Source: Gracilinema caldarium DSM 7334 (lineage in GTDB: Bacteria > Spirochaetota > Spirochaetia > Treponematales > Breznakiellaceae). Taken from it: a stretch of 64,000 bases of DNA. Position numbers and translations under genes: made by a program. The stretch lies in the NCBI RefSeq assembly GCF_000219725.1, contig NC_015732.1, positions 2,672,972-2,736,971 on the forward strand. The letters are read 5' to 3'. Below are positions 1-64,000 of the stretch, piece by piece; the stretch's first letter is position 1; every line of letters begins with the position of its first letter. The notes below the pieces were generated by a model that made no database searches, was not told the DNA's origin, and saw nothing but the letters and a program-made list of their open reading frames with translations.

Positions 1-636
1 GCAGGCACCGATGTGCTGGTCATTACCGACGATGCTTACTTTGGACTCGCCTACGAATCAGACATCTATCCGGAATCTCTCTTTGGACGCCTCGCCAAAC
101 TCCATGAAAAGGTGCTGGCGGTAAAAATCGATGGGCCCACAAAAGAAGACTATGTGTGGGGCCTCAGGATGGGTTTTGTTACCTTTGGCTCCGCGGGCCT
201 CAATGAAACCCACTATGATGCCCTCATTAAAAAGCTCATGGGAACCATCCGGTCCAGCGTATCCTGTTCCAATACACCAGCCCAGTACCTCATGCTTAAA
301 ACCATAAACGACAGCCGCTCGGAAGAGGAAAAGAAACGGTATAAAGAGATTCTACATAAACGGTATCAGATTGTAAAAACCCTGGTCCAAACCCATCAGC
401 ATCATCCCGTTTTGCAAGCCCTGCCCTTTAATTCAGGCTACTTTATGAGTTTCCGCTGCAAGGGTGTAAGTCCCGAAACCTTGAGGCAAACCCTGCTCAA
501 GGACCATGGTATTGGAACTATAGCTCTGGGAAGTCAGTACCTGCGGATTGCCTTCTCCAGTGTCGAAGCTGAACATATCTCCTATGTGTATGAAACGCTC
601 TTTAAGGTAGCCGAAGATCTGGCACAACAAAGGTAA
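1..636 (+). CDS. PLP-dependent aminotransferase, class I/II (5' end outside window)
   Basis: The reading frame is open from base 1, so the N-terminal part lies before the window; about 211 codons remain. The visible part holds a DDAYFGL motif, typical of the Asp/Tyr contacts with the PLP pyridine ring in fold-type I aminotransferases. It is followed about 30 residues later by GPTKEDYVWGLRMGF, where the Lys is the likely Schiff-base residue. The C-terminal small domain includes a SGYFMSF strand and a YLRIAFSS segment that supplies the substrate-carboxylate Arg. The family converts amino acids and 2-oxo acids, but the substrate cannot be told from this fragment. No terminator is obvious before the convergent minus-strand gene. 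Confidence 0.85.
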   Translation, partial: AGTDVLVITDDAYFGLAYESDIYPESLFGRLAKLHEKVLAVKIDGPTKEDYVWGLRMGFVTFGSAGLNETHYDALIKKLMGTIRSSVSCSNTPAQYLMLKTINDSRSEEEKKRYKEILHKRYQIVKTLVQTHQHHPVLQALPFNSGYFMSFRCKGVSPETLRQTLLKDHGIGTIALGSQYLRIAFSSVEAEHISYVYETLFKVAEDLAQQR

Positions 637-658
637 AAAAGGCCCGCCCGGCTCTTTG

Positions 659-1141
659 CTAAAAAACCAGCTCACGGCCCAGATCCTTTAATTCAGGCAT
701 CTGGGCATAGAGCGGAAGCCTCCCGTTGCTTGAGGTTTTATCAATTTCCACTAGTTTTACATAGAGTTCGTTTAATAGGTCTGCAAAAATTTTTAAATTT
801 GAAGAGAAATTGTTTATTGCCATCTCTCTGAGTACCTTGTCGGCCTCGTTCGTTCTACCGGTAGCATTGAGTCTATTTCTAAGAGAAGGCACCAATTCTT
901 TCCTGGCCATCCCAATAAAACGGGCGGCGGCGGCAATTTGGCGATACAGTTCATCAAGATGAAAGCCCTGATATCGATATTGTTCACTTTTTTCAGTCAG
1001 GGTCTCGATGAGATCCCAGGCTTGATTATCCAAGGGAAGGTGAAGCAGGGCGGGTCGTAAATGACGGTTGGCAATATTAGACTTATAATGATCTCCAATA
1101 TGCTCAATAAGTCTAATAATCTCTGAATCACGGATCTGCAT
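659..1141 (-). CDS. Conserved-looking hypothetical protein, helical
   Basis: A 160-residue protein I do not recognise. It is hydrophilic, predicted mainly helical, and has no signal peptide or membrane segment if it starts at 1141 (MQIRDSEII). An upstream in-frame ATG at 1165 would put translation inside the promoter described below, so 1141 is preferred. The start has no Shine-Dalgarno sequence but sits 9 nt after a good -10 element, consistent with a near-leaderless mRNA. The 3' end faces the aminotransferase convergently. No function is proposed. Confidence 0.6.
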   Translation of the reverse strand: MQIRDSEIIRLIEHIGDHYKSNIANRHLRPALLHLPLDNQAWDLIETLTEKSEQYRYQGFHLDELYRQIAAAARFIGMARKELVPSLRNRLNATGRTNEADKVLREMAINNFSSNLKIFADLLNELYVKLVEIDKTSSNGRLPLYAQMPELKDLGRELVF

Positions 1142-1150
1142 ATAGTTTAT

Positions 1151-1202
1151 ATAGTATCCCGTCATTGCGGGATTGACAAGCCAAGAAGGACCACAATAGG
1201 AT
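1151..1202. promoter_or_regulatory. Overlapping divergent promoters sharing one -35 region
   Basis: On the minus strand TTGTCA (1174-1179) lies 17 nt from TACTAT (1151-1156) and reads into the hypothetical gene at 1141. On the plus strand TTGACA (1173-1178) lies 18 nt from TAGGAT (1197-1202) and reads into the lipoprotein at 1209. The two -35 hexamers occupy almost the same bases, so RNA polymerase can probably use only one direction at a time. Confidence 0.5.
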
Positions 1203-1208
1203 AAAATA

Positions 1209-2477
1209 ATGAAAACTATCAAAGCATGTTTATTTTGTATGTATTTGTTTAGCGCTGTAAGTATGAGCATACTGTTTTCCGCCTGCCAATCTAGCAGTAC
1301 TAAAACAGTAACCCTTTGGACAAATCAGAGCGATTTTGCCATTTATACAGAGATATATAACACCAAACAAAAAAAATACAAACTAGAAACTTATTATTTT
1401 GAAAATCTAACGGACACTTTAGCAAAAGCAAAAAAATACCCTGATATTGTCGTTGGTACAGGATTAAAAAATAGTGAAACCAGACGGCTTTTTAAAAGTC
1501 TTGATTATTTTTTTGATGAACTACTCCTGAAACAAACCAGTTTTTATATAAATTTATTAAGACTTGGTAATATTGATGGTAAACAATATTTGCTTCCTGT
1601 TTCTTTTAATCTTCCAGCAGTTATTTTTTCAAAAGATAACAGCAGTCTTATCACCAAACCTTTTTATCTGACCCTTGATGAAATTCAAAGTATTGGAAAA
1701 TCCTTTAACCAACAAACAAAAGAAGGGGTCTATACAAGAATGGGGTTTTCCCCTCGCTGGGACGATGACTTTTTATTTATCGTTACTAGGCTCTTTAATG
1801 TATCCTACCGCGAAAGCAACCCACTCGCTTGGGATGCGGTTGCCCTTGAACGAGCTATGAATTATGTTTACCAATGGAGTATAACGACCAACGGAAGTCC
1901 AGATACAGAAGATGACTTTGCCTTTAAATACCTCTATAATCCACCTTCAGTTATCATAACCAGTGGAAAAAGTCTTTTTGCATATATTTCGAGCGACAAT
2001 CTGTTTACTCTCAGCAAGGATCGATTAAACACCCTCGATTTTCGCTGGGTAGGACAAGGAAACTCTATACCAATTATAGAAGGCTCTCCATTCCTTGGTA
2101 TTTATAAAAAAAGCAAAGCAAAAGACGCCATCGACGCCTTTATCCAATGGTTTTACCGTGAGGAAAACCAACGGGAGATGCTTCAGTTAAGTAAAGAGCT
2201 GCAACTGCTCGACCATAGTTTTGGTATAGCAAACGGTTTTTCAGCCCTGAAAACAGTTACAGAACAGATTTTTCCTGCATTTTATCCAATTTTATTAGGT
2301 CATACACCACCAGCAGATTCATTAACACCACCGGGTATACTTCCAAAAAACTGGGAAACGATAAAGAAACGAGTTATTTTACCCTACCTTCACAATGCAT
2401 CAAGATCTGAAAAACGAAGCGGTCAGATAAATTTAGAAAAACAACTTTCGGAGTGGCTTAAAAACAATCCTCAATAG
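1209..2477 (+). CDS. Extracellular solute-binding lipoprotein (ABC-type, sugar-binding-like)
   Basis: A 422-residue protein with a type II signal peptide. A hydrophobic stretch ends in a lipobox LFSAC with the lipidated cysteine at residue 26. The rest has the length and flavour of family 1 extracellular solute-binding proteins, with an early TLWTNQSDFA strand and later FLGIYKKSKAKDAIDAF and FIQWFYREENQ segments. It should be anchored in the periplasm and bind a sugar or oligosaccharide. No permease or ATPase gene is beside it, so it is either an orphan or serves a transporter elsewhere. The start has AGGA seven bases upstream. It is AT-richer than neighbouring pckG. Confidence 0.7.
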   Translation: MKTIKACLFCMYLFSAVSMSILFSACQSSSTKTVTLWTNQSDFAIYTEIYNTKQKKYKLETYYFENLTDTLAKAKKYPDIVVGTGLKNSETRRLFKSLDYFFDELLLKQTSFYINLLRLGNIDGKQYLLPVSFNLPAVIFSKDNSSLITKPFYLTLDEIQSIGKSFNQQTKEGVYTRMGFSPRWDDDFLFIVTRLFNVSYRESNPLAWDAVALERAMNYVYQWSITTNGSPDTEDDFAFKYLYNPPSVIITSGKSLFAYISSDNLFTLSKDRLNTLDFRWVGQGNSIPIIEGSPFLGIYKKSKAKDAIDAFIQWFYREENQREMLQLSKELQLLDHSFGIANGFSALKTVTEQIFPAFYPILLGHTPPADSLTPPGILPKNWETIKKRVILPYLHNASRSEKRSGQINLEKQLSEWLKNNPQ

Positions 2478-2605
2478 GATGTGTGGTGCTCGTAAGTGGG
2501 CCATGCTGTTTTGTAGATGGAACCTTTTTATACTCTAATTCGTTGATAAGAACCCTCATTTTTTCTCTCAAGATACCGATATAAACCATAGGGAGGTCGG
2601 TATCT

Positions 2606-2983
2606 ATGATGTTCACAAGTTCGATAATCACATCAATTCCCAACTATGATACGGCTTGGCATATTGGAGTAACTTCTCGACTCGCCATACCAGTGAGTCC
2701 ATCAAACTATATCTACTCCCATTTTGAACATGTATCCGGTGTACCAGCTGCTGAAGATCAACAGGGAGTACCGATCACTAAATTAAAAATCCTCGATGCT
2801 CTTATTGAACGGCTCAGCCAAATGAAAAAGGAACCCCAGGGGCAAATTTCCGTCGACCAGATCGATGCACTCATAGAACAGTATAAAAAGGAAATAGAAC
2901 AGGCCGCTACTGCCCACCAGATTCTTCCCTATAATCCTGCTCCTGCTGGTACAGCTGGAACCTTGGTGAATCTAGTAGCATAA
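2606..2983 (+). CDS. Hypothetical protein
   Basis: A 125-residue ORF with a convincing GGAGG nine bases before ATG. The N-terminal half is unremarkable; residues about 65-105 form an amphipathic, probably coiled helix, with segments such as DALIERLSQMKK and IDALIEQYKKEIEQAA. The tail is rich in Pro, Ala and Gly. It has no signal peptide or membrane segment and no family I recognise. It follows the lipoprotein by 128 bases in the same direction, so co-transcription is possible. Confidence 0.55.
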   Translation: MMFTSSIITSIPNYDTAWHIGVTSRLAIPVSPSNYIYSHFEHVSGVPAAEDQQGVPITKLKILDALIERLSQMKKEPQGQISVDQIDALIEQYKKEIEQAATAHQILPYNPAPAGTAGTLVNLVA

Positions 2984-3002
2984 TACTTTAATCACATCCC
3001 CC

Positions 3003-3031
3003 TTGTCTCAAATCGCTCCATTTTGTACTAT
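3003..3031 (+). promoter_or_regulatory. Sigma-70-type promoter of pckG
   Basis: TTGTCT (3003-3008), a 17-nt spacer and TACTAT (3026-3031) stand about 60 nt before the pckG start, leaving a short leader with an AAGGAG ribosome-binding site. Confidence 0.6.
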
Positions 3032-3090
3032 ATGGATGTTCGCCTCCTAAAAAGGCAGCCCCCCTCTAAAATTCTATTCAAGGAGCTCCT

Positions 3091-4911
3091 ATGACACTAA
3101 ACGAACTAAAACACCAAGGCCTGAAAAAATGGGTCGAAGAAGCGGTGGCTTTAATGAAGCCCAAAGCGGTATATGTCTGCGATGGCAGCCAGGAAGAGTA
3201 CGATCGTATGATAGACATATGCGTGAAAGGGGGCCTCGCTACCCCCCTGAACTCTGCTAAACGCCCCGGCTGTTACCTCTTCCGCTCCGATCCATCCGAC
3301 GTAGCCCGGGTAGAAAACCGGACCTATATCGCATCGAAAACACAGGAAGAAGCTGGTCCCACCAACAACTGGATCAATCCGGTCGAACTCAAGAAGACCA
3401 TGACCGAACTGTATACTGGCTGTATGCAGGGGCGGACCATGTACGTCATCCCATTCTCCATGGGCCCGGTTGGTTCTAACATTGCCAAAATTGGTGTAGA
3501 AATCACCGATTCTGAATACGTTGTGGCCAACATGCACATTATGACCCGGGTTGGGAAAAAGGTGCTCGATGTTCTCGGTACCAACGGCGAATATGTGCCC
3601 TGTCTCCACTCGGTCGGTAAACCTCTTGCCGAAGGGGAAAGCGACAACGGCAAGTGGCCCTGTGCTCCACTGGACAAAAAATACATTTCCCACTTCCCCG
3701 AAACCCGGGAAATCTGGTCCTATGGATCCGGTTACGGCGGCAATGCCCTCCTCGGGAAGAAATGCCTTGCCCTCCGTATTGCCTCAGTTATTGCCCGGGA
3801 TGAAGGCTGGCTTGCGGAACACATGCTCATCCTGAAGATTACCAACCCCCAGGGTGTTTCTAAGGTCGTCTGTGCCGCCTTCCCCTCAGCCTGCGGCAAG
3901 ACAAACCTCGCCATGCTGGTACCTACCCTTCCCGGTTGGAAGGTTGAGACCATCGGCGATGATATTGCCTGGATGAAATTTGGTCCCGATGGCCGGCTCT
4001 ATGCCATTAATCCTGAAGCGGGCTTCTTCGGCGTTGCCCCGGGAACTAATATGGATTCCAATCCCAACGCAATGCGGTCTATCGAAAAGAACACCATTTT
4101 CACCAACGTAGCCCTGACCGAGGATAAGGACGTATGGTGGGAACAGATTGGTTACGATGCCCCCGGCAAGCTCATTGACTGGAAGGGCAACGAATGGATT
4201 CAGGACAAGGCTAATAAAGCCCAGGAACCTGCGGCCCATCCCAACAGCCGCTTTACCGCCCCTGCCCGGCAGTGCCCTGCCATTGCTCCCGAATGGGAAG
4301 ATCCCAAAGGTGTTCCGGTAGACGCCATTCTCTTTGGCGGCCGCCGGCCGAGCACCATTCCTCTGGTACACCAGGCAACTGACTGGGTACACGGTGTATT
4401 CATGGGATCTATCGTTGGTTCTGAAATTACCGCCGCGGCCCTGGACCTTAAGGCTGGAACTATCCGCCGGGATCCCTTCGCCATGTTGCCCTTCTGCGGC
4501 TACAACATGGGTGACTATTTCCAGCACTGGATTAACATTGGAAAGAAAACCAGTGCCGACAAACTGCCCAAGATTTTCTTCGTCAACTGGTTCCGCAAGA
4601 CCAAGGATGGCAAGTGGCTCTGGCCCGGTTATGGTGAAAACAGCCGGGTTCTCGCCTGGATCTTCGACCGCTGTGCAGGCACTGGCAAGGCTGTAGAAAC
4701 CCCCATTGGCTATATGCCCACTGTGGACGCCATTGAGCGGCCCGCAGGAGTCAGCGAAGCAGACATGAAGGAACTTCTTGCGGTCGATATCGAAGGCTGG
4801 AAGAAAGAAATTGCGGACATCCGCGAAAACCACTATCCCAAGTTCGGAAACCGGCTTCCCAAGGAGCTTATGAACGAACTAGATGCTATCGAAAAGCGGC
4901 TTGGCAAGTAA
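3091..4911 (+). CDS. pckG: Phosphoenolpyruvate carboxykinase (GTP)
   Basis: A 606-residue protein of the normal length for GTP-type PEP carboxykinase, which interconverts oxaloacetate and PEP with GTP/GDP in the cytosol. Seen in the sequence: the P-loop-like kinase motif PSACGKTN around residues 265-272 with the hyper-reactive Cys at 268, the metal-binding GDDIAWMKF at about 289-297, and the [11 protein letters not shown] and FFVNWFRK segments typical of the GTP family. The ATP-dependent family lacks these. Translation starts at ATG after AAGGAG. The gene has its own promoter and a strong terminator, so it is monocistronic. In anaerobic spirochaetes the enzyme commonly works in the PEP-to-oxaloacetate direction; that is inference here. 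Confidence 0.97.
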
Positions 4912-4921
4912 GGAAAAATAA

Positions 4922-5006
4922 TCAGGCCCTGTAAGGGCCTGACTACTACCAAAAGACTAAAAAGGGCTTTCCAGAACAAACTGGAAAGCCCTTTTTATTT
5001 TTTTTA
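4922..5006 (+). terminator. Tandem hairpins ending pckG
   Basis: A perfect 8-bp hairpin (4922-4942) is followed by a 14-bp stem, AAAGGGCTTTCCAG (4961-4974) pairing with 4981-4994. The second runs straight into a T-rich tract, making it a classic intrinsic terminator. Confidence 0.9.
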
Positions 5007-5045
5007 TTGTACGGTCATGAAAAGATACAAGAACTTTAGAGACCT

Positions 5046-5480
5046 TTAGATCTTTTCCTGGCAGGCAAGCTCGTCCATCCGGCGGAGCCGACGGGAAAGA
5101 TCTCGGGCGAGATTCATAATAATCATAGAAAAGGTACTCACATCCATTTTATAAATATCCCGCAGAGCCCTATTAGAGATGGCAGCGACCCGGGTTGGAA
5201 CAACAGTCTTTATTGTTGCAACTGCGGGCATTACATCCAGAATTTCCATTTCACCAAAGGTTTCACCTTCGCCTAATTCATTTAATTGCTTCCCATTTCG
5301 GATCACGTGGACCCGTCCATCAATAATAAATCGGATTCGATCATTTCTATTCCCTTCGGTAATAATAGGCACTCCTTCAGAATAGGATTCAATAGTGAGT
5401 AAAGGAATAAGCCGTTCGATCTGGTCTGCCATGAGACCGCCAAAGAGGGAATATTTTTGTAAATCGTGTACCGTAATCAT
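5046..5480 (-). CDS. Cyclic-nucleotide-binding domain protein
   Basis: A 144-residue protein that is essentially one CRP-type cyclic-nucleotide-binding domain: segments such as LFGGLMADQIERL, RIRFIIDGRVHVI and GEGETFGEMEIL match the beta-roll and phosphate-binding cassette (GE followed by an acidic residue). No DNA-binding domain follows, so it is probably an allosteric or protein-interaction module. An earlier in-frame start exists, but MITVHDLQKY at 5480 begins exactly at the domain. Its ATG overlaps the stop of the HD gene in an ATGA junction, implying translational coupling. Confidence 0.8.
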   Translation of the reverse strand: MITVHDLQKYSLFGGLMADQIERLIPLLTIESYSEGVPIITEGNRNDRIRFIIDGRVHVIRNGKQLNELGEGETFGEMEILDVMPAVATIKTVVPTRVAAISNRALRDIYKMDVSTFSMIIMNLARDLSRRLRRMDELACQEKI

Positions 5481-6022
5481 GGAAGAACCTTCCTCAGGGC
5501 AATAATGGTCTCTCCTATGAGAGCATCCAGGTCCATACCCAACATGGCAGCTCCCTTTTCGATAACCTGCCGGTTTACCCCGGCAGCAAAGGCCTGGGTC
5601 TTCCATTTTTTCTTAACCGATGAGACTTCCAGGTCCTGTACACTTTTCGATGGGCGCACGAGGGCGCAGGCTTGAATAAAACCGGTAAGCTCATCTACCG
5701 CAAAGAGGGTCTTTTCAAGGGGGCTCAGAGGCTCCACATCGGAACAGATGCCCCAGCCATGGCTTACCACGGCCCGCACATAGTCCTCAGGCCAGCCGGC
5801 CTGTTCCAGGATCTTTTTTGCCATGGTACAGTGCTGGTCCGGATACTTTTGATAGTCAATATCATGAACAAGACCGATAATACCCCACCGTTCAGGGTCT
5901 TCACCAGCTTTTTCTGCAAAGTGGCGCATGGCCGCCTCCACCGCCAGCGCGTGCCGCCAGAGGCCTTCATCATCATTATATTGGCGCCAGAGCTGTTCTG
6001 CATCATCCCGTGTTGGAACCAC
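5477..6022 (-). CDS. HD-domain hydrolase
   Basis: A 181-residue HD-superfamily protein. A metal-binding His lies early (LWRHALAVE), the diagnostic pair is in GLVHDIDYQKYP, a further His is in VVSHGWG, and the closing Asp is in AVDELTGFI. The size and layout match the small HDIG-type phosphohydrolases. Its substrate is unknown, perhaps a nucleotide. It lies 24 bases after ychF in the same direction and overlaps the cyclic-nucleotide-binding gene by 4 bases, so the three form one likely operon. Confidence 0.8.
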   Translation of the reverse strand: MVPTRDDAEQLWRQYNDDEGLWRHALAVEAAMRHFAEKAGEDPERWGIIGLVHDIDYQKYPDQHCTMAKKILEQAGWPEDYVRAVVSHGWGICSDVEPLSPLEKTLFAVDELTGFIQACALVRPSKSVQDLEVSSVKKKWKTQAFAAGVNRQVIEKGAAMLGMDLDALIGETIIALRKVLP

Positions 6023-6046
6023 CAGAATCCCCCTTATAGCCTGAAC

Positions 6047-7156
6047 TTATACGTTGAATTTAAAGAACATCACATCCCCGTCCTGGACCACATATTCCTT
6101 GCCTTCGATGCGGTACTTGCCGGCTTCCTTTATTTTAGCTTCGGAGCCATAGGTAAGGAGGTCCTCGTAAGAATAGACTTCTGCCTTAATAAAGCCCTTT
6201 TCAAAGTCTGTATGGATGACCCCTGCGGCCTGGGGTGCCTTGTCCCCCGCATGGATGGTCCAGGCCCGGCATTCGTCTTCTCCGGCGGTAAAGAAGGTCC
6301 GCAAGCCTAAAAGCCGATAGGCCGCATGGATGAGCGAAGCCAGGCCCGACTCTGCAAGGCCCAATTCTGAAAGAAAGGCCAGCCGTTCTTCTTCACTTTC
6401 CAGATCCGCAAGCTCCGCTTCAAACTTTCCGCAAATAACTACCGCCTCAGAGTTTTCCGCCGCCGCCCGGGCTTTGACCATATCTACATAGCGGTTGCCG
6501 TTACGCATGCCTTCTTCATCAACATTACAGACATAGAGCTGGGGTTTCATGGTAATAAGATGGCTGTCATAGAGGGCGGCCCGTTCATCATCACTTAAGG
6601 GGACCGACCGGGCAGGTTTTCCCTGTTCCAGGGCAGGCTGAACCTTATCCAGAGCCGAAATAAGCAGTTCTGCCTGTTTCTGCTGATCCTTGCCCTGCAC
6701 CTTAAGGGCCCGTACCGCCTTCTCCCGCCGTTTAGCCACCGTATCCAGGTCGGCCAGGGCAAGCTCCACATTGATGGTCTCCATGTCCGATTCGGGATCG
6801 ACCTTATTAGATACATGGATGATGTCTGGATTTTCGAAACAACGAACGACCTGGGCAATGACACCCACTTCCCGGATATGGGACAGGAACTGATTTCCGA
6901 GCCCTTCGCCCTGACTCGCCCCTTTCACAAGACCGGCGATGTCCACAAACTCTACCGAGGCTGGAATAACCCGTTTGGGCTTAAAGATTTCCGCCAGCTT
7001 TTTAAGCCGGTTATCGGGCACATCCACAATACCCACATTAGGGTTAATCGTACAGAAGGGATAATTTGCTGCTTCCGCAGGAGCCCGGGTTAATGCTGAA
7101 AAAATGGTGGACTTACCCACATTGGGAAGCCCCACAATACCACAGTTTAATGCCAT
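6047..7156 (-). CDS. ychF: Redox-regulated ATPase YchF (Obg-family)
   Basis: A 369-residue protein of standard YchF length. It has the G1 loop GLPNVGKST at residues 9-17, a G3 region [17 protein letters not shown], and the C-terminal TGS-like domain with [26 protein letters not shown]. YchF binds ATP in preference to GTP and associates with ribosomes in stress responses. Only GGGAGC separates the -10 element TACAAT from the ATG, so the mRNA is predicted to be leaderless. It is the first gene of a probable ychF/HD/cNMP operon. Confidence 0.97.
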
Positions 7157-7162
7157 GCTCCC

Positions 7163-7191
7163 ATTGTACGGGTAGATACAATGCGGGTCAA
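7163..7191 (-). promoter_or_regulatory. ychF promoter, leaderless layout
   Basis: On the minus strand TTGACC (7186-7191), 17 nt, TACAAT (7163-7168), then only 6 nt to the ATG. Confidence 0.65.
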
Positions 7192-7210
7192 CAGGGGAAG
7201 TATTACTATG

Positions 7211-8065
7211 TTACAGGGATGCAATATCCTCCGCTTGCAGACCGGTAAGGGCGATAATTTGTTCCATAGAAAAGTTTTGAGCCTTCATTCGACGGGCAAT
7301 TTCAAGCTTTGCCTCTTTCTCCCCTTTCTGCATCCCCTGTTGCATTCCCTTATCAAACCCCTTTTTCAGCCCCTCTTCTTCTGCATAGGCTAAAAAAGAA
7401 ATCCTATCCCGTTCTGCCTTTTCCCGTGCGAGGGCTGCTAAAAATCGTCCATCTATACCGCTCATAAAATCCCTAAACCTCCTTACAGCTTCCTGAATTG
7501 CAGGGTCTGTATTAGTAAGAAAAGCATCGATCCCATTATTTCTACCTTCTTCTTTAATAAATTTGCTCCAAAAGGCTGCTAAATTCAAGGGCTCTTCCGG
7601 CACCTTGGGGAGTTCAATGGTATGGATTTGTAAAAAATTCGTATATTTAAGAGAATCTACCGTATACCATGAGGGTTCATCAAAATAATTAAAATCTAAT
7701 ATGTTGATGCAAATAACAGGCCTCAGTTCCTGATACTTTTGCCCCCGCTTTATTTGCCTGGAATACAATCTACTCCAGTAAAACAGGGATCGCTCCATAT
7801 AAAAGCCTTCCCTGTAGGTTTGAATTTCTATATTGATGAGCCTCCCTGTTTCATCCTGGGCGACTAAATCCAGATAGGTGGTTTTATCGCCATAAAAATC
7901 GGGAGTTATCCGGCTTTTTTGAATCTTTAAACTGGTAATCTTTGGGCAACCGGCATACTCAAAAAAGGCGTTCAACATGCTTTGTAAAATAGGAAGGGAC
8001 TCTTCTTCTCCAAACACATATTGGAAAACCAGATCGTTAATAAGGGGTATTACTTGCTCTGCCAT
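7211..8065 (-). CDS. Rpn-family PD-(D/E)XK nuclease / putative transposase
   Basis: A 284-residue protein of the Rpn (recombination-promoting nuclease) / PDDEXK_2 family. The catalytic core is visible as YLDLVAQDETG followed by INIEIQ (Asp, then Glu-x-Gln), after an N-terminal DLVFQYVFG segment. A charged helix rich in KG and QG repeats leads to a short C-terminal tail, FSMEQIIALTGLQAEDI, typical of these proteins. Family members cut DNA and promote RecA-independent recombination in E. coli. The start at 8065 has AGGAGG four bases upstream; an earlier in-frame ATG at 8101 has no such site. Confidence 0.85.
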   Translation of the reverse strand: MAEQVIPLINDLVFQYVFGEEESLPILQSMLNAFFEYAGCPKITSLKIQKSRITPDFYGDKTTYLDLVAQDETGRLINIEIQTYREGFYMERSLFYWSRLYSRQIKRGQKYQELRPVICINILDFNYFDEPSWYTVDSLKYTNFLQIHTIELPKVPEEPLNLAAFWSKFIKEEGRNNGIDAFLTNTDPAIQEAVRRFRDFMSGIDGRFLAALAREKAERDRISFLAYAEEEGLKKGFDKGMQQGMQKGEKEAKLEIARRMKAQNFSMEQIIALTGLQAEDIASL

Positions 8066-8187
8066 AGGGCCTCCTAAAATTAGTACAGCAGTATTTTTCA
8101 TATTGATGTAATGAAAGACACTTATTTTTTCCAGCTTCCTTCTTGTAGCCCATGGGGTGTTGTGGTACCCTGTAGATGGAGGATCCT

Positions 8188-9270
8188 ATGGCATTTTCAT
8201 TAAACAGCTATCCCATCACCTATCGAGCTAAGTTTTCCGGCCATGGATGGACGGAAGAGTATCTGGAAAAACCCCACAAAACCGTTGCAGAAGAGGCAAA
8301 CCTTCCCGATGTTGAACGGGACGCCCTCGCAGCTTCCCGCAATTTTTATGATGATATGCCCCTGGTAAACTATACCACCCAGTATGGCCTAGGTTGTTTT
8401 GAGGGACTTAAAGCCCTACCCCAAAAGGATGGGAGCATTGCAATTTTTAGACCCGACCAGAATGCCCGCCGTTTTAAACGTTCAATGGAGGGACTTCTCA
8501 TGCCGGGCTTTCCGGAAGAGGCCTTTGTAAAGGCTGTGGTGGAGGTGGTCCGGCGGAATGCAGCCCTGGGCTTCCGGCCATACTACAAAGCTGAATGGGA
8601 AAAGGACAGCTTTATGACCGCCGATTCGGTGTACATTAGGCCCTTTACCTATGCAGAGGGCGGTATCGGTGTGGCTCCTTCGAAAGCTCCTTATGTTATG
8701 GTTATAACCACTCCGGTGAGCGCCTATTTTTCCAGTGCCCGCTCCGAGGCGGTTACCACAGATCGGATTCGGGCAACCCCCCGCGGTACTGGCTGGATTA
8801 AGGCTGCATCGAACTACGTTATTTCTACCCTGGCAAAACATGAGGCCAACCAGGCAGGCTTTATGGAATGTGTGTTCCTCGATGCAAGAGAACAGAAGTA
8901 CCTGGAAGAGGGCTCATCCTGTAATATCTTCGTACGGCTAAAAAGCGGAGAACTGGTAACCCCTGAACTGGGAGATACGATACTCCCAGGCATTACACGG
9001 GCGAGCATTATAGAACTAGCCCGAGACCGGGGAGTAAAGGTCTCTGAACGGAAACTTTCAGTAGAAGAGGTTTTTGATACCGGTGCAGAATGCTTTGTTA
9101 CGGGCACCGCCGCCGGGGTTACCCCCATAGAAAGCCTGACCCACCGGGGCAACAAGGTTGTCTTTAACGGCGGCAAAGTGGGAGAGCTCTCAGCCTACCT
9201 TAGAGATACCTTGAAGGGCATCCAGTACGGGAAACTGCCCGATACCAAGGGCTGGATGGTGCGGGTATAA
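8188..9270 (+). CDS. ilvE: Branched-chain amino-acid aminotransferase
   Basis: A 360-residue fold-type IV PLP enzyme that transfers amino groups between Val/Leu/Ile and 2-oxoglutarate. Diagnostic parts: YGLGCFEGLKA near the N-terminus, YIRPFTYA, the PLP-Lys region GTGWIKAASNYVIS, YLEEGSSCNIF, and the GITRASIIELA phosphate-binding loop. This is the long IlvE/BCAT type. Start at 8188 is preferred because GGAGG lies five bases upstream; an ATG at 8176 would place that site within the coding region. It is monocistronic, with a terminator just downstream. Confidence 0.95.
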   Translation: MAFSLNSYPITYRAKFSGHGWTEEYLEKPHKTVAEEANLPDVERDALAASRNFYDDMPLVNYTTQYGLGCFEGLKALPQKDGSIAIFRPDQNARRFKRSMEGLLMPGFPEEAFVKAVVEVVRRNAALGFRPYYKAEWEKDSFMTADSVYIRPFTYAEGGIGVAPSKAPYVMVITTPVSAYFSSARSEAVTTDRIRATPRGTGWIKAASNYVISTLAKHEANQAGFMECVFLDAREQKYLEEGSSCNIFVRLKSGELVTPELGDTILPGITRASIIELARDRGVKVSERKLSVEEVFDTGAECFVTGTAAGVTPIESLTHRGNKVVFNGGKVGELSAYLRDTLKGIQYGKLPDTKGWMVRV

Positions 9271-9310
9271 GGCTGCTTCAGCTATTGGCTTGAATGTGTC
9301 GCATTATGAG

Positions 9311-9343
9311 AGGCTGTCCGTACACTGCGGACAGCCTTTTTTT
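9311..9343 (+). terminator. Intrinsic terminator of ilvE
   Basis: A 10-bp perfect stem AGGCTGTCCG (9311-9320) pairs with 9328-9337, followed by seven T. Confidence 0.93.
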
Positions 9344-9372
9344 GTCCGAGGTTGTCAATGAGTGCGCTAGGC

Positions 9373-9399
9373 AAATAAAAACGGCCCCTTTCGGGGCCG
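9373..9399 (-). terminator. Intrinsic terminator of the barrel-protein gene
   Basis: The stem CGGCCCC/GGGGCCG (9382-9388 with 9393-9399) has a four-base loop. Read on the minus strand it is followed by a U-rich tract (9373-9381). Confidence 0.92.
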
Positions 9400-9428
9400 C
9401 AATGTTACTTACCCTCTAGCTTATACAA

Positions 9429-10424
9429 TTAGAAGGAATAGACGAAATCGATGAGAGCGGTGGTTTTTTCCATTTCGGTGTCATATTCTACACTGGCGTT
9501 GACGGTAGCCTTGTCCAGAGTATAGGAAACCTTGGCCTTCGGGAAAATGCTTTCGTAATTAGCTACTTTATCCTTTCCTTCGGACTGGTATTTTACCTGG
9601 CCAGAAAGGGTTACGTTGTCATTGAGCTTGTAGGACAGGCTGGGGGTAACGGTGAAGTATTCCTTGTCCAGGTAGTCATAGGCGATAACCTGTACTTTAA
9701 GAGGATCCATTACCTGGTAAGCAACGGTCAGATCCATCCACTTGTCAGCATCAGTAGCAAGGCCTTCGGTAAGGAAACCGGCGGTAAGGGTGAGCTTATC
9801 CACGGCGAGCAGGCTGCCGCTAATGCTGTACTTGTCGAACTCGGTCTTAGCGGTAATTGCGCTGAAGCGAACATCAAAGAGCTTGTCCATCTTGTAGGCC
9901 GCACCAATGATATAGTTGGTATTCGTCGTATCCTGCACAGGATTAACACCAGCACCAACGACAAAACCGGAATTCGCATAGGTTACAGAAACAGACTTGG
10001 AATCGAAGTAGTCATTGCTGTCATCGTCTACACCGTCAAAGTAACCAGCATAACTTGTACCGGCAAAAGCCTTAAGACCTTCGAAGGGAGAAACCCAACC
10101 ATAGGCGGTATCGAGGGATACGTTGTTAAATGTCTCATCCTTACCATCACTATCAACATCAAACTCATACTTCGGCTCGGAATTCCACTTTCCGCTTACC
10201 TTGGCACCCACATTGGTTCCGGTATATTCCACGGTAATCTTTGCAGTAACACCATTAGAACCATCGTCATCACCATAGAGAAGAATACCAGTGTCATCAC
10301 TTTTACCATCATTTACCATTTTTAAACCGGTATTAACGTAGCCTGACACCTTGACAGCCTGTTCCTGGGCTATCACTGCCCCCACGATAGTGAGGGAAAG
10401 AATCATTACAAGAGCCTTTTTCAT
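9429..10424 (-). CDS. Outer-membrane beta-barrel (porin-like) protein
   Basis: A 331-residue exported protein. A Sec signal peptide, MKKALVMILSLTIVGAVIAQ, is followed by alternating polar and hydrophobic strands such as VKVSGYVNTGLKMV and TVNASVEYDTEM. The chain ends in a phenylalanine (ALIDFVYSF), the usual outer-membrane insertion signal. Asp-rich segments (DSDGKDET, DDDSNDY) may be surface loops. It resembles the abundant porin-like proteins of spirochaetes, but I cannot assign a transport substrate. AGGAGG precedes the start; a strong promoter and terminator suggest high expression. The annotated upstream extension to 10526 would begin in the -35 element and is rejected. Confidence 0.75.
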   Translation of the reverse strand: MKKALVMILSLTIVGAVIAQEQAVKVSGYVNTGLKMVNDGKSDDTGILLYGDDDGSNGVTAKITVEYTGTNVGAKVSGKWNSEPKYEFDVDSDGKDETFNNVSLDTAYGWVSPFEGLKAFAGTSYAGYFDGVDDDSNDYFDSKSVSVTYANSGFVVGAGVNPVQDTTNTNYIIGAAYKMDKLFDVRFSAITAKTEFDKYSISGSLLAVDKLTLTAGFLTEGLATDADKWMDLTVAYQVMDPLKVQVIAYDYLDKEYFTVTPSLSYKLNDNVTLSGQVKYQSEGKDKVANYESIFPKAKVSYTLDKATVNASVEYDTEMEKTTALIDFVYSF

Positions 10425-10496
10425 GAATGAAATCCTCCTTGGGATTGACAAGAGGTAAGGATCAACGATCCGGGAATTCCTCTTTATCTTGTTTGT

Positions 10497-10526
10497 AGTA
10501 TAACAAGGCCCTTTCAAAAGTGTCAA
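10497..10526 (-). promoter_or_regulatory. Strong promoter of the barrel-protein gene
   Basis: Consensus TTGACA (10521-10526), an 18-nt spacer and TATACT (10497-10502) on the minus strand. Confidence 0.8.
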
Positions 10527-10765
10527 GTTTTTTTCTGGTTTTCATTAATTTTGTACAGGTTAATAAAATACATTATATTCTATCATATAGTTATATTTTC
10601 ATTGTATATACACTATACATCATCGATTGCATTCCTGGAACATGTATCGATTTTTATATTTTTTTACTCGATTGAGGATCAACAGGAGAGTATAAGGGTA
10701 AAATCTTAAGAATCAGACATCGGGACCATACAATCCCTATGCGGGAGGGCGCATAGAATTACCTC
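10527..10765. other. AT-rich intergenic stretch
   Basis: About 240 bases between the barrel-protein promoter and the thrS leader promoter contain no credible ORF. The only structure noted is a perfect 7-bp hairpin CTATGCG/CGCATAG at 10737-10756, of unknown role. Confidence 0.6.
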
Positions 10766-10794
10766 TTGACAGGGTTAAACAAAACACCTAAGTA
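10766..10794 (+). promoter_or_regulatory. Promoter of the thrS T-box leader
   Basis: TTGACA (10766-10771), a 17-nt spacer and TAAGTA (10789-10794). Transcription should begin near 10802, at the foot of the T-box leader. Confidence 0.65.
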
Positions 10795-10801
10795 TAGAAG
10801 A

Positions 10802-11070
10802 TAACAGCAACGACGGAGACGAGTACCTTTTGGGACGGGTCACAGAGAGGGTGTGCCGGGGGCGATGAGCCCGGGCTGAAAGCACGCCTGGCCAGGGCAA
10901 GAGGGAAAACCACTCCCGAGCTGCCTGAGTGAACGGGATATATTCATCAATATAACATCCTAAGTATTTCAGGCCGTCCTGCCGACGTTACCGGCGAAGA
11001 GAGCGCTCCCTGTCGTGGGGAAGCGAAGTGGGGTGGTACCGCGGGCCATGGTTACGGGCTCGTCCCTGCG
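10802..11070 (+). ncRNA. T-box leader (tRNA-Thr-responsive) of thrS
   Basis: The leader contains the conserved T-box sequence GGGTGGTACCGCG (11031-11043) followed by CTCGTCCCTGC, and an upstream Stem I with the AGAGAGGG bulge region (10844-10851) and a GCTGAAAGC-type distal loop. Within Stem I the candidate specifier triplet is ACC (10825-10827), a threonine codon, matching the gene downstream. T-box RNAs bind uncharged tRNA and raise expression of the cognate synthetase. There is no clear U-run before the start. Instead GGTGGTACC can pair, with one bulge, with GGTACACC next to the ATG, so control of translation rather than termination is suggested (inference). Confidence 0.88.
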
Positions 11071-11126
11071 ATGATGTATGGGCGGATGCCATGTTGGTGT
11101 TGCCCATTTGTATCAGGAGGTACACC

Positions 11127-12881
11127 ATGTCAAAAGAACGTCTTGCGACGATCCGTCATTCCGTAAGCCATGTGATGGCCCAGGCCGTTACCCGGCTCTT
11201 TCCCGGCACCCAGGTTGCTATTGGCCCCTCGATAGATAACGGTTTTTATTACGATTTTCTCCTGCCCCGTCCAATTACCGCAGAGGACCTGCCCGCCATT
11301 GAGGCGGAGATGAAAAAGATTATCGATGAAAAGCAGGACTTTGTGCGGGTTGTGGTGAGCCGGGAGGAAGCCCGCAAGCGTTTTGCTGGGGAGCCCTTTA
11401 AGCTCGAGTTGATTGATGAACTGCCGGTGGATGCGGAGATTTCCATTTATGAACAGCGCCGCGCCGACGGGAGTCTTGCCTGGGCGGATCTGTGCCGGGG
11501 TCCCCATGTGGCTAACACCCGGGAAATTAATTCAGCGGCTTTTAAATTGATGAATATCGCCGGTGCATATTGGCGGGGCGACGAAAAGCGGCCCATGCTA
11601 AGCCGTATTTATGGCACCGCATGGGAGACCCCCAAGGACCTCAAGGCCTACCTGGCGTTCCTCGAAGAGGTAGAAAAACGGGATCACCGGCGGCTCGGCA
11701 AGGAGCTGGACCTCTATTCTATTCACGAAGAAGCCGGCGCAGGGCTCATCTACTGGCATCCAAACGGTGGCCGTATGAGGGTTGCCCTGGAAAACTTCTG
11801 GCGCGCTGAGCATTACAGAAATGGTTATGAAATCCTTTATACGCCCCATATTGGTAAATCCTGGCTCTGGGAAACCTCGGGTCACCTGGGCTTTTACAAG
11901 GAAAATATGTACAGCTCCATGGAGATTGACCAGCAGGACTACTATGTAAAACCCATGAACTGTCCCTTCCATATTATGATTTACAAAACCAGGGGCCACA
12001 GTTACCGGGACCTGCCCCTGCGCTGGGCTGAGCTGGGGACCGTATACCGCTATGAGCGCTCCGGGGTGCTTCACGGGCTCCTCAGGGTCCGGGGCTTTAC
12101 CCAGGACGATGCACATATCATCTGCACCCCCGACCAGGTGATGGATGAAATTAAGGAAGTCCTCCGCTTCTCCCTCTTTATGTGGAAAACCTTTGGCTTT
12201 AAGGATATTAAGGCCTACCTGGCAACCCGGCCTGAAAAATCCGTGGGTGAGCAGGAGCGCTGGGACCGGGCCACAACTGCCCTTAGGGGCGCGATCGAGG
12301 AATCGGGCCTTCCCTGGGAGCTTGATGAAGGGGGTGGGGCCTTCTATGGGCCCAAGATCGACCTGAAGATTAAGGATGCCCTGGGCCGCGAATGGCAGAT
12401 GACCACGATCCAGTTTGATTTTAACCTGCCTGAGCGTTTTGATATGACCTTTGTGGACAAGGACGGCCAGCAGAAGCGGCCCTACATGGTCCACCGGGCC
12501 CTTCTTGGTTCCCTGGAGCGCTTCTTCGGTGTCATGATCGAGCATTTTGGCGGGGCCTTCCCGGTCTGGATTGCCCCGGAACAGGTTGCGGTTATTCCTG
12601 TGGGCGAAGCCTTTAACGACTATGCTAAAAAGGTGGCCGGTGAGCTTAAGGCCCGAGAACTGCGGGTCAGTACCGAGCTCGGGGAAGAGCGGATGAATGC
12701 CAAGATCCGGGATTGCCAGGGCCGGAAGATTCCCTACATGGTGGTGGTAGGCCAGAAGGAAGCTGATGAAGGCACCGTGTCGGTGCGGCTCCGGGATGGC
12801 CGTCAGCTTGCGCCTATGAAACTTGCGGAATTTGCGGACTATGTGAGCGGCAAGGTCGCAAGCCGGGACCTGGAACTGTAA
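11127..12881 (+). CDS. thrS: Threonyl-tRNA synthetase, TGS-less
   Basis: A 584-residue class II synthetase that charges tRNA-Thr. The protein begins at once with the editing domain: metal-type His pair HSVSH at residues 11-15, then CRGPHV with Cys123 and His127. The catalytic core has MNCPFHI (zinc Cys), motif 2 RVRGFTQDDAHI and motif 3 HRALLGSLERFFG, followed by an anticodon-binding domain. Typical enzymes are about 640 residues; the roughly 60-residue N-terminal TGS domain is missing. Start at 11127 has AGGAGG six bases upstream. The longer reading to 11028 would translate the T-box and is rejected. Confidence 0.96.
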   Translation: MSKERLATIRHSVSHVMAQAVTRLFPGTQVAIGPSIDNGFYYDFLLPRPITAEDLPAIEAEMKKIIDEKQDFVRVVVSREEARKRFAGEPFKLELIDELPVDAEISIYEQRRADGSLAWADLCRGPHVANTREINSAAFKLMNIAGAYWRGDEKRPMLSRIYGTAWETPKDLKAYLAFLEEVEKRDHRRLGKELDLYSIHEEAGAGLIYWHPNGGRMRVALENFWRAEHYRNGYEILYTPHIGKSWLWETSGHLGFYKENMYSSMEIDQQDYYVKPMNCPFHIMIYKTRGHSYRDLPLRWAELGTVYRYERSGVLHGLLRVRGFTQDDAHIICTPDQVMDEIKEVLRFSLFMWKTFGFKDIKAYLATRPEKSVGEQERWDRATTALRGAIEESGLPWELDEGGGAFYGPKIDLKIKDALGREWQMTTIQFDFNLPERFDMTFVDKDGQQKRPYMVHRALLGSLERFFGVMIEHFGGAFPVWIAPEQVAVIPVGEAFNDYAKKVAGELKARELRVSTELGEERMNAKIRDCQGRKIPYMVVVGQKEADEGTVSVRLRDGRQLAPMKLAEFADYVSGKVASRDLEL

Positions 12882-12890
12882 TCTGCCGCT

Positions 12891-13016
12891 CCGGAGCCTG
12901 GGCTGATTATAGACAAGTTGCTGGGGGGGGCTGTCGTTACGAACATAGGGGCCCTTTAGTTCCCTATGTTCTCCACGCCACCCCTCAGCACCGTTTCTCG
13001 CCAGCCCAGGCTCCGG
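12891..13016. repeat. MITE-like element with 15-bp terminal inverted repeats (copy 1)
   Basis: A 126-bp element bounded by CCGGAGCCTGGGCTG (12891-12905) and its exact complement (13002-13016). Inside is a perfect 10-bp inverted repeat GAACATAGGG/CCCTATGTTC. Bases 12944 to 13014 recur with few changes in the copies at about 14357 and 15093. There is no coding capacity; it lies 9 bases beyond thrS. Confidence 0.8.
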
Positions 13017-13052
13017 CTTTCAGCGGGGGGGGGAGGCACCACAGCAAATTAT

Positions 13053-13169
13053 GGATAGGGGGCTTTCAGAAAAGGTGGCGAGGGGTGCCGGGGACAGTAT
13101 GGGGATCATGGGGTCCCCATACTGTCCCGAGGCAGGCCCCCGAGAGAATTCTTAGGAAGCCCCCTATCC
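13053..13169. repeat. Second inverted-repeat element
   Basis: A 117-bp unit bounded by GGATAGGGGGCTT (13053-13065) and its exact complement (13157-13169). The centre holds a 15-bp perfect hairpin, GGGACAGTATGGGGA (13091-13105) with 13114-13128. Part of its left half (GGGGTGCCGGGGA onward) recurs at about 14239, fused to the other repeat family. No T-run follows, so it is not an intrinsic terminator. Confidence 0.7.
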
Positions 13170-13189
13170 GCAACTTATGAAAATAATGA

Positions 13190-13219
13190 TTGCTTGCTTC
13201 GAAACAGCAATGGTATCAT
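13190..13219 (+). promoter_or_regulatory. Promoter of the second Rpn gene, leaderless layout
   Basis: TTGCTT (13190-13195), an 18-nt spacer and TATCAT (13214-13219), then 6 nt to ATG 13226. Confidence 0.5.
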
Positions 13220-13225
13220 AATCCT

Positions 13226-14161
13226 ATGCAGCAGTCCCATGACCGGGGATACCGGGCTTTATTTTCTAATGTAGAATTGGTTCAACAGCTACTTGAGTCC
13301 TTTGTCCATGAAAGTTGGGTCAAGGATATCGATTTTACTCAGGCGTCCCTTTTTAACACCTCGGTTATTTCTCCGGCCTATCAAAAAACAGAGTCCGACG
13401 TGATCTGGCGCTTACCCCTAAAAACCGGGTCCGAGCTGTATCTGTTTCTCCTCTTGGAGTTTCAGTCATCGGTAGATCAGTTCATGGCTTTTCGCATGCT
13501 CCAGTACATTATTCAGCTCTATCATAGCCTGAAAAAACAAAACCCGAAGTTGACGACCCTGCCTCCGGTATTTCCGGTGGTATTGTACAACGGTGAACAG
13601 CCCTGGACCGCACCGGTACAGTTTGCAGACCTGATTCAGCCTCCAATACCAGGTTCTTATATTCCCCGCTTTGAGTATTTTAAGCTGGCGGAAAATGAGT
13701 GTAAGCGGGAAGATCTGCTGCGATTACAAAACCTCATCAGTGCCCTGTTTCTTATCGAAACCTCGACGGTTGAGGAGTATCCCTCGACAATAGAACAGAT
13801 TGTGGATATATTAGAAACAGTACAGCCTGTTTTGTATCGAGAAGTGGTCCGGTGGCTATGGCATACCATAGGCCAGGAAGCGCCGCCAGAACTGGATAGA
13901 CTCCCTTTGACGAAGGAGGTACCGACAATGTTAGCGGCTGAACTACAGAGAGAACGGGAAGCAATACGACAGAAAGGTAAGCTCGAAGGCATTTCAGAAG
14001 GACTTCAGAAAGGCAAGCTTGAAGGCAAGCTTGAAGGCAAGCTTGAAGGCATACTCGAAGGCAAGAAAGAGACAGCCCGCAAGCTCAAAGCCCGTGGTAT
14101 GTCTTTACAGGATATTTCAGACATTACCGGTTTAAGTATCGAGCTCATTCAGAGTTTATAA
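13226..14161 (+). CDS. Rpn-family recombination-promoting nuclease (YhgA-like)
   Basis: A 311-residue member of the RpnA/YhgA (Transposase_31) branch, different from the Rpn gene at 7211. The N-terminus YRALFSNVELVQQLL and the core ESDVIWRL followed by LFLLLEFQSSVDQFMAFRM show the PD-(D/E)XK residues (Asp, Glu-x-Gln). A middle region PVVLYNGEQPW is typical of the family. The C-terminus has a KLEG repeat encoded by three exact 12-bp copies (14015-14050), then MSLQDISDITGLSIE, like the tail of the other Rpn protein. No SD is seen before 13226, but a -10 element lies 6 nt upstream. It sits among inverted repeats, an accessory setting. Confidence 0.85.
   Translation: MQQSHDRGYRALFSNVELVQQLLESFVHESWVKDIDFTQASLFNTSVISPAYQKTESDVIWRLPLKTGSELYLFLLLEFQSSVDQFMAFRMLQYIIQLYHSLKKQNPKLTTLPPVFPVVLYNGEQPWTAPVQFADLIQPPIPGSYIPRFEYFKLAENECKREDLLRLQNLISALFLIETSTVEEYPSTIEQIVDILETVQPVLYREVVRWLWHTIGQEAPPELDRLPLTKEVPTMLAAELQREREAIRQKGKLEGISEGLQKGKLEGKLEGKLEGILEGKKETARKLKARGMSLQDISDITGLSIELIQSL
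14015..14050 (+). repeat. 12-bp tandem repeat inside the Rpn gene
   Basis: Three perfect tandem copies of AAGCTTGAAGGC encode successive KLEG units. Imperfect copies flank them. Copy number could vary by slippage without shifting the frame. Confidence 0.9.
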
Positions 14162-14233
14162 CAAGCTCGGGGATTGTTGCAGAGGGGAGCTTTACCGCCG
14201 TTTAAAGTGCGGGAAGGTCGTTTTTTTACAAAG

Positions 14234-14426
14234 TTTCAGGGGTGCCGGGGATAGTATGGGGATCATGGGGTCCTGCAGCATCCGTGCTGACGCAGAACTC
14301 GGCAAACCGAGTTCTGCGGATCCTTGGTGGGCCCGACGTCACTGTCGGGCCGAAGCCATAGGGGCCCTTTAGTTCCCTAGGTTCTCCACGCCACCCCCCG
14401 CTACCATTTCCGGTCAGCCCAGGCTC
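14234..14426. repeat. Chimeric repeat element (copy 2), right end intact
   Basis: The left part matches the second inverted-repeat family (GGGGTGCCGGGGA onward). Bases 14289-14424 match 15025-15160 with a single difference. Inside are a perfect hairpin CAGAACTCGG/CCGAGTTCTG and GGCCCGAC/GTCGGGCC. The right end TCAGCCCAGGCTC (14414-14426) matches the terminal repeat of copy 1; no left terminal repeat is present. Confidence 0.75.
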
Positions 14427-14500
14427 GGGGCTTTATAAAAACATTATGTAAGTTGTAAATTAAGAAAGGAGAGCTTATATTTGACCAAAGGAGCTTCCAG

Positions 14501-14710
14501 ATGAAAAAAGAGATCAATTTTATTATTTGGAAAGAAGGTGACTTATTTGTTGCACAATGCTTAAATGTTGATGTTTCTACCTTTGGATCTTCAATTGAAG
14601 AAGCTACCAATAATATCAAGGAAGCGGTAGAACTTTATTTTGAAAATGAGCAGATTGATATTCCCCACATAAGCACCATGTTACTCGGCAGTGAGACCAT
14701 TAATGCCTAA
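14501..14710 (+). CDS. hicB: HicB-type antitoxin
   Basis: A 69-residue HicB-family antitoxin of a type II toxin-antitoxin module. The partial RNase-H-like fold is recognisable: FIIWKEGDLFVAQCLNVDVST, then SSIEEATNNIKEAVELYF, close to the typical HicB pattern. No separate DNA-binding domain follows, so it is the short form. AAGGAG lies seven bases before the ATG. It precedes and overlaps hicA by 8 bases. The order antitoxin-first is found in a subset of hic loci. Its AT-rich composition contrasts with the GC-rich repeats on both sides. Confidence 0.85.
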   Translation: MKKEINFIIWKEGDLFVAQCLNVDVSTFGSSIEEATNNIKEAVELYFENEQIDIPHISTMLLGSETINA

Positions 14711-14927
14711 CAACTATAGCTCTGCCGAAATTGTAAAAGTACTAGAATCCATAGGCTTTCATTTTGTTTCACAAAAAGGGTCTCATGGTAAATTTAAAGA
14801 TGGGTGTAGCCACATAGTCATTGTTCCAATGTCAAAAAAGGAAATACCAGAGGGTACGCTCAGAAGTATCTTACGCCAAGCAGATATTAGCTTGATTGAT
14901 TTTAAGAAGCACTTACAGAATCTTTAA
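14703..14927 (+). CDS. hicA: HicA-type mRNA interferase toxin
   Basis: A 74-residue HicA toxin: EIVKVLESIGFHFVSQKGS carries the dsRBD-like fold start. The catalytic His lies in GSHGKF, followed by a strand IVIVPMSKKEIPEGT and the helix LRSILRQADIS. HicA proteins cleave mRNA and tmRNA when released from HicB. Starting at ATG 14703 gives the family's usual N-terminus; a GTG at 14691 is possible. No separate promoter is seen, so it depends on hicB transcription and probably coupling. Confidence 0.87.
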   Translation: MPNNYSSAEIVKVLESIGFHFVSQKGSHGKFKDGCSHIVIVPMSKKEIPEGTLRSILRQADISLIDFKKHLQNL

Positions 14928-14942
14928 AAAATTACACAAGCT

Positions 14943-15160
14943 CCGGAGCCTGGGCTGATGAGATACCGTTACTGGGGGTCCTGCAGCATCCGTGCTTCAG
15001 CATCCATGCTGCAGCATCCGTGCTGACGCAGAACTCTGCAAACCGAGTTCTGCGGATCCTTGGTGGGCCCGACGTCACTGTCGGGCCGAAGCCATAGGGG
15101 CCCTTTAGTTCCCTAGGTTCTCCACGCCACCCCCCGCTACCATTTCCGGTCAGCCCAGGC
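14943..15160. repeat. MITE-like element (copy 3)
   Basis: Left end GCCTGGGCTGA (14948-14958) and right end TCAGCCCAGGC (15150-15160) form terminal inverted repeats. It has the same internal hairpins as copy 2 and 136 bases identical but for one position. An extra internal duplication of the GCAGCATCCGTGCT type (about 14981-15024) distinguishes it. Together with copy 2 it brackets hicBA as direct repeats. Confidence 0.8.
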
Positions 15161-15446
15161 GCTGGATTAAAAGCGCAAGGGGGCGCACGGAAAGCCTCCG
15201 CTGCGCTGGGGCCGGGCAGCCAAAGGCGGATACATCGCCTTTGGCTGGCAGGGGTTCCGGAGGAAACCCTGCTGTCGGTGAGGGGAACCGCGGCGGAGAT
15301 TGCAGTAAGCACCCGGTCTGCGGAAGGGCCGCCGGGTCCAGCTTATTGCTTAGGGTTGGGTGCCTTGCGCGGCCCCTCCGCAGATGCGCCCGGAATAAAG
15401 ACATACAGTCATAGAGATATTTGGCGTTTATTCCTGCAGGGCATCC
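15161..15446. other. GC-rich hairpin array upstream of purL
   Basis: No credible gene. It holds a perfect 12-bp hairpin CAGCCAAAGGCG (15217-15228) pairing with 15236-15247. Directly after comes an imperfect GCAGGG/CCCTGC hairpin, and then a 16-bp pair with one mismatch (TCTGCGGAAGGGCCGC with its partner ending near 15386). It may be a further decayed repeat. It does not resemble a purine aptamer. Confidence 0.55.
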
Positions 15447-15475
15447 TTGTCCGCCTCCTTAAAAATCGCTACACT
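15447..15475 (+). promoter_or_regulatory. purL promoter
   Basis: TTGTCC (15447-15452), a 17-nt spacer and TACACT (15470-15475). It leaves a leader of about 30 nt with AAGGAG before the start. Confidence 0.6.
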
Positions 15476-15512
15476 GCCACAAACCTACCTCGTACATAAC
15501 AAGGAGCGCCCC

Positions 15513-18500
15513 ATGCAAGAGACTCCAACCCGGCAGTCAGACCATACTAACATACTGCGTGTTTATGTGGAAAAACGTCTTGGTTTTGATATAGAAGCCC
15601 AGCATCTTAAGCACGATATTGTCACCTTTCTCGGAGTCCGCTACCCTGTACTCGCTCGGCTTGAGTCAGTGCGTATTCTGCATCGCTATGATGTGGCCCA
15701 CCTTACCGAAGACCAGTTTCATCGGGCCTGTGTGCTGGTATTTGCAGAGGGACAATGCGACCGGTTTTACGTGCAGACCCCGGTGCCAGCTGAGCCGGGG
15801 GAGCAGTTTTTTGCGGTAGAATATCTGCCGGGCCAGTATGACCAGCGTTCCGATTCGGCAGAACAGTGCGTGGAGCTCGCCGTTGGGGTTCGTCCGCGGG
15901 TCCGTTCAGCCCGGGTCTACCTGTTCAAAACTGCGGGAGAGCCCCTGAAATCGGAGCCCCTGACACCGGAAATCCTGTCATCAATAAAAGAGTATATCAT
16001 CAATCCAGTGGACAGCCGGGAAGCATCTTTAGAACTGCCGGAGAGTCTTGAGGATCCGGAAACTACGGTGCCCCCGGTGCCGGTTGTGGAGGGCTTTGCC
16101 CGGTCCGATGACCAGGCTCTGGCCAGTCTCGCTCGAGCCTACGGCTTTGCCATGTCCATCGATGACCTGCGGTTCTGCCGGGACTATTTCGCCCGTATCG
16201 GCCGAGATCCGACTGAAACGGAACTGCGGGTGCTCGATACCTACTGGTCCGATCATTGCCGGCACAGTACTTTCACCACCGAACTGCGTGAAGTGGAATT
16301 TGTCGGGCCAGAGGGACAAGAGGGATCTCAGGTTGATGAACTGGCGGCGCTCAGGCGGGCCTGGGATCGGTACAACGAAACCCGCCAGGCTGTGTACGGT
16401 GAAGCGGGCTCCGCCCAGCGGCCGGTTACCTTGATGGACCTGGCGACTATCGGGGCTAAGGCCCTGAAGCGGCAGGGGAAACTTGAGGACCTGGAAGAAT
16501 CGGCGGAAATCAACGCCTGTTCAATCAGGGTTACCGCCCATTTTGCGGGGGCTGGCGGTGTTGGCGGTGCTGGCGGTGCTGGCGGCACGGTCGCTGCTGG
16601 CGGCGCTGGCGGTGTTGGCGGCGCTGGCGGGGCTGGCGCTGCTGGCGGCGCTGGCGCTGCTGGCGGCGCTGGCGCTGCTGGCGCTGCTGGCGGTGTTGGC
16701 GGCGTGACCAGTGAGCCCTGGCTTCTCATGTTTAAAAACGAAACCCATAACCATCCTACCGAGATTGAACCCTTTGGTGGGGCCGCCACCTGTCTCGGCG
16801 GGGCCATTCGGGATCCCCTGTCGGGCCGGGCCTATGTGCATCAGGCTATGCGGGTCTCAGGCGGCGCCGATCCCCGACAGAGCCTCCTGGCTACTATCCC
16901 CGGGAAACTGCCTCAAATTAAGATCGCCCGGGAAGCCGCGGCGGGCTATGCATCCTATGGAAACCAGATCGGACTTGCCACAGGGCAGGTTGCCGAATTT
17001 TACCATCCTGGCTTTGCGGCAAAACGGATGGAACTGGGAGCCGTTATCGGTGCGGTGCCCGAAGTCTGGGTCCGACGGGAAGAGCCCCAGCCAGGGGATG
17101 TGGTACTCCTCGTAGGCGGGAAAACCGGCCGGGATGGCATCGGCGGGGCGACGGGCTCCAGCAAGGTCCATACGGGAAAATCGGTAGAAGAAGCCGGGGC
17201 AGAAGTCCAGAAGGGAAATCCGGTAGAAGAACGGAAGCTCCAGCGGCTCTTTCGAAAGCCCGAGGTGACCCGGCTCATCAAACGTTGTAATGACTTTGGT
17301 GCTGGCGGCGTTTCGGTTGCCATCGGCGAACTGGCCGAGGGACTCGACATCAATTTGGATGCTGTGCCGAAAAAATATGCGGGACTTAACGGAACAGAAC
17401 TTGCCATTTCTGAGTCCCAGGAACGGATGGCTGTGGTGGTGGCCCCGGAGGATGTTGCGGCCTTTATTGCCGCAGCGGCGGCGGAAAACCTTACCGCCGT
17501 ACCGGTAGCCACCGTTACCGACAGGGGACGCCTCAGAATGACCTGGCGGGGCCAGATGGTGGTAGACCTGGAGCGGAGCTTTTTAGACACCAACGGAGCC
17601 CGCCGCAGTGCCCGGGTCAGGGTTGTTCCTGGGGCCGGGACAGCAGTGGCTGGGAAAGCCGGGGCTCAAAGTGCCGGGACGGGTCCTGCCGGGGGGAGTC
17701 CTACTGCGGCAGGGCCTGCTTCTGCCGCGGCCGAAGCCAGCCATATCTCCGCCCGCACCATGCTCGAAAACCTGGAACGGGAACTGCGCTCCCTCCGCAC
17801 CGGGAGCCGCCGGGGCCTCCAGGAACGCTTTGATGGTTCCATCGGGGCGGGTTCGGTACTCTTCCCCTGGGGAGGCCGTGAACAGGGTACCCCTGAATGC
17901 GGCATGGCCGCCCTCCTGCCGGCCCTCGATAAGGAATGTCTTACTGCGAGCCTCATGACCTTTGGCTATAACCCGGACCTGGCGGTTATTAGCCCCTACC
18001 GGGCCGCCAAGGGCGCTATCCGGGAAGCCCTGGCCAAATTTGCCTGCCTCGGCGGGAATCCCTGGCAGGCCCGGCTATCGCTCCAGGAATATTTTGAACG
18101 GACCACGAGCGCTGAAGCCTGGGGAAAGCCCTTGGCGGCCCTGCTCGGCGCCCTGGAAGCCCAGCTTGAACTGGGGGTAGCGGCGATCGGCGGCAAAGAT
18201 TCCATGTCGGGGTCTTATATCGATACGGAACGGGGCATCGACCTGAAGGTTCCACCGACCCTCGTCGCCTTTGCCGCCGGCGTCTGCCCCGTAGAACAGA
18301 TCCGGTCCGGTGCCCTGAGCAGTAAAACAGGCTCTACGCTGGTGCTCCTTGCCCAGGGAAATCCGGTGCCGCACAAGGAGCAGTCCCAAGAAAGGCCTGC
18401 ACCTGCACAAGGGGGAAAGGCTGGTCAGGGGAAAACGGCTCAGGACGAATGGGACAACTTCAAAGCAAACATGAATACCCTGCGGGCCCTTTCGGAAGCT

Positions 18501-19931
18501 GAGCTGGTACGGTCGGCCTACCCGGTTCAGGCCGGGGGCATCGCCACCACCCTGGCAATGATGGCCTTCGGGAACATGACCGGCCTTGAGTACAACGGCT
18601 ACAGCGAAGGACTCTTTGACCCGGACTGGTATCAGGGGTCGGTCATTATCGAGCTGGATGAAAAGGCCTTCTCGAGCTGTGCCCGTAGTACCGAAGCGAT
18701 CCTCGCCGAAGCGGGCAGCTGGGCCATTCTAGGGCGTACTATTGATGAGCCTATCTTCAGGATCGTACTTGATGATGGGGACCCGGCGTCCCTCCTGGCG
18801 GATGATGCCCCGGACCTCCGGGTGGCCGAGTATCCCCTGGCGGTACTGCGCCGGGCCTGGGAGTATCCCCTCCTCAATGTCTATCCTCAGACATCCACCG
18901 GCATCAGTGCGGCCGAAGCAGGGGATGAGGATGAACGGCTTGATATCGGCCTCTGGGACCGGACCAGGGAGACGGCACCGCCAACCATGGCGGGAACTGC
19001 GGCCCAGATAAAGGCCGCCTCCGGTACCATGCCCCTGCAGGAAAAGGCGGCGAAGCAGAGCGAAGCGATATATCACGCACCGGCCCGGGAGCCTCAAGTA
19101 CCGCGCCACGCACCGGCCCAGCTCAGGGGAGCCAAGCCGCTCGTGGTGCTGCCGGTGTTCCCGGGAACCAACTGCGAGTGGGACATGGAACGGGCATTCC
19201 GCAGAGCCGGCGCTGAAACAAGGCAGGTACTGTTCCGCAACCGGGACCGGCAGGATGTGCTTGAGTCCACGGCGGAGCTCGCAGCGGCTGTCCGGGAATG
19301 CCAGATCCTTGCTCTTTCGGGAGGTTTCAGCGCCGGCGACGAGCCTGATGGGTCGGGGAAATTCATCGCCAATGCATTGAGGGCTCCTGCAGTCCGCCAG
19401 GCGGTGCAGGATCTCCTTGACAGGCGGGACGGACTTATCATCGGCATCTGCAACGGCTTCCAGGCGCTCATCAAACTGGGGCTCGTACCCTATGGTGAAT
19501 TCCGGGATGCGGATGAGCATATGCCGACCCTGACCTTTAACAAGCTGGGCCGCCATATTTCCCGGATGGTCCAGACCAAAGTGATGTCGAACCTGTCCCC
19601 CTGGCTCAGTCTGGAACGGCTCGGGGCAGTCCACACCATACCGGTCAGTCACGGCGAGGGGCGAATCGCCATAGCTGAGGACCTGGCCCGAGAGCTCTTT
19701 AACCGCGGTCAAGTTCCCTTCTGTTATATTGATGAAGGGGGCTTCCCAACTATGGCAGAACCCTGGAATCCAAACGGCTCAGCCTGGGCTATCGAGGGCC
19801 TCACGAGCCCCGACGGCCGTATCCTGGGGAAAATGGGCCACAGTGAGCGTTGCGGAACCTATGTACATGTGAATATCCCGGGGAACAAGGAACAGCGGAT
19901 TTTCGAAGCCGGGGTACGGTACTTTGGGTAG
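15513..19931 (+). CDS. purL: Phosphoribosylformylglycinamidine synthase, one-chain PurL with low-complexity inserts
   Basis: A 1472-residue enzyme making FGAM from FGAR, ATP and glutamine. The order is an N-terminal PurS-like domain, two ATP-grasp-like PurM/PurL repeats (FKNETHNHPTEIEPFGG near residue 407), and a C-terminal class I glutaminase. The glutaminase has PVFPGTNCEW, ALSGGFSAGDEPDGSGKF, the nucleophile Cys1313 in GICNGFQ, and a SHGEGR His/Glu pair. Family members with this layout are about 1250-1300 residues. The excess is a Gly/Ala/Val tract at about 344-398 and Ala/Pro/Gln-rich linkers near 705-745, 950-980 and 1150-1205. Start 15513 follows AAGGAG; the frame is open from 15447, but that is inside the promoter. 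Confidence 0.96.
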   Translation: MQETPTRQSDHTNILRVYVEKRLGFDIEAQHLKHDIVTFLGVRYPVLARLESVRILHRYDVAHLTEDQFHRACVLVFAEGQCDRFYVQTPVPAEPGEQFFAVEYLPGQYDQRSDSAEQCVELAVGVRPRVRSARVYLFKTAGEPLKSEPLTPEILSSIKEYIINPVDSREASLELPESLEDPETTVPPVPVVEGFARSDDQALASLARAYGFAMSIDDLRFCRDYFARIGRDPTETELRVLDTYWSDHCRHSTFTTELREVEFVGPEGQEGSQVDELAALRRAWDRYNETRQAVYGEAGSAQRPVTLMDLATIGAKALKRQGKLEDLEESAEINACSIRVTAHFAGAGGVGGAGGAGGTVAAGGAGGVGGAGGAGAAGGAGAAGGAGAAGAAGGVGGVTSEPWLLMFKNETHNHPTEIEPFGGAATCLGGAIRDPLSGRAYVHQAMRVSGGADPRQSLLATIPGKLPQIKIAREAAAGYASYGNQIGLATGQVAEFYHPGFAAKRMELGAVIGAVPEVWVRREEPQPGDVVLLVGGKTGRDGIGGATGSSKVHTGKSVEEAGAEVQKGNPVEERKLQRLFRKPEVTRLIKRCNDFGAGGVSVAIGELAEGLDINLDAVPKKYAGLNGTELAISESQERMAVVVAPEDVAAFIAAAAAENLTAVPVATVTDRGRLRMTWRGQMVVDLERSFLDTNGARRSARVRVVPGAGTAVAGKAGAQSAGTGPAGGSPTAAGPASAAAEASHISARTMLENLERELRSLRTGSRRGLQERFDGSIGAGSVLFPWGGREQGTPECGMAALLPALDKECLTASLMTFGYNPDLAVISPYRAAKGAIREALAKFACLGGNPWQARLSLQEYFERTTSAEAWGKPLAALLGALEAQLELGVAAIGGKDSMSGSYIDTERGIDLKVPPTLVAFAAGVCPVEQIRSGALSSKTGSTLVLLAQGNPVPHKEQSQERPAPAQGGKAGQGKTAQDEWDNFKANMNTLRALSEAELVRSAYPVQAGGIATTLAMMAFGNMTGLEYNGYSEGLFDPDWYQGSVIIELDEKAFSSCARSTEAILAEAGSWAILGRTIDEPIFRIVLDDGDPASLLADDAPDLRVAEYPLAVLRRAWEYPLLNVYPQTSTGISAAEAGDEDERLDIGLWDRTRETAPPTMAGTAAQIKAASGTMPLQEKAAKQSEAIYHAPAREPQVPRHAPAQLRGAKPLVVLPVFPGTNCEWDMERAFRRAGAETRQVLFRNRDRQDVLESTAELAAAVRECQILALSGGFSAGDEPDGSGKFIANALRAPAVRQAVQDLLDRRDGLIIGICNGFQALIKLGLVPYGEFRDADEHMPTLTFNKLGRHISRMVQTKVMSNLSPWLSLERLGAVHTIPVSHGEGRIAIAEDLARELFNRGQVPFCYIDEGGFPTMAEPWNPNGSAWAIEGLTSPDGRILGKMGHSERCGTYVHVNIPGNKEQRIFEAGVRYFG
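16545..16705 (+). repeat. Degenerate tandem repeat encoding a Gly/Ala tract in PurL
   Basis: Short units of the type GGCGGTGTT, GGCGGCGCT and GGCGCTGCT repeat in frame and encode about 55 Gly, Ala and Val residues. The tract sits just before the conserved KNETHNHPTE motif. The strand is strongly G over C, unlike the flanking sequence. Confidence 0.9.
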
Positions 19932-20011
19932 GGTTACGATTCCCTGTATGAGGTTCATCTATACATATTCATTTTAGAAAGGCTTAAGAATCATCTGTTT
20001 TTATTGTAATT

Positions 20012-20062
20012 ATAGCATAATTCGTTTATTATCATGACAATTATGCTATTTTTGTTTTTTTG
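20012..20062 (+). terminator. AT-rich hairpin and T-tract after purL
   Basis: The perfect 11-bp stem ATAGCATAATT (20012-20022) pairs with 20039-20049 and is followed by a long T-rich run. It is most likely the purL terminator, though the stem is poor in GC. An operator role for the downstream chemoreceptor gene cannot be excluded. Confidence 0.6.
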
Positions 20063-20094
20063 TATCCAAAACCTTGATATTTGGAGGATTACAC

Positions 20095-22323
20095 ATGAAA
20101 ATAAAAGAGAAATTTACCATAAGCATTTTGTTTGTTCTGGTTCTCAGTTTTAGTATAACCTTTCTGGTTAACCTGTTGAATTTTTCCAATACTACGAAAA
20201 AAGAAATACATGAAAAGATGCGTCTTACCATCCTTAGCTATATAAAGGACTTTAATAGCTACACCGAAACCCAGTTAGTTACCGCAAGGACCCTTGGGAA
20301 AATCGGCGGGATCATAGGAGAAGCCCTTCAGAACCCAAAAGGTATCAGCACCGAAAAGGCCATCAATCTTTTGTTGTCAACCTTGCAATTCAAACCACTC
20401 GCAGGAGGGGGACTTTTTTATGATAAGGGAGTTATTCCCGGATATGATTTTTTAGGTCTCTATGGCATATACAACGAGGGAAAATTTAAGTTCGATGATA
20501 CATACATCAACTATAATTATACAGTTGAAGACTGGTACACCGCAGCCCTGCCTTTAGAACATGATCGCCATACTCCTTTGCCTCAGGAATACACAATCAC
20601 AAAACCCTATCTGTACCTGTTGCAGGGTCAAACTCTTTCCGATATACCATCAGAAAAACGTACAAGTAGCATTTATATCACTGTAAACTGTCCTATGGTC
20701 GATACGAATAACCGGATTCTGGGTGTTGCAACGGCGGACCTGACCTTGGGTTTTCTGGAAACACTTCTTAAGGATGTAAAAATCACTGAGCATTCTCAGC
20801 TTTTCGTGTTAGACCCCGCAACCAATCGTTATCTGTATTCTCAAAATCATGATGAAATCTTTCGCCTCTACCGCAACCATTCCGATGCGAAAACGGAAAC
20901 TGCAGCGGTTTTGCCTTGGGCAGAAAAACTTAGAAAGGACTTACCTCCAGATACTATTGGCAGCATAGAGAAAATTGATATAAATGGGGATTCCCATACT
21001 ATTTATTATGGATACACCAATTTCGGCTATATTTTTGCCTTTGCCATTCCTGATAAAGAAACCTTCAACAATCTCAATATTGCCATAATCCAATATAGCC
21101 TGGCAATCATCCTGGTATCCATTTTTATTATTCTGGTCCTTATTTTCCTTATCAACTGGATTATTATAAAGCCTATTCAGGAAACCCGAGAGGCTATTAA
21201 AGCCTTAGCCCTGGGGGAAGGGGACCTAACAAAACGACTAACTTTTGTAAGTAATGATGAAATTGGCGAGATGGCGGGATTTATTAATGAATTTCTTTCA
21301 CAGGTCCATGCTATAGTGTCCAACATTAGGTCGATGGTCGATGAAATGCGACTATTGGGAGATGAACTGCAAACAAATGTCACCGAGTCTGCGGCGTCTG
21401 CAAAACAAATATCAGGAAACACAACGCAGGTGAAGGATAAACTTATTGATCAATCCGCTGGTGTTACCGAAACGATGGCGACGGTAGAAGAGATTAATCG
21501 AAATATCCAATCCTTCCTGCAGATGATTGAAACCCAGGCGGCTAACCTGACTCAGGCGTCTAGTGCCATAGAACAAATGGTTGCAAATATAGGATCGGTA
21601 GCTCAAAATATCAGCCGTAATCAGAAAACCCTATCCCAGGTAGTGCAGGACTCAGATCAGGGGAAAGAGCTGGTTAATACGGTTGAATCGGTTATCATTG
21701 AAATTGAAAAAGCCAGCGAAGGTATGATGGAAGCAAACTCTATCATTGCAACCATTGCAAGTCAGACCAATTTGTTGTCTATGAATGCGGCGATTGAAGC
21801 GGCCCATGCAGGGGATGCAGGCAAAGGCTTTGCTGTAGTTGCCGAGGAGATTAGAAAACTTGCTGAAAATGCAAATGAACAGAGTAAAACCATCGGTTCA
21901 GTACTACAAAATATGAAAAACCTTATCGAGAAGGCTGTAAACAGTACTGCAGAAGCGAAACAAAAACTGGATAGTGTATTTAATAGTATCCGAAAAGTCG
22001 GGGACCAGGAGCTGGAAATAAAGCATGCCATGGATGAACAACAGCAGGGGTCCCAGCAAGTTCTGGTAGCAATGAAGGAATTAAACCAGATTACCAGTGA
22101 AATTCGTTCTGGATCCGAAGAAATTCGGATCGGGAGCCAAACCATACACGATGAGATGAGCCACCTCATGCAGGGCACTCGAAACATCGAAGACGCGACC
22201 CAGGAAATTACCCAGGGTGCGCAGGAGATTGCCCAAGCAATGGAGCATATTAATGGCCTTACCACTAAAAACGCCCAGACGATTCGCCAAGTAGAGAACC
22301 TGGTACAGCGGTTTAAGGTGTAA
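20095..22323 (+). CDS. Methyl-accepting chemotaxis protein with periplasmic Cache domain
   Basis: A 742-residue transmembrane chemoreceptor. TM1 lies at about residues 9-29, then a long periplasmic dCache-like sensor (about 40-320). TM2 is near 325-350, followed by a HAMP domain ([22 protein letters not shown]) and a cytoplasmic signalling helix bundle. The hairpin tip [23 protein letters not shown] is nearly canonical. It should signal to CheA/CheW in response to a small ligand, which is unknown. GGAGG lies seven bases before 20095; the in-frame ATG at 20074 precedes that site and is rejected. The gene stands alone between purL and a minus-strand gene. Confidence 0.93.
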
Positions 22324-22341
22324 AAAGGGGTACCGAAACAG

Positions 22342-23007
22342 TTATCTGAACAGGTTCAGCTTGCCGAAACGGTGCAGTTTGCCCGTGTCCCGTTTAGTGT
22401 CATCGTCGAGGACCTTGAAAATAAATTCGGCAAAGTCCTCATGCTGGCTCGAATCGTTTACGGTAAAACCTAGAATACGGAAAGGGTTGGTAACTGCAGT
22501 AGCCAAAACACTTTGCATAAAGGCGCGGAATGCGGATCCCAGAACGGGACCCAACATATCCGGGCTTTCTTCTTTTTCCGTAACGAGCGGAGCCTCTGAA
22601 AGAACCAGTGCAAGGGTGCCCTCTTTCCGTTGACGGTAATAACGGAAGAGCTCCCGGACGAGGTAATACCAGCCCTTTAGGTAATCATCTATCATGGGAG
22701 AAATGTGGGCTGTATCAATTTGATCCGGACGAATCCGGAGTGTAGGCGGGCTTAGAACAAGGAGCACTTCATCGATCCGGGAAAACCGGTTTTCAGCAGA
22801 GATCAAAAGAGTCCGGGCCGAGATGGAACTTCCGGGCGTCCAGATCAGGGGTATGGTAGCGGGGGGTGGAGGGAATTGCATTGGATTATCCGGTTCAGGA
22901 TTGCCCAGCAATGCAAGTCCGTGGGATTCAAGCCGTTTGGCAGCTTCCTGGCTCAATGCGAGGGTAAGGGGTGCTGTGTTTCCGACAATCAAAATACCTC
23001 GAGTCAT
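22342..23007 (-). CDS. SDR-like (Rossmann) protein, degenerate
   Basis: A 221-residue protein with the outline of a short-chain dehydrogenase. It has a starting strand GILIVGNTAPLTLALSQEAAKRL, an acidic FSRIDEVLLVLSPP strand in the usual NAG position, a YYLVRELFRYYRQRK helix in place of the YxxxK helix, and a late NPFRILGFTVN strand. The classic Gly-rich loop and catalytic Tyr-x-x-x-Lys are not intact, so activity is doubtful. It may be a structural or regulatory relative. The gene is monocistronic, with a TATACA box 9 nt before the ATG but no clear -35. Confidence 0.5.
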   Translation of the reverse strand: MTRGILIVGNTAPLTLALSQEAAKRLESHGLALLGNPEPDNPMQFPPPPATIPLIWTPGSSISARTLLISAENRFSRIDEVLLVLSPPTLRIRPDQIDTAHISPMIDDYLKGWYYLVRELFRYYRQRKEGTLALVLSEAPLVTEKEESPDMLGPVLGSAFRAFMQSVLATAVTNPFRILGFTVNDSSQHEDFAEFIFKVLDDDTKRDTGKLHRFGKLNLFR

Positions 23008-23075
23008 GCTTTTGAGTGTATAAAACTATTTATATTTCCGCAATGATTTCTTGGATTAAAAGTGGTGTACATCAG

Positions 23076-23105
23076 TAGAAAATTGAATAAAAAAAACATT
23101 ACAAT
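23076..23105 (+). promoter_or_regulatory. nadE promoter, leaderless layout
   Basis: TAGAAA (23076-23081), an 18-nt spacer and TACAAT (23100-23105), then GGGGAT and ATG. The -10 is strong and the -35 weak. Confidence 0.5.
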
Positions 23106-23111
23106 GGGGAT

Positions 23112-24836
23112 ATGCGTATAGCCATTGCTCAAATCGATTCAATTATTGGTGATTTTGAGGGAAATACCAACAAGGTCATTTCCTTTACAAGAGAAGCTCA
23201 AAAACAGGGAGCTGATGTGGTTTTCTTTCCCGAACTGGTGCTCTGTGGATACCCACCTATGGACCTCCTGGACCAGGATTCTTTTACGGAAGGTTCTATC
23301 CGTGCATTACGACAGCTTCAGCGGGAATTACCTGAGGGTATAACGGTCGGTGTGGGCTACGTCAGTCGGAATCGGAGCGGTAGGGGAAAATTATTAAGCA
23401 ATAACTTCGGCATTATCCAGAATGGGCAGGTCATCTTTGAGCAGGAAAAGACTCTGCTTCCTACCTACGATGTGTTTGACGAAGCCCGTTATTTTGAAAG
23501 CGCCGAGGAACGAAACATCTTTACCTTTAAAGGAAACCGAATCGGCATTGCAATCTGCGAAGATATGTGGCGGGAATCGACTACTGCAACTCATTACCCG
23601 GTGGATCCCATCAGGGAACTGCTCGATAAGGGGGCTTCCATACTGGTAGTGCCCTCTGCATCGCCCTACTATGCCTATAAAATGGAACAGCGGCTAGCCC
23701 TGGCTGAAAAGATTAGCCGTCGGGGCACTGTGCCGATTGTGTACATCAATGCGGTGGGGGCAAACGATTCCATTATTTTTGACGGCCGGTCCTTTGTGAT
23801 GGAACCGGGGGTGGGAGCGGGGGAAACAGCGCCTCGGCTCACCGCCATGGCAAAAGGTTTTGAAGAGGACCTCCTGTTCTGGGATACAGAGGGTATACAT
23901 CAATCTGATACACCTCTTCGTTCCTTACATGGAACACTTGGAATAGGAAGACCGGGGCTTGTGACTACAGCGGAAGAACTCGACACCATAGAAAAAGCCC
24001 TGGTGCTTGGTATCCGGGGGTACATGCAAAAATGCGGTTTTAAGCGGGCCCATGTAGGACTTTCGGGGGGCATCGATTCAGCCCTGGTGGCATACCTGGC
24101 GGTTCAGGCTATCGGTCCTGAGCAGGTCCGCTGCTTTGGGCTTCCATCCCGGTTTTCATCCCAGGGCTCGAAGGATGATGCTCAGGAGCTGGCCCGAAAC
24201 CTGGGATGCCGTTATGATATGTTACCCATAGAACCAGCCTTCGAAGCCTACTTGAACACCTTGGGACCGGTGTTTGAAGGTCGCCCCTTTGACCTTGCGG
24301 AGGAAAACCTTCAGGCCCGCATTCGTGGGACTCTCCTCATGGCCTATTCTAACAAGTTCGATTCAATGCTACTTACCACCGGCAACAAAAGCGAACTGGC
24401 CATGGGCTACTGTACCCTGTATGGCGATATGGCGGGAGCCCTCGCTCCTATCGGGGACCTCTTTAAGATGGAAGTTTTCGCACTTTGCAGGCGTATTAAC
24501 CAGCGGGAAATTGAGGCAGGGAGAAAGCCGATTATCCCCGAGGTGATACTAACCAAGCCCCCATCGGCGGAACTGCGGCCCAATCAGACTGATCAGGATA
24601 GCCTCCCGCCCTATGAAGAACTGGACGAGGTTTTAAATCTCTACCTTCTGGACAATCTGTCAAAACCAGAAATTGTTCAGCTGGGTTGGAGTGAAGAACT
24701 GGTAACTCGTATTATCCGTACCGTGGCTAAGGCAGAATATAAACGCCGCCAGGCTCCGCCGGTACTCAAGGTCTCCCAACGGGCCTTTGGCATGGGCCGG
24801 CGCATGCCCATTGCGCGAAGTATTTACGAAGGGTGA
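23112..24836 (+). CDS. nadE: Glutamine-dependent NAD+ synthetase
   Basis: A 574-residue two-domain enzyme converting deamido-NAD to NAD with ATP and glutamine. The N-terminal carbon-nitrogen hydrolase domain shows the Glu in FFPELVLCGYPP, the Lys in EKTLLPTYDVFDE and the nucleophile Cys in IAICEDMW. The C-terminal synthetase has the ATP PP-loop GLSGGIDSALVAY and the TTGNKSELAMGYCTLYGDMAG motif. Length and order match the bacterial Gln-dependent class. The ATG is 6 nt after a TACAAT box, so the mRNA is probably leaderless. The stop overlaps the start of the following capA-like gene. Confidence 0.96.
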   Translation: MRIAIAQIDSIIGDFEGNTNKVISFTREAQKQGADVVFFPELVLCGYPPMDLLDQDSFTEGSIRALRQLQRELPEGITVGVGYVSRNRSGRGKLLSNNFGIIQNGQVIFEQEKTLLPTYDVFDEARYFESAEERNIFTFKGNRIGIAICEDMWRESTTATHYPVDPIRELLDKGASILVVPSASPYYAYKMEQRLALAEKISRRGTVPIVYINAVGANDSIIFDGRSFVMEPGVGAGETAPRLTAMAKGFEEDLLFWDTEGIHQSDTPLRSLHGTLGIGRPGLVTTAEELDTIEKALVLGIRGYMQKCGFKRAHVGLSGGIDSALVAYLAVQAIGPEQVRCFGLPSRFSSQGSKDDAQELARNLGCRYDMLPIEPAFEAYLNTLGPVFEGRPFDLAEENLQARIRGTLLMAYSNKFDSMLLTTGNKSELAMGYCTLYGDMAGALAPIGDLFKMEVFALCRRINQREIEAGRKPIIPEVILTKPPSAELRPNQTDQDSLPPYEELDEVLNLYLLDNLSKPEIVQLGWSEELVTRIIRTVAKAEYKRRQAPPVLKVSQRAFGMGRRMPIARSIYEG

Positions 24837-26089
24837 TGAACAGTTTGATGGAAAAACGTCATGGCTTAAAACAATGTCTTCTGGTAGCTCTCGCCCTTAT
24901 CATCACCTTAGTCCTGACACCTGCGGCGGTCTTAGGGCAAACTAACAGCACTATACCGGCAGGCACGGTTCAGTCGCAGCCGGCAGCTCTGGTGCTATCA
25001 ACCCAATTACCCCAGGAGCCCCAAAACCAAAACAGAGAAGCCCGTCTTACCCTGGCAGTGGTGGGGGATATCATGCTTTCTCGCACAGTAGATAAGGTAA
25101 TACAAAGAGAATCCTGGCAGGTTCCTTTTTCCTTAGTACCGGAATCTATAAAGACTGCGGACATAGCCTTTGCCAATCTTGAATGTCCTGCTTCGTTTCG
25201 AGGAAAACCCTACCCGGGAAAACCTGAGGAGGTGACCTTTCGGGCAAATCCGGCTTCACTCTTTGGACTTAACTATGCCGGCTTTGATGTAGTATCCTTG
25301 GCGAATAACCATACGAACGATTATGGGCCGTTTGCTTTGCTGGATACCATAGCAAGCTTGAACCAGCTCGGTATTGCTTCCTGCGGTGCAGGAACCTCGA
25401 AACATGAAGCCAGAAAGCCAGTTATTCTCGAACGAAATGGCATACGGCTTGCTTTTTTAGCTTATGCTGAACCTATCTGGAGCGTGGTTGAAGCAGAGGA
25501 TGGCCCACCAGAGAAGGCCGGTGTGGCTGTCCTTCGGGAAGCAGACATTATTGCTGACATACAGCAGGCCACCAAGCTTGCCGATGGCGTTCTGGTCTCC
25601 CTCCATTGGGGTGAGGAATTTCACCAGGTTCCACGGGAATCGGACCGGGCTTTAGCAAGACGGCTCATTGATGCGGGAGCGTTGGCTATACTGGGACACC
25701 ATCCCCATGTACTCCAGGGGGCTGAGTGGTATCGGCAGGGAATTATTCTCTATTCTATGGGTAATTTTATATTTGATATGAAGGACGATGCAACCTATGA
25801 CACGGCGGTTGCCATCATTAATATACATAAAATTATTCCTGGGCTTGTACCGTATCGAAAGATGCTCACAACTCTTAAAATTGAACGTCTAGTTTACGAG
25901 CCTATTCATATTATCCGTGGTACCTATGGACCAGGGATCCTCACTGAACAGGATAAAAAACGGATTCAAAACCTCATCGTCTCTCGGTTACAACAGTTAA
26001 ACACAACCAGTTATATCCGTACAGATGGCTGTGTGGAGGTACGCTGTCCAGTGTTATCTGCTTCAAGGCAGGCTAGAATCGGGCCTTAA
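24836..26089 (+). CDS. CapA-family metallophosphatase-like protein, exported
   Basis: A 417-residue protein with an N-terminal hydrophobic segment (about residues 13-33), probably a signal peptide or anchor. A Gln/Pro-rich linker of about 30 residues leads to a CapA/PgsA calcineurin-like domain. Its motifs in order are VGDIMLSR, FANLECP, SLANNHTNDYG, LHWGEEF, ILGHHPHVLQG and YSMGNFIFD, giving the metal-binding Asp, Asn and His set. Relatives act in poly-gamma-glutamate capsule work, but no capB/C genes are nearby. ATG 24836 overlaps the nadE stop by one base (TGATG), implying coupling; GTG 24833 is an alternative. The last 27 bases overlap the convergent kinase gene. Confidence 0.85.
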   Translation: MNSLMEKRHGLKQCLLVALALIITLVLTPAAVLGQTNSTIPAGTVQSQPAALVLSTQLPQEPQNQNREARLTLAVVGDIMLSRTVDKVIQRESWQVPFSLVPESIKTADIAFANLECPASFRGKPYPGKPEEVTFRANPASLFGLNYAGFDVVSLANNHTNDYGPFALLDTIASLNQLGIASCGAGTSKHEARKPVILERNGIRLAFLAYAEPIWSVVEAEDGPPEKAGVAVLREADIIADIQQATKLADGVLVSLHWGEEFHQVPRESDRALARRLIDAGALAILGHHPHVLQGAEWYRQGIILYSMGNFIFDMKDDATYDTAVAIINIHKIIPGLVPYRKMLTTLKIERLVYEPIHIIRGTYGPGILTEQDKKRIQNLIVSRLQQLNTTSYIRTDGCVEVRCPVLSASRQARIGP

Positions 26090-28672
26090 GATTGATGCCA
26101 ATCTTTGACTGAGTTCTTCTATTCCATAAGGTTTAGGAATAACACCAGTAAAACCGTATGACCGGTATTCAGACATAACCGGCGCATCCGCATAACCAGA
26201 GGAAACAAATAGTGGAACATCTGGATCAATTTTACGAATACGTTGTGCAGTCTCTATACCACCAAGACCAGACACAACGGTTAAATCTAGAATTACAGCG
26301 CAAAAGGGACGTTGTTCATGGTGTGCTTTTTTAAATTGTTCAAGGGCAGATTCGCCATTAGCTGTAACAGTAGGTTCATAACCAAGGCGACGCAACATTC
26401 GTTCTACTACCATACGAACCGCATATTCATCATCCATAACGAGTATTTTTCCTTTTGCAAATTGTATCCTGCTAAAGGGTGCCTGTTCTTCGGCTTCTTC
26501 TGCCGGGGGCAGATAAATAGTAAAGATAGCTCCATGACCTTCCTCAGATTGAACCGCGATAGCACCGCCATGGCGTTTGAGTATAGAATAGGTAATCGCT
26601 AAACCAAGGCCTGAACCACTTTGTTTTGTCGACACATAGGGATCAAATATCTTTTCCAGCAGCGAGGCTGGAATACCAGGCCCAGAGTCTTTAAATTCTA
26701 CTACGACGTATTCACCAGATGAGGGTAAAAGGGGAAAGTATTTATCTTGTATTTTAAGTTTATTCGGATCATTTACGAGTTCTTTTCTAATACGGATAGA
26801 TAAGACACCGCCCTTTGACATAGCCTGGATAGCATTTAGAATGATATTGTTGAAACACTGAATAATCTGACCACTATCAATATAAGCATAGGGAATGGCA
26901 TCTTCTATAGTAATCGAAGCGGCAACCGAACTACCCGCAGCAGATAACCGCAAGGCTTCCCGTACCAGCTTGGGAACATCCGTAGGTATTGGACTTGGTT
27001 CCCCACCCTTAGCAAAGGTTAAAAGCTGCCGAGACAGATCTCGGGCGCGGAAACAGGCTATTTCAGCTCGGTTTATAGCATCATATATTTCATCAGTCTC
27101 GGAAAGACTGAGCTTTACGAGACTAATATTACCTAATATTGCAGTCATGATATTGTTAAAATCGTGAGCAATTCCCCCTGCAAGGATTCCAATGGATTCT
27201 AATTTCTGGCTCCGTTCTAATTCTGAGCGTAACTGTTCAATTTCAGTGATGTCGAGTAAGATAACAAGGGCAGCCTTCTTTTCCATGTATGTAAAGGGTG
27301 AGGCCGATACAAGACAATATAATTTCGTACCATTTCTTCTCATAATAAGTACTTGCTGAGTTGTGGTAGTTTGATTTGCAATAAGAGCATTATGAAAAAC
27401 CGTAAAAGCTTGTTCATCCATAGAAAGACCTAATTGGGTGATTTTGGATCCCACCAATTCTGATGGAGGTATCTGAAGCATTGCACTGGCAGATCGGTTT
27501 ATATCTAATACTACCTGGGTATCTGTTTCGATAATTAGCATTCCTGCCGGACTCACATGAAAGGCTCGAACAAAATTAGCTTCTATTGAGCGAAGTGAGG
27601 CGGTTACTGCTAAACGCCGATCGACTTCCATGGTGAGATTTTTTTCAGCACTGAGATCATGAGCAATAATAATATAGCCAGAAAGGCTTTGTCCTGCAAA
27701 GAGTTTTCGTATAATCATTGATGCGGGGCTAATACGGGTTGATGAAAAATAAAAAGATACTTCAAAGGTATGTGTCTCTGAAGTATAGGCATGGTTTTGA
27801 AGCCATACCTGCGGTGGATTTGCTTCAGGAATTAAAATTGATATACTTTTTCCTCGTAAATCCTCATGAAAACTGCTTACATTACAATCAATTATACTGC
27901 CATCTGGATTACAAAGCATTACTACATCATAAACTGTTTGCAGAATCCTCTCTGATACTTCACGGCTTGTAAATGAAAGCAAATCATATCGGAACTGAGC
28001 CCAGGCTAAGCCTGCCACTAGGAAACTTAAAAAGATCGGCAGCATGGGGGGCAGATTTTCGAAACCGGCATATCTCAGAAGGAACCCGGTGATATAGGTC
28101 CCTAAAAAAGTTGGGATAAAAGAATAGAGTATAATGGAAGCTTTCTTACGCTGCAGTTCATCCTTCTGACAAAGTCCTCTAATAAAAAGAATGAGGATAG
28201 CTGCGAGCCCCAAAAAAGTATAATTGCCCACATTAACCCAATGCCAAAGAGAACCTTCATTATAAACAGCGTGCCAACCAAGAGCTACAGGGACAACCTT
28301 GAGTAAAACAGCCTGGGGATGTAATAATTGTGCAATAGTAATAAAGAGTGCTGGAGCAAGGAATATAAAAAACCAGAGTTTAAAAGTAATACCCGTAATA
28401 AGTAGACAAAAAATAAAAAAGAGTGGTGGTGCAACATACCAGATAAATGAAAAAGATAAAAACCAAAGCCTTGCTTCTAATGCTGAGGTAGCGCTAATAA
28501 AAAAACCATTCGCAAAGGTCCCAAGGGCGAAAAGAAGTGAAAGAAAAATAAATAATAAAGTGAGCGGTGTTCGGCGGAAAGTCCGATCATTTCGCCTGAA
28601 AAAATAAGCAAAAATGCCAAGAAAGAGGTATAAAAAACAGGACATGACATTTAAAAAAAATATGAGACGCAT
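26063..28672 (-). CDS. Hybrid histidine kinase with 7TM sensor, PAS domains and receiver
   Basis: An 869-residue membrane sensor. Seven hydrophobic helices in the first 235 residues match the 7TM histidine-kinase N-terminal region. Two PAS-like domains follow, then the HisKA box GGIAHDFNNIMTAILGN with the phospho-accepting His, and an HATPase with DSGPGIPASLLEKIFDPY and GSGLGLAITYS. The C-terminal receiver has ILVMDDEY, the phospho-Asp in AVILDLTV and the Lys in PKPYG. Phosphate should move from His to the receiver and on to an unseen partner. AGGAG lies before the ATG. No response regulator is adjacent. Confidence 0.93.
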   Translation of the reverse strand: MRLIFFLNVMSCFLYLFLGIFAYFFRRNDRTFRRTPLTLLFIFLSLLFALGTFANGFFISATSALEARLWFLSFSFIWYVAPPLFFIFCLLITGITFKLWFFIFLAPALFITIAQLLHPQAVLLKVVPVALGWHAVYNEGSLWHWVNVGNYTFLGLAAILILFIRGLCQKDELQRKKASIILYSFIPTFLGTYITGFLLRYAGFENLPPMLPIFLSFLVAGLAWAQFRYDLLSFTSREVSERILQTVYDVVMLCNPDGSIIDCNVSSFHEDLRGKSISILIPEANPPQVWLQNHAYTSETHTFEVSFYFSSTRISPASMIIRKLFAGQSLSGYIIIAHDLSAEKNLTMEVDRRLAVTASLRSIEANFVRAFHVSPAGMLIIETDTQVVLDINRSASAMLQIPPSELVGSKITQLGLSMDEQAFTVFHNALIANQTTTTQQVLIMRRNGTKLYCLVSASPFTYMEKKAALVILLDITEIEQLRSELERSQKLESIGILAGGIAHDFNNIMTAILGNISLVKLSLSETDEIYDAINRAEIACFRARDLSRQLLTFAKGGEPSPIPTDVPKLVREALRLSAAGSSVAASITIEDAIPYAYIDSGQIIQCFNNIILNAIQAMSKGGVLSIRIRKELVNDPNKLKIQDKYFPLLPSSGEYVVVEFKDSGPGIPASLLEKIFDPYVSTKQSGSGLGLAITYSILKRHGGAIAVQSEEGHGAIFTIYLPPAEEAEEQAPFSRIQFAKGKILVMDDEYAVRMVVERMLRRLGYEPTVTANGESALEQFKKAHHEQRPFCAVILDLTVVSGLGGIETAQRIRKIDPDVPLFVSSGYADAPVMSEYRSYGFTGVIPKPYGIEELSQRLASILRPDSSLP

Positions 28673-28776
28673 GAATACTCCTGGACACTTTATATACTCA
28701 TGTAATTATTACCTACCCTTTTAGGGTTATCAATATACTCTTAGTATACTAGAGATAACATCAAATACCAGCCTCA

Positions 28777-28805
28777 TTGACGATCATTCCGGCATAAAGT
28801 ATGCT
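28777..28805 (+). promoter_or_regulatory. Promoter of the SDF transporter gene
   Basis: TTGACG (28777-28782), a 17-nt spacer and TATGCT (28800-28805), with 8 nt to the ATG and no SD. Confidence 0.6.
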
Positions 28806-28813
28806 CTTTTCTC

Positions 28814-30049
28814 ATGAAGGTCTGGATAAAATTATTCATCGGTTCCCTGCTGGGATTCTTGTTAGGGTTTGTAGTCCCTCAGGACAACCTCACCATTACA
28901 GAAGCCATTAACTGGCTTGCAAAACTAGCGATTCAAATTGGACGCTACTCCCTGGTACCAACTTTGGCCTTTTCTCTCATGATTGCTATCTATGAGCTCC
29001 GTCAAGATAAAGAGATGTGGCCACTCATACTGCGTTCTATAGGGATTATTCTAGTATCATCGGTATTTATTATCGGTTCTGGTATGTTGATAACCTTAAT
29101 ATTCCCACCTGCCCGTATTCCTATATTAATAGAGGGACAAAAAGAAAGCATCTCCCTTGATATAGGACAGGGGATCCTTCAGCTCTTACCCACTAATATG
29201 CTTGCAAGCCTAGTAAGTAATGGGGACTACCTGCTTCCTATCTGGATTTTTGCAATCTTACTAGGAGCCGGTTTTTCCTATGACCGGGTATACACCAAGC
29301 CTGTTATCAGTCTTGTCGATTCACTTTCTAGAATATTTTATTATATATCAATTTTCTTCTCAGAAATTCTAGGAATATTTATGATTTTTATTGGTGCATT
29401 CTGGGCTGTCCGATTTCAAGGAGCCCTCAAAGCTCAAGTATTCCAGGACATCATTATGCTTTTAGCAGGATATGGGTTTCTGCTTTGTTTTGTCATTCTT
29501 CCATTGTTTCTCTATTTTCTTGGTGGCAAGCGTACGAACCCCTGGAAACAGCTCTATGGTGCCTTAGGGCCTGCAATTGCTGGCCTTTTTTCAGGGGATC
29601 TAAACTTTACCCTGCCCTTGCTCATCCGGCATGCAAAGGAAAATCATGGTATCCAGCGGCGTTCGAATGCATTGAGTCTAGTTCTATTCAGTACCTTTGC
29701 CCGTGCAGGCAGTGCTATGGTGGCCGCTATATCACTTATTGTAATTATTAAATCCTACTCGAGCCTCGGAATCAGTGCAGGGGATCTCTTTACCATCATG
29801 TTGTTTGCAGGAATCATTTCGCTGCTCTTACCACGCTATACTGGTAATGGAGCATACATTGCACTGGCAGTCCTGTGCACCTGGTATGGGCACGGGTTTG
29901 AAGCAGGCTACCTCATTCTTAAACCAATAGCTTTCTACCTTGTATCCATAGGTACTATGATTGACGTCATAGTCGCAGCCCTTGGTACCTATGCGGTCGG
30001 TGTACTTAGTCATTTTCAGCAGGAACGGGAAACCCGGCATTTCATTTAG
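28814..30049 (+). CDS. Dicarboxylate/amino-acid:cation symporter (SDF family)
   Basis: A 411-residue integral membrane protein with 8 or more hydrophobic helices in the SDF/DAACS arrangement. It begins with a re-entrant-type start, FIGSLLGFLLGFVVP, and has a central DYLLPIWIFAILLGAGFSY segment. The later LFSGDLNFTLPLLIRHAKEN region corresponds to the hairpin and substrate area. The family imports dicarboxylates or acidic or neutral amino acids with Na+ or H+; the substrate here is unknown, and the motifs diverge from the well-studied GltP/DctA proteins. It is monocistronic, without an SD sequence, and its -10 is 8 nt from the ATG. Confidence 0.8.
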   Translation: MKVWIKLFIGSLLGFLLGFVVPQDNLTITEAINWLAKLAIQIGRYSLVPTLAFSLMIAIYELRQDKEMWPLILRSIGIILVSSVFIIGSGMLITLIFPPARIPILIEGQKESISLDIGQGILQLLPTNMLASLVSNGDYLLPIWIFAILLGAGFSYDRVYTKPVISLVDSLSRIFYYISIFFSEILGIFMIFIGAFWAVRFQGALKAQVFQDIIMLLAGYGFLLCFVILPLFLYFLGGKRTNPWKQLYGALGPAIAGLFSGDLNFTLPLLIRHAKENHGIQRRSNALSLVLFSTFARAGSAMVAAISLIVIIKSYSSLGISAGDLFTIMLFAGIISLLLPRYTGNGAYIALAVLCTWYGHGFEAGYLILKPIAFYLVSIGTMIDVIVAALGTYAVGVLSHFQQERETRHFI

Positions 30050-30078
30050 GCTCGGAGTAGACTTCTATCCATTTTCAG

Positions 30079-30108
30079 TAGACGCAGCCATAGCCCTTAG
30101 GGTACAAT
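30079..30108 (+). promoter_or_regulatory. tex promoter, near-leaderless layout
   Basis: TAGACG (30079-30084), an 18-nt spacer and TACAAT (30103-30108), with 9 nt to ATG 30118. Confidence 0.5.
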
Positions 30109-30117
30109 GCCCGGGCT

Positions 30118-32577
30118 ATGGAAATTACTGCCGAATTTATTGATGCACTACAGGTAAATGAAGTTGCGCTCATGAAGCGCATTGCAGAAGAAATGTCGAT
30201 TAACCTGGGCCAGGTTTCAGCGGTCATCGGACTTTTTACAGAGGGCTGTACGGTACCCTTTATCGCCCGGTACCGGAAAGAAAAAACCGGCAGCCTGGAC
30301 GAAGTCCAGGTACGGGAAATTGATCACCGCTTTACCAGCGGGAAAAATTTGGAAAGCCGGCGGATTGAAATAATCCGGGGTATTTTTGAACAGGGAAAAC
30401 TCACCGAAGCCCTCTATGAAAACATAACAAAAGCTGCCACGCTGACCGAATTGGAGGACATCTATGCCCCCTACAAACGGAAAAAGAAAACCCGGGGCAT
30501 GATTGCCCAGGAAAAAGGCCTTGAACCTCTTGCCCAGGCTATGATGGAACTGGATGCAGCAGCCCTCCGAAAAAAAGCCGAGGCCTTTGTCCGTGAAGAT
30601 CCAGAACATCCTGAACTTTCCGTAGCTTCCATTGACGATGCCCTCCAGGGAGCCATGGACATTATTGCTGAACAGGTTGCCCAGGATCCGGACAACCGCA
30701 GTGATATCAAGAAATTCTATCTCTCCGACGGGCGCATCATTGTAAAAGGCATCGGAGATGAGGAAAAGAAAAAAACCAGCACCTACCAGATGTACTGGGA
30801 CTACACGGAACAGCTCTCACAGATTAAGCCCCACCGGGTTCTCGCAATTAACCGGGGCGAACGGGAAGGCGAACTGGAAGTTACCATCGATGTGGATGAA
30901 AACACCGCTACTGAGCTGTTACAGCGGAAATACACTATTCATAACGATTACCACAAAACAGCCATAGAAGACGGCCTGAAACGGCTCCTGTCACCGGCAG
31001 TCATTAGAGAACTCCGAGGCGATCAGAGCGATGCCGCCGACGATCACGGCATTTCCGTGTTCAGCCAGAACCTGAAAAACCTCCTCATGCAGCAGCCCAT
31101 TAAGGGCACCAGGGTCCTGGGCATTGATCCGGGTATCCGCACGGGAACCAAGTGTGCAGCCCTGGATGAGACCGGTAAGTATCTGGGAAGTTTTGTCATT
31201 TATCAACATCACCCTGAAGAAGCCAAACGGGCCCTGCTCGAAGGCATCAAATCCTATAACGTCCAGCTCATTGCCGTCGGCAATGGTACAGGAAGCCACG
31301 AGGTTCAGGAGCTCGTCGCCCAGACCATCAGCGAAAATCATCTCGAAGTACTGTATACCGTAGTTGATGAAGACGGGGCTTCGGTCTATTCAGCCAGTGA
31401 CATTGCCCGGGAAGAATTTCCCGACCTGGATCTCACTATCCGTGGAGCCATCTCAATTGGCCGGCGGCTCCAGGATCCCCTAGCAGAGCTGGTCAAGATT
31501 GATCCTAAATCTATTGGTGTTGGACTCTACCAGCACGACGTGAACCAGAAGAAACTCTCCGAGACCCTGGACGAAGTCGTTCAGTCGGTAGTGAACAATG
31601 TCGGGGTTAACCTCAATACCGCCAGTGTGTCTCTTCTTAAATATGTATCGGGTATTAATGGGTCCCTTGCTAAAAAACTCGTAAAATATCGGGAAGAACG
31701 GGGGAAGATCACAAGCCGAAAAGAGCTCATGGATGTCCCCGGTATGGGCCCCAAAAGTTTTGAACAGTGCGCAGGGTTCCTCAAAATCCCGGAAAGTTCC
31801 GATCCTCTGGATAATACCTGGGTGCACCCGGAAAACTATGAAATTGCCCGGGAAATCTATGACTTACTCAAAACAAAGGGCTCCCTTTCAGCGGATGATA
31901 CCAGGGCTTTAAAAGAAAAATATTCCGTGGGGGATACCACCATTACCGATCTGGTTGATGAACTTAAAAAGCCCAATCGGGACCCCCGTGAGGGTTATCC
32001 GAAGCCGGTAATGCAGAAGGGGGTAGTTACCTTCGAGGACCTTCACGAAGGGATGATGATTACCGGTAAGGTGAAGAACGTAGTCGACTTTGGTGCCTTC
32101 GTAGATGTGGGGATTAAGGAAACTGCCCTGCTGCATATTTCTGAAATGAGCGATACCTTTATTCAGGACCCGATGGAAGTCCTTAAGGTGGGGGATGTCC
32201 GGGAATTCCGTATTATCGGATTAGATCTGGACCGCCGCAGGATCAGCCTGTCTTTAAAAAACCAGAGCAGTAACAGTCAGGGAACTCGGTCTAAGACAGC
32301 TGCATTTCCGCAACCCGCTGCAGGCTCAAGGTCCGCCGATACAAAAACTGCCGGCAGCCATCAATCTGCCACCGCTGGAGGGCCCCAAAGCGGTCGCCGG
32401 GTCGTGGTGGTGAAAAAATCAGGAGAAGAACGACCTACTGCCAACCGCCCGGAAACAGGTCACTCCGGTTCAGGCCGCCCCTCAGCAAGCCGCAATGACC
32501 GGGATGATGACGGCACCATGTACAATCCCTTTGCGGAAGCCCTGCGTAAGATGCAGGAAAAAAGCGGAAAGAAATAG
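30118..32577 (+). CDS. tex: Tex-family S1 RNA-binding protein
   Basis: An 819-residue homologue of Tex, a nucleic-acid-binding protein linked to transcription and RNA turnover. The order is an N-terminal helical domain (IPFIARYRKE-type motif seen as VPFIARYRKEKTGSLDEVQ), a YqgF/RNase-H-like domain (LGIDPGIRTGTKCA), and a helix-hairpin-helix pair (DVPGMGPKSFEQCAGFL). An S1 domain follows (GMMITGKVKNVVDFGAFVD). After the S1 domain comes a Ser/Thr/Gln-rich basic tail of about 100 residues, ending FAEALRKMQEKSGKK. The N-terminus could instead begin at M19 (30172). rsmG follows after 11 bases in the same direction. Confidence 0.93.
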   Translation: MEITAEFIDALQVNEVALMKRIAEEMSINLGQVSAVIGLFTEGCTVPFIARYRKEKTGSLDEVQVREIDHRFTSGKNLESRRIEIIRGIFEQGKLTEALYENITKAATLTELEDIYAPYKRKKKTRGMIAQEKGLEPLAQAMMELDAAALRKKAEAFVREDPEHPELSVASIDDALQGAMDIIAEQVAQDPDNRSDIKKFYLSDGRIIVKGIGDEEKKKTSTYQMYWDYTEQLSQIKPHRVLAINRGEREGELEVTIDVDENTATELLQRKYTIHNDYHKTAIEDGLKRLLSPAVIRELRGDQSDAADDHGISVFSQNLKNLLMQQPIKGTRVLGIDPGIRTGTKCAALDETGKYLGSFVIYQHHPEEAKRALLEGIKSYNVQLIAVGNGTGSHEVQELVAQTISENHLEVLYTVVDEDGASVYSASDIAREEFPDLDLTIRGAISIGRRLQDPLAELVKIDPKSIGVGLYQHDVNQKKLSETLDEVVQSVVNNVGVNLNTASVSLLKYVSGINGSLAKKLVKYREERGKITSRKELMDVPGMGPKSFEQCAGFLKIPESSDPLDNTWVHPENYEIAREIYDLLKTKGSLSADDTRALKEKYSVGDTTITDLVDELKKPNRDPREGYPKPVMQKGVVTFEDLHEGMMITGKVKNVVDFGAFVDVGIKETALLHISEMSDTFIQDPMEVLKVGDVREFRIIGLDLDRRRISLSLKNQSSNSQGTRSKTAAFPQPAAGSRSADTKTAGSHQSATAGGPQSGRRVVVVKKSGEERPTANRPETGHSGSGRPSASRNDRDDDGTMYNPFAEALRKMQEKSGKK

Positions 32578-32588
32578 GATCAAAATTG

Positions 32589-33359
32589 ATGGATGAATTG
32601 CTGGACCGGGGCCTTACGGCTCTTCTGGAACAGAACCAAAAACTCAACACCATACTTACCGGAGACCAGCGCATCCGGTTCCAGGAAAAACTTGAATCCT
32701 ATGTCCGGGAACTGGAACTGTTTAATCCCGCCTATGGGCTTGTAGGGGCCGAAAGCCATGAAGAGCTTATCATTAAACACATCCTCGATTCCCTGGCCCC
32801 CCTAGGCCACATTCTACGTGCCCTATCGCCCCAGCCTGCCCAGCAACACCAGCTCCTGCAGTCTCAGCCTGCCCAGCAACACCAGCTCCTGCAACCCCAG
32901 CCTGCCCTGGACCTGGCAGCCAATCTGCAGCCCAGCCCGTCTATTGCGGACGCCGGGACCGGAGCGGGCCTTCCAGGGCTTCCCCTCGCGATGGCCTTGC
33001 CCGACTGTCGGTTCACTCTTATTGAACGTATGGGCCGCCGTATCGGCTTTTTACAGAACACCCTGGCTGTCCTCGGATTAGAAAACGTCCGCCTGGAACA
33101 GGCGGACATTGAGAAGACCCGCTCCGGTCCCTTCGACCTCATTACCTTCCGGGCCTTCCGCCCCCTGGAACCACCAATACTAAGGGCTCTTGTAAGGCTC
33201 CTCACCCCGGGAGGCAAATTAGCGGCCTACAAGGGGCGGCTCGATAAAATCCGCGAAGAAATGGCTCCCATCGAATCCCTCGTTACAACCTGGGAAGCCA
33301 TGCCTGTCCAGGTTCCTTTTCTGAACGAAGAACGGCATATAGTAATGATACAACCCTGA
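32589..33359 (+). CDS. rsmG: 16S rRNA (guanine-527-N7)-methyltransferase RsmG with repeat insert
   Basis: A 256-residue SAM-dependent methyltransferase modifying G527 of 16S rRNA. The N-terminal part YVRELELFNPAYGLVG and HILDSLAPLGHI precede the SAM motif IADAGTGAGLPGLPLA, and FDLITFRAF with PGGKLAAYKG matches the family. Usual length is about 210-240. Between the HILDS helix and the SAM motif lies an insert of about 40 residues rich in Gln, Pro, Ala and Leu, encoded by a 33-bp tandem repeat. Start ATG 32589 is preferred to TTG 32586, with AGGAT eight bases before it. It is probably co-transcribed with tex. Confidence 0.92.
   Translation: MDELLDRGLTALLEQNQKLNTILTGDQRIRFQEKLESYVRELELFNPAYGLVGAESHEELIIKHILDSLAPLGHILRALSPQPAQQHQLLQSQPAQQHQLLQPQPALDLAANLQPSPSIADAGTGAGLPGLPLAMALPDCRFTLIERMGRRIGFLQNTLAVLGLENVRLEQADIEKTRSGPFDLITFRAFRPLEPPILRALVRLLTPGGKLAAYKGRLDKIREEMAPIESLVTTWEAMPVQVPFLNEERHIVMIQP
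32832..32910 (+). repeat. 33-bp tandem repeat within rsmG
   Basis: Two nearly perfect copies (32832-32864 and 32865-32897) and a partial third encode QPAQQHQLLQ(S/P) units of 11 residues, keeping the frame. Confidence 0.92.
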
Positions 33360-33480
33360 TACGAATTACAAACAGCGGTACCGTAACTACCCTATTGAAA
33401 ACCTCTGGTAAGCCCCTGGCAAACCTCTACCCCAATAAACCTCTGGCAAAAATCATCACCAAGAGTCTATATGAAAGAGC

Positions 33481-33509
33481 TTGCAAAATACGATACAGCC
33501 CGGTATGTT
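33481..33509 (+). promoter_or_regulatory. Promoter of the acetyltransferase gene, leaderless layout
   Basis: TTGCAA (33481-33486), a 17-nt spacer and TATGTT (33504-33509), then 6 nt to ATG 33516. This fixes the start within a longer reading frame. Confidence 0.55.
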
Positions 33510-33515
33510 ATTGCA

Positions 33516-34118
33516 ATGGACATACGTGAATATCGGGTAACAGATTTGCCCTATTTGTATGAAATCTGTCTTAAAACCGGCGATAACGGTAAGGATGCCA
33601 CAGAACTATTTTACGACCCCTATGTATTGGGTCAGTTTTACGCTGCCCCTTACACTCATTTTGAATCCGATTGCGTTCTCATCCTGGAAGGGACTTCACA
33701 GGGGTTACAACGTCCTCTCGGCTACATTCTAGGAACGTCCAACACAAGGGCGTATACAGACTGGTTTAACCAGTACTGGCGGCCCGCCGCCCTGGCACTA
33801 TACGGAGGGACCGAAGGCGCAAAAAGCCCCACCGAAACTGCTATTCGGGCCCTCTTTGCGAAGGAACTTACCTGCCCGCCATGGGTAGCAACATACCCCG
33901 GGCACATCCACATCGACCTTCTTCCCGAAGCCCAGGGCGGCGGTTGGGGCAGAAAGCTGATGGATGCCATATCTCGCCGACTGGCTGAAAAGGGCTGTAG
34001 GGGCTTTCACCTGGGCGTAAGCGGTGCCAACGAAGGGGGCATCGCCTTTTATCGCCGCTATGGGATGCAAGAACTTGCACAGGAAAGCTGGGGCATAGTG
34101 TTTGGAAAACTGCTCTAG
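33516..34118 (+). CDS. GNAT-family N-acetyltransferase
   Basis: A 200-residue acetyltransferase. It opens with MDIREYRVTDLPYLYEICLKTG, a typical GNAT first strand and helix. The acetyl-CoA loop is LLPEAQGGGWGRKLMDA (Q/R-x-x-G-x-G/A pattern), followed by GFHLGVSGANEGGIAFYRRYGMQ. The overall sequence recalls the acetyltransferase-like domain attached to O-GlcNAcase-type proteins and its stand-alone bacterial relatives. The acceptor is unknown. The ORF is open from 33471, but 33516 is chosen for the GNAT N-terminus and the promoter spacing. Confidence 0.82.
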   Translation: MDIREYRVTDLPYLYEICLKTGDNGKDATELFYDPYVLGQFYAAPYTHFESDCVLILEGTSQGLQRPLGYILGTSNTRAYTDWFNQYWRPAALALYGGTEGAKSPTETAIRALFAKELTCPPWVATYPGHIHIDLLPEAQGGGWGRKLMDAISRRLAEKGCRGFHLGVSGANEGGIAFYRRYGMQELAQESWGIVFGKLL

Positions 34119-34150
34119 CATGGTATCTATCATTGGTTTATTGGGTCTCC

Positions 34151-36238
34151 CTATTTATGAACCAGAGTTAATTCTTGCTCAGTTCTGGCTTTTGGTAATT
34201 GGCGAATTTCTTCAATGAGTTTAGAGCTCAGCTCATCCACATGGGAAGCAACAGTGGCTATGGTTTCAGTATAGTGATTAATTTTTTCAAGCCGTTCGAG
34301 AATCTGTTTTCCTCCTGCATGTTGCTCAAAGACAATAGCTTGCACCTGCTGTTGATGTTGGACAAGGTTTTGAATTTGTGAAAACACTGCAATAAAGCTT
34401 TCATGGGTCTTTTCAGATTGAGCACGGGTCATATCGATAAGTTGTTTGATCTCTTTTAGATACCGCGAAATCGAAGTAGCCTGCACTGCAACATGTTCGG
34501 CTAGTTTTTTTATCTCCGTAGCCACCACGGTAAAACCTTTACCAAGAGACCCTGCATGAGCAGCCTCAATGGCAGCATTAATAGCTAAAAGGTTTGTTTG
34601 ATTGGCAATTTCTTCTATTATGGAACTGGCATCGAGAATAGTGACTGATCGATGAGCAATGTTTTCCATTAAATCCGATATATTTGAAATATTACTCCTG
34701 TTTTCTTCGGATGAGGTGAGTAAAACCTGAGAGGTATGAATTGTAGTTGAAACAATTTCATGAATTTTGTTGATGTCTTCCACCATCTCTATAATAGTTC
34801 GTGAAGATTCGTCCATAAAGTCTTTCAGGGCACCACTAACTTCATTCAGTTTATCGATAGGCTCTTCGCTCTTAGAAAGAGTCTGAATGCTACGATTAGA
34901 AAAATCCTCCAGCATCTGTACCAGATTTTCCTTGTACGAGTTATGAAGACGGTGTATTTCCCGTTCCATGTAGTGACGGCAATTTTCTGGTTTGTTAAGG
35001 CCATTAAAAATAGCTACAGCCATCTGTTCACAGCTTTTATATCCACAGGAACTACAATCTAAAATATCTCGTTCCGATTCTTTATAAGTCTTACGGTTAA
35101 TCTCATTAATAAAATTACTATCAGGCTCCCGGATCATCTTTTTAAACATGGAAGACCTATCAACATACTTACGAACATACAAATCCGGTTTCCAGAACTG
35201 TTTGATAGTTTTTAATAGTTTTCGAGAAGATCTATATCTCTGTATTGCACCTCGAGATCGGTCTTCGATTTTCTTTTCAATCTTATCGAGATTCTTACCC
35301 TGATTAAGGGTACCAGGGCCACCGTTACATCCCATTTCACAGCTTAAGCAATCTACTAACTCAAAAATGGGGGCTTCACCAGACTGAATCGATTCTCCAA
35401 GATGCGCAAAGTAATGGTACACTTCGGGGCCTTCAATTTTTCTTGTTTTTGAGGCGATATCAGGTACATGGCGAGCTACGGTCCTCATGAGTCCACCGGG
35501 CGAGGAAAAAAGGACAGCCCGCTCTGCTGGCGGCCCCTTGAATTCAACCGCAGGATACCTGGAAAGATCTATACCATGGGATTCAATGTACGCCTGAAGA
35601 GAACGAAATGTTATATTGTAGTCCCCAAGGCCTACGGCATCAAATTCTCGTCGTTTTGCATAACAGGGAGAAATAGCCGCAAGTTTATAGTTCCGATAGG
35701 CAGGATAAAATTCTCGAATCATTTTAAAAGTATGCACCATGGGACTATCAGCAGGCGCTAAGAGGGGTATAAGCTCAGGCCGATAGGTTTCTATGTAAGA
35801 AACAATAGCAGGACAGGGCTGAGCAATGATACATTCCGGATCTTGGGTTTTCTTATACTGAAGATAGGAATAGACAGTCAGTTCCGCCCCAAAACTTACA
35901 TCAAAAATCGCTTCTACCCCAAGGGATTGTAAAAAACCAGCTAGTTGTTGGTACCGGCCTTCAAAACCACTGGCCGCTGCGGGGGCCATGATAGCTACTA
36001 TCTTTTCCCCCCGCAAAAGGGCCTCCTGAAAAGTATCCCAATCATCAATTCCGATCCTTGCTCCATGGGTGCAGGCACTGATACAAGCACCACATCCAAG
36101 ACAAAGATCACTGTTAATTTTTACATAAGATCCCGACCCATCGTTACACATCTTTGCTGGGCAGACACTGATACAACGATGGCAATTAACACATTTTTCT
36201 TCAAGCACTTTTATCACTGGTCGTTGTTGTAAAGCCAT
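34151..36238 (-). CDS. [FeFe]-hydrogenase-like sensor fused to a chemoreceptor signalling domain
   Basis: A 695-residue soluble protein. Residues 16-26 hold a CxxCxxCxxxC ferredoxin motif, with a second, [11 protein letters not shown], soon after. An [FeFe]-hydrogenase H-domain follows with L1 [13 protein letters not shown]2 [12 protein letters not shown] and L3 [13 protein letters not shown], so the cluster cysteines are present. The first Cys of the usual TSCCP is absent, as in sensory rather than catalytic hydrogenases. [10 protein letters not shown] Fe-S domain comes next. The last 240 residues form a methyl-accepting signalling bundle with tip [20 protein letters not shown]. There is no membrane segment. 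It probably reports H2 or redox state to CheA. The start follows AAGGGG; a start at 36286 would lie in the -10 box. Confidence 0.92.
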
Positions 36239-36281
36239 ACACACCCCTTTTATTCTGAATCGGTTTAGCTTTATCAGCAAT

Positions 36282-36310
36282 AGCATACCACTAATTAAGA
36301 AATCGGTGAA
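36282..36310 (-). promoter_or_regulatory. Promoter of the hydrogenase-chemoreceptor gene
   Basis: TTCACC (36305-36310), a 17-nt spacer and TATGCT (36282-36287) on the minus strand, with a leader of about 37 nt. Confidence 0.5.
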
Positions 36311-36342
36311 TATCGATTTTAGATTTTTGTTAAAGCGCTAAT

Positions 36343-36969
36343 ATGGCTGCATTCTTTTTGTTACGTATTGGCAAACTGATTGATAGAAAAGACTGGATTG
36401 AAGATGCCCTTCATCAATATTATTGGCATGAAGAATTATTGCAGGATCAAAAAACCAATTTATTTTACCACGGGTGGGATAATCTTAATAAAGATCATAT
36501 GTCTGGAATATTCTGGGCACGGGGAAATGCCTGGGCTGCATTAACTATGGCAGAGGCCCTTAAGCTCATTGATTATACTTATCCAATGTTTATGCAACTC
36601 GATGGAGCCCTGCGTGATCAGTTAAGTGCCCTGGTTCGTTTACAAACAGACAATGGACTCTGGCATACAGTACTTACGGATCCAACGTCCTATGAAGAAA
36701 TCTCTGCCTCTGCGGGTATTGGCTCGGCACTTCTGCGTTATGGACACCCCCTTCATAAATCACTTGCGGAAAAGGCGTTACAAGGTGTTCTTGCGCATAT
36801 TGACGAAGATGGGTCTGTACAAGATGTATCAGCAGGAACAGCTGTAATGGCTTCGGCAGAAGATTATAAACGGGTACCTAAAAAAAGAGTCCAGGGGTGG
36901 GGGCAAGGACTCGCCCTTGTATTCTTATCATACGCACTCATGAATATAAGTGAAGAACGTGAATTGTAG
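36343..36969 (+). pseudogene. Remnant of a GH105 unsaturated rhamnogalacturonyl/glucuronyl hydrolase
   Basis: The 208-residue frame matches only the C-terminal part of glycoside hydrolase family 105 (YteR/YesR-like). FYHGWDN with the catalytic-region Asp, IFWARGNAWAALTMAEAL, RLQTDNGLWHTVLTDP and EISASAGIGSALLRYG are all present. Full enzymes are about 350-380 residues; the first 150 or so are missing, and an in-frame TAA lies at 36331, just upstream. No SD is seen. A near-palindrome TTAAAGCGCTAAT (36330-36342) at the break resembles LacI-family operators. It is most likely a deletion relic and may not be expressed. Confidence 0.75.
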
Positions 36970-37046
36970 GCCAGCGCCCCCTCGGTGATTATTGACATCA
37001 ATACAATCACCAGAGGGTAATCGGGGTTGCTCTACTACCTCTATAT

Positions 37047-37817
37047 TTACTGTTCTATCTTCTTTAATTCTTCTTTGTCCTGTTTTAAAACTGTTGTAAA
37101 GAAATCGCTTTTAGAAGGAAGCGTAAGCTGCAACCCATAGGTATAATCGATTTCTATAGTGGCCTTCGACATATCAATTTCAAGAAGGTGACCTCCGAAT
37201 GAAAGATCCTTTGAAAGGAAGTGTAAATGAAACCCAGCCATATTCACACCCGCCATATAATCGGGTAACCATACTCCTATGAGAGTACCTTCGATATTAT
37301 TTGCTTCAAAGGTTGGTTGATTTTTCGTTACCTCTACCAACCGTGGATAAGGTTTTTGTTGTTTTGGAACACTACGGGTTTTGACATACGATACAGGGCC
37401 AGTTATTTTAATAAGATATGGAATATTTTTTGTTGGGAGCATTGACATTATCTTATCGTATAATGATGAAAGATTAGGAATTCGTTCATTAACTTGAAGC
37501 CTTTGATCTGTATCAAAAAAACTGACCGCTGTAAAAGGGGTTGTTACCGTCTTTGCTACTCGATACACCTTTCCATCAGCCTTTACCTGATAACATACCC
37601 CATTTAACAGAATCATCTCTCCATCAAGGCCATCAAAAGTCCCTATTCCAGTATCCCCATATTTTAAAAGGTTCTCAATCGTTTCAACCCCATCGTAAAC
37701 GCCTTCTTGAAGTGCTCCTAAAGTAGAAATCTGGTAAATCACATCCCCTTTGTTTTGAGCAAAAAGGATTCCTCCAACCAACAAAACAATCAAAATACAA
37801 ACGATATTTCGTCTCAT
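37047..37817 (-). CDS. budA: Exported alpha-acetolactate decarboxylase
   Basis: A 256-residue protein with a signal peptide (MRRNIVCILIVLLVGGILFAQ) and a mature acetolactate decarboxylase. The ISTLGALQEGVYDG start, TGIGTFDGLDGEMILLNG, and the zinc motif GFHLHFLSKDLSFGGHLLE give the three metal-binding His. The enzyme turns acetolactate into acetoin. Most homologues are cytoplasmic, but exported forms are known in Gram-positive bacteria. GGAGG lies five bases before 37817; the longer ORF to 38000 crosses the divergent promoter and is rejected. It is divergent from the Cache/chemoreceptor pair. Confidence 0.93.
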   Translation of the reverse strand: MRRNIVCILIVLLVGGILFAQNKGDVIYQISTLGALQEGVYDGVETIENLLKYGDTGIGTFDGLDGEMILLNGVCYQVKADGKVYRVAKTVTTPFTAVSFFDTDQRLQVNERIPNLSSLYDKIMSMLPTKNIPYLIKITGPVSYVKTRSVPKQQKPYPRLVEVTKNQPTFEANNIEGTLIGVWLPDYMAGVNMAGFHLHFLSKDLSFGGHLLEIDMSKATIEIDYTYGLQLTLPSKSDFFTTVLKQDKEELKKIEQ

Positions 37818-37876
37818 ATAAACCTCCAACACTATAATACGCCAAATTACAAAATACACAATTATTTTTTTTAAAA

Positions 37877-37906
37877 TTGACAGCTCTTTTATAATGCTTA
37901 TATAAT
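37877..37906 (+). promoter_or_regulatory. Strong promoter of the Cache-protein/chemoreceptor operon
   Basis: Consensus TTGACA (37877-37882), an 18-nt spacer and TATAAT (37901-37906), followed by AAGGAGG before ATG 37942. Confidence 0.8.
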
Positions 37907-37941
37907 CTGAAATATAAACATATCCACAAGGAGGTAAGCAC

Positions 37942-38451
37942 ATGAAGCGTATCATTATGAGTATCCTTATTAGTATAAGCATGGTAATATTGTTAGACAA
38001 TGTTATTGCTCAGACAAAAAGCAAAATTGATCCTGAGAAAGAAAAAAAAGTAATTAACCTCGTTAACAGTGGTATTACCTTTATTCAAAAAAATGGTATT
38101 GATAAGGCAGTAAAGGCTTTTCAAGATACTAAGGGAGGGTTTATTGATGGAGAATTTTATATTTTCCTTTATGACCTTGAGGGAAATGCTCTTGTGGTGG
38201 GAAGCAATACAAGTCTTATCGGTAAAAATCTCATGAACATATCCAGTACCGATCGAAATGGTAATAAGGTATACCAGGTGAAGGAATTAATTAATATTGC
38301 CAAAACAAAAGGGGAAGGATGGTTCGAATGGGCATGGCAGAACCCAGAAACAAAAAAATTTGGACCGAAACGGGGTTACGCAAAACGAATCGATGTTGAG
38401 GGCAAATCATATATGATAGGTTCAGGTTATTATGTAGGTGATGAAGATTAG
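37942..38451 (+). CDS. Secreted single-Cache sensor protein
   Basis: A 169-residue protein with a signal peptide (about 23 residues, ending in IAQ) and one small Cache domain. Its segments are EKKVINLVNSGITFIQKNG, GGFIDGEFYIFLYDLEGNALV, LIGKNLMN and GWFEWAWQNPETKK, ending in AKRIDVEGKSYMIGSGYYV. This pattern is the extracellular sCache_2 fold that binds small organic acids in chemoreceptors and kinases. Here it is free in the periplasm, with no membrane or output domain. The neighbouring chemoreceptor, 64 bases downstream, lacks a Cache domain, suggesting the two work as a pair (inference). Confidence 0.82.
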   Translation: MKRIIMSILISISMVILLDNVIAQTKSKIDPEKEKKVINLVNSGITFIQKNGIDKAVKAFQDTKGGFIDGEFYIFLYDLEGNALVVGSNTSLIGKNLMNISSTDRNGNKVYQVKELINIAKTKGEGWFEWAWQNPETKKFGPKRGYAKRIDVEGKSYMIGSGYYVGDED

Positions 38452-38461
38452 ATTAATTTAT

Positions 38462-38487
38462 AATCAGGGGATTATGTTCCCCTGATT
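38462..38487 (+). other. Intercistronic hairpin between Cache protein and chemoreceptor
   Basis: A perfect 9-bp stem AATCAGGGG/CCCCTGATT with an 8-base loop. There is no T-run after it, so an mRNA-stability or processing role is likelier than termination. It could give more Cache protein than receptor. Confidence 0.5.
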
Positions 38488-38515
38488 CCAAAAAAAATTA
38501 AATTTGTGAGCCATC

Positions 38516-40312
38516 ATGAAATTTTCATTCAACAATAGGACCTTATTTCAAAAGCTCCTATGTATTCCAGTTTTAATAGTTGTTGTATTTTCAATAATTA
38601 CAGGTTTTTTCTTTTTCAATCAACGTCAGATTCAATTAACAATGAAATATTTTAATAATTCATTAAACTACTACGAGAAAAGTCTTGAATTTACCACATT
38701 GCTTACCAGTAGTTTTGAGCGCATGCTGTTAGCAGCTCAGTATTACACCTCGGGAATACATTCAGAACAAAAAACAATTCAGGAAATAGATGCTATTAAA
38801 AAGAGTCTTAAAGATTTACAAAATACTTTTGTAATTTTTAAAGATATTTTAAGTGATGAGCTGTATCAAAAAACTCAACATGCTATTACAGTATATCTTG
38901 AGTTTTCACAATACTACCTGGATTCTATTCTTATTGAAGCATCAGTTGTTGCAGGTTACCTACCATCACTCCATGAAAGTTTTGTTGTCTTAGAAGATAT
39001 TATCACTGAAAGCAATGATCGAATCGAAGAAGATTTTAATAAAACTAAGGTTGATTTAACAAATTTGCTTACAACCTTTGCAACATTTCTCATTTTTATA
39101 ATGTTACTTAGTGCTGTAATCTTTTTTAGTCTTTCTTTTTCTATTTCTAACGCAATAGTAAAACGGATGATACAAATTCTCACTTTTATGAAGGATCTGT
39201 CAGCGGGAAACCTTACTAGTGATATTCAAGACCCCTACAAAGACGAAATTGGGAATATTATAAGACTTTGTCATGACGTACGTTCGTACTTGACTACAAT
39301 GGTTAAAAATATAGAACAGGTTATTATAAGTAATAGAAATGTTGTTGAACAATTATCACATCAATCTTCTGAATTTACCTCTGCTATTGAAGAAATGAGA
39401 AGCCAGACAGATATTATGAACAAGAACACAGGGCTTCTCCATGAAGAAATAGATTCTGCAAGCAAAGCAACAGAAGAAATAAAAAAAGAAATTGATGATA
39501 TTGTTAAAACTATTAAGCAACAATTCAGCCTTAATCAGCAAGTGACCGATTTTATTTCACTTTTTATTGATGATATATATGCCATTTCACAACTTACAAA
39601 TGAAAAAATACATATCACTCGTGAACTCATTGCTAAAACAACAACGGCTGAAGAAGTGGTAAACGACTACCATATATTAATGGATGAAATGAAAAAATCG
39701 ACCGAAGCCATATCAGAGATGATTAGCATTATTAATAATGTAGCAGAACAGACGAATCTGTTAGCACTTAACGCTGCAATCGAAGCAGCCCATGCAGGAG
39801 AAGCAGGAAAAGGATTTGCAGTTGTAGCCGATGAAATAAAAAAACTTTCCGAACTTACCAAAGAACGGGTAGATACTGCAGGGATGTCTTTACGGGATTT
39901 AATTGAAAAAATTCACCGTGGGTCTGATTATAGCACTGATACCCAACATATCATTGGGGAAATCTTAAATGGAATAAAGACAGTTGCAGCGAGTGTGGAA
40001 GAAATAGGAACTGTTATGAATACAACAAATGAAAAGAATATACAAATAAAAGAAATGGTTACTCAACTCAAAGAAATTACAAGTAATATAAACAATGCAA
40101 GTAAAACTATTGATGCTCGTACAAACCTCATTAATATTTCAATAGAGAAGGTACGGAACCTTTCGTTGGAGCATAAAAGCGGTATTGGAGAAATTACAAT
40201 TGGCATACAACAAATATTTGAGCTTACTCCTACTCTCACCGCTTTGAGTAAAACTAATCAAGATAACAATTTGATTCTTGAAAAAGAAATAAAGGAATTC
40301 ACAATACAGTGA
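38516..40312 (+). CDS. Methyl-accepting chemotaxis protein, four-helix-bundle sensor type
   Basis: A 598-residue chemoreceptor. TM1 lies at about residues 15-36, and a helical periplasmic region of about 150 residues resembles the 4HB_MCP sensor rather than Cache. TM2 is near 190-212, then HAMP ([17 protein letters not shown]) and the signalling bundle with the tip [28 protein letters not shown]. It is AT-rich. It shares a transcript with the secreted Cache protein upstream, which may present ligand to it as periplasmic binding proteins do to Tar and Tsr. The ribosome-binding site is weak (GTGAG). Confidence 0.92.
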
Positions 40313-40328
40313 TAATCGCATTTCCCCC

Positions 40329-40358
40329 TTGTCCTGCAGGGTTCCTTTGTGGTAGTCT
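40329..40358 (+). promoter_or_regulatory. Promoter of the purCFMNHD operon
   Basis: TTGTCC (40329-40334), an 18-nt spacer and TAGTCT (40353-40358), placing the start of transcription just ahead of the guanine aptamer. The -35 is identical to that of purL. Confidence 0.5.
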
Positions 40359-40378
40359 GCGGCTAGACAGTACACCAT

Positions 40379-40451
40379 CGGTCCATATATGCCCCGTAAT
40401 ACGGTCGGGGTGTTTCTACCAGGGAGCCGTAAACCTCCTGACTATGGGCTG
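40379..40451 (+). ncRNA. Purine riboswitch, guanine class
   Basis: The aptamer shows P1 (40379-40387 with 40443-40451, 9 bp including G-U pairs), P2 CCCCG/CGGGG with loop TAATACGGT, the J2/3 sequence GTTTCTACC, P3 with loop CCGTAAA, and J3/1 GACTAT. The cytosine in GACTAT is the residue that pairs with guanine; adenine switches carry U there. It lies in the leader of the purine operon and should switch it off when guanine or hypoxanthine is plentiful. Confidence 0.95.
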
Positions 40452-40594
40452 AGAAACACATCAGGCAACTCTCAGAAAAGTACTTTGAGGAGCATCAGCT
40501 CCGGGAGCTTAAACACTCCATTATATTTTTCTGAGGAATGGCCATTCATTGCGGACCGAGCGGTATACGTCAATCCAAGACGGGGAGGGTCCGC
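40449..40594 (+). promoter_or_regulatory. Expression platform of the guanine riboswitch
   Basis: Three mutually exclusive pairings are visible. CTGAGA (40449-40454, overlapping the 3' strand of P1) can pair with TCTCAG (40470-40475). CTCAGAAAA (40471-40479) can pair with TTTTCTGAG (40527-40535). Between them are GGAGC/GCTCC hairpins and a T-rich stretch. Further on, GCGGACC (40551-40557) pairs with GGTCCGC (40588-40594), next to the purC ribosome-binding site. Whether control is by termination or translation is not clear. Confidence 0.6.
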
Positions 40595-40596
40595 CT

Positions 40597-41307
40597 ATGT
40601 ATGCTAAAGGTCCACAGCTCTACGAAGGCAAGGCTAAAAAGGTCTTTGCCACCACCGATCCAGATCTGGTTATTATCCACTATAAAGACGACGCCACAGC
40701 CTTTAACGGCGAAAAAAAAGGCCAGATAGAGGACAAGGGGGTCATGAACAACCGCATTACCTCTATTCTCTTTTCCCACCTCGCCCAAGCAGGGATCCCT
40801 ACCCATTTTATCGAACAGCTGAACGACCGCGATATGGTCTGCAAAAAGGTTACCATTATCCCCCTGGAAGTAATTATCCGAAACGTCGCCGCCGGTTCCA
40901 TGTCAAAGCGCCTTGGTGTTGCCGAAGGAACCGAATTAAAAACAACGGTATTCGAAATCTCCTATAAAAATGATGCTTTGGGAGATCCCCTCATCAACGA
41001 TTACCATGCGGTGGCTATAGGACTGGCAAGCTTTGCTGAATTGGAAGAAATATATCACCTTGCCGGCAGAATAAACGAAAGCCTCAAGGTCTTTTTCCTT
41101 GAACGGGGTATCAGGCTCATCGATTTTAAGCTTGAATTCGGCCGGACGAGCCAGGGTGAGCTGGTATTGGCCGACGAGATATCCCCCGACACCTGCCGTT
41201 TCTGGGATGCTGCAACGAATGAAAAACTGGACAAGGACCGGTTCCGCCGGGATCTGGGAAATGTGAAAGAAGCATACATCGAAATTCTGTCGCGGATCAG
41301 CCGCTAG
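40597..41307 (+). CDS. purC: SAICAR synthase
   Basis: A 236-residue enzyme joining aspartate to CAIR with ATP. The family pattern is clear: [12 protein letters not shown] at the N-terminus, [39 protein letters not shown], and [30 protein letters not shown]. The length is standard. ATG 40597 follows GGGGAGG; the frame is open from 40549, but that start lies within the leader hairpin. It is the first gene of a six-gene purine operon whose members are separated by 18-82 bases or overlap. Confidence 0.97.
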
Positions 41308-41325
41308 CGGCAAAGGGCACAGTAT

Positions 41326-42735
41326 ATGCGGGACGAACAGCTCTCTGAACAGTTCTATACGGAGGATAAACTCCACGAAGAATGCGGCGTTTTCGGGGTG
41401 TACTCGAGCAAGACCGACCGGAATGTGGCGCCCCTGGTGTACTATGGCCTTTTTTCACTTCAGCACCGGGGCCAGGAAAGCGCCGGTATTGCTGTAGCCC
41501 ACGATGGTTCGATCGAATGCCGGAAAGGAATGGGCCTCGTGGGTGAAGTCTTTGACCCCGCAACCCTTTCCCAGCTTTCGGGCCCCCTTGCCATCGGCCA
41601 TGTTCGCTATTCTACCGCCGGATCCAGTACCATCGAAAATGCCCAGCCCTTTGTCAGCCGCTTTAAACTGGGATCTATCGCAGTGGCTCACAACGGCAAC
41701 CTGACCAATGCCACCGTCGTCCGGGAACTCCTGGAAGACGCGGGAGTAGGCTTTGTATCCTCCAGCGACAGCGAAGTTATCATCAATCTTATCGCAAAAA
41801 ATTATAAAAAGGGACTCGAAAAGGCCCTCACCGATACGATCCAGTTCATCAAAGGGAGCTATGCCCTCGTCGTGATGACCGAATCCTGCCTGGTGGGAGC
41901 CCGGGACCCCCATGGTATCCGGCCCCTCTGTCTCGGAAAGATTGATGAAGGCTGGGTACTGGCAAGCGAATCCTGTGCCATCGATGCGGTAGGCGGCGAA
42001 TTCGTGCGGGATATTGACCCGGGGGAAATTGTTGTGATCGACCAGAACGGAGTCCTTTCGTTCCGGTTTGGCGAACGGACCCGAAAAGCGGTCTGTGCCT
42101 TTGAGTACATCTATTTTGCCCGGCCGGACAGCACCATCGACTCGGTGGATGTTTATCAGGCCCGCATCCGGGCAGGGGAAATCCTTGGCCGGGAAGCGGT
42201 GGTCCCTGCGGATATCGTCATTGGGGTCCCTGATTCAGGGGTTCCCGCCGCAATCGGCTATGGCCGGGCCACGGGCACACCCTTCGGCTTCGGCATCGTG
42301 AAAAGCAAATATGTAGGCAGAACCTTTATCGCCCCAAGCCAGGATGAACGGGAACGGGCCGTATCGGTGAAACTGAATGTCCTCAAAAGTGAAGTGGCCG
42401 GGAAACGGGTCGTGATTATCGATGATTCCATCGTCCGGGGGACCACGAGCCGGCGCCTGGTTATGCTCCTGCGGCAGGCAGGAGCCAAGGAAGTCCATTT
42501 CCGGGTCTGTTCACCGCCGGTCCGATTTCCCTGCTATTTTGGCATCGACACCCCCCACCGGAAGGACCTTATCGGCAACGCCAACAGTGTAGAAGAAATC
42601 TGCAAAGCCATCGGCGCGGACAGCCTGGCTTTTATTTCTACTGGAGGGCTCTTAGAAGCCCTGAACGGAGAAAACGGTTACTGCCTTGGCTGTTTCACCG
42701 GCGAATACCCCGCTCCCACACCGGGGGAAGCATAA
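41326..42735 (+). CDS. purF: Amidophosphoribosyltransferase
   Basis: A 469-residue enzyme for the first committed step, making phosphoribosylamine from PRPP and glutamine. A 19-residue propeptide ends at the nucleophile Cys20 (CGVFGV), as in the Bacillus-type self-processed enzymes. The glutaminase domain shows GHVRYSTAG; the PRTase motif is VVIIDDSIVRGTTS. Four cysteines in VCAFEYIYFARPDS, RFPCYFGID and NGYCLGCF fit a 4Fe-4S cluster as in the B. subtilis enzyme. Feedback by purine nucleotides is expected from the family. Confidence 0.97.
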   Translation: MRDEQLSEQFYTEDKLHEECGVFGVYSSKTDRNVAPLVYYGLFSLQHRGQESAGIAVAHDGSIECRKGMGLVGEVFDPATLSQLSGPLAIGHVRYSTAGSSTIENAQPFVSRFKLGSIAVAHNGNLTNATVVRELLEDAGVGFVSSSDSEVIINLIAKNYKKGLEKALTDTIQFIKGSYALVVMTESCLVGARDPHGIRPLCLGKIDEGWVLASESCAIDAVGGEFVRDIDPGEIVVIDQNGVLSFRFGERTRKAVCAFEYIYFARPDSTIDSVDVYQARIRAGEILGREAVVPADIVIGVPDSGVPAAIGYGRATGTPFGFGIVKSKYVGRTFIAPSQDERERAVSVKLNVLKSEVAGKRVVIIDDSIVRGTTSRRLVMLLRQAGAKEVHFRVCSPPVRFPCYFGIDTPHRKDLIGNANSVEEICKAIGADSLAFISTGGLLEALNGENGYCLGCFTGEYPAPTPGEA

Positions 42736-42770
42736 TAATGAGCATATTAGTGAAACGAAACAAACCAGGG

Positions 42771-42798
42771 CGCTTCTAAAACTTCAGTTTTAGAAGCG
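42771..42798 (+). other. Intercistronic hairpin between purF and purM
   Basis: A perfect 12-bp stem CGCTTCTAAAAC (42771-42782) pairs with 42787-42798 around a TTCA loop. With no T-tract behind it, it is more likely an RNA-processing or stabilising element than a terminator. Confidence 0.6.
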
Positions 42799-42817
42799 TC
42801 CACAACAAGGAAGCACA

Positions 42818-44017
42818 ATGGATTATAAGGAAGCAGGAGTTGATATTACCGAAGGCTACCGGGCGGTAGAACGCTATAAGGACCTGGCCGCCGGAACATT
42901 AACCGATGGCATCGTCGCCCGTTCGGTCATCAATGAAATAGGCAGTTTTGCGGGCATGCTGTCCCTCAAGGAGCTCATTCACGCCGGCAAGGGCATGGAT
43001 GACCCGGTCCTCGTGTCTGGCACCGACGGGGTAGGCACCAAGCTGGATATCGCCTTCCGTATGAAAAAGTACGACACTGTCGGCATAGACTGCGTCGCCA
43101 TGTGCGTCAACGACGTACTCTGCCATGGTGCCCGGCCCCTCTTTTTCCTGGACTACCTGGCCTGCGGTAAATTGGATGCAGAAATAGCAGCCGCCCTTGT
43201 AAAAGGGGTCGCCATAGGCTGCCGGGAAACCGGCTCGGTGCTCCTCGGGGGCGAAACGGCAGAAATGCCCGGTTTCTATGATGAAGGTAAATATGATATT
43301 GCCGGTTTCTCCGTCGGCATCGTAGACCGGAAAAACATCGTGAAGGGAGAGAAGATTCAGATTGATGATGTGCTCCTGGGTCTTGCATCCTCAGGTCCCC
43401 ATTCCAACGGCTACAGTCTCATCCGAAAAGCTATCCCCGACCTGGATGAGGACTTCGGCGGCATGCCCATCGGTTATGCCCTGCTCGAACCTACCAGGCT
43501 CTATGTAAAGCCCATCCTTGCCCTCATGGAAAAGATAGAAATTCGCGGTATGGCCCATATCACCGGCGGCGGATTTTATGAAAATATCCCCCGGATGTTT
43601 GCCGAGCCCCGAACCGCGATTATCCGAAACGGCTCCTGGCCGATTCCGCCCATCTTTGCCCGGATTGCCTATGGTGCTGCAACCGGCGGCAAGGGCCCCC
43701 TTCGCGGTGGGGCGGCCCAGGAAGCCGGTGCCCAGCTACTCCAGAAGGACGAAGCCCTGCGGCACAGCATGTTCAACACCTTTAATATGGGCATCGGCTT
43801 CGTCATTGCGGTCCGGGGCGAGGATGCCCAGACTGCCATCGAATTCCTGGACAGCCAGGGCTACCCAGCCTTTGTGATCGGACGGGTCGGCCCCTATCCT
43901 TTAGGGTCGCAGACTATGGGGTCCAACCCTATGGGGGCAAAAGGATCCGGCACAGAACCGGATGCAGGACCCAAAAGCGGGAAAAATCCTGGTCTCGGTG
44001 AGGTGCAGTTTGAATAA
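42818..44017 (+). CDS. purM: Phosphoribosylformylglycinamidine cyclo-ligase (AIR synthetase)
   Basis: A 399-residue ATP-dependent enzyme closing the imidazole ring. Motifs: DPVLVSGTDGVGTKLDIA, DCVAMCVNDVLCHGARPLFFLDY, GGETAEMPGFY, SSGPHSNGYSLIRK and HITGGGFYENIPRM. Usual length is about 340-350. The excess is an insert near residues 290-310 (GGKGPLRGGAAQEAG) and a 35-residue Gly/Ser/Pro/Lys-rich tail beyond the last core strand. A clear AAGGA precedes the ATG. Its last bases overlap the purN start. Confidence 0.96.
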   Translation: MDYKEAGVDITEGYRAVERYKDLAAGTLTDGIVARSVINEIGSFAGMLSLKELIHAGKGMDDPVLVSGTDGVGTKLDIAFRMKKYDTVGIDCVAMCVNDVLCHGARPLFFLDYLACGKLDAEIAAALVKGVAIGCRETGSVLLGGETAEMPGFYDEGKYDIAGFSVGIVDRKNIVKGEKIQIDDVLLGLASSGPHSNGYSLIRKAIPDLDEDFGGMPIGYALLEPTRLYVKPILALMEKIEIRGMAHITGGGFYENIPRMFAEPRTAIIRNGSWPIPPIFARIAYGAATGGKGPLRGGAAQEAGAQLLQKDEALRHSMFNTFNMGIGFVIAVRGEDAQTAIEFLDSQGYPAFVIGRVGPYPLGSQTMGSNPMGAKGSGTEPDAGPKSGKNPGLGEVQFE

Positions 44018-44663
44018 GAATGCTGTCACCGGAGCGGCCGCGACAGAAAAAAAGGTTTCTGTTGCGGTGCTTGTCTCAGGCAATGGAACGAACCTGCAGG
44101 CCCTCCTCGATGCAGAACGGGCCGGCCGCCTAGCCCAGGCTTCCATCAAACTGGTGATATCCGATCGGCCAGGGGCTTACGCCCTTGAACGGGCAAAGCA
44201 GGCCGGAAAGCCGGCGATGCTTATCGAGCCAAACCGAAGCATCCCCCGGGACGAGCGGAGGCTCGACCTTTCAAACCGGATACTGGCGGCAGTGCAGAAT
44301 ACGGGCGTGGAGCTTATCGTCCTTGCGGGTTTTCTGTCCATACTGCAGGGGCCCATTCTGGAATATTACCGGGGAAGGATCATCAATATACACCCTTCCC
44401 TCCTCCCCAAATTCGGCGGCCCCGGCATGTACGGCGAACGGGTACATCAGGCAGTACTCGAGGCGGGGGAAATGGTTTCCGGTTGCACGGTTCATATCGT
44501 CGACCAGGGAACCGATACGGGGCCCATACTGCTGCAGCGGACCGTTCCGATCCTCCCTCAGGATACGCCGGACAGCCTGGCGAATCGGATTCATAGCGAA
44601 GAACATATTGCCATCGTCGATGGTGTTATAGAACTTGTAACCCGTCTGGGTTATACCACCTAA
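44010..44663 (+). CDS. purN: Phosphoribosylglycinamide formyltransferase
   Basis: A 217-residue folate-dependent GAR transformylase. The SGNGTNLQALLDA phosphate loop, AGFLSILQGPILEYY, the active-site NIHPSLLPKF with its Asn and His, and VDQGTDTGPILLQ with the catalytic Asp are all present. The start is not certain. TTG 44010 has GAGGTG at good spacing and overlaps purM by 8 bases; ATG 43962 would overlap by 56 bases and add residues without family support. TTG is preferred. Confidence 0.93.
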   Translation: MNKNAVTGAAATEKKVSVAVLVSGNGTNLQALLDAERAGRLAQASIKLVISDRPGAYALERAKQAGKPAMLIEPNRSIPRDERRLDLSNRILAAVQNTGVELIVLAGFLSILQGPILEYYRGRIINIHPSLLPKFGGPGMYGERVHQAVLEAGEMVSGCTVHIVDQGTDTGPILLQRTVPILPQDTPDSLANRIHSEEHIAIVDGVIELVTRLGYTT

Positions 44664-44706
44664 GGGGTACTTTTAAGGTACCCATGGGACATACAAAGGA
44701 CGAGCG

Positions 44707-46434
44707 ATGAAGAAGCGTGCCCTCCTCAGTGTTTTTGATAAAACCGGTATTGCAGAACTTGCCCGGTTTCTTGTCCAGCAGGACTGGGAACTCCTTTCCA
44801 CCGGCGGAACCGCCAAATACCTGAAGGACCAGGGACTGCCGGTAACGGATGTATCTGCGGTAACGGGTTTTCCCGAATGCCTCGACGGCCGGGTAAAGAC
44901 CCTCCATCCGGCTATTCATGCGGGGCTCCTTGCCCGACGGGATCTCAGTGAACATATGGAAACCCTGAAAACCCTGGGACTGGGCACCATCGATCTGGTC
45001 TGCGTCAACCTGTACCCCTTCTTTGAAAAAGTCCAGGCCGGGCTCTCGCTGGAAGATACGGTAGAGTTCATCGATATTGGCGGGCCGACCATGCTTCGCT
45101 CAGCCGCAAAAAACTTTGCCCATGTACTGGTTCTGACTGACCCGACAGACTATGCCGAAGTCCAGAACTACCTTTCTGCAGGCGAAGTGCCGATCGCTTT
45201 CCGCAAACGGCTCGCGGGCAAGGTGTTTAACTTGACCTCTGCCTATGACGGGGCTATTTCCCGTTACCTTTTGGAAGAAACATACCCCCAGTACTGGCCC
45301 CTGAGCCTCGTAAAAAAACAGAGCCTCCGCTACGGGGAAAATGCCCACCAGAGTGCAGCCCTCTATGTGCATACCGACAGCCCCGGCGCCCTTGGCACCA
45401 TGGAACAATTGCAGGGCAAAGAATTAAGCTACAACAACATCCGGGACCTGGACCTGGCCTGGAAGGCCGCCTGTGCCCTGGGGGTTCGCTTCCCCAAGGG
45501 CACTATCGTCCCGCCCCTGGGTTATATTGATGAAGAGCTCATCGGCCGCCCCGCCGCTTCCCAGCAGGGAAGCAGCGCCGGCACCAGCTCTGATTCGGCA
45601 GCCGCCGTCGTCCCGACGGCCGCCACCCCTGTGGCCGCCAATTTCCCGGTGGCCGATTTCTCCGCGACCGCCAACCCGGCGACTGCCGATTTCCTGCCGG
45701 CCTGTGTGGCGGTTAAGCACAACACACCCTGCGGGGTCGCTCTGGGCTCTACCCTCCTCGAAGCCTATGAAAAGGCCTACGCCTGCGACCCGGTTTCCAT
45801 ATTCGGCGGCATTGTGGCCTGCACTTCCACCGTGGATGCCGCCACCGCCCAGCGGCTGGCGGAACTGTTCCTCGAAATCGTCGTCGCCCCCGATTTCACC
45901 AGTGAAGCCCTCGAAATCTTTAGGGCAAAGAAAAACCTCCGGGTCATGCGGGCGACCCTCCCGCCCCAGGATAGGATGGAATGTATTTCTGTTGATGGAG
46001 GTCTTCTCGTTCAGTCCCGGGATAACCGGCTTATCGAAAAATGGGAGGTTGTTACCCAAAAAGCACCGGATCCATCAGATATTGATGACATGCTCTTCGG
46101 CATGCGGGTCGTTACCTATGTAAAATCCAACGCCATTGTGGTGGTGAAGGACGGCTCCGCCCTCGGTATCGGCGGCGGTCAGACCAACCGTATCTGGGCC
46201 GCTTCCCAGGCGCTTGAACGGGCGGCGACGGTAACCGGCCCGGCCGATCGGGCACGGGTCCTCGCATCAGACGCCTTCTTCCCCTTTGCAGACGTGGTCG
46301 AAGCCGCCGCCGCCGCAGGGATCACCACCATCATACAGCCCGGCGGCAGTATTCGGGATAAGGAATCTATCGAGGCGGCGGACCGACTGGGCATTGCCAT
46401 GGTCTTTACCGGTTGCCGGCATTTCAAGCATTAA
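44707..46434 (+). CDS. purH: Bifunctional AICAR formyltransferase / IMP cyclohydrolase with linker insert
   Basis: A 575-residue enzyme catalysing the last two steps to IMP. The N-terminal IMP cyclohydrolase has [25 protein letters not shown] and the [18 protein letters not shown] motif. The AICAR transformylase has [17 protein letters not shown], the catalytic [12 protein letters not shown] and SIFGGIVA, with the C-terminal IQPGGSIRD. Normal length is about 510-530. The excess lies between the LAWKAACAL helix and VKHNTPCG: about 60-75 residues rich in Ala, Ser, Thr and Val (about 260-333). The start follows a short gap after purN. Confidence 0.96.
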
Positions 46435-46464
46435 TATTGCAAGCATTGATAAAGGATAACTACC

Positions 46465-47847
46465 ATGAAGGTTCTGGTTATAGGTTCTGGTGGAAGGGAA
46501 CACGCTCTCGCATGGAAGCTGGCCCAGTCGGTCCGCGTTACAACGGTCTATGTAGCACCGGGAAACGGGGGTACTGCCCTGGAGCACAAGTGCCGCAATG
46601 TGCCCGTCCCCGGCTCAGATCCGTCACGGCCCGAAGCGCAGGAATACCTGGTGGATTTTGTCCGCAGGGAAGGCATTGAACTCACCGTAGTAGGCCCCGA
46701 AGCCCCTCTTGCGGCGGGGCTTGCAGATCGCTTTACTGCTGCAGGACTTCCGGTTGTCGGGCCCGAAGCGAAGACAGCCCAGCTTGAATCGAGTAAGGCC
46801 TATGCCAAGGCTTTTATGGCAAAATACGGAGTACGAACCGCCCGAAGTACCACAGTAAACACCCTCGAGTCAGCCATGGCGCTGGTGACGGAACATTTTG
46901 CAGGGAATCCCCCTCACAAGCCCACCGGACGACCTCTCGTCATCAAAGCGGATGGGCTTGCGGCCGGCAAGGGGGTCGTTATTACCGACCGGGCCGACGA
47001 AGCGTCTGCGACCATAGAGGAGTTTATGGAACACCGGGCCCTGGGAACCGCCGGAACCACCCTGGTTATCGAAGAATACCTGGAAGGCAAAGAAGTATCC
47101 ATCCTCGCCGCCGTCCAGGCCGGACCGGACCTGGCACCGGGAACTGCCCGGATCCTGCCCTTTATACCCGCCCGGGACCACAAACGGCGATACGACGGTT
47201 CCCAGGGCCCGAACACCGGCGGTATGGGAGCTATTGCACCGGTGGCAGATTTTTCTGAAGCAGCCCGTACCGATTTTGAAAAACATATCTTGGAACCCAC
47301 CCTGCGGGGACTCGAAGCCGAAGGCCTCAGCTATCGGGGCTTTATTTTCTTTGGCCTCATGGTTCAGGATAATCGCTGTTACCTTTTGGAATACAATGTC
47401 CGGTTGGGAGATCCGGAAACCCAGGCGGTGCTCCCCCTTATGGGAAGCGACCTGGCAGAACTCTGCCTGAGCATAGCCGGCGGAACCCTTCATCAATATA
47501 ACCTTACATGGAAACCGGGCTTTGTTTGCGCCCCCGTGGCAGTCGCCGAAGGGTACCCCGGAACATATCGGAAGGGAGATCCCATCAGTATTGAGAGAGA
47601 TAAAATTGCAGCTGCGGGAGCCCAGGTCTTTATTGCCGGTGCAAGCATGAACCAGAAAGCCCTTGATACTGGCACTCCTGACAGTGGAGACGGCGAAGGG
47701 AGTCTGCTCCGTACTACGGGCGGCCGAGTTTTAGCAGTCTCAGCCTATGGAACAAACCTGGAAGATGCTCGAAGCCGGGCATACCAGGGGATGGATGGAG
47801 TTCACTTCACCGGTATGGGGTTCAGGCGGGATATTGGAACCTGTTAG
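46465..47847 (+). CDS. purD: Phosphoribosylamine-glycine ligase
   Basis: A 460-residue ATP-grasp enzyme making GAR. Seen: the starting VLVIGSGGREHALAWKL, GPEAPLAAGLADRF, the ATP-binding VIKADGLAAGKGVVI, GPNTGGMGAIAPV, and YNVRLGDPETQAVLPLM. Length is somewhat above the usual 420-430, partly from a Gly/Asp/Ser-rich loop near residues 395-415 (DTGTPDSGDGEG). AAGGA lies a little before the ATG. It is the last gene of the operon; no clear terminator is seen before the convergent tetR. Confidence 0.96.
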   Translation: MKVLVIGSGGREHALAWKLAQSVRVTTVYVAPGNGGTALEHKCRNVPVPGSDPSRPEAQEYLVDFVRREGIELTVVGPEAPLAAGLADRFTAAGLPVVGPEAKTAQLESSKAYAKAFMAKYGVRTARSTTVNTLESAMALVTEHFAGNPPHKPTGRPLVIKADGLAAGKGVVITDRADEASATIEEFMEHRALGTAGTTLVIEEYLEGKEVSILAAVQAGPDLAPGTARILPFIPARDHKRRYDGSQGPNTGGMGAIAPVADFSEAARTDFEKHILEPTLRGLEAEGLSYRGFIFFGLMVQDNRCYLLEYNVRLGDPETQAVLPLMGSDLAELCLSIAGGTLHQYNLTWKPGFVCAPVAVAEGYPGTYRKGDPISIERDKIAAAGAQVFIAGASMNQKALDTGTPDSGDGEGSLLRTTGGRVLAVSAYGTNLEDARSRAYQGMDGVHFTGMGFRRDIGTC

Positions 47848-47879
47848 GACGGCCCCAAAGGCCCCTATCCTCCTCAAGA

Positions 47880-48467
47880 TTATAAAGATGTAAAAGAGGT
47901 CCCATGGATCAAACCGCCCAGAATAACCTGAGAAAACCGCTGGATAATCTGATTCTGCAATTCCGGGTCCAGGGGGCTCTCGATGATAAGGCGAGATGCA
48001 AGACCATACAGGCAGGCCCAAATCGTCATGGCGGTAATTTCGGGCGGTGCCGGGGCAAATTCACCCTTTTTCATCCCCTCTGACAATACAGCTACGAATA
48101 AAGTAAAGGTTTTGCGGGACTGGCTAATACCCCGCTTAAGCCCATTCACCTGGGATTTCCCAGGCCCCGCATCCTGCATCACGACCACCTTAAACAGGTC
48201 CGGTTGCTCTAATGCAAAATTGATATACGCAGAAATAGCAGCAACCGTTTTTTGAATACAAGAACGACTGGAATCGGTTAGGATCTCCTCCAGGGTTTTC
48301 AGAAGCCGGTCATAGCCCCTCTGGATTATTGTCTGAACAAGCTCGTCCTTGTTAGAAAAATGCCGGTAAATTGCAGCCTCGCTGAGACCTACAAGACGCC
48401 CTAATTTTCGCATAGAAAACCCCGGTAGTCCTTGCTGGGCTAACAGCTCTTCACCTGCTTCAAGCAA
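47880..48467 (-). CDS. TetR-family transcriptional regulator
   Basis: A 195-residue repressor-type protein. The helix-turn-helix FSMRKLGRLVGLSEAAIYRHFSNKDELV is textbook, and the ligand domain matches the WHG/TetR_C type (ITAMTIWACLYGLASRLI). The frame begins at TTG 48467, with AGGG five bases upstream. An ATG exists at 48497, but the fourth codon after it is TAA, so it cannot start the protein. The operator GTTAACACTGTTAAC covers its promoter, implying autoregulation. The same operator fronts the membrane-protein gene at 56520, its probable target. Confidence 0.88.
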   Translation of the reverse strand: MLEAGEELLAQQGLPGFSMRKLGRLVGLSEAAIYRHFSNKDELVQTIIQRGYDRLLKTLEEILTDSSRSCIQKTVAAISAYINFALEQPDLFKVVVMQDAGPGKSQVNGLKRGISQSRKTFTLFVAVLSEGMKKGEFAPAPPEITAMTIWACLYGLASRLIIESPLDPELQNQIIQRFSQVILGGLIHGTSFTSL

Positions 48468-48503
48468 TCGTTCCCTGGTTGTTTTTTATGAGTTCATACC
48501 ACC

Positions 48504-48532
48504 ATGTTAACACTGTTAACACTACTTTTCAA
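48504..48532 (-). promoter_or_regulatory. tetR promoter with embedded operator
   Basis: On the minus strand TTGAAA (48527-48532), a 17-nt spacer and TAACAT (48504-48509). The perfect palindrome TGTTAACACTGTTAACA (48505-48521) fills the spacer and overlaps the -10, the usual place for a repressor site. Confidence 0.75.
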
Positions 48533-48586
48533 GCAAGGTGACAATGGTTTGTTTCTACCAGCCAAGTTTATCAGCTTATATCGGAT

Positions 48587-48619
48587 AAAAAAAGGCTGCC
48601 AATTAATGTGGAGGCAGCC
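48587..48619 (-). terminator. Terminator of the lpl operon
   Basis: The stem GGCTGCC/GGCAGCC (48594-48600 with 48613-48619), read on the minus strand, ends in a seven-U tract (48587-48593). Confidence 0.9.
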
Positions 48620-48644
48620 CTGCACATTCTGTGCATTACGAGTA

Positions 48645-49544
48645 TTATTCTTTAACACTACCCAGATTCATACCGATAACAAAGTATTTTTGAATAAAAG
48701 GATACACCACAATAATCGGTGCTGCGGCAACAACCGTAATTGCCGCTCGAATACTCATGGGGGTTACCATGTTAGACTGTTGCGATAAACCCATGGCACC
48801 AATATCGCCAGCACCACGAGACTGGGCCTGGCTCGACTGTAAAAACTCCATTAATTTATATTGTAATGTATGTAACTTAACTTTACTCGATGCATAGATG
48901 AGTGTATCGAACCAGGAATTCCATGCACCCACAGCAACAAACAATGCTACCGTGGCAAGAACAGGAGTACTTAAGGGCAGAATAATTTTAAAGAAAATGG
49001 TATAATCGCTTCCTCCATCAATCCGAACAGATTCAATAATGCTTTCGGGAATACCTCTTAAAAAGGTACGAATAACCAAAAAGTTAAAGGCACTCACCAT
49101 CGTAGGGATAACATATACCCAAAAGGAGTTCAGTAATCCCAGATTCTTGATTAAAAAATACGTCGGAATTAAACCAGCATTGATATACATAGATACTACT
49201 AGAATAACCGTAAATTGTCTTCTAAAAATAAAGTTCGGTCTTGAAAGTACATAGGCAATCATGGACGTAAAGAAAACATTGGTAAGGACGTTGAGAACGG
49301 TACGTGCAACAGAAACAAAAAAGGCACGAAATATGGCACCTGTAGAAAAAACCATTTTATAATTTTGCAGCGTAAATCGTCTTGGAAATAAGGTAATGCC
49401 TCCACGGATAGTATCTACCGCTTCGTTAAAGGATACAGCAACCGTATTCCAAAAAGGATAGAGCATAATTACGGAAAACAGTACCATAATGGTACCATTT
49501 ACTGTATTAAAAATATAGGATTCGTAATTATATCGTTTCTTCAT
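48645..49544 (-). CDS. lplC: Carbohydrate ABC transporter permease (LplC/MalG-like)
   Basis: A 299-residue inner-membrane permease with six hydrophobic helices. It has the ATPase-contact EAA loop ESVRIDGGSDYTIFFKIILPLSTP and a C-terminal IQKYFVIGMNLGSVKE typical of the LplC branch. With LplB it forms the channel for a complex sugar or oligosaccharide. Its start overlaps the end of lplB by four bases. No ATPase gene is in the cluster, so a shared MsmX-type ATPase elsewhere is expected. Confidence 0.9.
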   Translation of the reverse strand: MKKRYNYESYIFNTVNGTIMVLFSVIMLYPFWNTVAVSFNEAVDTIRGGITLFPRRFTLQNYKMVFSTGAIFRAFFVSVARTVLNVLTNVFFTSMIAYVLSRPNFIFRRQFTVILVVSMYINAGLIPTYFLIKNLGLLNSFWVYVIPTMVSAFNFLVIRTFLRGIPESIIESVRIDGGSDYTIFFKIILPLSTPVLATVALFVAVGAWNSWFDTLIYASSKVKLHTLQYKLMEFLQSSQAQSRGAGDIGAMGLSQQSNMVTPMSIRAAITVVAAAPIIVVYPFIQKYFVIGMNLGSVKE

Positions 49545-50482
49545 ATGAGCCGTTCCTCACCCAAACGTTTTACCAGTTCATTTGCTAAAAATATGAGTGT
49601 CATATTAACCACGTTCTTAAAAAGCCCCGCCGCTGTAGCTAATGAATAATTCGATCGTTGCAAACCAAACATCAATACATAAATATCTATAGTATCTGAA
49701 ACATCCTGTACAAGTCCATTTCGCAGCAAGTATTGCATTTCAAAACCTGCATCGAGAATATGTCCAATACTAAGAATAATGAGAATGATTATCGTTGGTT
49801 TGATGCTGGGAAGTGTGATATACCACATTTTTCGCCATCGACCACAGCCATCAATTTCTGCAGCTTCATACAGCGTGGGATCGACACCAGCAATAGCAGC
49901 AAGATAGATAATGGTATTCCATCCTAGCTCTTTCCAAACATACGTTGCACCTATGACACCCCAAAAGTATTTTGGTTCTGAGAGCCACAGTACCGGTTCT
50001 TTAATAATTCCCAAAAATTGCAATACATTATTTACAGCTCCATCCTCTACCGACAGCATCGTGGCCACAAGTCCTGTGACGATAACCCAGGATAAAAAGT
50101 GCGGAAGATAAGATATCGTTTGTGTTATTCGTTTAAAGGCAACATTTTTAATTTCATTCAATAATAAGGCAAAAGAAATCGCGGACACAAACCCTAATGT
50201 GGTATTGATAATACTCATCATAAAGGTATTTCGTATCGTTCGTATAAACACTGGATCGGAAAATAGAAAGCGAAACCATTTCAGTCCAACCCATTCCTGT
50301 TGAAAAAAGGTTTTCGAGGGACGGAAATTTTGAAATGCCATGGTCCAGCCCCATAATGGTACATAGCTGAACAATAAAACATAAAGAATGATGGGGACAG
50401 ACATTACTAAGAGATGTCTTTGAGTATATATCGTCGTAAGTAGTTTGCCACCCCTCGTCTGGCGTGGTATCACATTCATCAT
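49541..50482 (-). CDS. lplB: Carbohydrate ABC transporter permease (LplB-like)
   Basis: A 313-residue permease with six membrane helices. It shows the N-terminal pattern MSVPIILYVLLFSYVPLWGW, the AFQNFRPSKTFFQQEWVGL segment characteristic of the LplB branch, and the EAA motif YEAAEIDGCGRWRKMWYITLPSIKP. It pairs with the next permease. Two adjacent ATG codons (50482 and 50479) are both possible starts. Confidence 0.9.
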   Translation of the reverse strand: MMNVIPRQTRGGKLLTTIYTQRHLLVMSVPIILYVLLFSYVPLWGWTMAFQNFRPSKTFFQQEWVGLKWFRFLFSDPVFIRTIRNTFMMSIINTTLGFVSAISFALLLNEIKNVAFKRITQTISYLPHFLSWVIVTGLVATMLSVEDGAVNNVLQFLGIIKEPVLWLSEPKYFWGVIGATYVWKELGWNTIIYLAAIAGVDPTLYEAAEIDGCGRWRKMWYITLPSIKPTIIILIILSIGHILDAGFEMQYLLRNGLVQDVSDTIDIYVLMFGLQRSNYSLATAAGLFKNVVNMTLIFLANELVKRLGEERLI

Positions 50483-50511
50483 AGGCCCCTCGCACCTGTA
50501 AAAATTGAGGA

Positions 50512-50541
50512 GTGCGTTAAAATCATTCGATTTTAACGCAC
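50512..50541 (-). other. Intercistronic hairpin between binding protein and permeases
   Basis: A perfect 13-bp stem GTGCGTTAAAATC pairs with 50529-50541 around a 4-base loop. There is no U-tract, so it probably protects the upstream mRNA and keeps binding-protein levels above permease levels, as in other sugar operons. Confidence 0.65.
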
Positions 50542-50561
50542 CTCATCGAATTACGTATGAA

Positions 50562-52220
50562 TTACTTCTTTTTGCTCCAAGCGGCTACTCGTTTTTTCAC
50601 CTGATCTTCCATATAAGCTTCATAAATCGAAATACCGTTCTTATTCATCTGATCGACATACTCTGCCCACAGTTTTTCAAAATCTGCAGGGGGTGCAAGA
50701 ATAATCTTCGGCAAATACTTCCGCATGGTTTGATCACAGCGCTGAAGCGCGATCTGAGCGTCAGACCCATCAGGTGGATTCGGTAAATTCCAGGTGGGAT
50801 ACCAAATGGGGTTTGGCGGTGGATTCTTATCCATTAACTCAGCATAGCTGGTAACACCATAGGCTTGCCAAAGCTCTTTATCTTCTGGACGAGTAATAGC
50901 TTCCCGTTCAGGATAATAATATGTGAGGTCCCAAGGATAACCATCATTAAACGAACCTTCCCAGTTCGGAAAGATATCCCTAACAAGGAGTGCTCGATTT
51001 TGTTCCTGCCAGGTGATATTTTCCCAATTCTTCCGTTGTTCGGGAGTCCGGTAGGGCTCACCCTTTTCATTCCGTTGCCAGTCTTCGCCCTCAATACCCC
51101 ATTGCATCATGCGCTGAACTTCTTCACTCAAGAGGTCATTGATAAACTGGATAATTCGTACCGGGTCTTTAGCCTTCTTACTGATACCAACACCACGGCC
51201 AAGATTAGGAATAGGATAATCTCGGTAGTGAGGGCGGATAGATGCATCAAATACAACTGGTAATGGAGCAAAGGTCCTGTTGTACATACCCGCATCCCGG
51301 AGAGCATCATCGGCATTCTGGAACTGCCACCGCTGGTCATGCATACCTAAGACCCGGCCGGTTGCAAGTTTTGCTAAATACTGATCATAGTTGTCTGAGA
51401 ACGCAGCCTTATCAATATATCCTTGAGCATTCAGTTCATTGAGCTTTTTGAACCATCGCTTAGAGATATCCATGGTAAAGAACGTTTTATACTGTAAGGT
51501 ATTGGGATTAACCACACCGTTGCCATCGTTAGGATTGCCCGCAAGGAAATTTGGCGGGTTCCACAAACAGAAGGCATGCCAATCGTAGGTCAGAATAGTA
51601 AAGGGGATTGTTTTCTGTCCATTGATTGTTGGATGTTTTTTAGCATAGTTAATGAGCAGATCAAAGTACTGATCCATCGTGACAACCTTAGGATACCCGG
51701 CTTCCTTCAGGACCTCCTTCTGAATCCACATGGCTGAGGCACCATAATAGGGACTCTGATCCTTGTTATGGATAATTCCCCAGTTAGTCAGATAATAGAT
51801 ATGACCATCGGGAGATCGAAGTTTGTCCCACTGATCTCCAAAATGGGCTTTAATATTGGGTCCGTATTTTTCTACCAGATCCTCAAGGGGAATTAATGCA
51901 CCCGCATCGATAAATTGGGTTTCATTAATTTCTATTACATCAGGATAATCTTCACCGGCGATCATAACGCCCCGTTTCTGAGCAAGCTCCCCAACAAGGA
52001 TATCCCATTCAAAAGTTACACCCAGTTTTTCCTTCAGATACTTGTAAGCCTTATTATCCGGATTTGGCTGTTGTCTAGATTGAATGGTAAAAACCGATAT
52101 GGTTATCGGTTTTCTTGTTGGAACCGCAGATGCGGATTCATTTTTCTTTGCACACCCTGTGACAAAAAGGAATACTACTAAGCCTAGCATGAGACCAGTA
52201 GCTCGAACCATGTTCTTCAT
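50562..52220 (-). CDS. lplA: Sugar ABC transporter substrate-binding lipoprotein (LplA-like)
   Basis: A 552-residue lipoprotein: the signal peptide ends in FVTGC with the lipidated Cys at residue 23. The long family of extracellular binding proteins (about 500-560) is matched by KPITISVFTIQSRQQPNPDN, GEDYPDVIEINETQFIDAGALIPLEDL, and later RDYPIPNLGRGVGISKKAKDP. It should bring complex carbohydrates to LplBC. AGGAGG lies seven bases before ATG 52220; the start at 52226 would leave one base and is rejected. Confidence 0.92.
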   Translation of the reverse strand: MKNMVRATGLMLGLVVFLFVTGCAKKNESASAVPTRKPITISVFTIQSRQQPNPDNKAYKYLKEKLGVTFEWDILVGELAQKRGVMIAGEDYPDVIEINETQFIDAGALIPLEDLVEKYGPNIKAHFGDQWDKLRSPDGHIYYLTNWGIIHNKDQSPYYGASAMWIQKEVLKEAGYPKVVTMDQYFDLLINYAKKHPTINGQKTIPFTILTYDWHAFCLWNPPNFLAGNPNDGNGVVNPNTLQYKTFFTMDISKRWFKKLNELNAQGYIDKAAFSDNYDQYLAKLATGRVLGMHDQRWQFQNADDALRDAGMYNRTFAPLPVVFDASIRPHYRDYPIPNLGRGVGISKKAKDPVRIIQFINDLLSEEVQRMMQWGIEGEDWQRNEKGEPYRTPEQRKNWENITWQEQNRALLVRDIFPNWEGSFNDGYPWDLTYYYPEREAITRPEDKELWQAYGVTSYAELMDKNPPPNPIWYPTWNLPNPPDGSDAQIALQRCDQTMRKYLPKIILAPPADFEKLWAEYVDQMNKNGISIYEAYMEDQVKKRVAAWSKKK

Positions 52221-52281
52221 GTACATTCCTCCTATGATTTTATAGTATATTACATGATATGGTTCATATTTTATGTTTCAT

Positions 52282-52299
52282 ATAGGTAAAATGACCTAT
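52282..52299. promoter_or_regulatory. Possible operator upstream of lplA
   Basis: The perfect inverted repeat ATAGGTAAAATGACCTAT (6-bp arms, 6-bp centre) lies about 60 bases before lplA in an AT-rich region that also holds TATACT-like -10 candidates. It could bind a sugar-responsive regulator; none is encoded next to it. Confidence 0.35.
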
Positions 52300-52319
52300 T
52301 TTTACAATTATTGGCGCCT

Positions 52320-52355
52320 AAAAAAATGCCCGGACACATGACGTAGACCGGGCAT
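52320..52355 (-). terminator. Terminator of the ABC-exporter operon
   Basis: The 8-bp stem ATGCCCGG/CCGGGCAT (52326-52333 with 52348-52355) is followed on the minus strand by a run of U. Confidence 0.88.
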
Positions 52356-52374
52356 CAAAATGAATTGGGAGTCC

Positions 52375-54192
52375 TTATACGCCTGCAGCCTGTATGAAGG
52401 CATCTTCACTCAAAAATTGCTGGGTATATAGCTTCCAGTACATGCCATGTAGGGCCATAAGGGACTGGTGATCACCATCTTCGATAATTCGGCCCTTATC
52501 CATGAGGATAATCCGGTCCGCATTCCTGATCGTAGAAAGCCGGTGTGCAATGACAATACTTGTTCGTCCGGCAAGCAGCCGGTTTATGGCACCCTGTATC
52601 AGAACTTCAGTCTCAGTATCCACCGAACTGGTTGCCTCATCGAGGACAATGATCCGAGGATTGGCTACCAGGGCCCTGGCAAGACAGATAAGCTGTTTCT
52701 GTCCTACTGAGAGCAAAGCACCCCCTTCTCCGACAGGTGTATCAAAGCCCTGTTCCAGCCGTTCGATAAAGGCATAGGCGTTTGCATCACGGGCAGCCTG
52801 TTCAATTTCGTCGTCCGTTGCATCCAACCGGCCATACCGGATATTTTCTCTGACCGTGCCGGAAAAGAGGAGCGGAGTCTGTACCACATACCCCAGCTGA
52901 CTATGAAGCCAATGTTGAGTCCATTCGCGGTAATCCCGTCCATCAATCTGGATGGAACCTTCCTCCGGTTCATAGAACCGGCATATGAGATTCACCAGGG
53001 TAGATTTACCACAGCCAGTTTCGCCGACCACTGCCACGGTTTGCCCTGCGGGAATATACAGGGAAAAATTTTTAAATATCCATGGCGCGTCTTTTCCATA
53101 CCGGAACGCTATGTTTTCGAGCAGCAATTCACCACAGATCGGAACCCCTTCACGAGCATTCGGCCGATCCACAATTTCCAGTTCTGTATCGATAAGTCCA
53201 ACCAAACGTTCTGCACTTGCCTGGGCTGCTTGAAATTCTGAAAGCACCCTGGCAACTTCCCGAGCTGGATCAAAGAACATTAACGCATAGTTGATGAACG
53301 CTACGAGGGTCCCAAAGCTGATTATGCCCTTAAGGAGAAATTGTCCGCCAGCCCCCAGTGCGAGAGCTGCGCCCATAGCAGCAAGAGATATGACTATGGG
53401 GAAAAAAAGTGCAGAAAGTCTTGCAGCTCTGATAGAATGATTCCGTAGGGTCTGAGTTTTTTCTGCAAATTCCTTATAGTTGTACTTCTCGATACCGAGG
53501 GCTTTCGTAGTCCTGCCTCCCTGCAACCCTTCATTAAAGGCTCCGGTTACTATAGAATTTGCCTTACGAGCCTTTCGCTGTGCCATGAGGATCCGTTTCT
53601 GAAACCAGAACGTTATCACAAGAAGTGGAGGAACAAATACGAGGGTAATCGCCGCGAGAAGCGGTTGCATCACCACCATAAATACGATGATGGTAAGCAT
53701 CATGGTGGTTCCCCATACGAGGTCTACTATGCCCCACGCAATAGTATCTCCCAATTTTTGGGCATCCGAGGTCATTCGGGCAATGATCCAGCCTGCCGGA
53801 GTACGATCATAATAGGAAAAACTCAACTGCTGTAAACGCTGGAAGGCCTTTTCCCGCAGGGTATACACAAGCCGTACCTCTATGATACCTGCGATCATGA
53901 TGAGGGCCCACACATTAAAACCCTGCAGCAGCGCTAAGAGCCCATATCGAAATATAAACCGGGAGATTAATGGGGCCGAATCTGGCTCTTGTGCAATCGG
54001 GATGAGTACATCAAGAGCATATCGGGTCATCTGCGGAAATATTCCATCCAATACTGCTACCCCTATCATGATAAGGATTAAAAGACCAATAACGGGATAG
54101 AGTGCTTTCCCGAACTGGAATATTTTTTTCCAGAGAGTCACATCAAATTGGCTCGAATATTCTTTTTCTTCAAATTGTGTTTGTTCTGACAT
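52375..54192 (-). CDS. Heterodimeric ABC exporter subunit, catalytic-type (BmrD/TM288-like)
   Basis: A 605-residue half-transporter with six membrane helices and a C-terminal nucleotide-binding domain. Walker A is GETGCGKST, Walker B is IIVLDEATSSVD with the catalytic Glu, and the switch His is in VIAHRLST. The signature is LLSVGQKQ, one position off LSGGQ. It follows its partner gene by 13 bases. Such pairs export drugs, lipids or peptides. A normal Glu with a degenerate signature is what one subunit of an asymmetric pair shows. Confidence 0.93.
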   Translation of the reverse strand: MSEQTQFEEKEYSSQFDVTLWKKIFQFGKALYPVIGLLILIMIGVAVLDGIFPQMTRYALDVLIPIAQEPDSAPLISRFIFRYGLLALLQGFNVWALIMIAGIIEVRLVYTLREKAFQRLQQLSFSYYDRTPAGWIIARMTSDAQKLGDTIAWGIVDLVWGTTMMLTIIVFMVVMQPLLAAITLVFVPPLLVITFWFQKRILMAQRKARKANSIVTGAFNEGLQGGRTTKALGIEKYNYKEFAEKTQTLRNHSIRAARLSALFFPIVISLAAMGAALALGAGGQFLLKGIISFGTLVAFINYALMFFDPAREVARVLSEFQAAQASAERLVGLIDTELEIVDRPNAREGVPICGELLLENIAFRYGKDAPWIFKNFSLYIPAGQTVAVVGETGCGKSTLVNLICRFYEPEEGSIQIDGRDYREWTQHWLHSQLGYVVQTPLLFSGTVRENIRYGRLDATDDEIEQAARDANAYAFIERLEQGFDTPVGEGGALLSVGQKQLICLARALVANPRIIVLDEATSSVDTETEVLIQGAINRLLAGRTSIVIAHRLSTIRNADRIILMDKGRIIEDGDHQSLMALHGMYWKLYTQQFLSEDAFIQAAGV

Positions 54193-54205
54193 GTATCTTC
54201 CTTAT

Positions 54206-56176
54206 TTACTCGTCCATAAACGCACTTTGTAGTTCAGCAAGCCGGCGATATAATCCAGGCTGCTGTATCAGATCTTCATGACTGCCCTGGGCGGTAATAC
54301 AACCATCTTCAAGCACCAGAATCGTATCTGCCTCTGCTAGGGTCGTAAGCCGGTGAGCGACGATAAAGGTTGTCGTCGTTCCCCTGCCTTGTTTCCCTAT
54401 GGCTCCTCGTATAAGATGATCCGTTTCGATATCGACCGCGCTCAGGCTGTCATCCAAAATGAGGATAGGAGCGGTTCTGAGCAGTGCCCGAGCTAAGGCA
54501 AGGCGCTGGCGCTGGCCTCCTGAAAGGGTTACCCCCCGTTCTCCGACCATGGTCTCATAACCATCCTGAAAACCCATTGCGACATGATGAAAGGCAGCTT
54601 TCTGTGCAGCATCAATCAAAGTTGCTTCATTGGCGTCGGGACATGCGGCCAAAAGATTTTCCCGGACCGTTTTTCCAAATAAAAAGCTGTCCTGGAGCAC
54701 CAGGGATATGGCCTTGCGAAGCTCCGCTTTGGGAATCGTTCTGATGTCCCGCCCCCCTATCGTTATATACCCCTCGTTTGGTTCATAAAAACGAACTAGA
54801 AGCTGCATTAACGTGGATTTTCCACTGCCCGTAGGCCCCACAATAGCTACATGTTCCCCTGGAACAACCCGAAAGGAAATATGTTTAAGTACCTCAGTAC
54901 CATCAGGATAGGAAAAGGACACATCAACAAATTCGATGGGACCTCTAGCCCATTCGTCATGAAAGGAGCCCCCTGCATTGGAGTATGATACCGCAGGAAC
55001 CCTTATGGTGCTATCAAGATCTGTTTCTGTTACGAGGGTAAGTAATTCAGCAATACGACCAAGGGCAACCTTGGTTTTTCCCGTATCGGCAAGAATCCGT
55101 CCAAACTGACGAACCGGCCAGAGTACCTGCTGTTCATAGGTTAAGAAAAGGACCAGCAGGCCAATCGTAATGAATCCTGCGGTATAGAGCTTAAGTCCAG
55201 CTCCCAGCAGTAAGGCTATTTGCAGAAGCCCGAGAAAACTGGAAAAACCCCAATAGAAACCAAGCCAACTGATAAGCTTGTATACCTGATCTCGAAGACC
55301 CTTGTTGGCTCTGCCAAAACGCTCAAGTTCATATTGTTGCCGTGCAAAGGCCCGTACCACCCGAACACCGGTAACATTTTCCTGAACAATACCTGAGAGC
55401 ACCCCTTCCCGTTCATCAGCCACCAGGAAGAGCCGCTCCACCATCTTCTGAAAATAAAAAGAGAAGAGAATTATTACCGGCATCACTATGCTACCCCAGA
55501 GGGTGAGCCGATAGCTCAGGGAAAACATAATGGGAAACACGAAGGCTACTAGAGCCAGGGTCCTGAAGAGTTCTACGAATTCAAAGGCAAAGAAACGCCG
55601 GACCGTATCCACATCAGAGGTGCAGCGCTGGAGCCAGTCACCAGTCTGGGATCTGAGCATCGTCTCATAGGGTAAATGCTGGGTATGATGATACAGCCGA
55701 TCCCGCAATGCTTTTGCGCTTTGCTCCGCGGCGGTGTTAACGCTCAGGGAAGCGATAAAGCTGAAAAAGGCTTGCATAAAAATCATGCCCGCAAAGGCAA
55801 GACCAAGCACCCACAGATGGTCCCTCAGCCAGGGCTGCCATACCCAGGGTGCGTTCCCCCAGGCCTGAAGAGTCTGTAACGGCACGAGTTTTTCGAGAAA
55901 ACCGCCTCCTTCAAAGTTTTTACCGAGGAATGGTTCCAATATAACGGACAGAGGGAAGCAGATGATCGGTGGCGCGGTCCCTATAACACTATCTATGGTC
56001 AATTTTACTATCATTGGAGAAGAAAAGGTAAAAAATACTTCCCCGATAATTGCAGCGAGACCAAGCGCATAGATATGCCGCCAGCCCTTGAGGACATTCC
56101 ATAAGAGATTGATGCGCCCGAAACGGGGCCACGAGTTTTTTTGGATACTGTAAAGTTCTTTTGTTGTGACAGACAC
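54206..56176 (-). CDS. Heterodimeric ABC exporter subunit, degenerate-site type (BmrC/TM287-like)
   Basis: A 656-residue half-transporter with six membrane helices, a longer extracytoplasmic part between helices 1 and 2, and a C-terminal ATPase. Walker A is GPTGSGKST, the signature is a perfect LSGGQRQR, but Walker B reads ILILDDSLSAVD. The catalytic Glu is therefore Asp, as in the non-catalytic site of TM287/BmrC proteins. The start is GTG with GGAGG six bases upstream. About 80 bases further up is a terminator preceded by a short SD-led ORF, a possible attenuation leader. Confidence 0.93.
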   Translation of the reverse strand: MSVTTKELYSIQKNSWPRFGRINLLWNVLKGWRHIYALGLAAIIGEVFFTFSSPMIVKLTIDSVIGTAPPIICFPLSVILEPFLGKNFEGGGFLEKLVPLQTLQAWGNAPWVWQPWLRDHLWVLGLAFAGMIFMQAFFSFIASLSVNTAAEQSAKALRDRLYHHTQHLPYETMLRSQTGDWLQRCTSDVDTVRRFFAFEFVELFRTLALVAFVFPIMFSLSYRLTLWGSIVMPVIILFSFYFQKMVERLFLVADEREGVLSGIVQENVTGVRVVRAFARQQYELERFGRANKGLRDQVYKLISWLGFYWGFSSFLGLLQIALLLGAGLKLYTAGFITIGLLVLFLTYEQQVLWPVRQFGRILADTGKTKVALGRIAELLTLVTETDLDSTIRVPAVSYSNAGGSFHDEWARGPIEFVDVSFSYPDGTEVLKHISFRVVPGEHVAIVGPTGSGKSTLMQLLVRFYEPNEGYITIGGRDIRTIPKAELRKAISLVLQDSFLFGKTVRENLLAACPDANEATLIDAAQKAAFHHVAMGFQDGYETMVGERGVTLSGGQRQRLALARALLRTAPILILDDSLSAVDIETDHLIRGAIGKQGRGTTTTFIVAHRLTTLAEADTILVLEDGCITAQGSHEDLIQQPGLYRRLAELQSAFMDE

Positions 56177-56256
56177 GGTCTTCCTCCCGGAAGATAGGTT
56201 GATGAACGATGAAGCCTAATCCGTGTTTTTTCTGTTGTTCTGATTATATATAACAA

Positions 56257-56290
56257 TAAAAAAGGACCAGGCTTCCCATGGAGCTGGTCC
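56257..56290 (-). terminator. Intrinsic terminator between leader ORF and ABC exporter
   Basis: The stem GGACCAG/CTGGTCC (56284-56290 with 56264-56270), read on the minus strand, is followed by a seven-U tract (56257-56263). Its 5' arm can instead pair with AGCTGG inside the leader ORF (56338-56343). Confidence 0.88.
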
Positions 56291-56316
56291 TACTCGATTC
56301 AATTAATCCAACAGAC

Positions 56317-56394
56317 TTATTGGAACGACCGGAATAGCCAGCTTCCCGACACTGTATAAGCAACAACGACCCGTACATTTGTATACATTCGCAT
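56317..56394 (-). CDS. Putative 25-residue leader peptide of the ABC exporter operon
   Basis: A short ORF, MRMYTNVRVVV then AYTVSGSWLFRSFQ, has AGGAG eight bases before its ATG and a TATAAT box (56413-56418) just ahead. An intrinsic terminator starts 27 bases after the stop. The exporter genes lie beyond that terminator in the same direction. This layout matches ribosome-mediated attenuation such as bmrB before bmrCD in B. subtilis. The peptide itself has no recognised function. The -35 region is poor; a CCCTT/AAGGG palindrome occupies the spacer. Confidence 0.6.
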   Translation of the reverse strand: MRMYTNVRVVVAYTVSGSWLFRSFQ

Positions 56395-56483
56395 TATCCG
56401 GTCTCCTTTGATATTATACCCTTTGCTAAGGGTTTAAAAAATACTCTATGCTTCTTTTTATTATTTGTCAAGTGCTCACTCCC

Positions 56484-56512
56484 TTGACAATATCAGTTAA
56501 CACTGTTAACAT
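56484..56512 (+). promoter_or_regulatory. Promoter with TetR-type operator, leaderless layout
   Basis: TTGACA (56484-56489), a 17-nt spacer and TAACAT (56507-56512), then 7 nt to ATG 56520. GTTAACACTGTTAAC (56496-56510) lies across spacer and -10 and is identical to the core site at tetR. Confidence 0.8.
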
Positions 56513-56519
56513 TTCTTGT

Positions 56520-57374
56520 ATGAATATACATCCCGCACTTACAGTACTCATACCACTTATTATTGTATTAGCTTTTATAGCTGCCATTGCAGGGCTTTGG
56601 CCAGCGGAAGGCCATCCCTACCAGGCGACCAGCTTAAGGGGAGAATCGGTAACGATTCATGCCCGGGGACTCTATTATTGGGATACGGTCAGCTCTGCAG
56701 CCCAGATGCAGGCCAATGATTTGGTCACATTAGCCCTTGCGGTGCCGCTTCTCATCCTCGCTTTCCTGCTGGCTCAGAAAGGATCCTTGAGAGGAATGTT
56801 TCTTCTTACCGGTAATCTTGGATTTATCTTATACACCTATATCACCATGTGTTTTGGGGCTCACTTTAATCGATTGTTTTTAGTGTATGTCGCCTTATTC
56901 GGTTTGAGCCTTTTTGCATTTATCCTATGTCTCATGTCCTTTGATATTAATAAGCTTCCGGAAATTTTTACCCCAAAACTGCCCCGTTCCTGGATAGCAG
57001 GGCTTCTCTTCTTTACCGCCGCATTTCTTACCATGGCCTGGGGCGGACGGATAGCAGCAGCCTTAGCCCCCGGAGCTGTTCCCGCACTTGATAATACCAC
57101 CAGCATGTTTATTCAAGCCCTCGATCTTGCTGTGATTGTCCCGGTCTGTATCATCGCAGGCATATTATTACTTCGTCAGCATCCCTGGGGTTATTTATTA
57201 AGTGCGGTAGGCTTAGTGAAATTTACCACCCTGGGAATTGCAGTAAGCCTTATGGGATTAAATATGGCCAGGATAGGGGTTCCCATCAGTCTTGTCGAGT
57301 TGACCATATTTCCGGCCATGGCCTTTGCAGGAATCTGCATAACCATATCGCTTTTATTGCATGTTAAACAGTAA
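56520..57374 (+). CDS. Uncharacterised multi-spanning membrane protein, TetR-controlled
   Basis: A 284-residue protein with about eight hydrophobic helices. The first is followed by an extracytoplasmic stretch of about 50 residues (EGHPYQATSLRGESVTIHARGLYYWD). Other marks are AHFNRLFLVYVALFGLSLF, where charged and aromatic residues lie at a membrane edge, and the final FPAMAFAGICITISLLL. I do not recognise a named family. Start 56520 is preferred over the open frame from 56448 because that region is the promoter. The shared operator makes it a likely target of the TetR protein encoded about 8 kb away. Confidence 0.75.
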   Translation: MNIHPALTVLIPLIIVLAFIAAIAGLWPAEGHPYQATSLRGESVTIHARGLYYWDTVSSAAQMQANDLVTLALAVPLLILAFLLAQKGSLRGMFLLTGNLGFILYTYITMCFGAHFNRLFLVYVALFGLSLFAFILCLMSFDINKLPEIFTPKLPRSWIAGLLFFTAAFLTMAWGGRIAAALAPGAVPALDNTTSMFIQALDLAVIVPVCIIAGILLLRQHPWGYLLSAVGLVKFTTLGIAVSLMGLNMARIGVPISLVELTIFPAMAFAGICITISLLLHVKQ

Positions 57375-57420
57375 TAATTATGACATAGGACTGATCCTTA
57401 CTTGGATCTTTCAAAACAAT

Positions 57421-59076
57421 TCACTGTAAAGGGAAAGAAAATTCAATTACCGCTCCCTGGCTGGTGTACCAACTGAAGGTTCCCTTAAGCTGGTCCATGA
57501 GGCCTTTCATGAGGCTAAATCCCATAGAGTGGGTATGGTCAGCATTAAAGTCCTTGGGGAACCCTGATCCATTATCCTTTATGGTTATGGTAAGTAAGTT
57601 ATTTGAAAATTTAGTAATACTAATATCTATACGACCAGATCCATCGGATCGTTTACCATATTTTATAGCATTAATGCAGGCTTCGAAAACCGCAAGAGCA
57701 CAGGGAATAGCTTGATTCAAGCTGATGATGACATCATCACCGGCAACTGAATACTCAAAATAGGTGTGATGATTAGAAAGAATGAGCTCTACCAGATCCT
57801 GAATATATTCTTTTAAAGCAAGGGATTCCACCCCGGCAGACTGATATATCTTTTCATGGACCATGGCCATACTTTGAATGCGGAGCTTGCTGTTTTCAAA
57901 GAGTTCCTGGTCTTCTTCACAGGCGAGCTCATCGGCTTGAAGTGTTAAAAGGCTGGATATAATCTGCATATTGTTCTTTACACGGTGATGGACTTCCCGT
58001 AAAAGGGTATCCTTCTGTTCCAGGGTTTGCTGCAATTCTCTATTGGCTTCTTCAAACTGATGCTCTCTGGTTCGAACTTCCTGAGACATGGTATTAAAGG
58101 CTTCGATCAATCGGTTTATTTCTATATAGGAACTGCGGTGCTCTATAGTTCGATACACTCTTCCCTGAACCTGGAGCGCTTCATCGGTAAGAATCGTCAA
58201 GGACACAAGTATATTTCGGCCCATATAATAGCCAAAAAGGGTCGCAAGGATGAAGGAAATCAAAGATGCAACCAGAGCAATGTTCAAAACGTCCCTTGTT
58301 GCGCGGAATGCGAAAGACTCCAATTCACTTATAAAAACATACCAGTCAGGTCCCGGAATATAACTAAGAGAAGTAACCAGAGAATAATTATTATATTGAT
58401 GCAAGAGGGTCCCTGATTTTTGTTTTCTTGCCCAAGAAAATAATTCTGTTGATGCAATAGTAACTTGTTCTTCTACAAGAGAGCGATTTCTATTTGCGAC
58501 CACTGTACCATAACGGTCTGCTATTGAGAGGTCCGTCAATTTTTCCGAACTCAGCGTGGTTGGAAGCCGTGATAACCATGAAAGATTTAAATAACCTGCC
58601 AGAATACCCGAGGGATGCCGGACTGCTACAACGATAGTAGGATTTTTAGTTCTGGTGGAAATAAAAACCGGTGAATAAACCGGATTTTGAGTATTATCCT
58701 TGAGTAATTTCATAATGTATGTTTGATGCGAAAAATCAAACCCTGAAAAAACATCTCCTTCAGGAAGTACCGTAAGAACGGTACCACTTTTATCTATAAT
58801 AAACACACTTTCATAGATACCACTCTGAATAAGACTTTTCTCAAGTAAGGTATAGTCTGATATAGATGACATGCTATTCAAAAGGGTACTGGCATCCTTA
58901 ATTTGCTGCTCGATACTTAAAGCGATGCTTTTAGCCAATATTTCATTCCGCTCTAGAACGGTTTTATTAATTCCCTGTTGAATAGCTATAAATACCGATA
59001 AAGTCATCACTAAAATCGGCAGAAGGACGGTAAAACTTGTGAGGAGTATCAGTGTTTTGCGTATGGTTCTATTCAT
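57421..59076 (-). CDS. Sensor histidine kinase, HisKA_2 type with extracytoplasmic Cache-like domain
   Basis: A 551-residue membrane kinase. TM1 lies near residues 6-30, then an extracytoplasmic Cache-like domain of about 230 residues (SGVYESVFIIDKSGTVL-like strands) and TM2 near 265-285. A HAMP-like linker and coiled coil follow, then the phospho-acceptor LREVHHRVKNNMQIISSLL of the HisKA_2 family and an HATPase with NAIKYG and DNGSGFP. Start 59076 follows AGGATGG and overlaps the end of the lipoprotein gene by 8 bases, so the two are coupled. No response regulator is nearby. Confidence 0.9.
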   Translation of the reverse strand: MNRTIRKTLILLTSFTVLLPILVMTLSVFIAIQQGINKTVLERNEILAKSIALSIEQQIKDASTLLNSMSSISDYTLLEKSLIQSGIYESVFIIDKSGTVLTVLPEGDVFSGFDFSHQTYIMKLLKDNTQNPVYSPVFISTRTKNPTIVVAVRHPSGILAGYLNLSWLSRLPTTLSSEKLTDLSIADRYGTVVANRNRSLVEEQVTIASTELFSWARKQKSGTLLHQYNNYSLVTSLSYIPGPDWYVFISELESFAFRATRDVLNIALVASLISFILATLFGYYMGRNILVSLTILTDEALQVQGRVYRTIEHRSSYIEINRLIEAFNTMSQEVRTREHQFEEANRELQQTLEQKDTLLREVHHRVKNNMQIISSLLTLQADELACEEDQELFENSKLRIQSMAMVHEKIYQSAGVESLALKEYIQDLVELILSNHHTYFEYSVAGDDVIISLNQAIPCALAVFEACINAIKYGKRSDGSGRIDISITKFSNNLLTITIKDNGSGFPKDFNADHTHSMGFSLMKGLMDQLKGTFSWYTSQGAVIEFSFPLQ

Positions 59077-60208
59077 GATCCATCCTGACAAGCTCCCCAT
59101 TCTGAATTACAAGCCGCTGAAAGGGAATAATAGGATCACCATAAGCATCTATATAAATAGAAACCTGTAAACCTTCAAACTGTTTTTCCAGAATGGATTG
59201 CTTAAGTTTTTTAGAACCACAACGCTTTAACCCCTCTGCCAAAGTTTGCACCGCAAGCCAGCTCTGTCCAGCACCAAAATCAGCTTCTTTTCCGTAGGTT
59301 TCCCGGTACAGAGCACTGAATTCACGCCAGGCAGGTTTTTCAGACTGGGGATTAAAGGGTACCGTAAAGATCATACCTTCCACCGCCTGGCCCCCATTTT
59401 CTATTAAAGCCTGGGACATAGCCCAGCCTGTACCAAGATACGGCATCGTAAAGCCCCTACGACGTATCTGTTGTGCCAAAAGAGCTGTATCCATACTGTT
59501 AGTGGTAAATAAAACAATATCCGGCTGATATTGTTCCAGAGCACGTAGTACTGTTGCAGTGCTTGTTTCATCCTTGGGATCAAAGGGATATCTTACAACC
59601 GATGCATTCTGTTGCTGTGAAGCCATAAGGCGCCTATATTCCGCGGTGTACGCATCCCCCAAAGGACGAGCAAAGGATTGATTTGATAGATCATCGATGA
59701 TACATGGTTTCAGAGCCCCCCGGGTTACCGACTCTCTTGCAAGCTCATGGGCCTCAGTCGTGTTAGGGGTGGTTAGACGAATAAAGTAATCATCAAGCCC
59801 GCTAAAATCGGGGCTGCTCGCGGTAGGACTTATTAGCGGGATGGCAACTTTATTTGCTAAGGGAATAAGTGCGTGAGCGATACCGCTCGTCATAGGGCCA
59901 ATAATGGCAACAACCTTTTCTGCTGTAAGTTCCTGAAACACCTTTCGGGCAACTTCCGGGTCCTGCTTATCATCCCGAATAATGAGCCTCAATGTTCGAC
60001 CCCGGATACCACCAGCTTTATTTATTGCATCAATGGCAAGCAAAGCGCCATTTCTGCCGCTGATACCGAGATCCGAGTTGAAGCCCGAAAGGCCGCCAAT
60101 AAAACCAACAGAGATGGGTTGCGGAGTGCAGGATGTTAGAAGGAGAGTGAACAATACAAAAATAGTAGCTCTCAAGCACATCCTCTTTTCCAGTTCATCA
60201 ATTTGCAT
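59069..60208 (-). CDS. Ligand-binding lipoprotein, Leu/Ile/Val-binding (Peripla_BP_6) type
   Basis: A 379-residue lipoprotein with lipobox LLTSC and the lipidated Cys at residue 27. The mature part follows the type I periplasmic-binding fold: VGFIGGLSGFNSDLGISGRNGALLAIDAINKAGGI, RDDKQDPEVARKV, VVAIIGPMTSG and PLISPTASSPD. These proteins bind branched-chain amino acids, amides or related ligands. No ABC permeases are close; instead it is coupled to a sensor kinase, so it probably serves as that kinase's ligand sensor (inference). A hairpin overlaps its ribosome-binding site. Confidence 0.9.
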   Translation of the reverse strand: MQIDELEKRMCLRATIFVLFTLLLTSCTPQPISVGFIGGLSGFNSDLGISGRNGALLAIDAINKAGGIRGRTLRLIIRDDKQDPEVARKVFQELTAEKVVAIIGPMTSGIAHALIPLANKVAIPLISPTASSPDFSGLDDYFIRLTTPNTTEAHELARESVTRGALKPCIIDDLSNQSFARPLGDAYTAEYRRLMASQQQNASVVRYPFDPKDETSTATVLRALEQYQPDIVLFTTNSMDTALLAQQIRRRGFTMPYLGTGWAMSQALIENGGQAVEGMIFTVPFNPQSEKPAWREFSALYRETYGKEADFGAGQSWLAVQTLAEGLKRCGSKKLKQSILEKQFEGLQVSIYIDAYGDPIIPFQRLVIQNGELVRMDHE

Positions 60209-60409
60209 CGTTAAAAAAAACCTTCACACAATTCTCAATTGTGAACTTTTTGTTAATTAGCTTACTTTATTCGCGTATATTTTAGCGATATTAGATATAA
60301 TGAAGATAGTTGTAATAATTGTAATAACTATTTATAAATAATTCAAGCTATCTATTAGCTACCAGAATATCTACATCTACAAACATATGGGGGAAGTATT
60401 TACCTCGAT
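60209..60409 (-). promoter_or_regulatory. Promoter and structured leader of the lipoprotein/kinase operon
   Basis: TTGAAT (60341-60346), a 17-nt spacer and TACAAT (60318-60323) on the minus strand give a leader of about 100 nt. Next to the start is a hairpin (60223-60245; TTCACA..AATT with AATTGTG..GAA). It encloses the GAAGG ribosome-binding bases in its 3' edge and is followed by eight U. It could act as an attenuator or hide the ribosome-binding site. Confidence 0.5.
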
Positions 60410-62080
60410 TCATTCCGGAACTATCCCCTGCTCTGCCAAAAGCTTCAGGGACAGATCCCGCAGTTTATATTTCTGAATCTTCCCGCTGGCGGTCATAGGG
60501 TATTCCTTTACAAAAAAGACATAGCGTGGGATTTTATGCCGGGAGATTTTACCCCTGCAGTAATCCCGGACATCAGCCTCATCCATGGAAACCCCATCTT
60601 TTAATATGATGAAGGCCCCAACCTCTTCGCCATACTTTTTGCTCGGAACCCCCACCACCTGCACATCCTTAATGCCTTCCATATTATACAGGAATTCCTC
60701 AATTTCCCGGGGATACACATTTTCACCGCCTCGGATAATCATATCCTTGATGCGACCGGTAATGCGGAAATAGCCCTGGGCATCGATGGTTCCCAGGTCC
60801 CCCGAATGGAGCCATCCATCAGCATCGATGGTTCGGGCGGTTTCTTCAGGCTTATTATAGTAGCCCCGCATCACATTATAGCCCCGGCAACATACCTCGC
60901 CCTGCACATCGGGAGGACAATCTTTACCTGTCTCAGGGTCCACAATTTTCACCTCTACCCCAGGAAGAGGACGCCCGACAGAAGCAACCTTCATCTCAAA
61001 GGGATCCTCCGGTGTAGTCTGGGTCATAACCGGTGAAGATTCGGTAAGCCCGTAAGCAATGGTGATATCCTTGCAATGCATATCACTGATAACCCGTTTC
61101 ATCACATCCGTAGGACAGGGGGCCCCTGCCATAATCCCCGTCCTGAGAGATGAGGTATCAAAGAGCGAGAACATCGGGTGGTTCAATTCAGCAATAAACA
61201 TGGTAGGCACCCCATACAGGGCGGTACACCGCTCATTCTGTACCGATGCAAGCACCAGAAGGGGATCGAAACTTTCAAGCATAACGAGGGTCCCCCCATG
61301 GGTCAGGGTTCCTAACACTGCCATTACACAGCCAAAACAATGGAACAGCGGTACGGGCACACAGAGCCGTTCATCAGGACCAAAACGCTGGCTTTCAGCC
61401 ACAAAATACCCGTTATTCAGGATGTTCCGGTGGGTCAGCATGACCCCCTTGGGGAACCCGGTCGTCCCGGAGGTATACTGCATATTGATGACATCCTGGC
61501 AGGTGAGTTCCTTTTTCGCTGCTTCTAAAAGACCATCTTCTATATGGGTGCCTAGGAGGAGAAGCTCACTGGTATTGTACATCCCCCGGTGTTTTTCCTG
61601 GCCAATAAAAATCACATGCTTCAGGAAGGGGAAACGCTCGCTCTGCAAATACCCCCGTTCACTATGGCGAAGTTCCGGGATAAGCTCGTACACCATGGCC
61701 ACATAATCGCTGTCCCGCCAGCCATCGATAAGCGTCAGGGCAGTTAAATCAGCCTGTTTCACCAGGTATTCCAGCTCTGCAGTCCGGTAGTTTGTATTGA
61801 TGGTTACCAGCACCACCCCGATTTTTGCAGTGGCAAACATAAAGGTAAGCCAGTCGGGCACATTAGTTGCCCAAATTCCCAGATGATCCCCTTTCTTAAG
61901 ACCAATAGCGAGCAGTCCCTTAGCCAGAGCATTAACCCGGTCATTAAATTGGCTATAGGTAAAACGGAGATTCCGGTCCGCATAAACTACAAATTCCTTA
62001 TCAGGATGAGCCAGGGTCTGTTCTTCCAGAACTTGCCCCAGGGTTTTCTCTAATAGAATGATTAGAGGTTGTTGTGACAT
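60410..62080 (-). CDS. AMP-forming acyl-CoA synthetase
   Basis: A 556-residue ANL-superfamily adenylating enzyme. The P-loop [19 protein letters not shown], the YGLTESSPV motif, [12 protein letters not shown], the hinge [23 protein letters not shown] and the catalytic Lys in [12 protein letters not shown] are all intact. It activates a fatty or other carboxylic acid and transfers it to CoA; the chain length is not predictable. AAGGA lies seven bases before ATG 62080; TTG 62086 is an alternative. It is 12 bases downstream of the XRE-cupin regulator, which probably controls the pair. Confidence 0.93.
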
Positions 62081-62092
62081 GGACAATTCCTT

Positions 62093-62665
62093 TTAATAGG
62101 GAGTATACACAACAGCTAGAATCCGGGCCTCGCCCGCGGTACTGTGGACATGATGTTCCACAATGGAATCCAGATAGATCGAATCCCCCTCATGAAGCAC
62201 ATAGGTCTCCTTCCCATAAAAAACTTCCACGGCTCCCGTGAGTACATAGATAAATTCCTCACCTTCATGAGAAGAGGTATGGACATCCTCTGATGAGGAA
62301 CCGTGAATATCGATAATAAATGGCTCCATATGGCGGCCTGCCTTGTTATGAGCCAGGGAATAAAAATCCAGATCACTGGAAACTGCACCGGTACGCCCCG
62401 CAAAACGCACCGCTGGAACCTGAGCATCGGCCCTGGTAATAACAGGACCGAGGGAATCCACATCATCAAGAAAGGTTCCCAATCGGACCCCTAAGACCCG
62501 GGCAATTTTGATGAGGGGTGCCAGAGACGGGGGCAACTGATTCTGTTCCAGAGCTGCAACCAGATCCGGATGCAGTCCTGCCCGCTCAGCCAGATCGGCC
62601 ACACTGATTTTTCGAGATTCCCGCACAGTTCGTATTCGCTTACCAACGTTCGTAAAATCAGACAT
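62093..62665 (-). CDS. XRE-family regulator with C-terminal cupin domain
   Basis: A 190-residue protein. An N-terminal helix-turn-helix of the Cro/C1 type (ISVADLAERAGLHPDLVAALEQNQ, residues about 20-45) is joined to a cupin_2 domain (SHEGEEFIYVLTGAVEVFYG, then HEGDSIYLDSIVEHHV). The cupin metal ligands His, Glu and His are present. Such proteins sense a small molecule and control the adjoining catabolic gene, here the acyl-CoA synthetase. It is first in the operon and divergent from the outer-membrane protein gene, 116 bases away. Confidence 0.9.
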   Translation of the reverse strand: MSDFTNVGKRIRTVRESRKISVADLAERAGLHPDLVAALEQNQLPPSLAPLIKIARVLGVRLGTFLDDVDSLGPVITRADAQVPAVRFAGRTGAVSSDLDFYSLAHNKAGRHMEPFIIDIHGSSSEDVHTSSHEGEEFIYVLTGAVEVFYGKETYVLHEGDSIYLDSIVEHHVHSTAGEARILAVVYTPY

Positions 62666-62745
62666 ATTTCACCATCCTTACCCTACTACAAATCTTAACA
62701 GATATATAGAAATAGAGTAAGCATACCATAATAAAAAGGATAAAC

Positions 62746-62775
62746 TTGACGTTAACTATAAGAATTTCATATTCT
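62746..62775 (+). promoter_or_regulatory. Promoter of the POTRA protein gene, leaderless layout
   Basis: TTGACG (62746-62751), an 18-nt spacer and TATTCT (62770-62775), then AACAAT and ATG. Confidence 0.55.
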
Positions 62776-62781
62776 AACAAT

Positions 62782-64000
62782 ATGAAATCACAGAACTTAA
62801 TAAAACTAGTAAAACCAGTCATTATCGTTTTTTATCTTCTTTTCGTATGTTTAATCTTTGCAGAAACAACTACAACCATTACAGACATTGAAGTACAAGG
62901 GCTGAAACGAACCAACCCAATAGTGGTAAAAAATCTGTTAAAGGCCTATATCAATAGAGATGCAGATAAAATCAACACTGATGAAATTATTGCACTTCTC
63001 GTTGCTACAGGTATTTTTGAAAATGTTACTGTTTCTGTTAAAGAAAACACCAACCAAACAGTATTGTTCATCAGTTTGGAAGAAAAATGGTCCATCATTC
63101 CATTACCACTTGTTTCTATAAAATCAGATAGTTATGTATTTGGATTAGGTTTCTTTGATGCTAACGCCTTTGGCCTTAATCATAAACTCTTTTCTTCCGC
63201 AAGTGTATCATCAAAGGGACCATCGATTGCCCTAGGATATATTATTAACTCTTTATGGCAAAGCAAATGGGACGGTGTATTTTCTATTTCCTATGCAACA
63301 AAAGATGAGACCTTCACTGATGTCTATGAGCATGAAATTAGTACATCCGATATTACCTCATTTTCCGCAACAATAAGCGGAAACTATTCTATTTTGAATA
63401 TATTGAAATGGGATTTTGGTTTTGAATATCAAACTAAATCATATACTGATGAACAAGATACAGATCTCACTAGCCTAGGACTACAAACAGGCATAACTTT
63501 ACAATCAAATGCTCATTGGAATGGTGTATTTCTTACAATGTCTGGAGTCCAGTTCTATTACACCTGGTATTATGGCATAGAAGGGCCATCCTATGGGGTA
63601 TTTTTAACAAAGGGATCCTACGAAACGGCACCAGTAAAAAACCTTAAACTTTCATTTAGAAGTGTTGGATTGTGGGGCCCCCAAACACCACAACTAGCAG
63701 AAATAGGAGCTAACAAACTTGGCTTAATCATACTTCCTGATACCTATACTGTTTATACTATGGCAACCTTTAGATCCGGTCTTGAACTAAAACTTTTTTC
63801 ATCTGGAATAGTAACCTTTGCAGGTTTAGCACATTATCATATAGGTTATTCAGAGGGCTCTCGAACAGAGCCCCATATTGATTATGGACCATCCTTTGGT
63901 TTACGACTCTATCTTGCAAAGGTAGCTTTACCTGCCATGGACATAAATATCGCTTATAACCAGACTACCGGCCTTTACCAGGCCAGTTTTTCTATTGGAA
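62782..64000 (+). CDS. POTRA-containing outer-membrane protein, BamA/TamA-like (3' end outside window)
   Basis: The frame is open from ATG 62782 to the end of the window, 406 codons. An N-terminal signal peptide (hydrophobic IIVFYLLFVCLIFAE) precedes a single POTRA-like domain (ITDIEVQGLKRTNPIVVKNLL, then LVATGIFENVTVSV and VLFISLEEKW). Then come repeated aromatic-rich beta strands (FGLGFFDANAFGLNHKLF, YIINSLWQSKWDG), as in the Omp85 barrel. With one POTRA it differs from the essential BamA, which has five. The role is unknown but probably in outer-membrane assembly or secretion. The ATG is 6 nt from the -10, without an SD. Confidence 0.78.
   Translation, partial: MKSQNLIKLVKPVIIVFYLLFVCLIFAETTTTITDIEVQGLKRTNPIVVKNLLKAYINRDADKINTDEIIALLVATGIFENVTVSVKENTNQTVLFISLEEKWSIIPLPLVSIKSDSYVFGLGFFDANAFGLNHKLFSSASVSSKGPSIALGYIINSLWQSKWDGVFSISYATKDETFTDVYEHEISTSDITSFSATISGNYSILNILKWDFGFEYQTKSYTDEQDTDLTSLGLQTGITLQSNAHWNGVFLTMSGVQFYYTWYYGIEGPSYGVFLTKGSYETAPVKNLKLSFRSVGLWGPQTPQLAEIGANKLGLIILPDTYTVYTMATFRSGLELKLFSSGIVTFAGLAHYHIGYSEGSRTEPHIDYGPSFGLRLYLAKVALPAMDINIAYNQTTGLYQASFSIG

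Follow-up and report, generated by a model that had tools for sequence, protein, structure and literature searches.

A candidate soluble chemoreceptor with an [FeFe]-hydrogenase sensor module in the spirochaete Gracilinema caldarium, and its relatives in genomes without HydG

Known sensory hydrogenases and soluble chemoreceptors

Hydrogen sensor proteins were reportedly described in termite-gut treponemes by Ballor, Paulsen and Leadbetter in 2012, and two of the genomes considered here (G209 and G310, which we take to be T. primitia ZAS-2 and T. azotonutricium ZAS-9) carry members of the protein clade described below. In HydDB, [FeFe] group C2, 'Chemotactic (putative)', comprises hydrogenases with a possible role in sensing H2 and in regulation through methyl-accepting chemotaxis proteins (MCPs) (PMC5037454). 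The fusion protein of Gracilinema caldarium resembles this group in uniting an H-domain and an MCP in one chain, but differs in belonging to a clade that also has kinase and GGDEF/EAL outputs, so that MCP linkage is not clade-wide. Groups C and D, both putatively sensory, are marked by loss of the proton path and by a C-terminal four-Cys motif (PMC8163306). TamHydS, of group D (M2e), combines two N-terminal [4Fe-4S] clusters, an H-domain without C299 and a Cx2Cx4Cx16C domain, with Ser and Leu in place of M353 and M497 and no PAS domain, all as in the fusion protein; it is, however, a standalone protein with no fused output (PMC8163306, PMC13104023), and group D-like proteins fall elsewhere in our tree. 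TmHydS, of group C (M2f), has the same Fe-S layout, the C-terminal four-Cys motif and the loss of C299, but carries a PAS domain where the fusion has its MCP, and Gly and Ser at M353 and M497. Cytosolic MCPs, for their part, share with the fusion a coiled-coil hairpin, a canonical tip and the lack of a transmembrane segment; the fusion differs from them in its sensor, an [FeFe]-hydrogenase, and in having no HAMP domain and no strict methylation motif.

A literature search on H2 taxis returned nothing on hydrogenase receptors and no biochemical or behavioural test of such a fusion. As HydDB C2 and Ballor et al. came before it, the candidate receptor pointed out in an earlier note on this DNA is not of a novel class: the receptor type is known from sequence prediction, and the fusion is a further, well-placed member.

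Architecture of the fusion protein

The gene lies in a stretch of 64,000 nucleotides analysed here as a whole (the window), in an open reading frame at 34151..36286 on the minus strand that stays open for 711 codons counting from its first ATG. Translation probably begins at the ATG at 36238 (695 residues), which is preceded by AAAAGGGG, a better ribosome site than that of the ATG at 36286. From N- to C-terminus the chain consists of two ferredoxin-type [4Fe-4S] motifs, the H-domain, a Cx2Cx4Cx16C Fe-S motif and an MCP signalling domain, placed as follows (695-residue numbering):

34151..36238, minus strand: FeFe-hydrogenase/MCP fusion gene, 695 aa and stop (711 aa with the ATG at 36286)
36056..36208, minus strand: two four-Cys ferredoxin-type [4Fe-4S] motifs, residues 11-61, Pfam Fer4
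35315..36004, minus strand: H-domain, Fe_hyd_lg_C, residues 79-308, Pfam 4e-31
35810..35824, minus strand: L1 motif AQPCP, residues 139-143; ligand Cys142; C299 position is Pro141
35654..35671, minus strand: L2 motif SPCYAK, residues 190-195; ligand Cys192; Lys195 is the K358 equivalent; M353 position is Ser190
35327..35353, minus strand: L3 motif DCLSCEMGC, residues 296-304; ligands Cys300 and Cys304; M497 position is Leu298
34979..35056, minus strand: Cx2Cx4Cx16C C-terminal Fe-S motif, residues 395-420, Pfam FeS PF04060
34583..34963, minus strand: N-terminal arm of the predicted receptor coiled coil, leading from the Fe-S motif to the tip over about 127 residues (18 heptads)
34550..34609, minus strand: predicted CheA/CheW-contacting hairpin tip, residues 544-563, MCPsignal 9e-25

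In the 711-residue numbering, the Pfam matches are Fer4 at 55-76 (E=1e-7), Fe_hyd_lg_C at 95-324 (E=4e-31), FeS PF04060 at 409-437 (E=2e-6) and MCPsignal at 526-679 (E=9e-25), E-values that place all four far beyond chance. The ferredoxin cysteines are residues 16, 19, 22, 26 and 46, 49, 52, 56 of the 695-residue form, and those of the C-terminal motif, CSSCGYKSC...C, are 395, 398, 403 and 420; the H-domain can be aligned to [FeFe]-hydrogenases in the PDB (best E 1e-19). A frameshifted or chimeric reading frame was ruled out, since orthologues have the same full architecture and dN/dS is low.

At the receptor end, the tip AAIEAAHAG is identical to that of most other MCPs in the same genome; these carry the same His, so that the R to H change in EAAHAG is not a sign of a degenerate tip. 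Kyte-Doolittle hydropathy along the protein reaches a 19-residue maximum of 1.21, with no segment at transmembrane level, and with its signalling tip and a genome that encodes CheA and CheW the protein has the attributes of a cytosolic chemoreceptor. A scan for CheR/CheB sites gave only a degenerate match to the methylation motif, at residue 634, and the arms are shorter than in most other receptors of the genome; both make adaptation and membership of the receptor array uncertain. The arm is presumed helical from the MCP fold; an AlphaFold2 model built from three sequences was uninformative (pLDDT 37).

Active site and its ligands

The architecture given in the earlier note (ferredoxin motifs, H-cluster domain, four-Cys Fe-S domain and MCP tip in 695 residues) agrees with Pfam and the motifs, as does its claim that L1 lacks the proton-transfer cysteine; the loss of cluster ligands that it had raised is not seen, as Cys142, 192, 300 and 304 all stand in place on alignment. 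Lys358 is likewise retained, a residue that in group A enzymes contacts a cyanide of [2Fe], while C299 is replaced by Pro, M353 by Ser and M497 by Leu. The proton path of group A (C299, E279 and E282) is thus absent: both glutamates are gone here and lost across the clade, and C299 is replaced in nearly all members. Rapid turnover is improbable for such a site, which is what one would expect of a sensor. The 16 cysteines of the Fe-S and H-clusters (4 of the H-cluster, 8 ferredoxin, 4 C-terminal) are nearly invariant across about 103 relatives.

What such a sensor would read is a separate question. Essentially invariant ferredoxin ligands also suit redox (energy) taxis, by which the ferredoxin-type clusters would monitor the pool of reduced ferredoxin, with the H-domain relaying electrons or acting as a [4Fe-4S] switch and with H2 no longer the physiological ligand; we give this a minority share of our belief, and return to it with the maturases. 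Much less probable, in our estimation, is a sensor of inhibitory gases, with O2 or CO at the H-cluster giving a repellent signal: it would suit an obligate anaerobe such as the host and a module akin to TamHydS, which reacts rapidly with O2 to give a stable state (PMC8163306), but it explains the retained electron-transfer clusters less well than the H2/redox sensor that we favour.

Relatives and exchange of outputs

Among 393 Spirochaetota genomes, 82 are carriers (a match at E of 1e-100 or better), most of them with the whole hydrogenase and MCP architecture at 40-75% identity. The full fusion recurs across many Spirochaetota families, and members also occur in Bacillota; a genome-contig search with the single fusion protein as query gave only distant matches. 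In a tree of 85 modules (IQ-TREE, LG+C20) the window protein falls within a clade of 67 (support 100/100, stem 0.93), separate from groups A and B, from the PAS/kinase-linked group C (M2f) proteins and from the group D-like proteins L012, L092_2 and L094_1, which stand for group D in a set from which TamHydS itself is absent. The window protein has the C-terminal four-Cys signature common to groups C and D, but in this tree its module belongs to a clade of its own, neither with group C nor with the group D-like proteins.

Outputs within the clade comprise MCP (43), histidine kinase (10), CheA-like (8), GGDEF/EAL or GGDEF-like (2) and unclassified (4), most being assigned by similarity to Pfam-checked exemplars rather than by Pfam itself, and counting on well-supported branches shows that the MCP output was gained or lost at least 7 times. 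The same module on histidine kinase, CheA-like and GGDEF/EAL outputs fits a sensor role, and the simplest reading of this variety is that the module would be a swappable sensor. The arm from Fe-S domain to tip is about 126 residues long in most Treponematales and 112, 105, about 84 or 154 in others, differences that suggest, as an impression, an unbroken coiled coil whose length has changed mostly in heptad steps.

Individual members show further variation. L044 and L045 (in G335 and G341) are FeFe modules fused to parts of a CheA-like kinase (Hpt-like region and HATPase), and retain AQCCP, that is, the proton-transfer Cys that MCP members lost; L046 and L047 have Ser/Thr at this position. L050 (G074, 268-2838) joins the module to GGDEF-EAL, tying the same sensor to cyclic di-GMP. 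L059 (G375:C4, locus coordinates 3951-8097) holds two tandem FeFe-MCP genes; they have 653 and 728 codons, and the tip of the first is divergent (FNAELEAASSG).

The closest comparison for the window protein is its orthologue in G262, at 75% identity (dN 0.19, dS 2.8), with H-domain and tip both about 81% identical. With dS near saturation, dN/dS is about 0.07, and the fusion gene is under strong purifying selection.

Host genome and neighbourhood

The host, Treponema (Spirochaeta) caldaria H1, is motile by periplasmic flagella and obligately anaerobic (PMC3739177), and its genome is complete in a single contig of 3,239,340 bp. HydE, HydF and HydG, whose presence the earlier note had made a check on its proposal, lie in one cluster at 2065-2070 kb, each above the curated cut-off. 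The genome encodes three other [FeFe] proteins, at 246, 250 and 3131 kb: a group A enzyme of the NADH type, a group B-like enzyme and L003 (580 aa), which is group C-like and of PAS length. It also has a full chemotaxis system: about 19 MCPs score above cut-off, CheA is encoded at three loci, and CheW, CheB and a CheW-CheR fusion are present. Pfam confirms the other chemoreceptors that the earlier note saw in the window, the first two genes listed here; the third is a neighbour of the fusion gene:

20074-22323: dCache-HAMP-MCP chemoreceptor (Pfam)
38516-40312: MCPsignal chemoreceptor (Pfam)
37047..38000, minus strand: alpha-acetolactate decarboxylase (Pfam 7e-81), the next upstream gene on the same strand as the fusion

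Three CheA loci, and relatives with kinase or GGDEF/EAL outputs, would allow the tip to feed another CheA pathway that controls gene expression or some other process instead of taxis. We consider this improbable for a tip that matches the genome's main MCP set, and keep to a chemoreceptor acting on motility as the preferred reading.

The fusion gene stands alone, with a GNAT gene convergent downstream and a truncated GH88 gene divergent upstream; an operon with hydrogenase genes was ruled out, none being adjacent. An 83% identical acetolactate decarboxylase gene lies upstream of the fusion in G262, and it is through this synteny, not as a demonstrated part of the receptor system, that the decarboxylase is linked to the receptor. 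The GH88 gene (36343-36969, plus strand) matches profile positions 135-349 only, its N-terminal part missing, and sits between the FeFe-MCP and acetolactate decarboxylase genes, which adjoin each other in G262; it has the look of what is left after a gene insertion or rearrangement. A short predicted Cache-domain protein (37942-38451, plus strand), encoded directly upstream of the MCP at 38516-40312, is possibly a separate sensor partner of that receptor, and a 75% identical gene is found near the FeFe-MCP in G262.

Carriers without HydG

HydG is above cut-off in 127 of the 393 Spirochaetota genomes and any [FeFe] domain in 256. It is enriched in carriers (50/82, against 77/311 other genomes), the odds ratio being 4.7 across the whole set and about 2 among genomes with any [FeFe] domain; the Fisher p-values ignore phylogeny, and the lineages are not independent. 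The remaining 32 carriers lack HydG, and 31 of these also lack HydF; all 32 have [FeFe] domains, and they include G153, G157, G191, G194, G231, G272, G286, G063, G342 and G320. A search artefact was ruled out: HydF is present in 13/13 HydG-positive controls and 1/32 HydG-negative carriers, and tblastn with host HydE, HydF and HydG against 2.0 Mb (73%) of the G157 chromosome found only a GTPase-domain match, the absence of HydEFG from the other 27% resting on the HMM search. The portion examined by tblastn, in which one 5-kb stretch was masked beside an rRNA-like antisense ORF, contains this receptor and a group B hydrogenase; the latter (L195, 103218-104657) is group B-like, with TSCCS at L1 where the group B protein of the window genome has TSCCP.

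Receptors of the HydG-less carriers keep their cluster ligands and are under purifying selection. In full-length pairs with unsaturated dS, both species being HydG-less, dN/dS lies at 0.05-0.17 (0.05 for G272/G231, 0.07 for G153/G157, 0.14 for G342/G320), rising to about 0.2 in one pair. Degenerate copies were found only in HydG-less genomes, decayed in G387 and G350 and split by a frameshift in G086. With HydF and HydG both missing from 31 carriers, some members cannot obtain the [2Fe] cluster by the known route, and the reading of H2 is not simply transferable to every member.

It is here that redox taxis finds its best arguments, in the selection maintained on receptors without HydF and HydG, and in G157, presumably T. 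succinifaciens, which retains the gene. That species forms formate by pyruvate-formate lyase, unlike H2-forming spirochaetes (PMC3156407). Against it stand the retention of Lys358 in 38/38 members from HydG-less genomes and the enrichment of the clade in genomes with HydG, and for the window protein we regard redox taxis without H2 as rather unlikely, preferring the H2/redox receptor. For the family, we suggest only tentatively that the H-domain receptor might work without canonical maturation in many species, either through some HydEFG-independent route of assembly in bacteria or as a [4Fe-4S] redox sensor driving taxis; assembly independent of HydEFG is implied for Giardia-type eukaryotes, which have no maturases (PMC11437800).

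Proposed mechanism and significance

The hydrogenase module, its cluster ligands and the receptor hairpin can all be read from the sequence, and the genome also encodes the maturases and chemotaxis proteins. On these grounds we lean towards a soluble, cytosolic H2/redox chemoreceptor with the [FeFe]-hydrogenase module as its sensor, homology being what points to H2 as the ligand. HydEFG would load the [2Fe] subcluster; H2, or ferredoxin electrons arriving through the two N-terminal clusters, would alter the state of the H-cluster; this change would travel, as a shift in conformation, across the Cx2Cx4Cx16C domain to a helix that runs on into the coiled coil of the receptor, whose tip would then modulate CheA and hence reversal of the periplasmic flagella. 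TamHydS retains H2 chemistry, and H2 changes its secondary structure while the C-terminal cluster is not reduced (PMC13104023), which favours mechanical coupling to the coil over transfer of electrons to it. A plausible use would be positioning in H2 gradients arising from the organism's own output or that of H2-producing partners.

The host thus probably steers by hydrogen or by the redox state of its cell. Apparently nobody has shown a bacterium steering by H2 with a hydrogenase as its receptor, though sequence-based proposals of the fusion are years old, and in a motile, non-pathogenic host that is available in pure culture and possesses the maturases the idea is directly testable. Carriers without HydF and HydG, together with the comparison of outputs, pose a sharper question still: whether the sensor needs an H-cluster at all.
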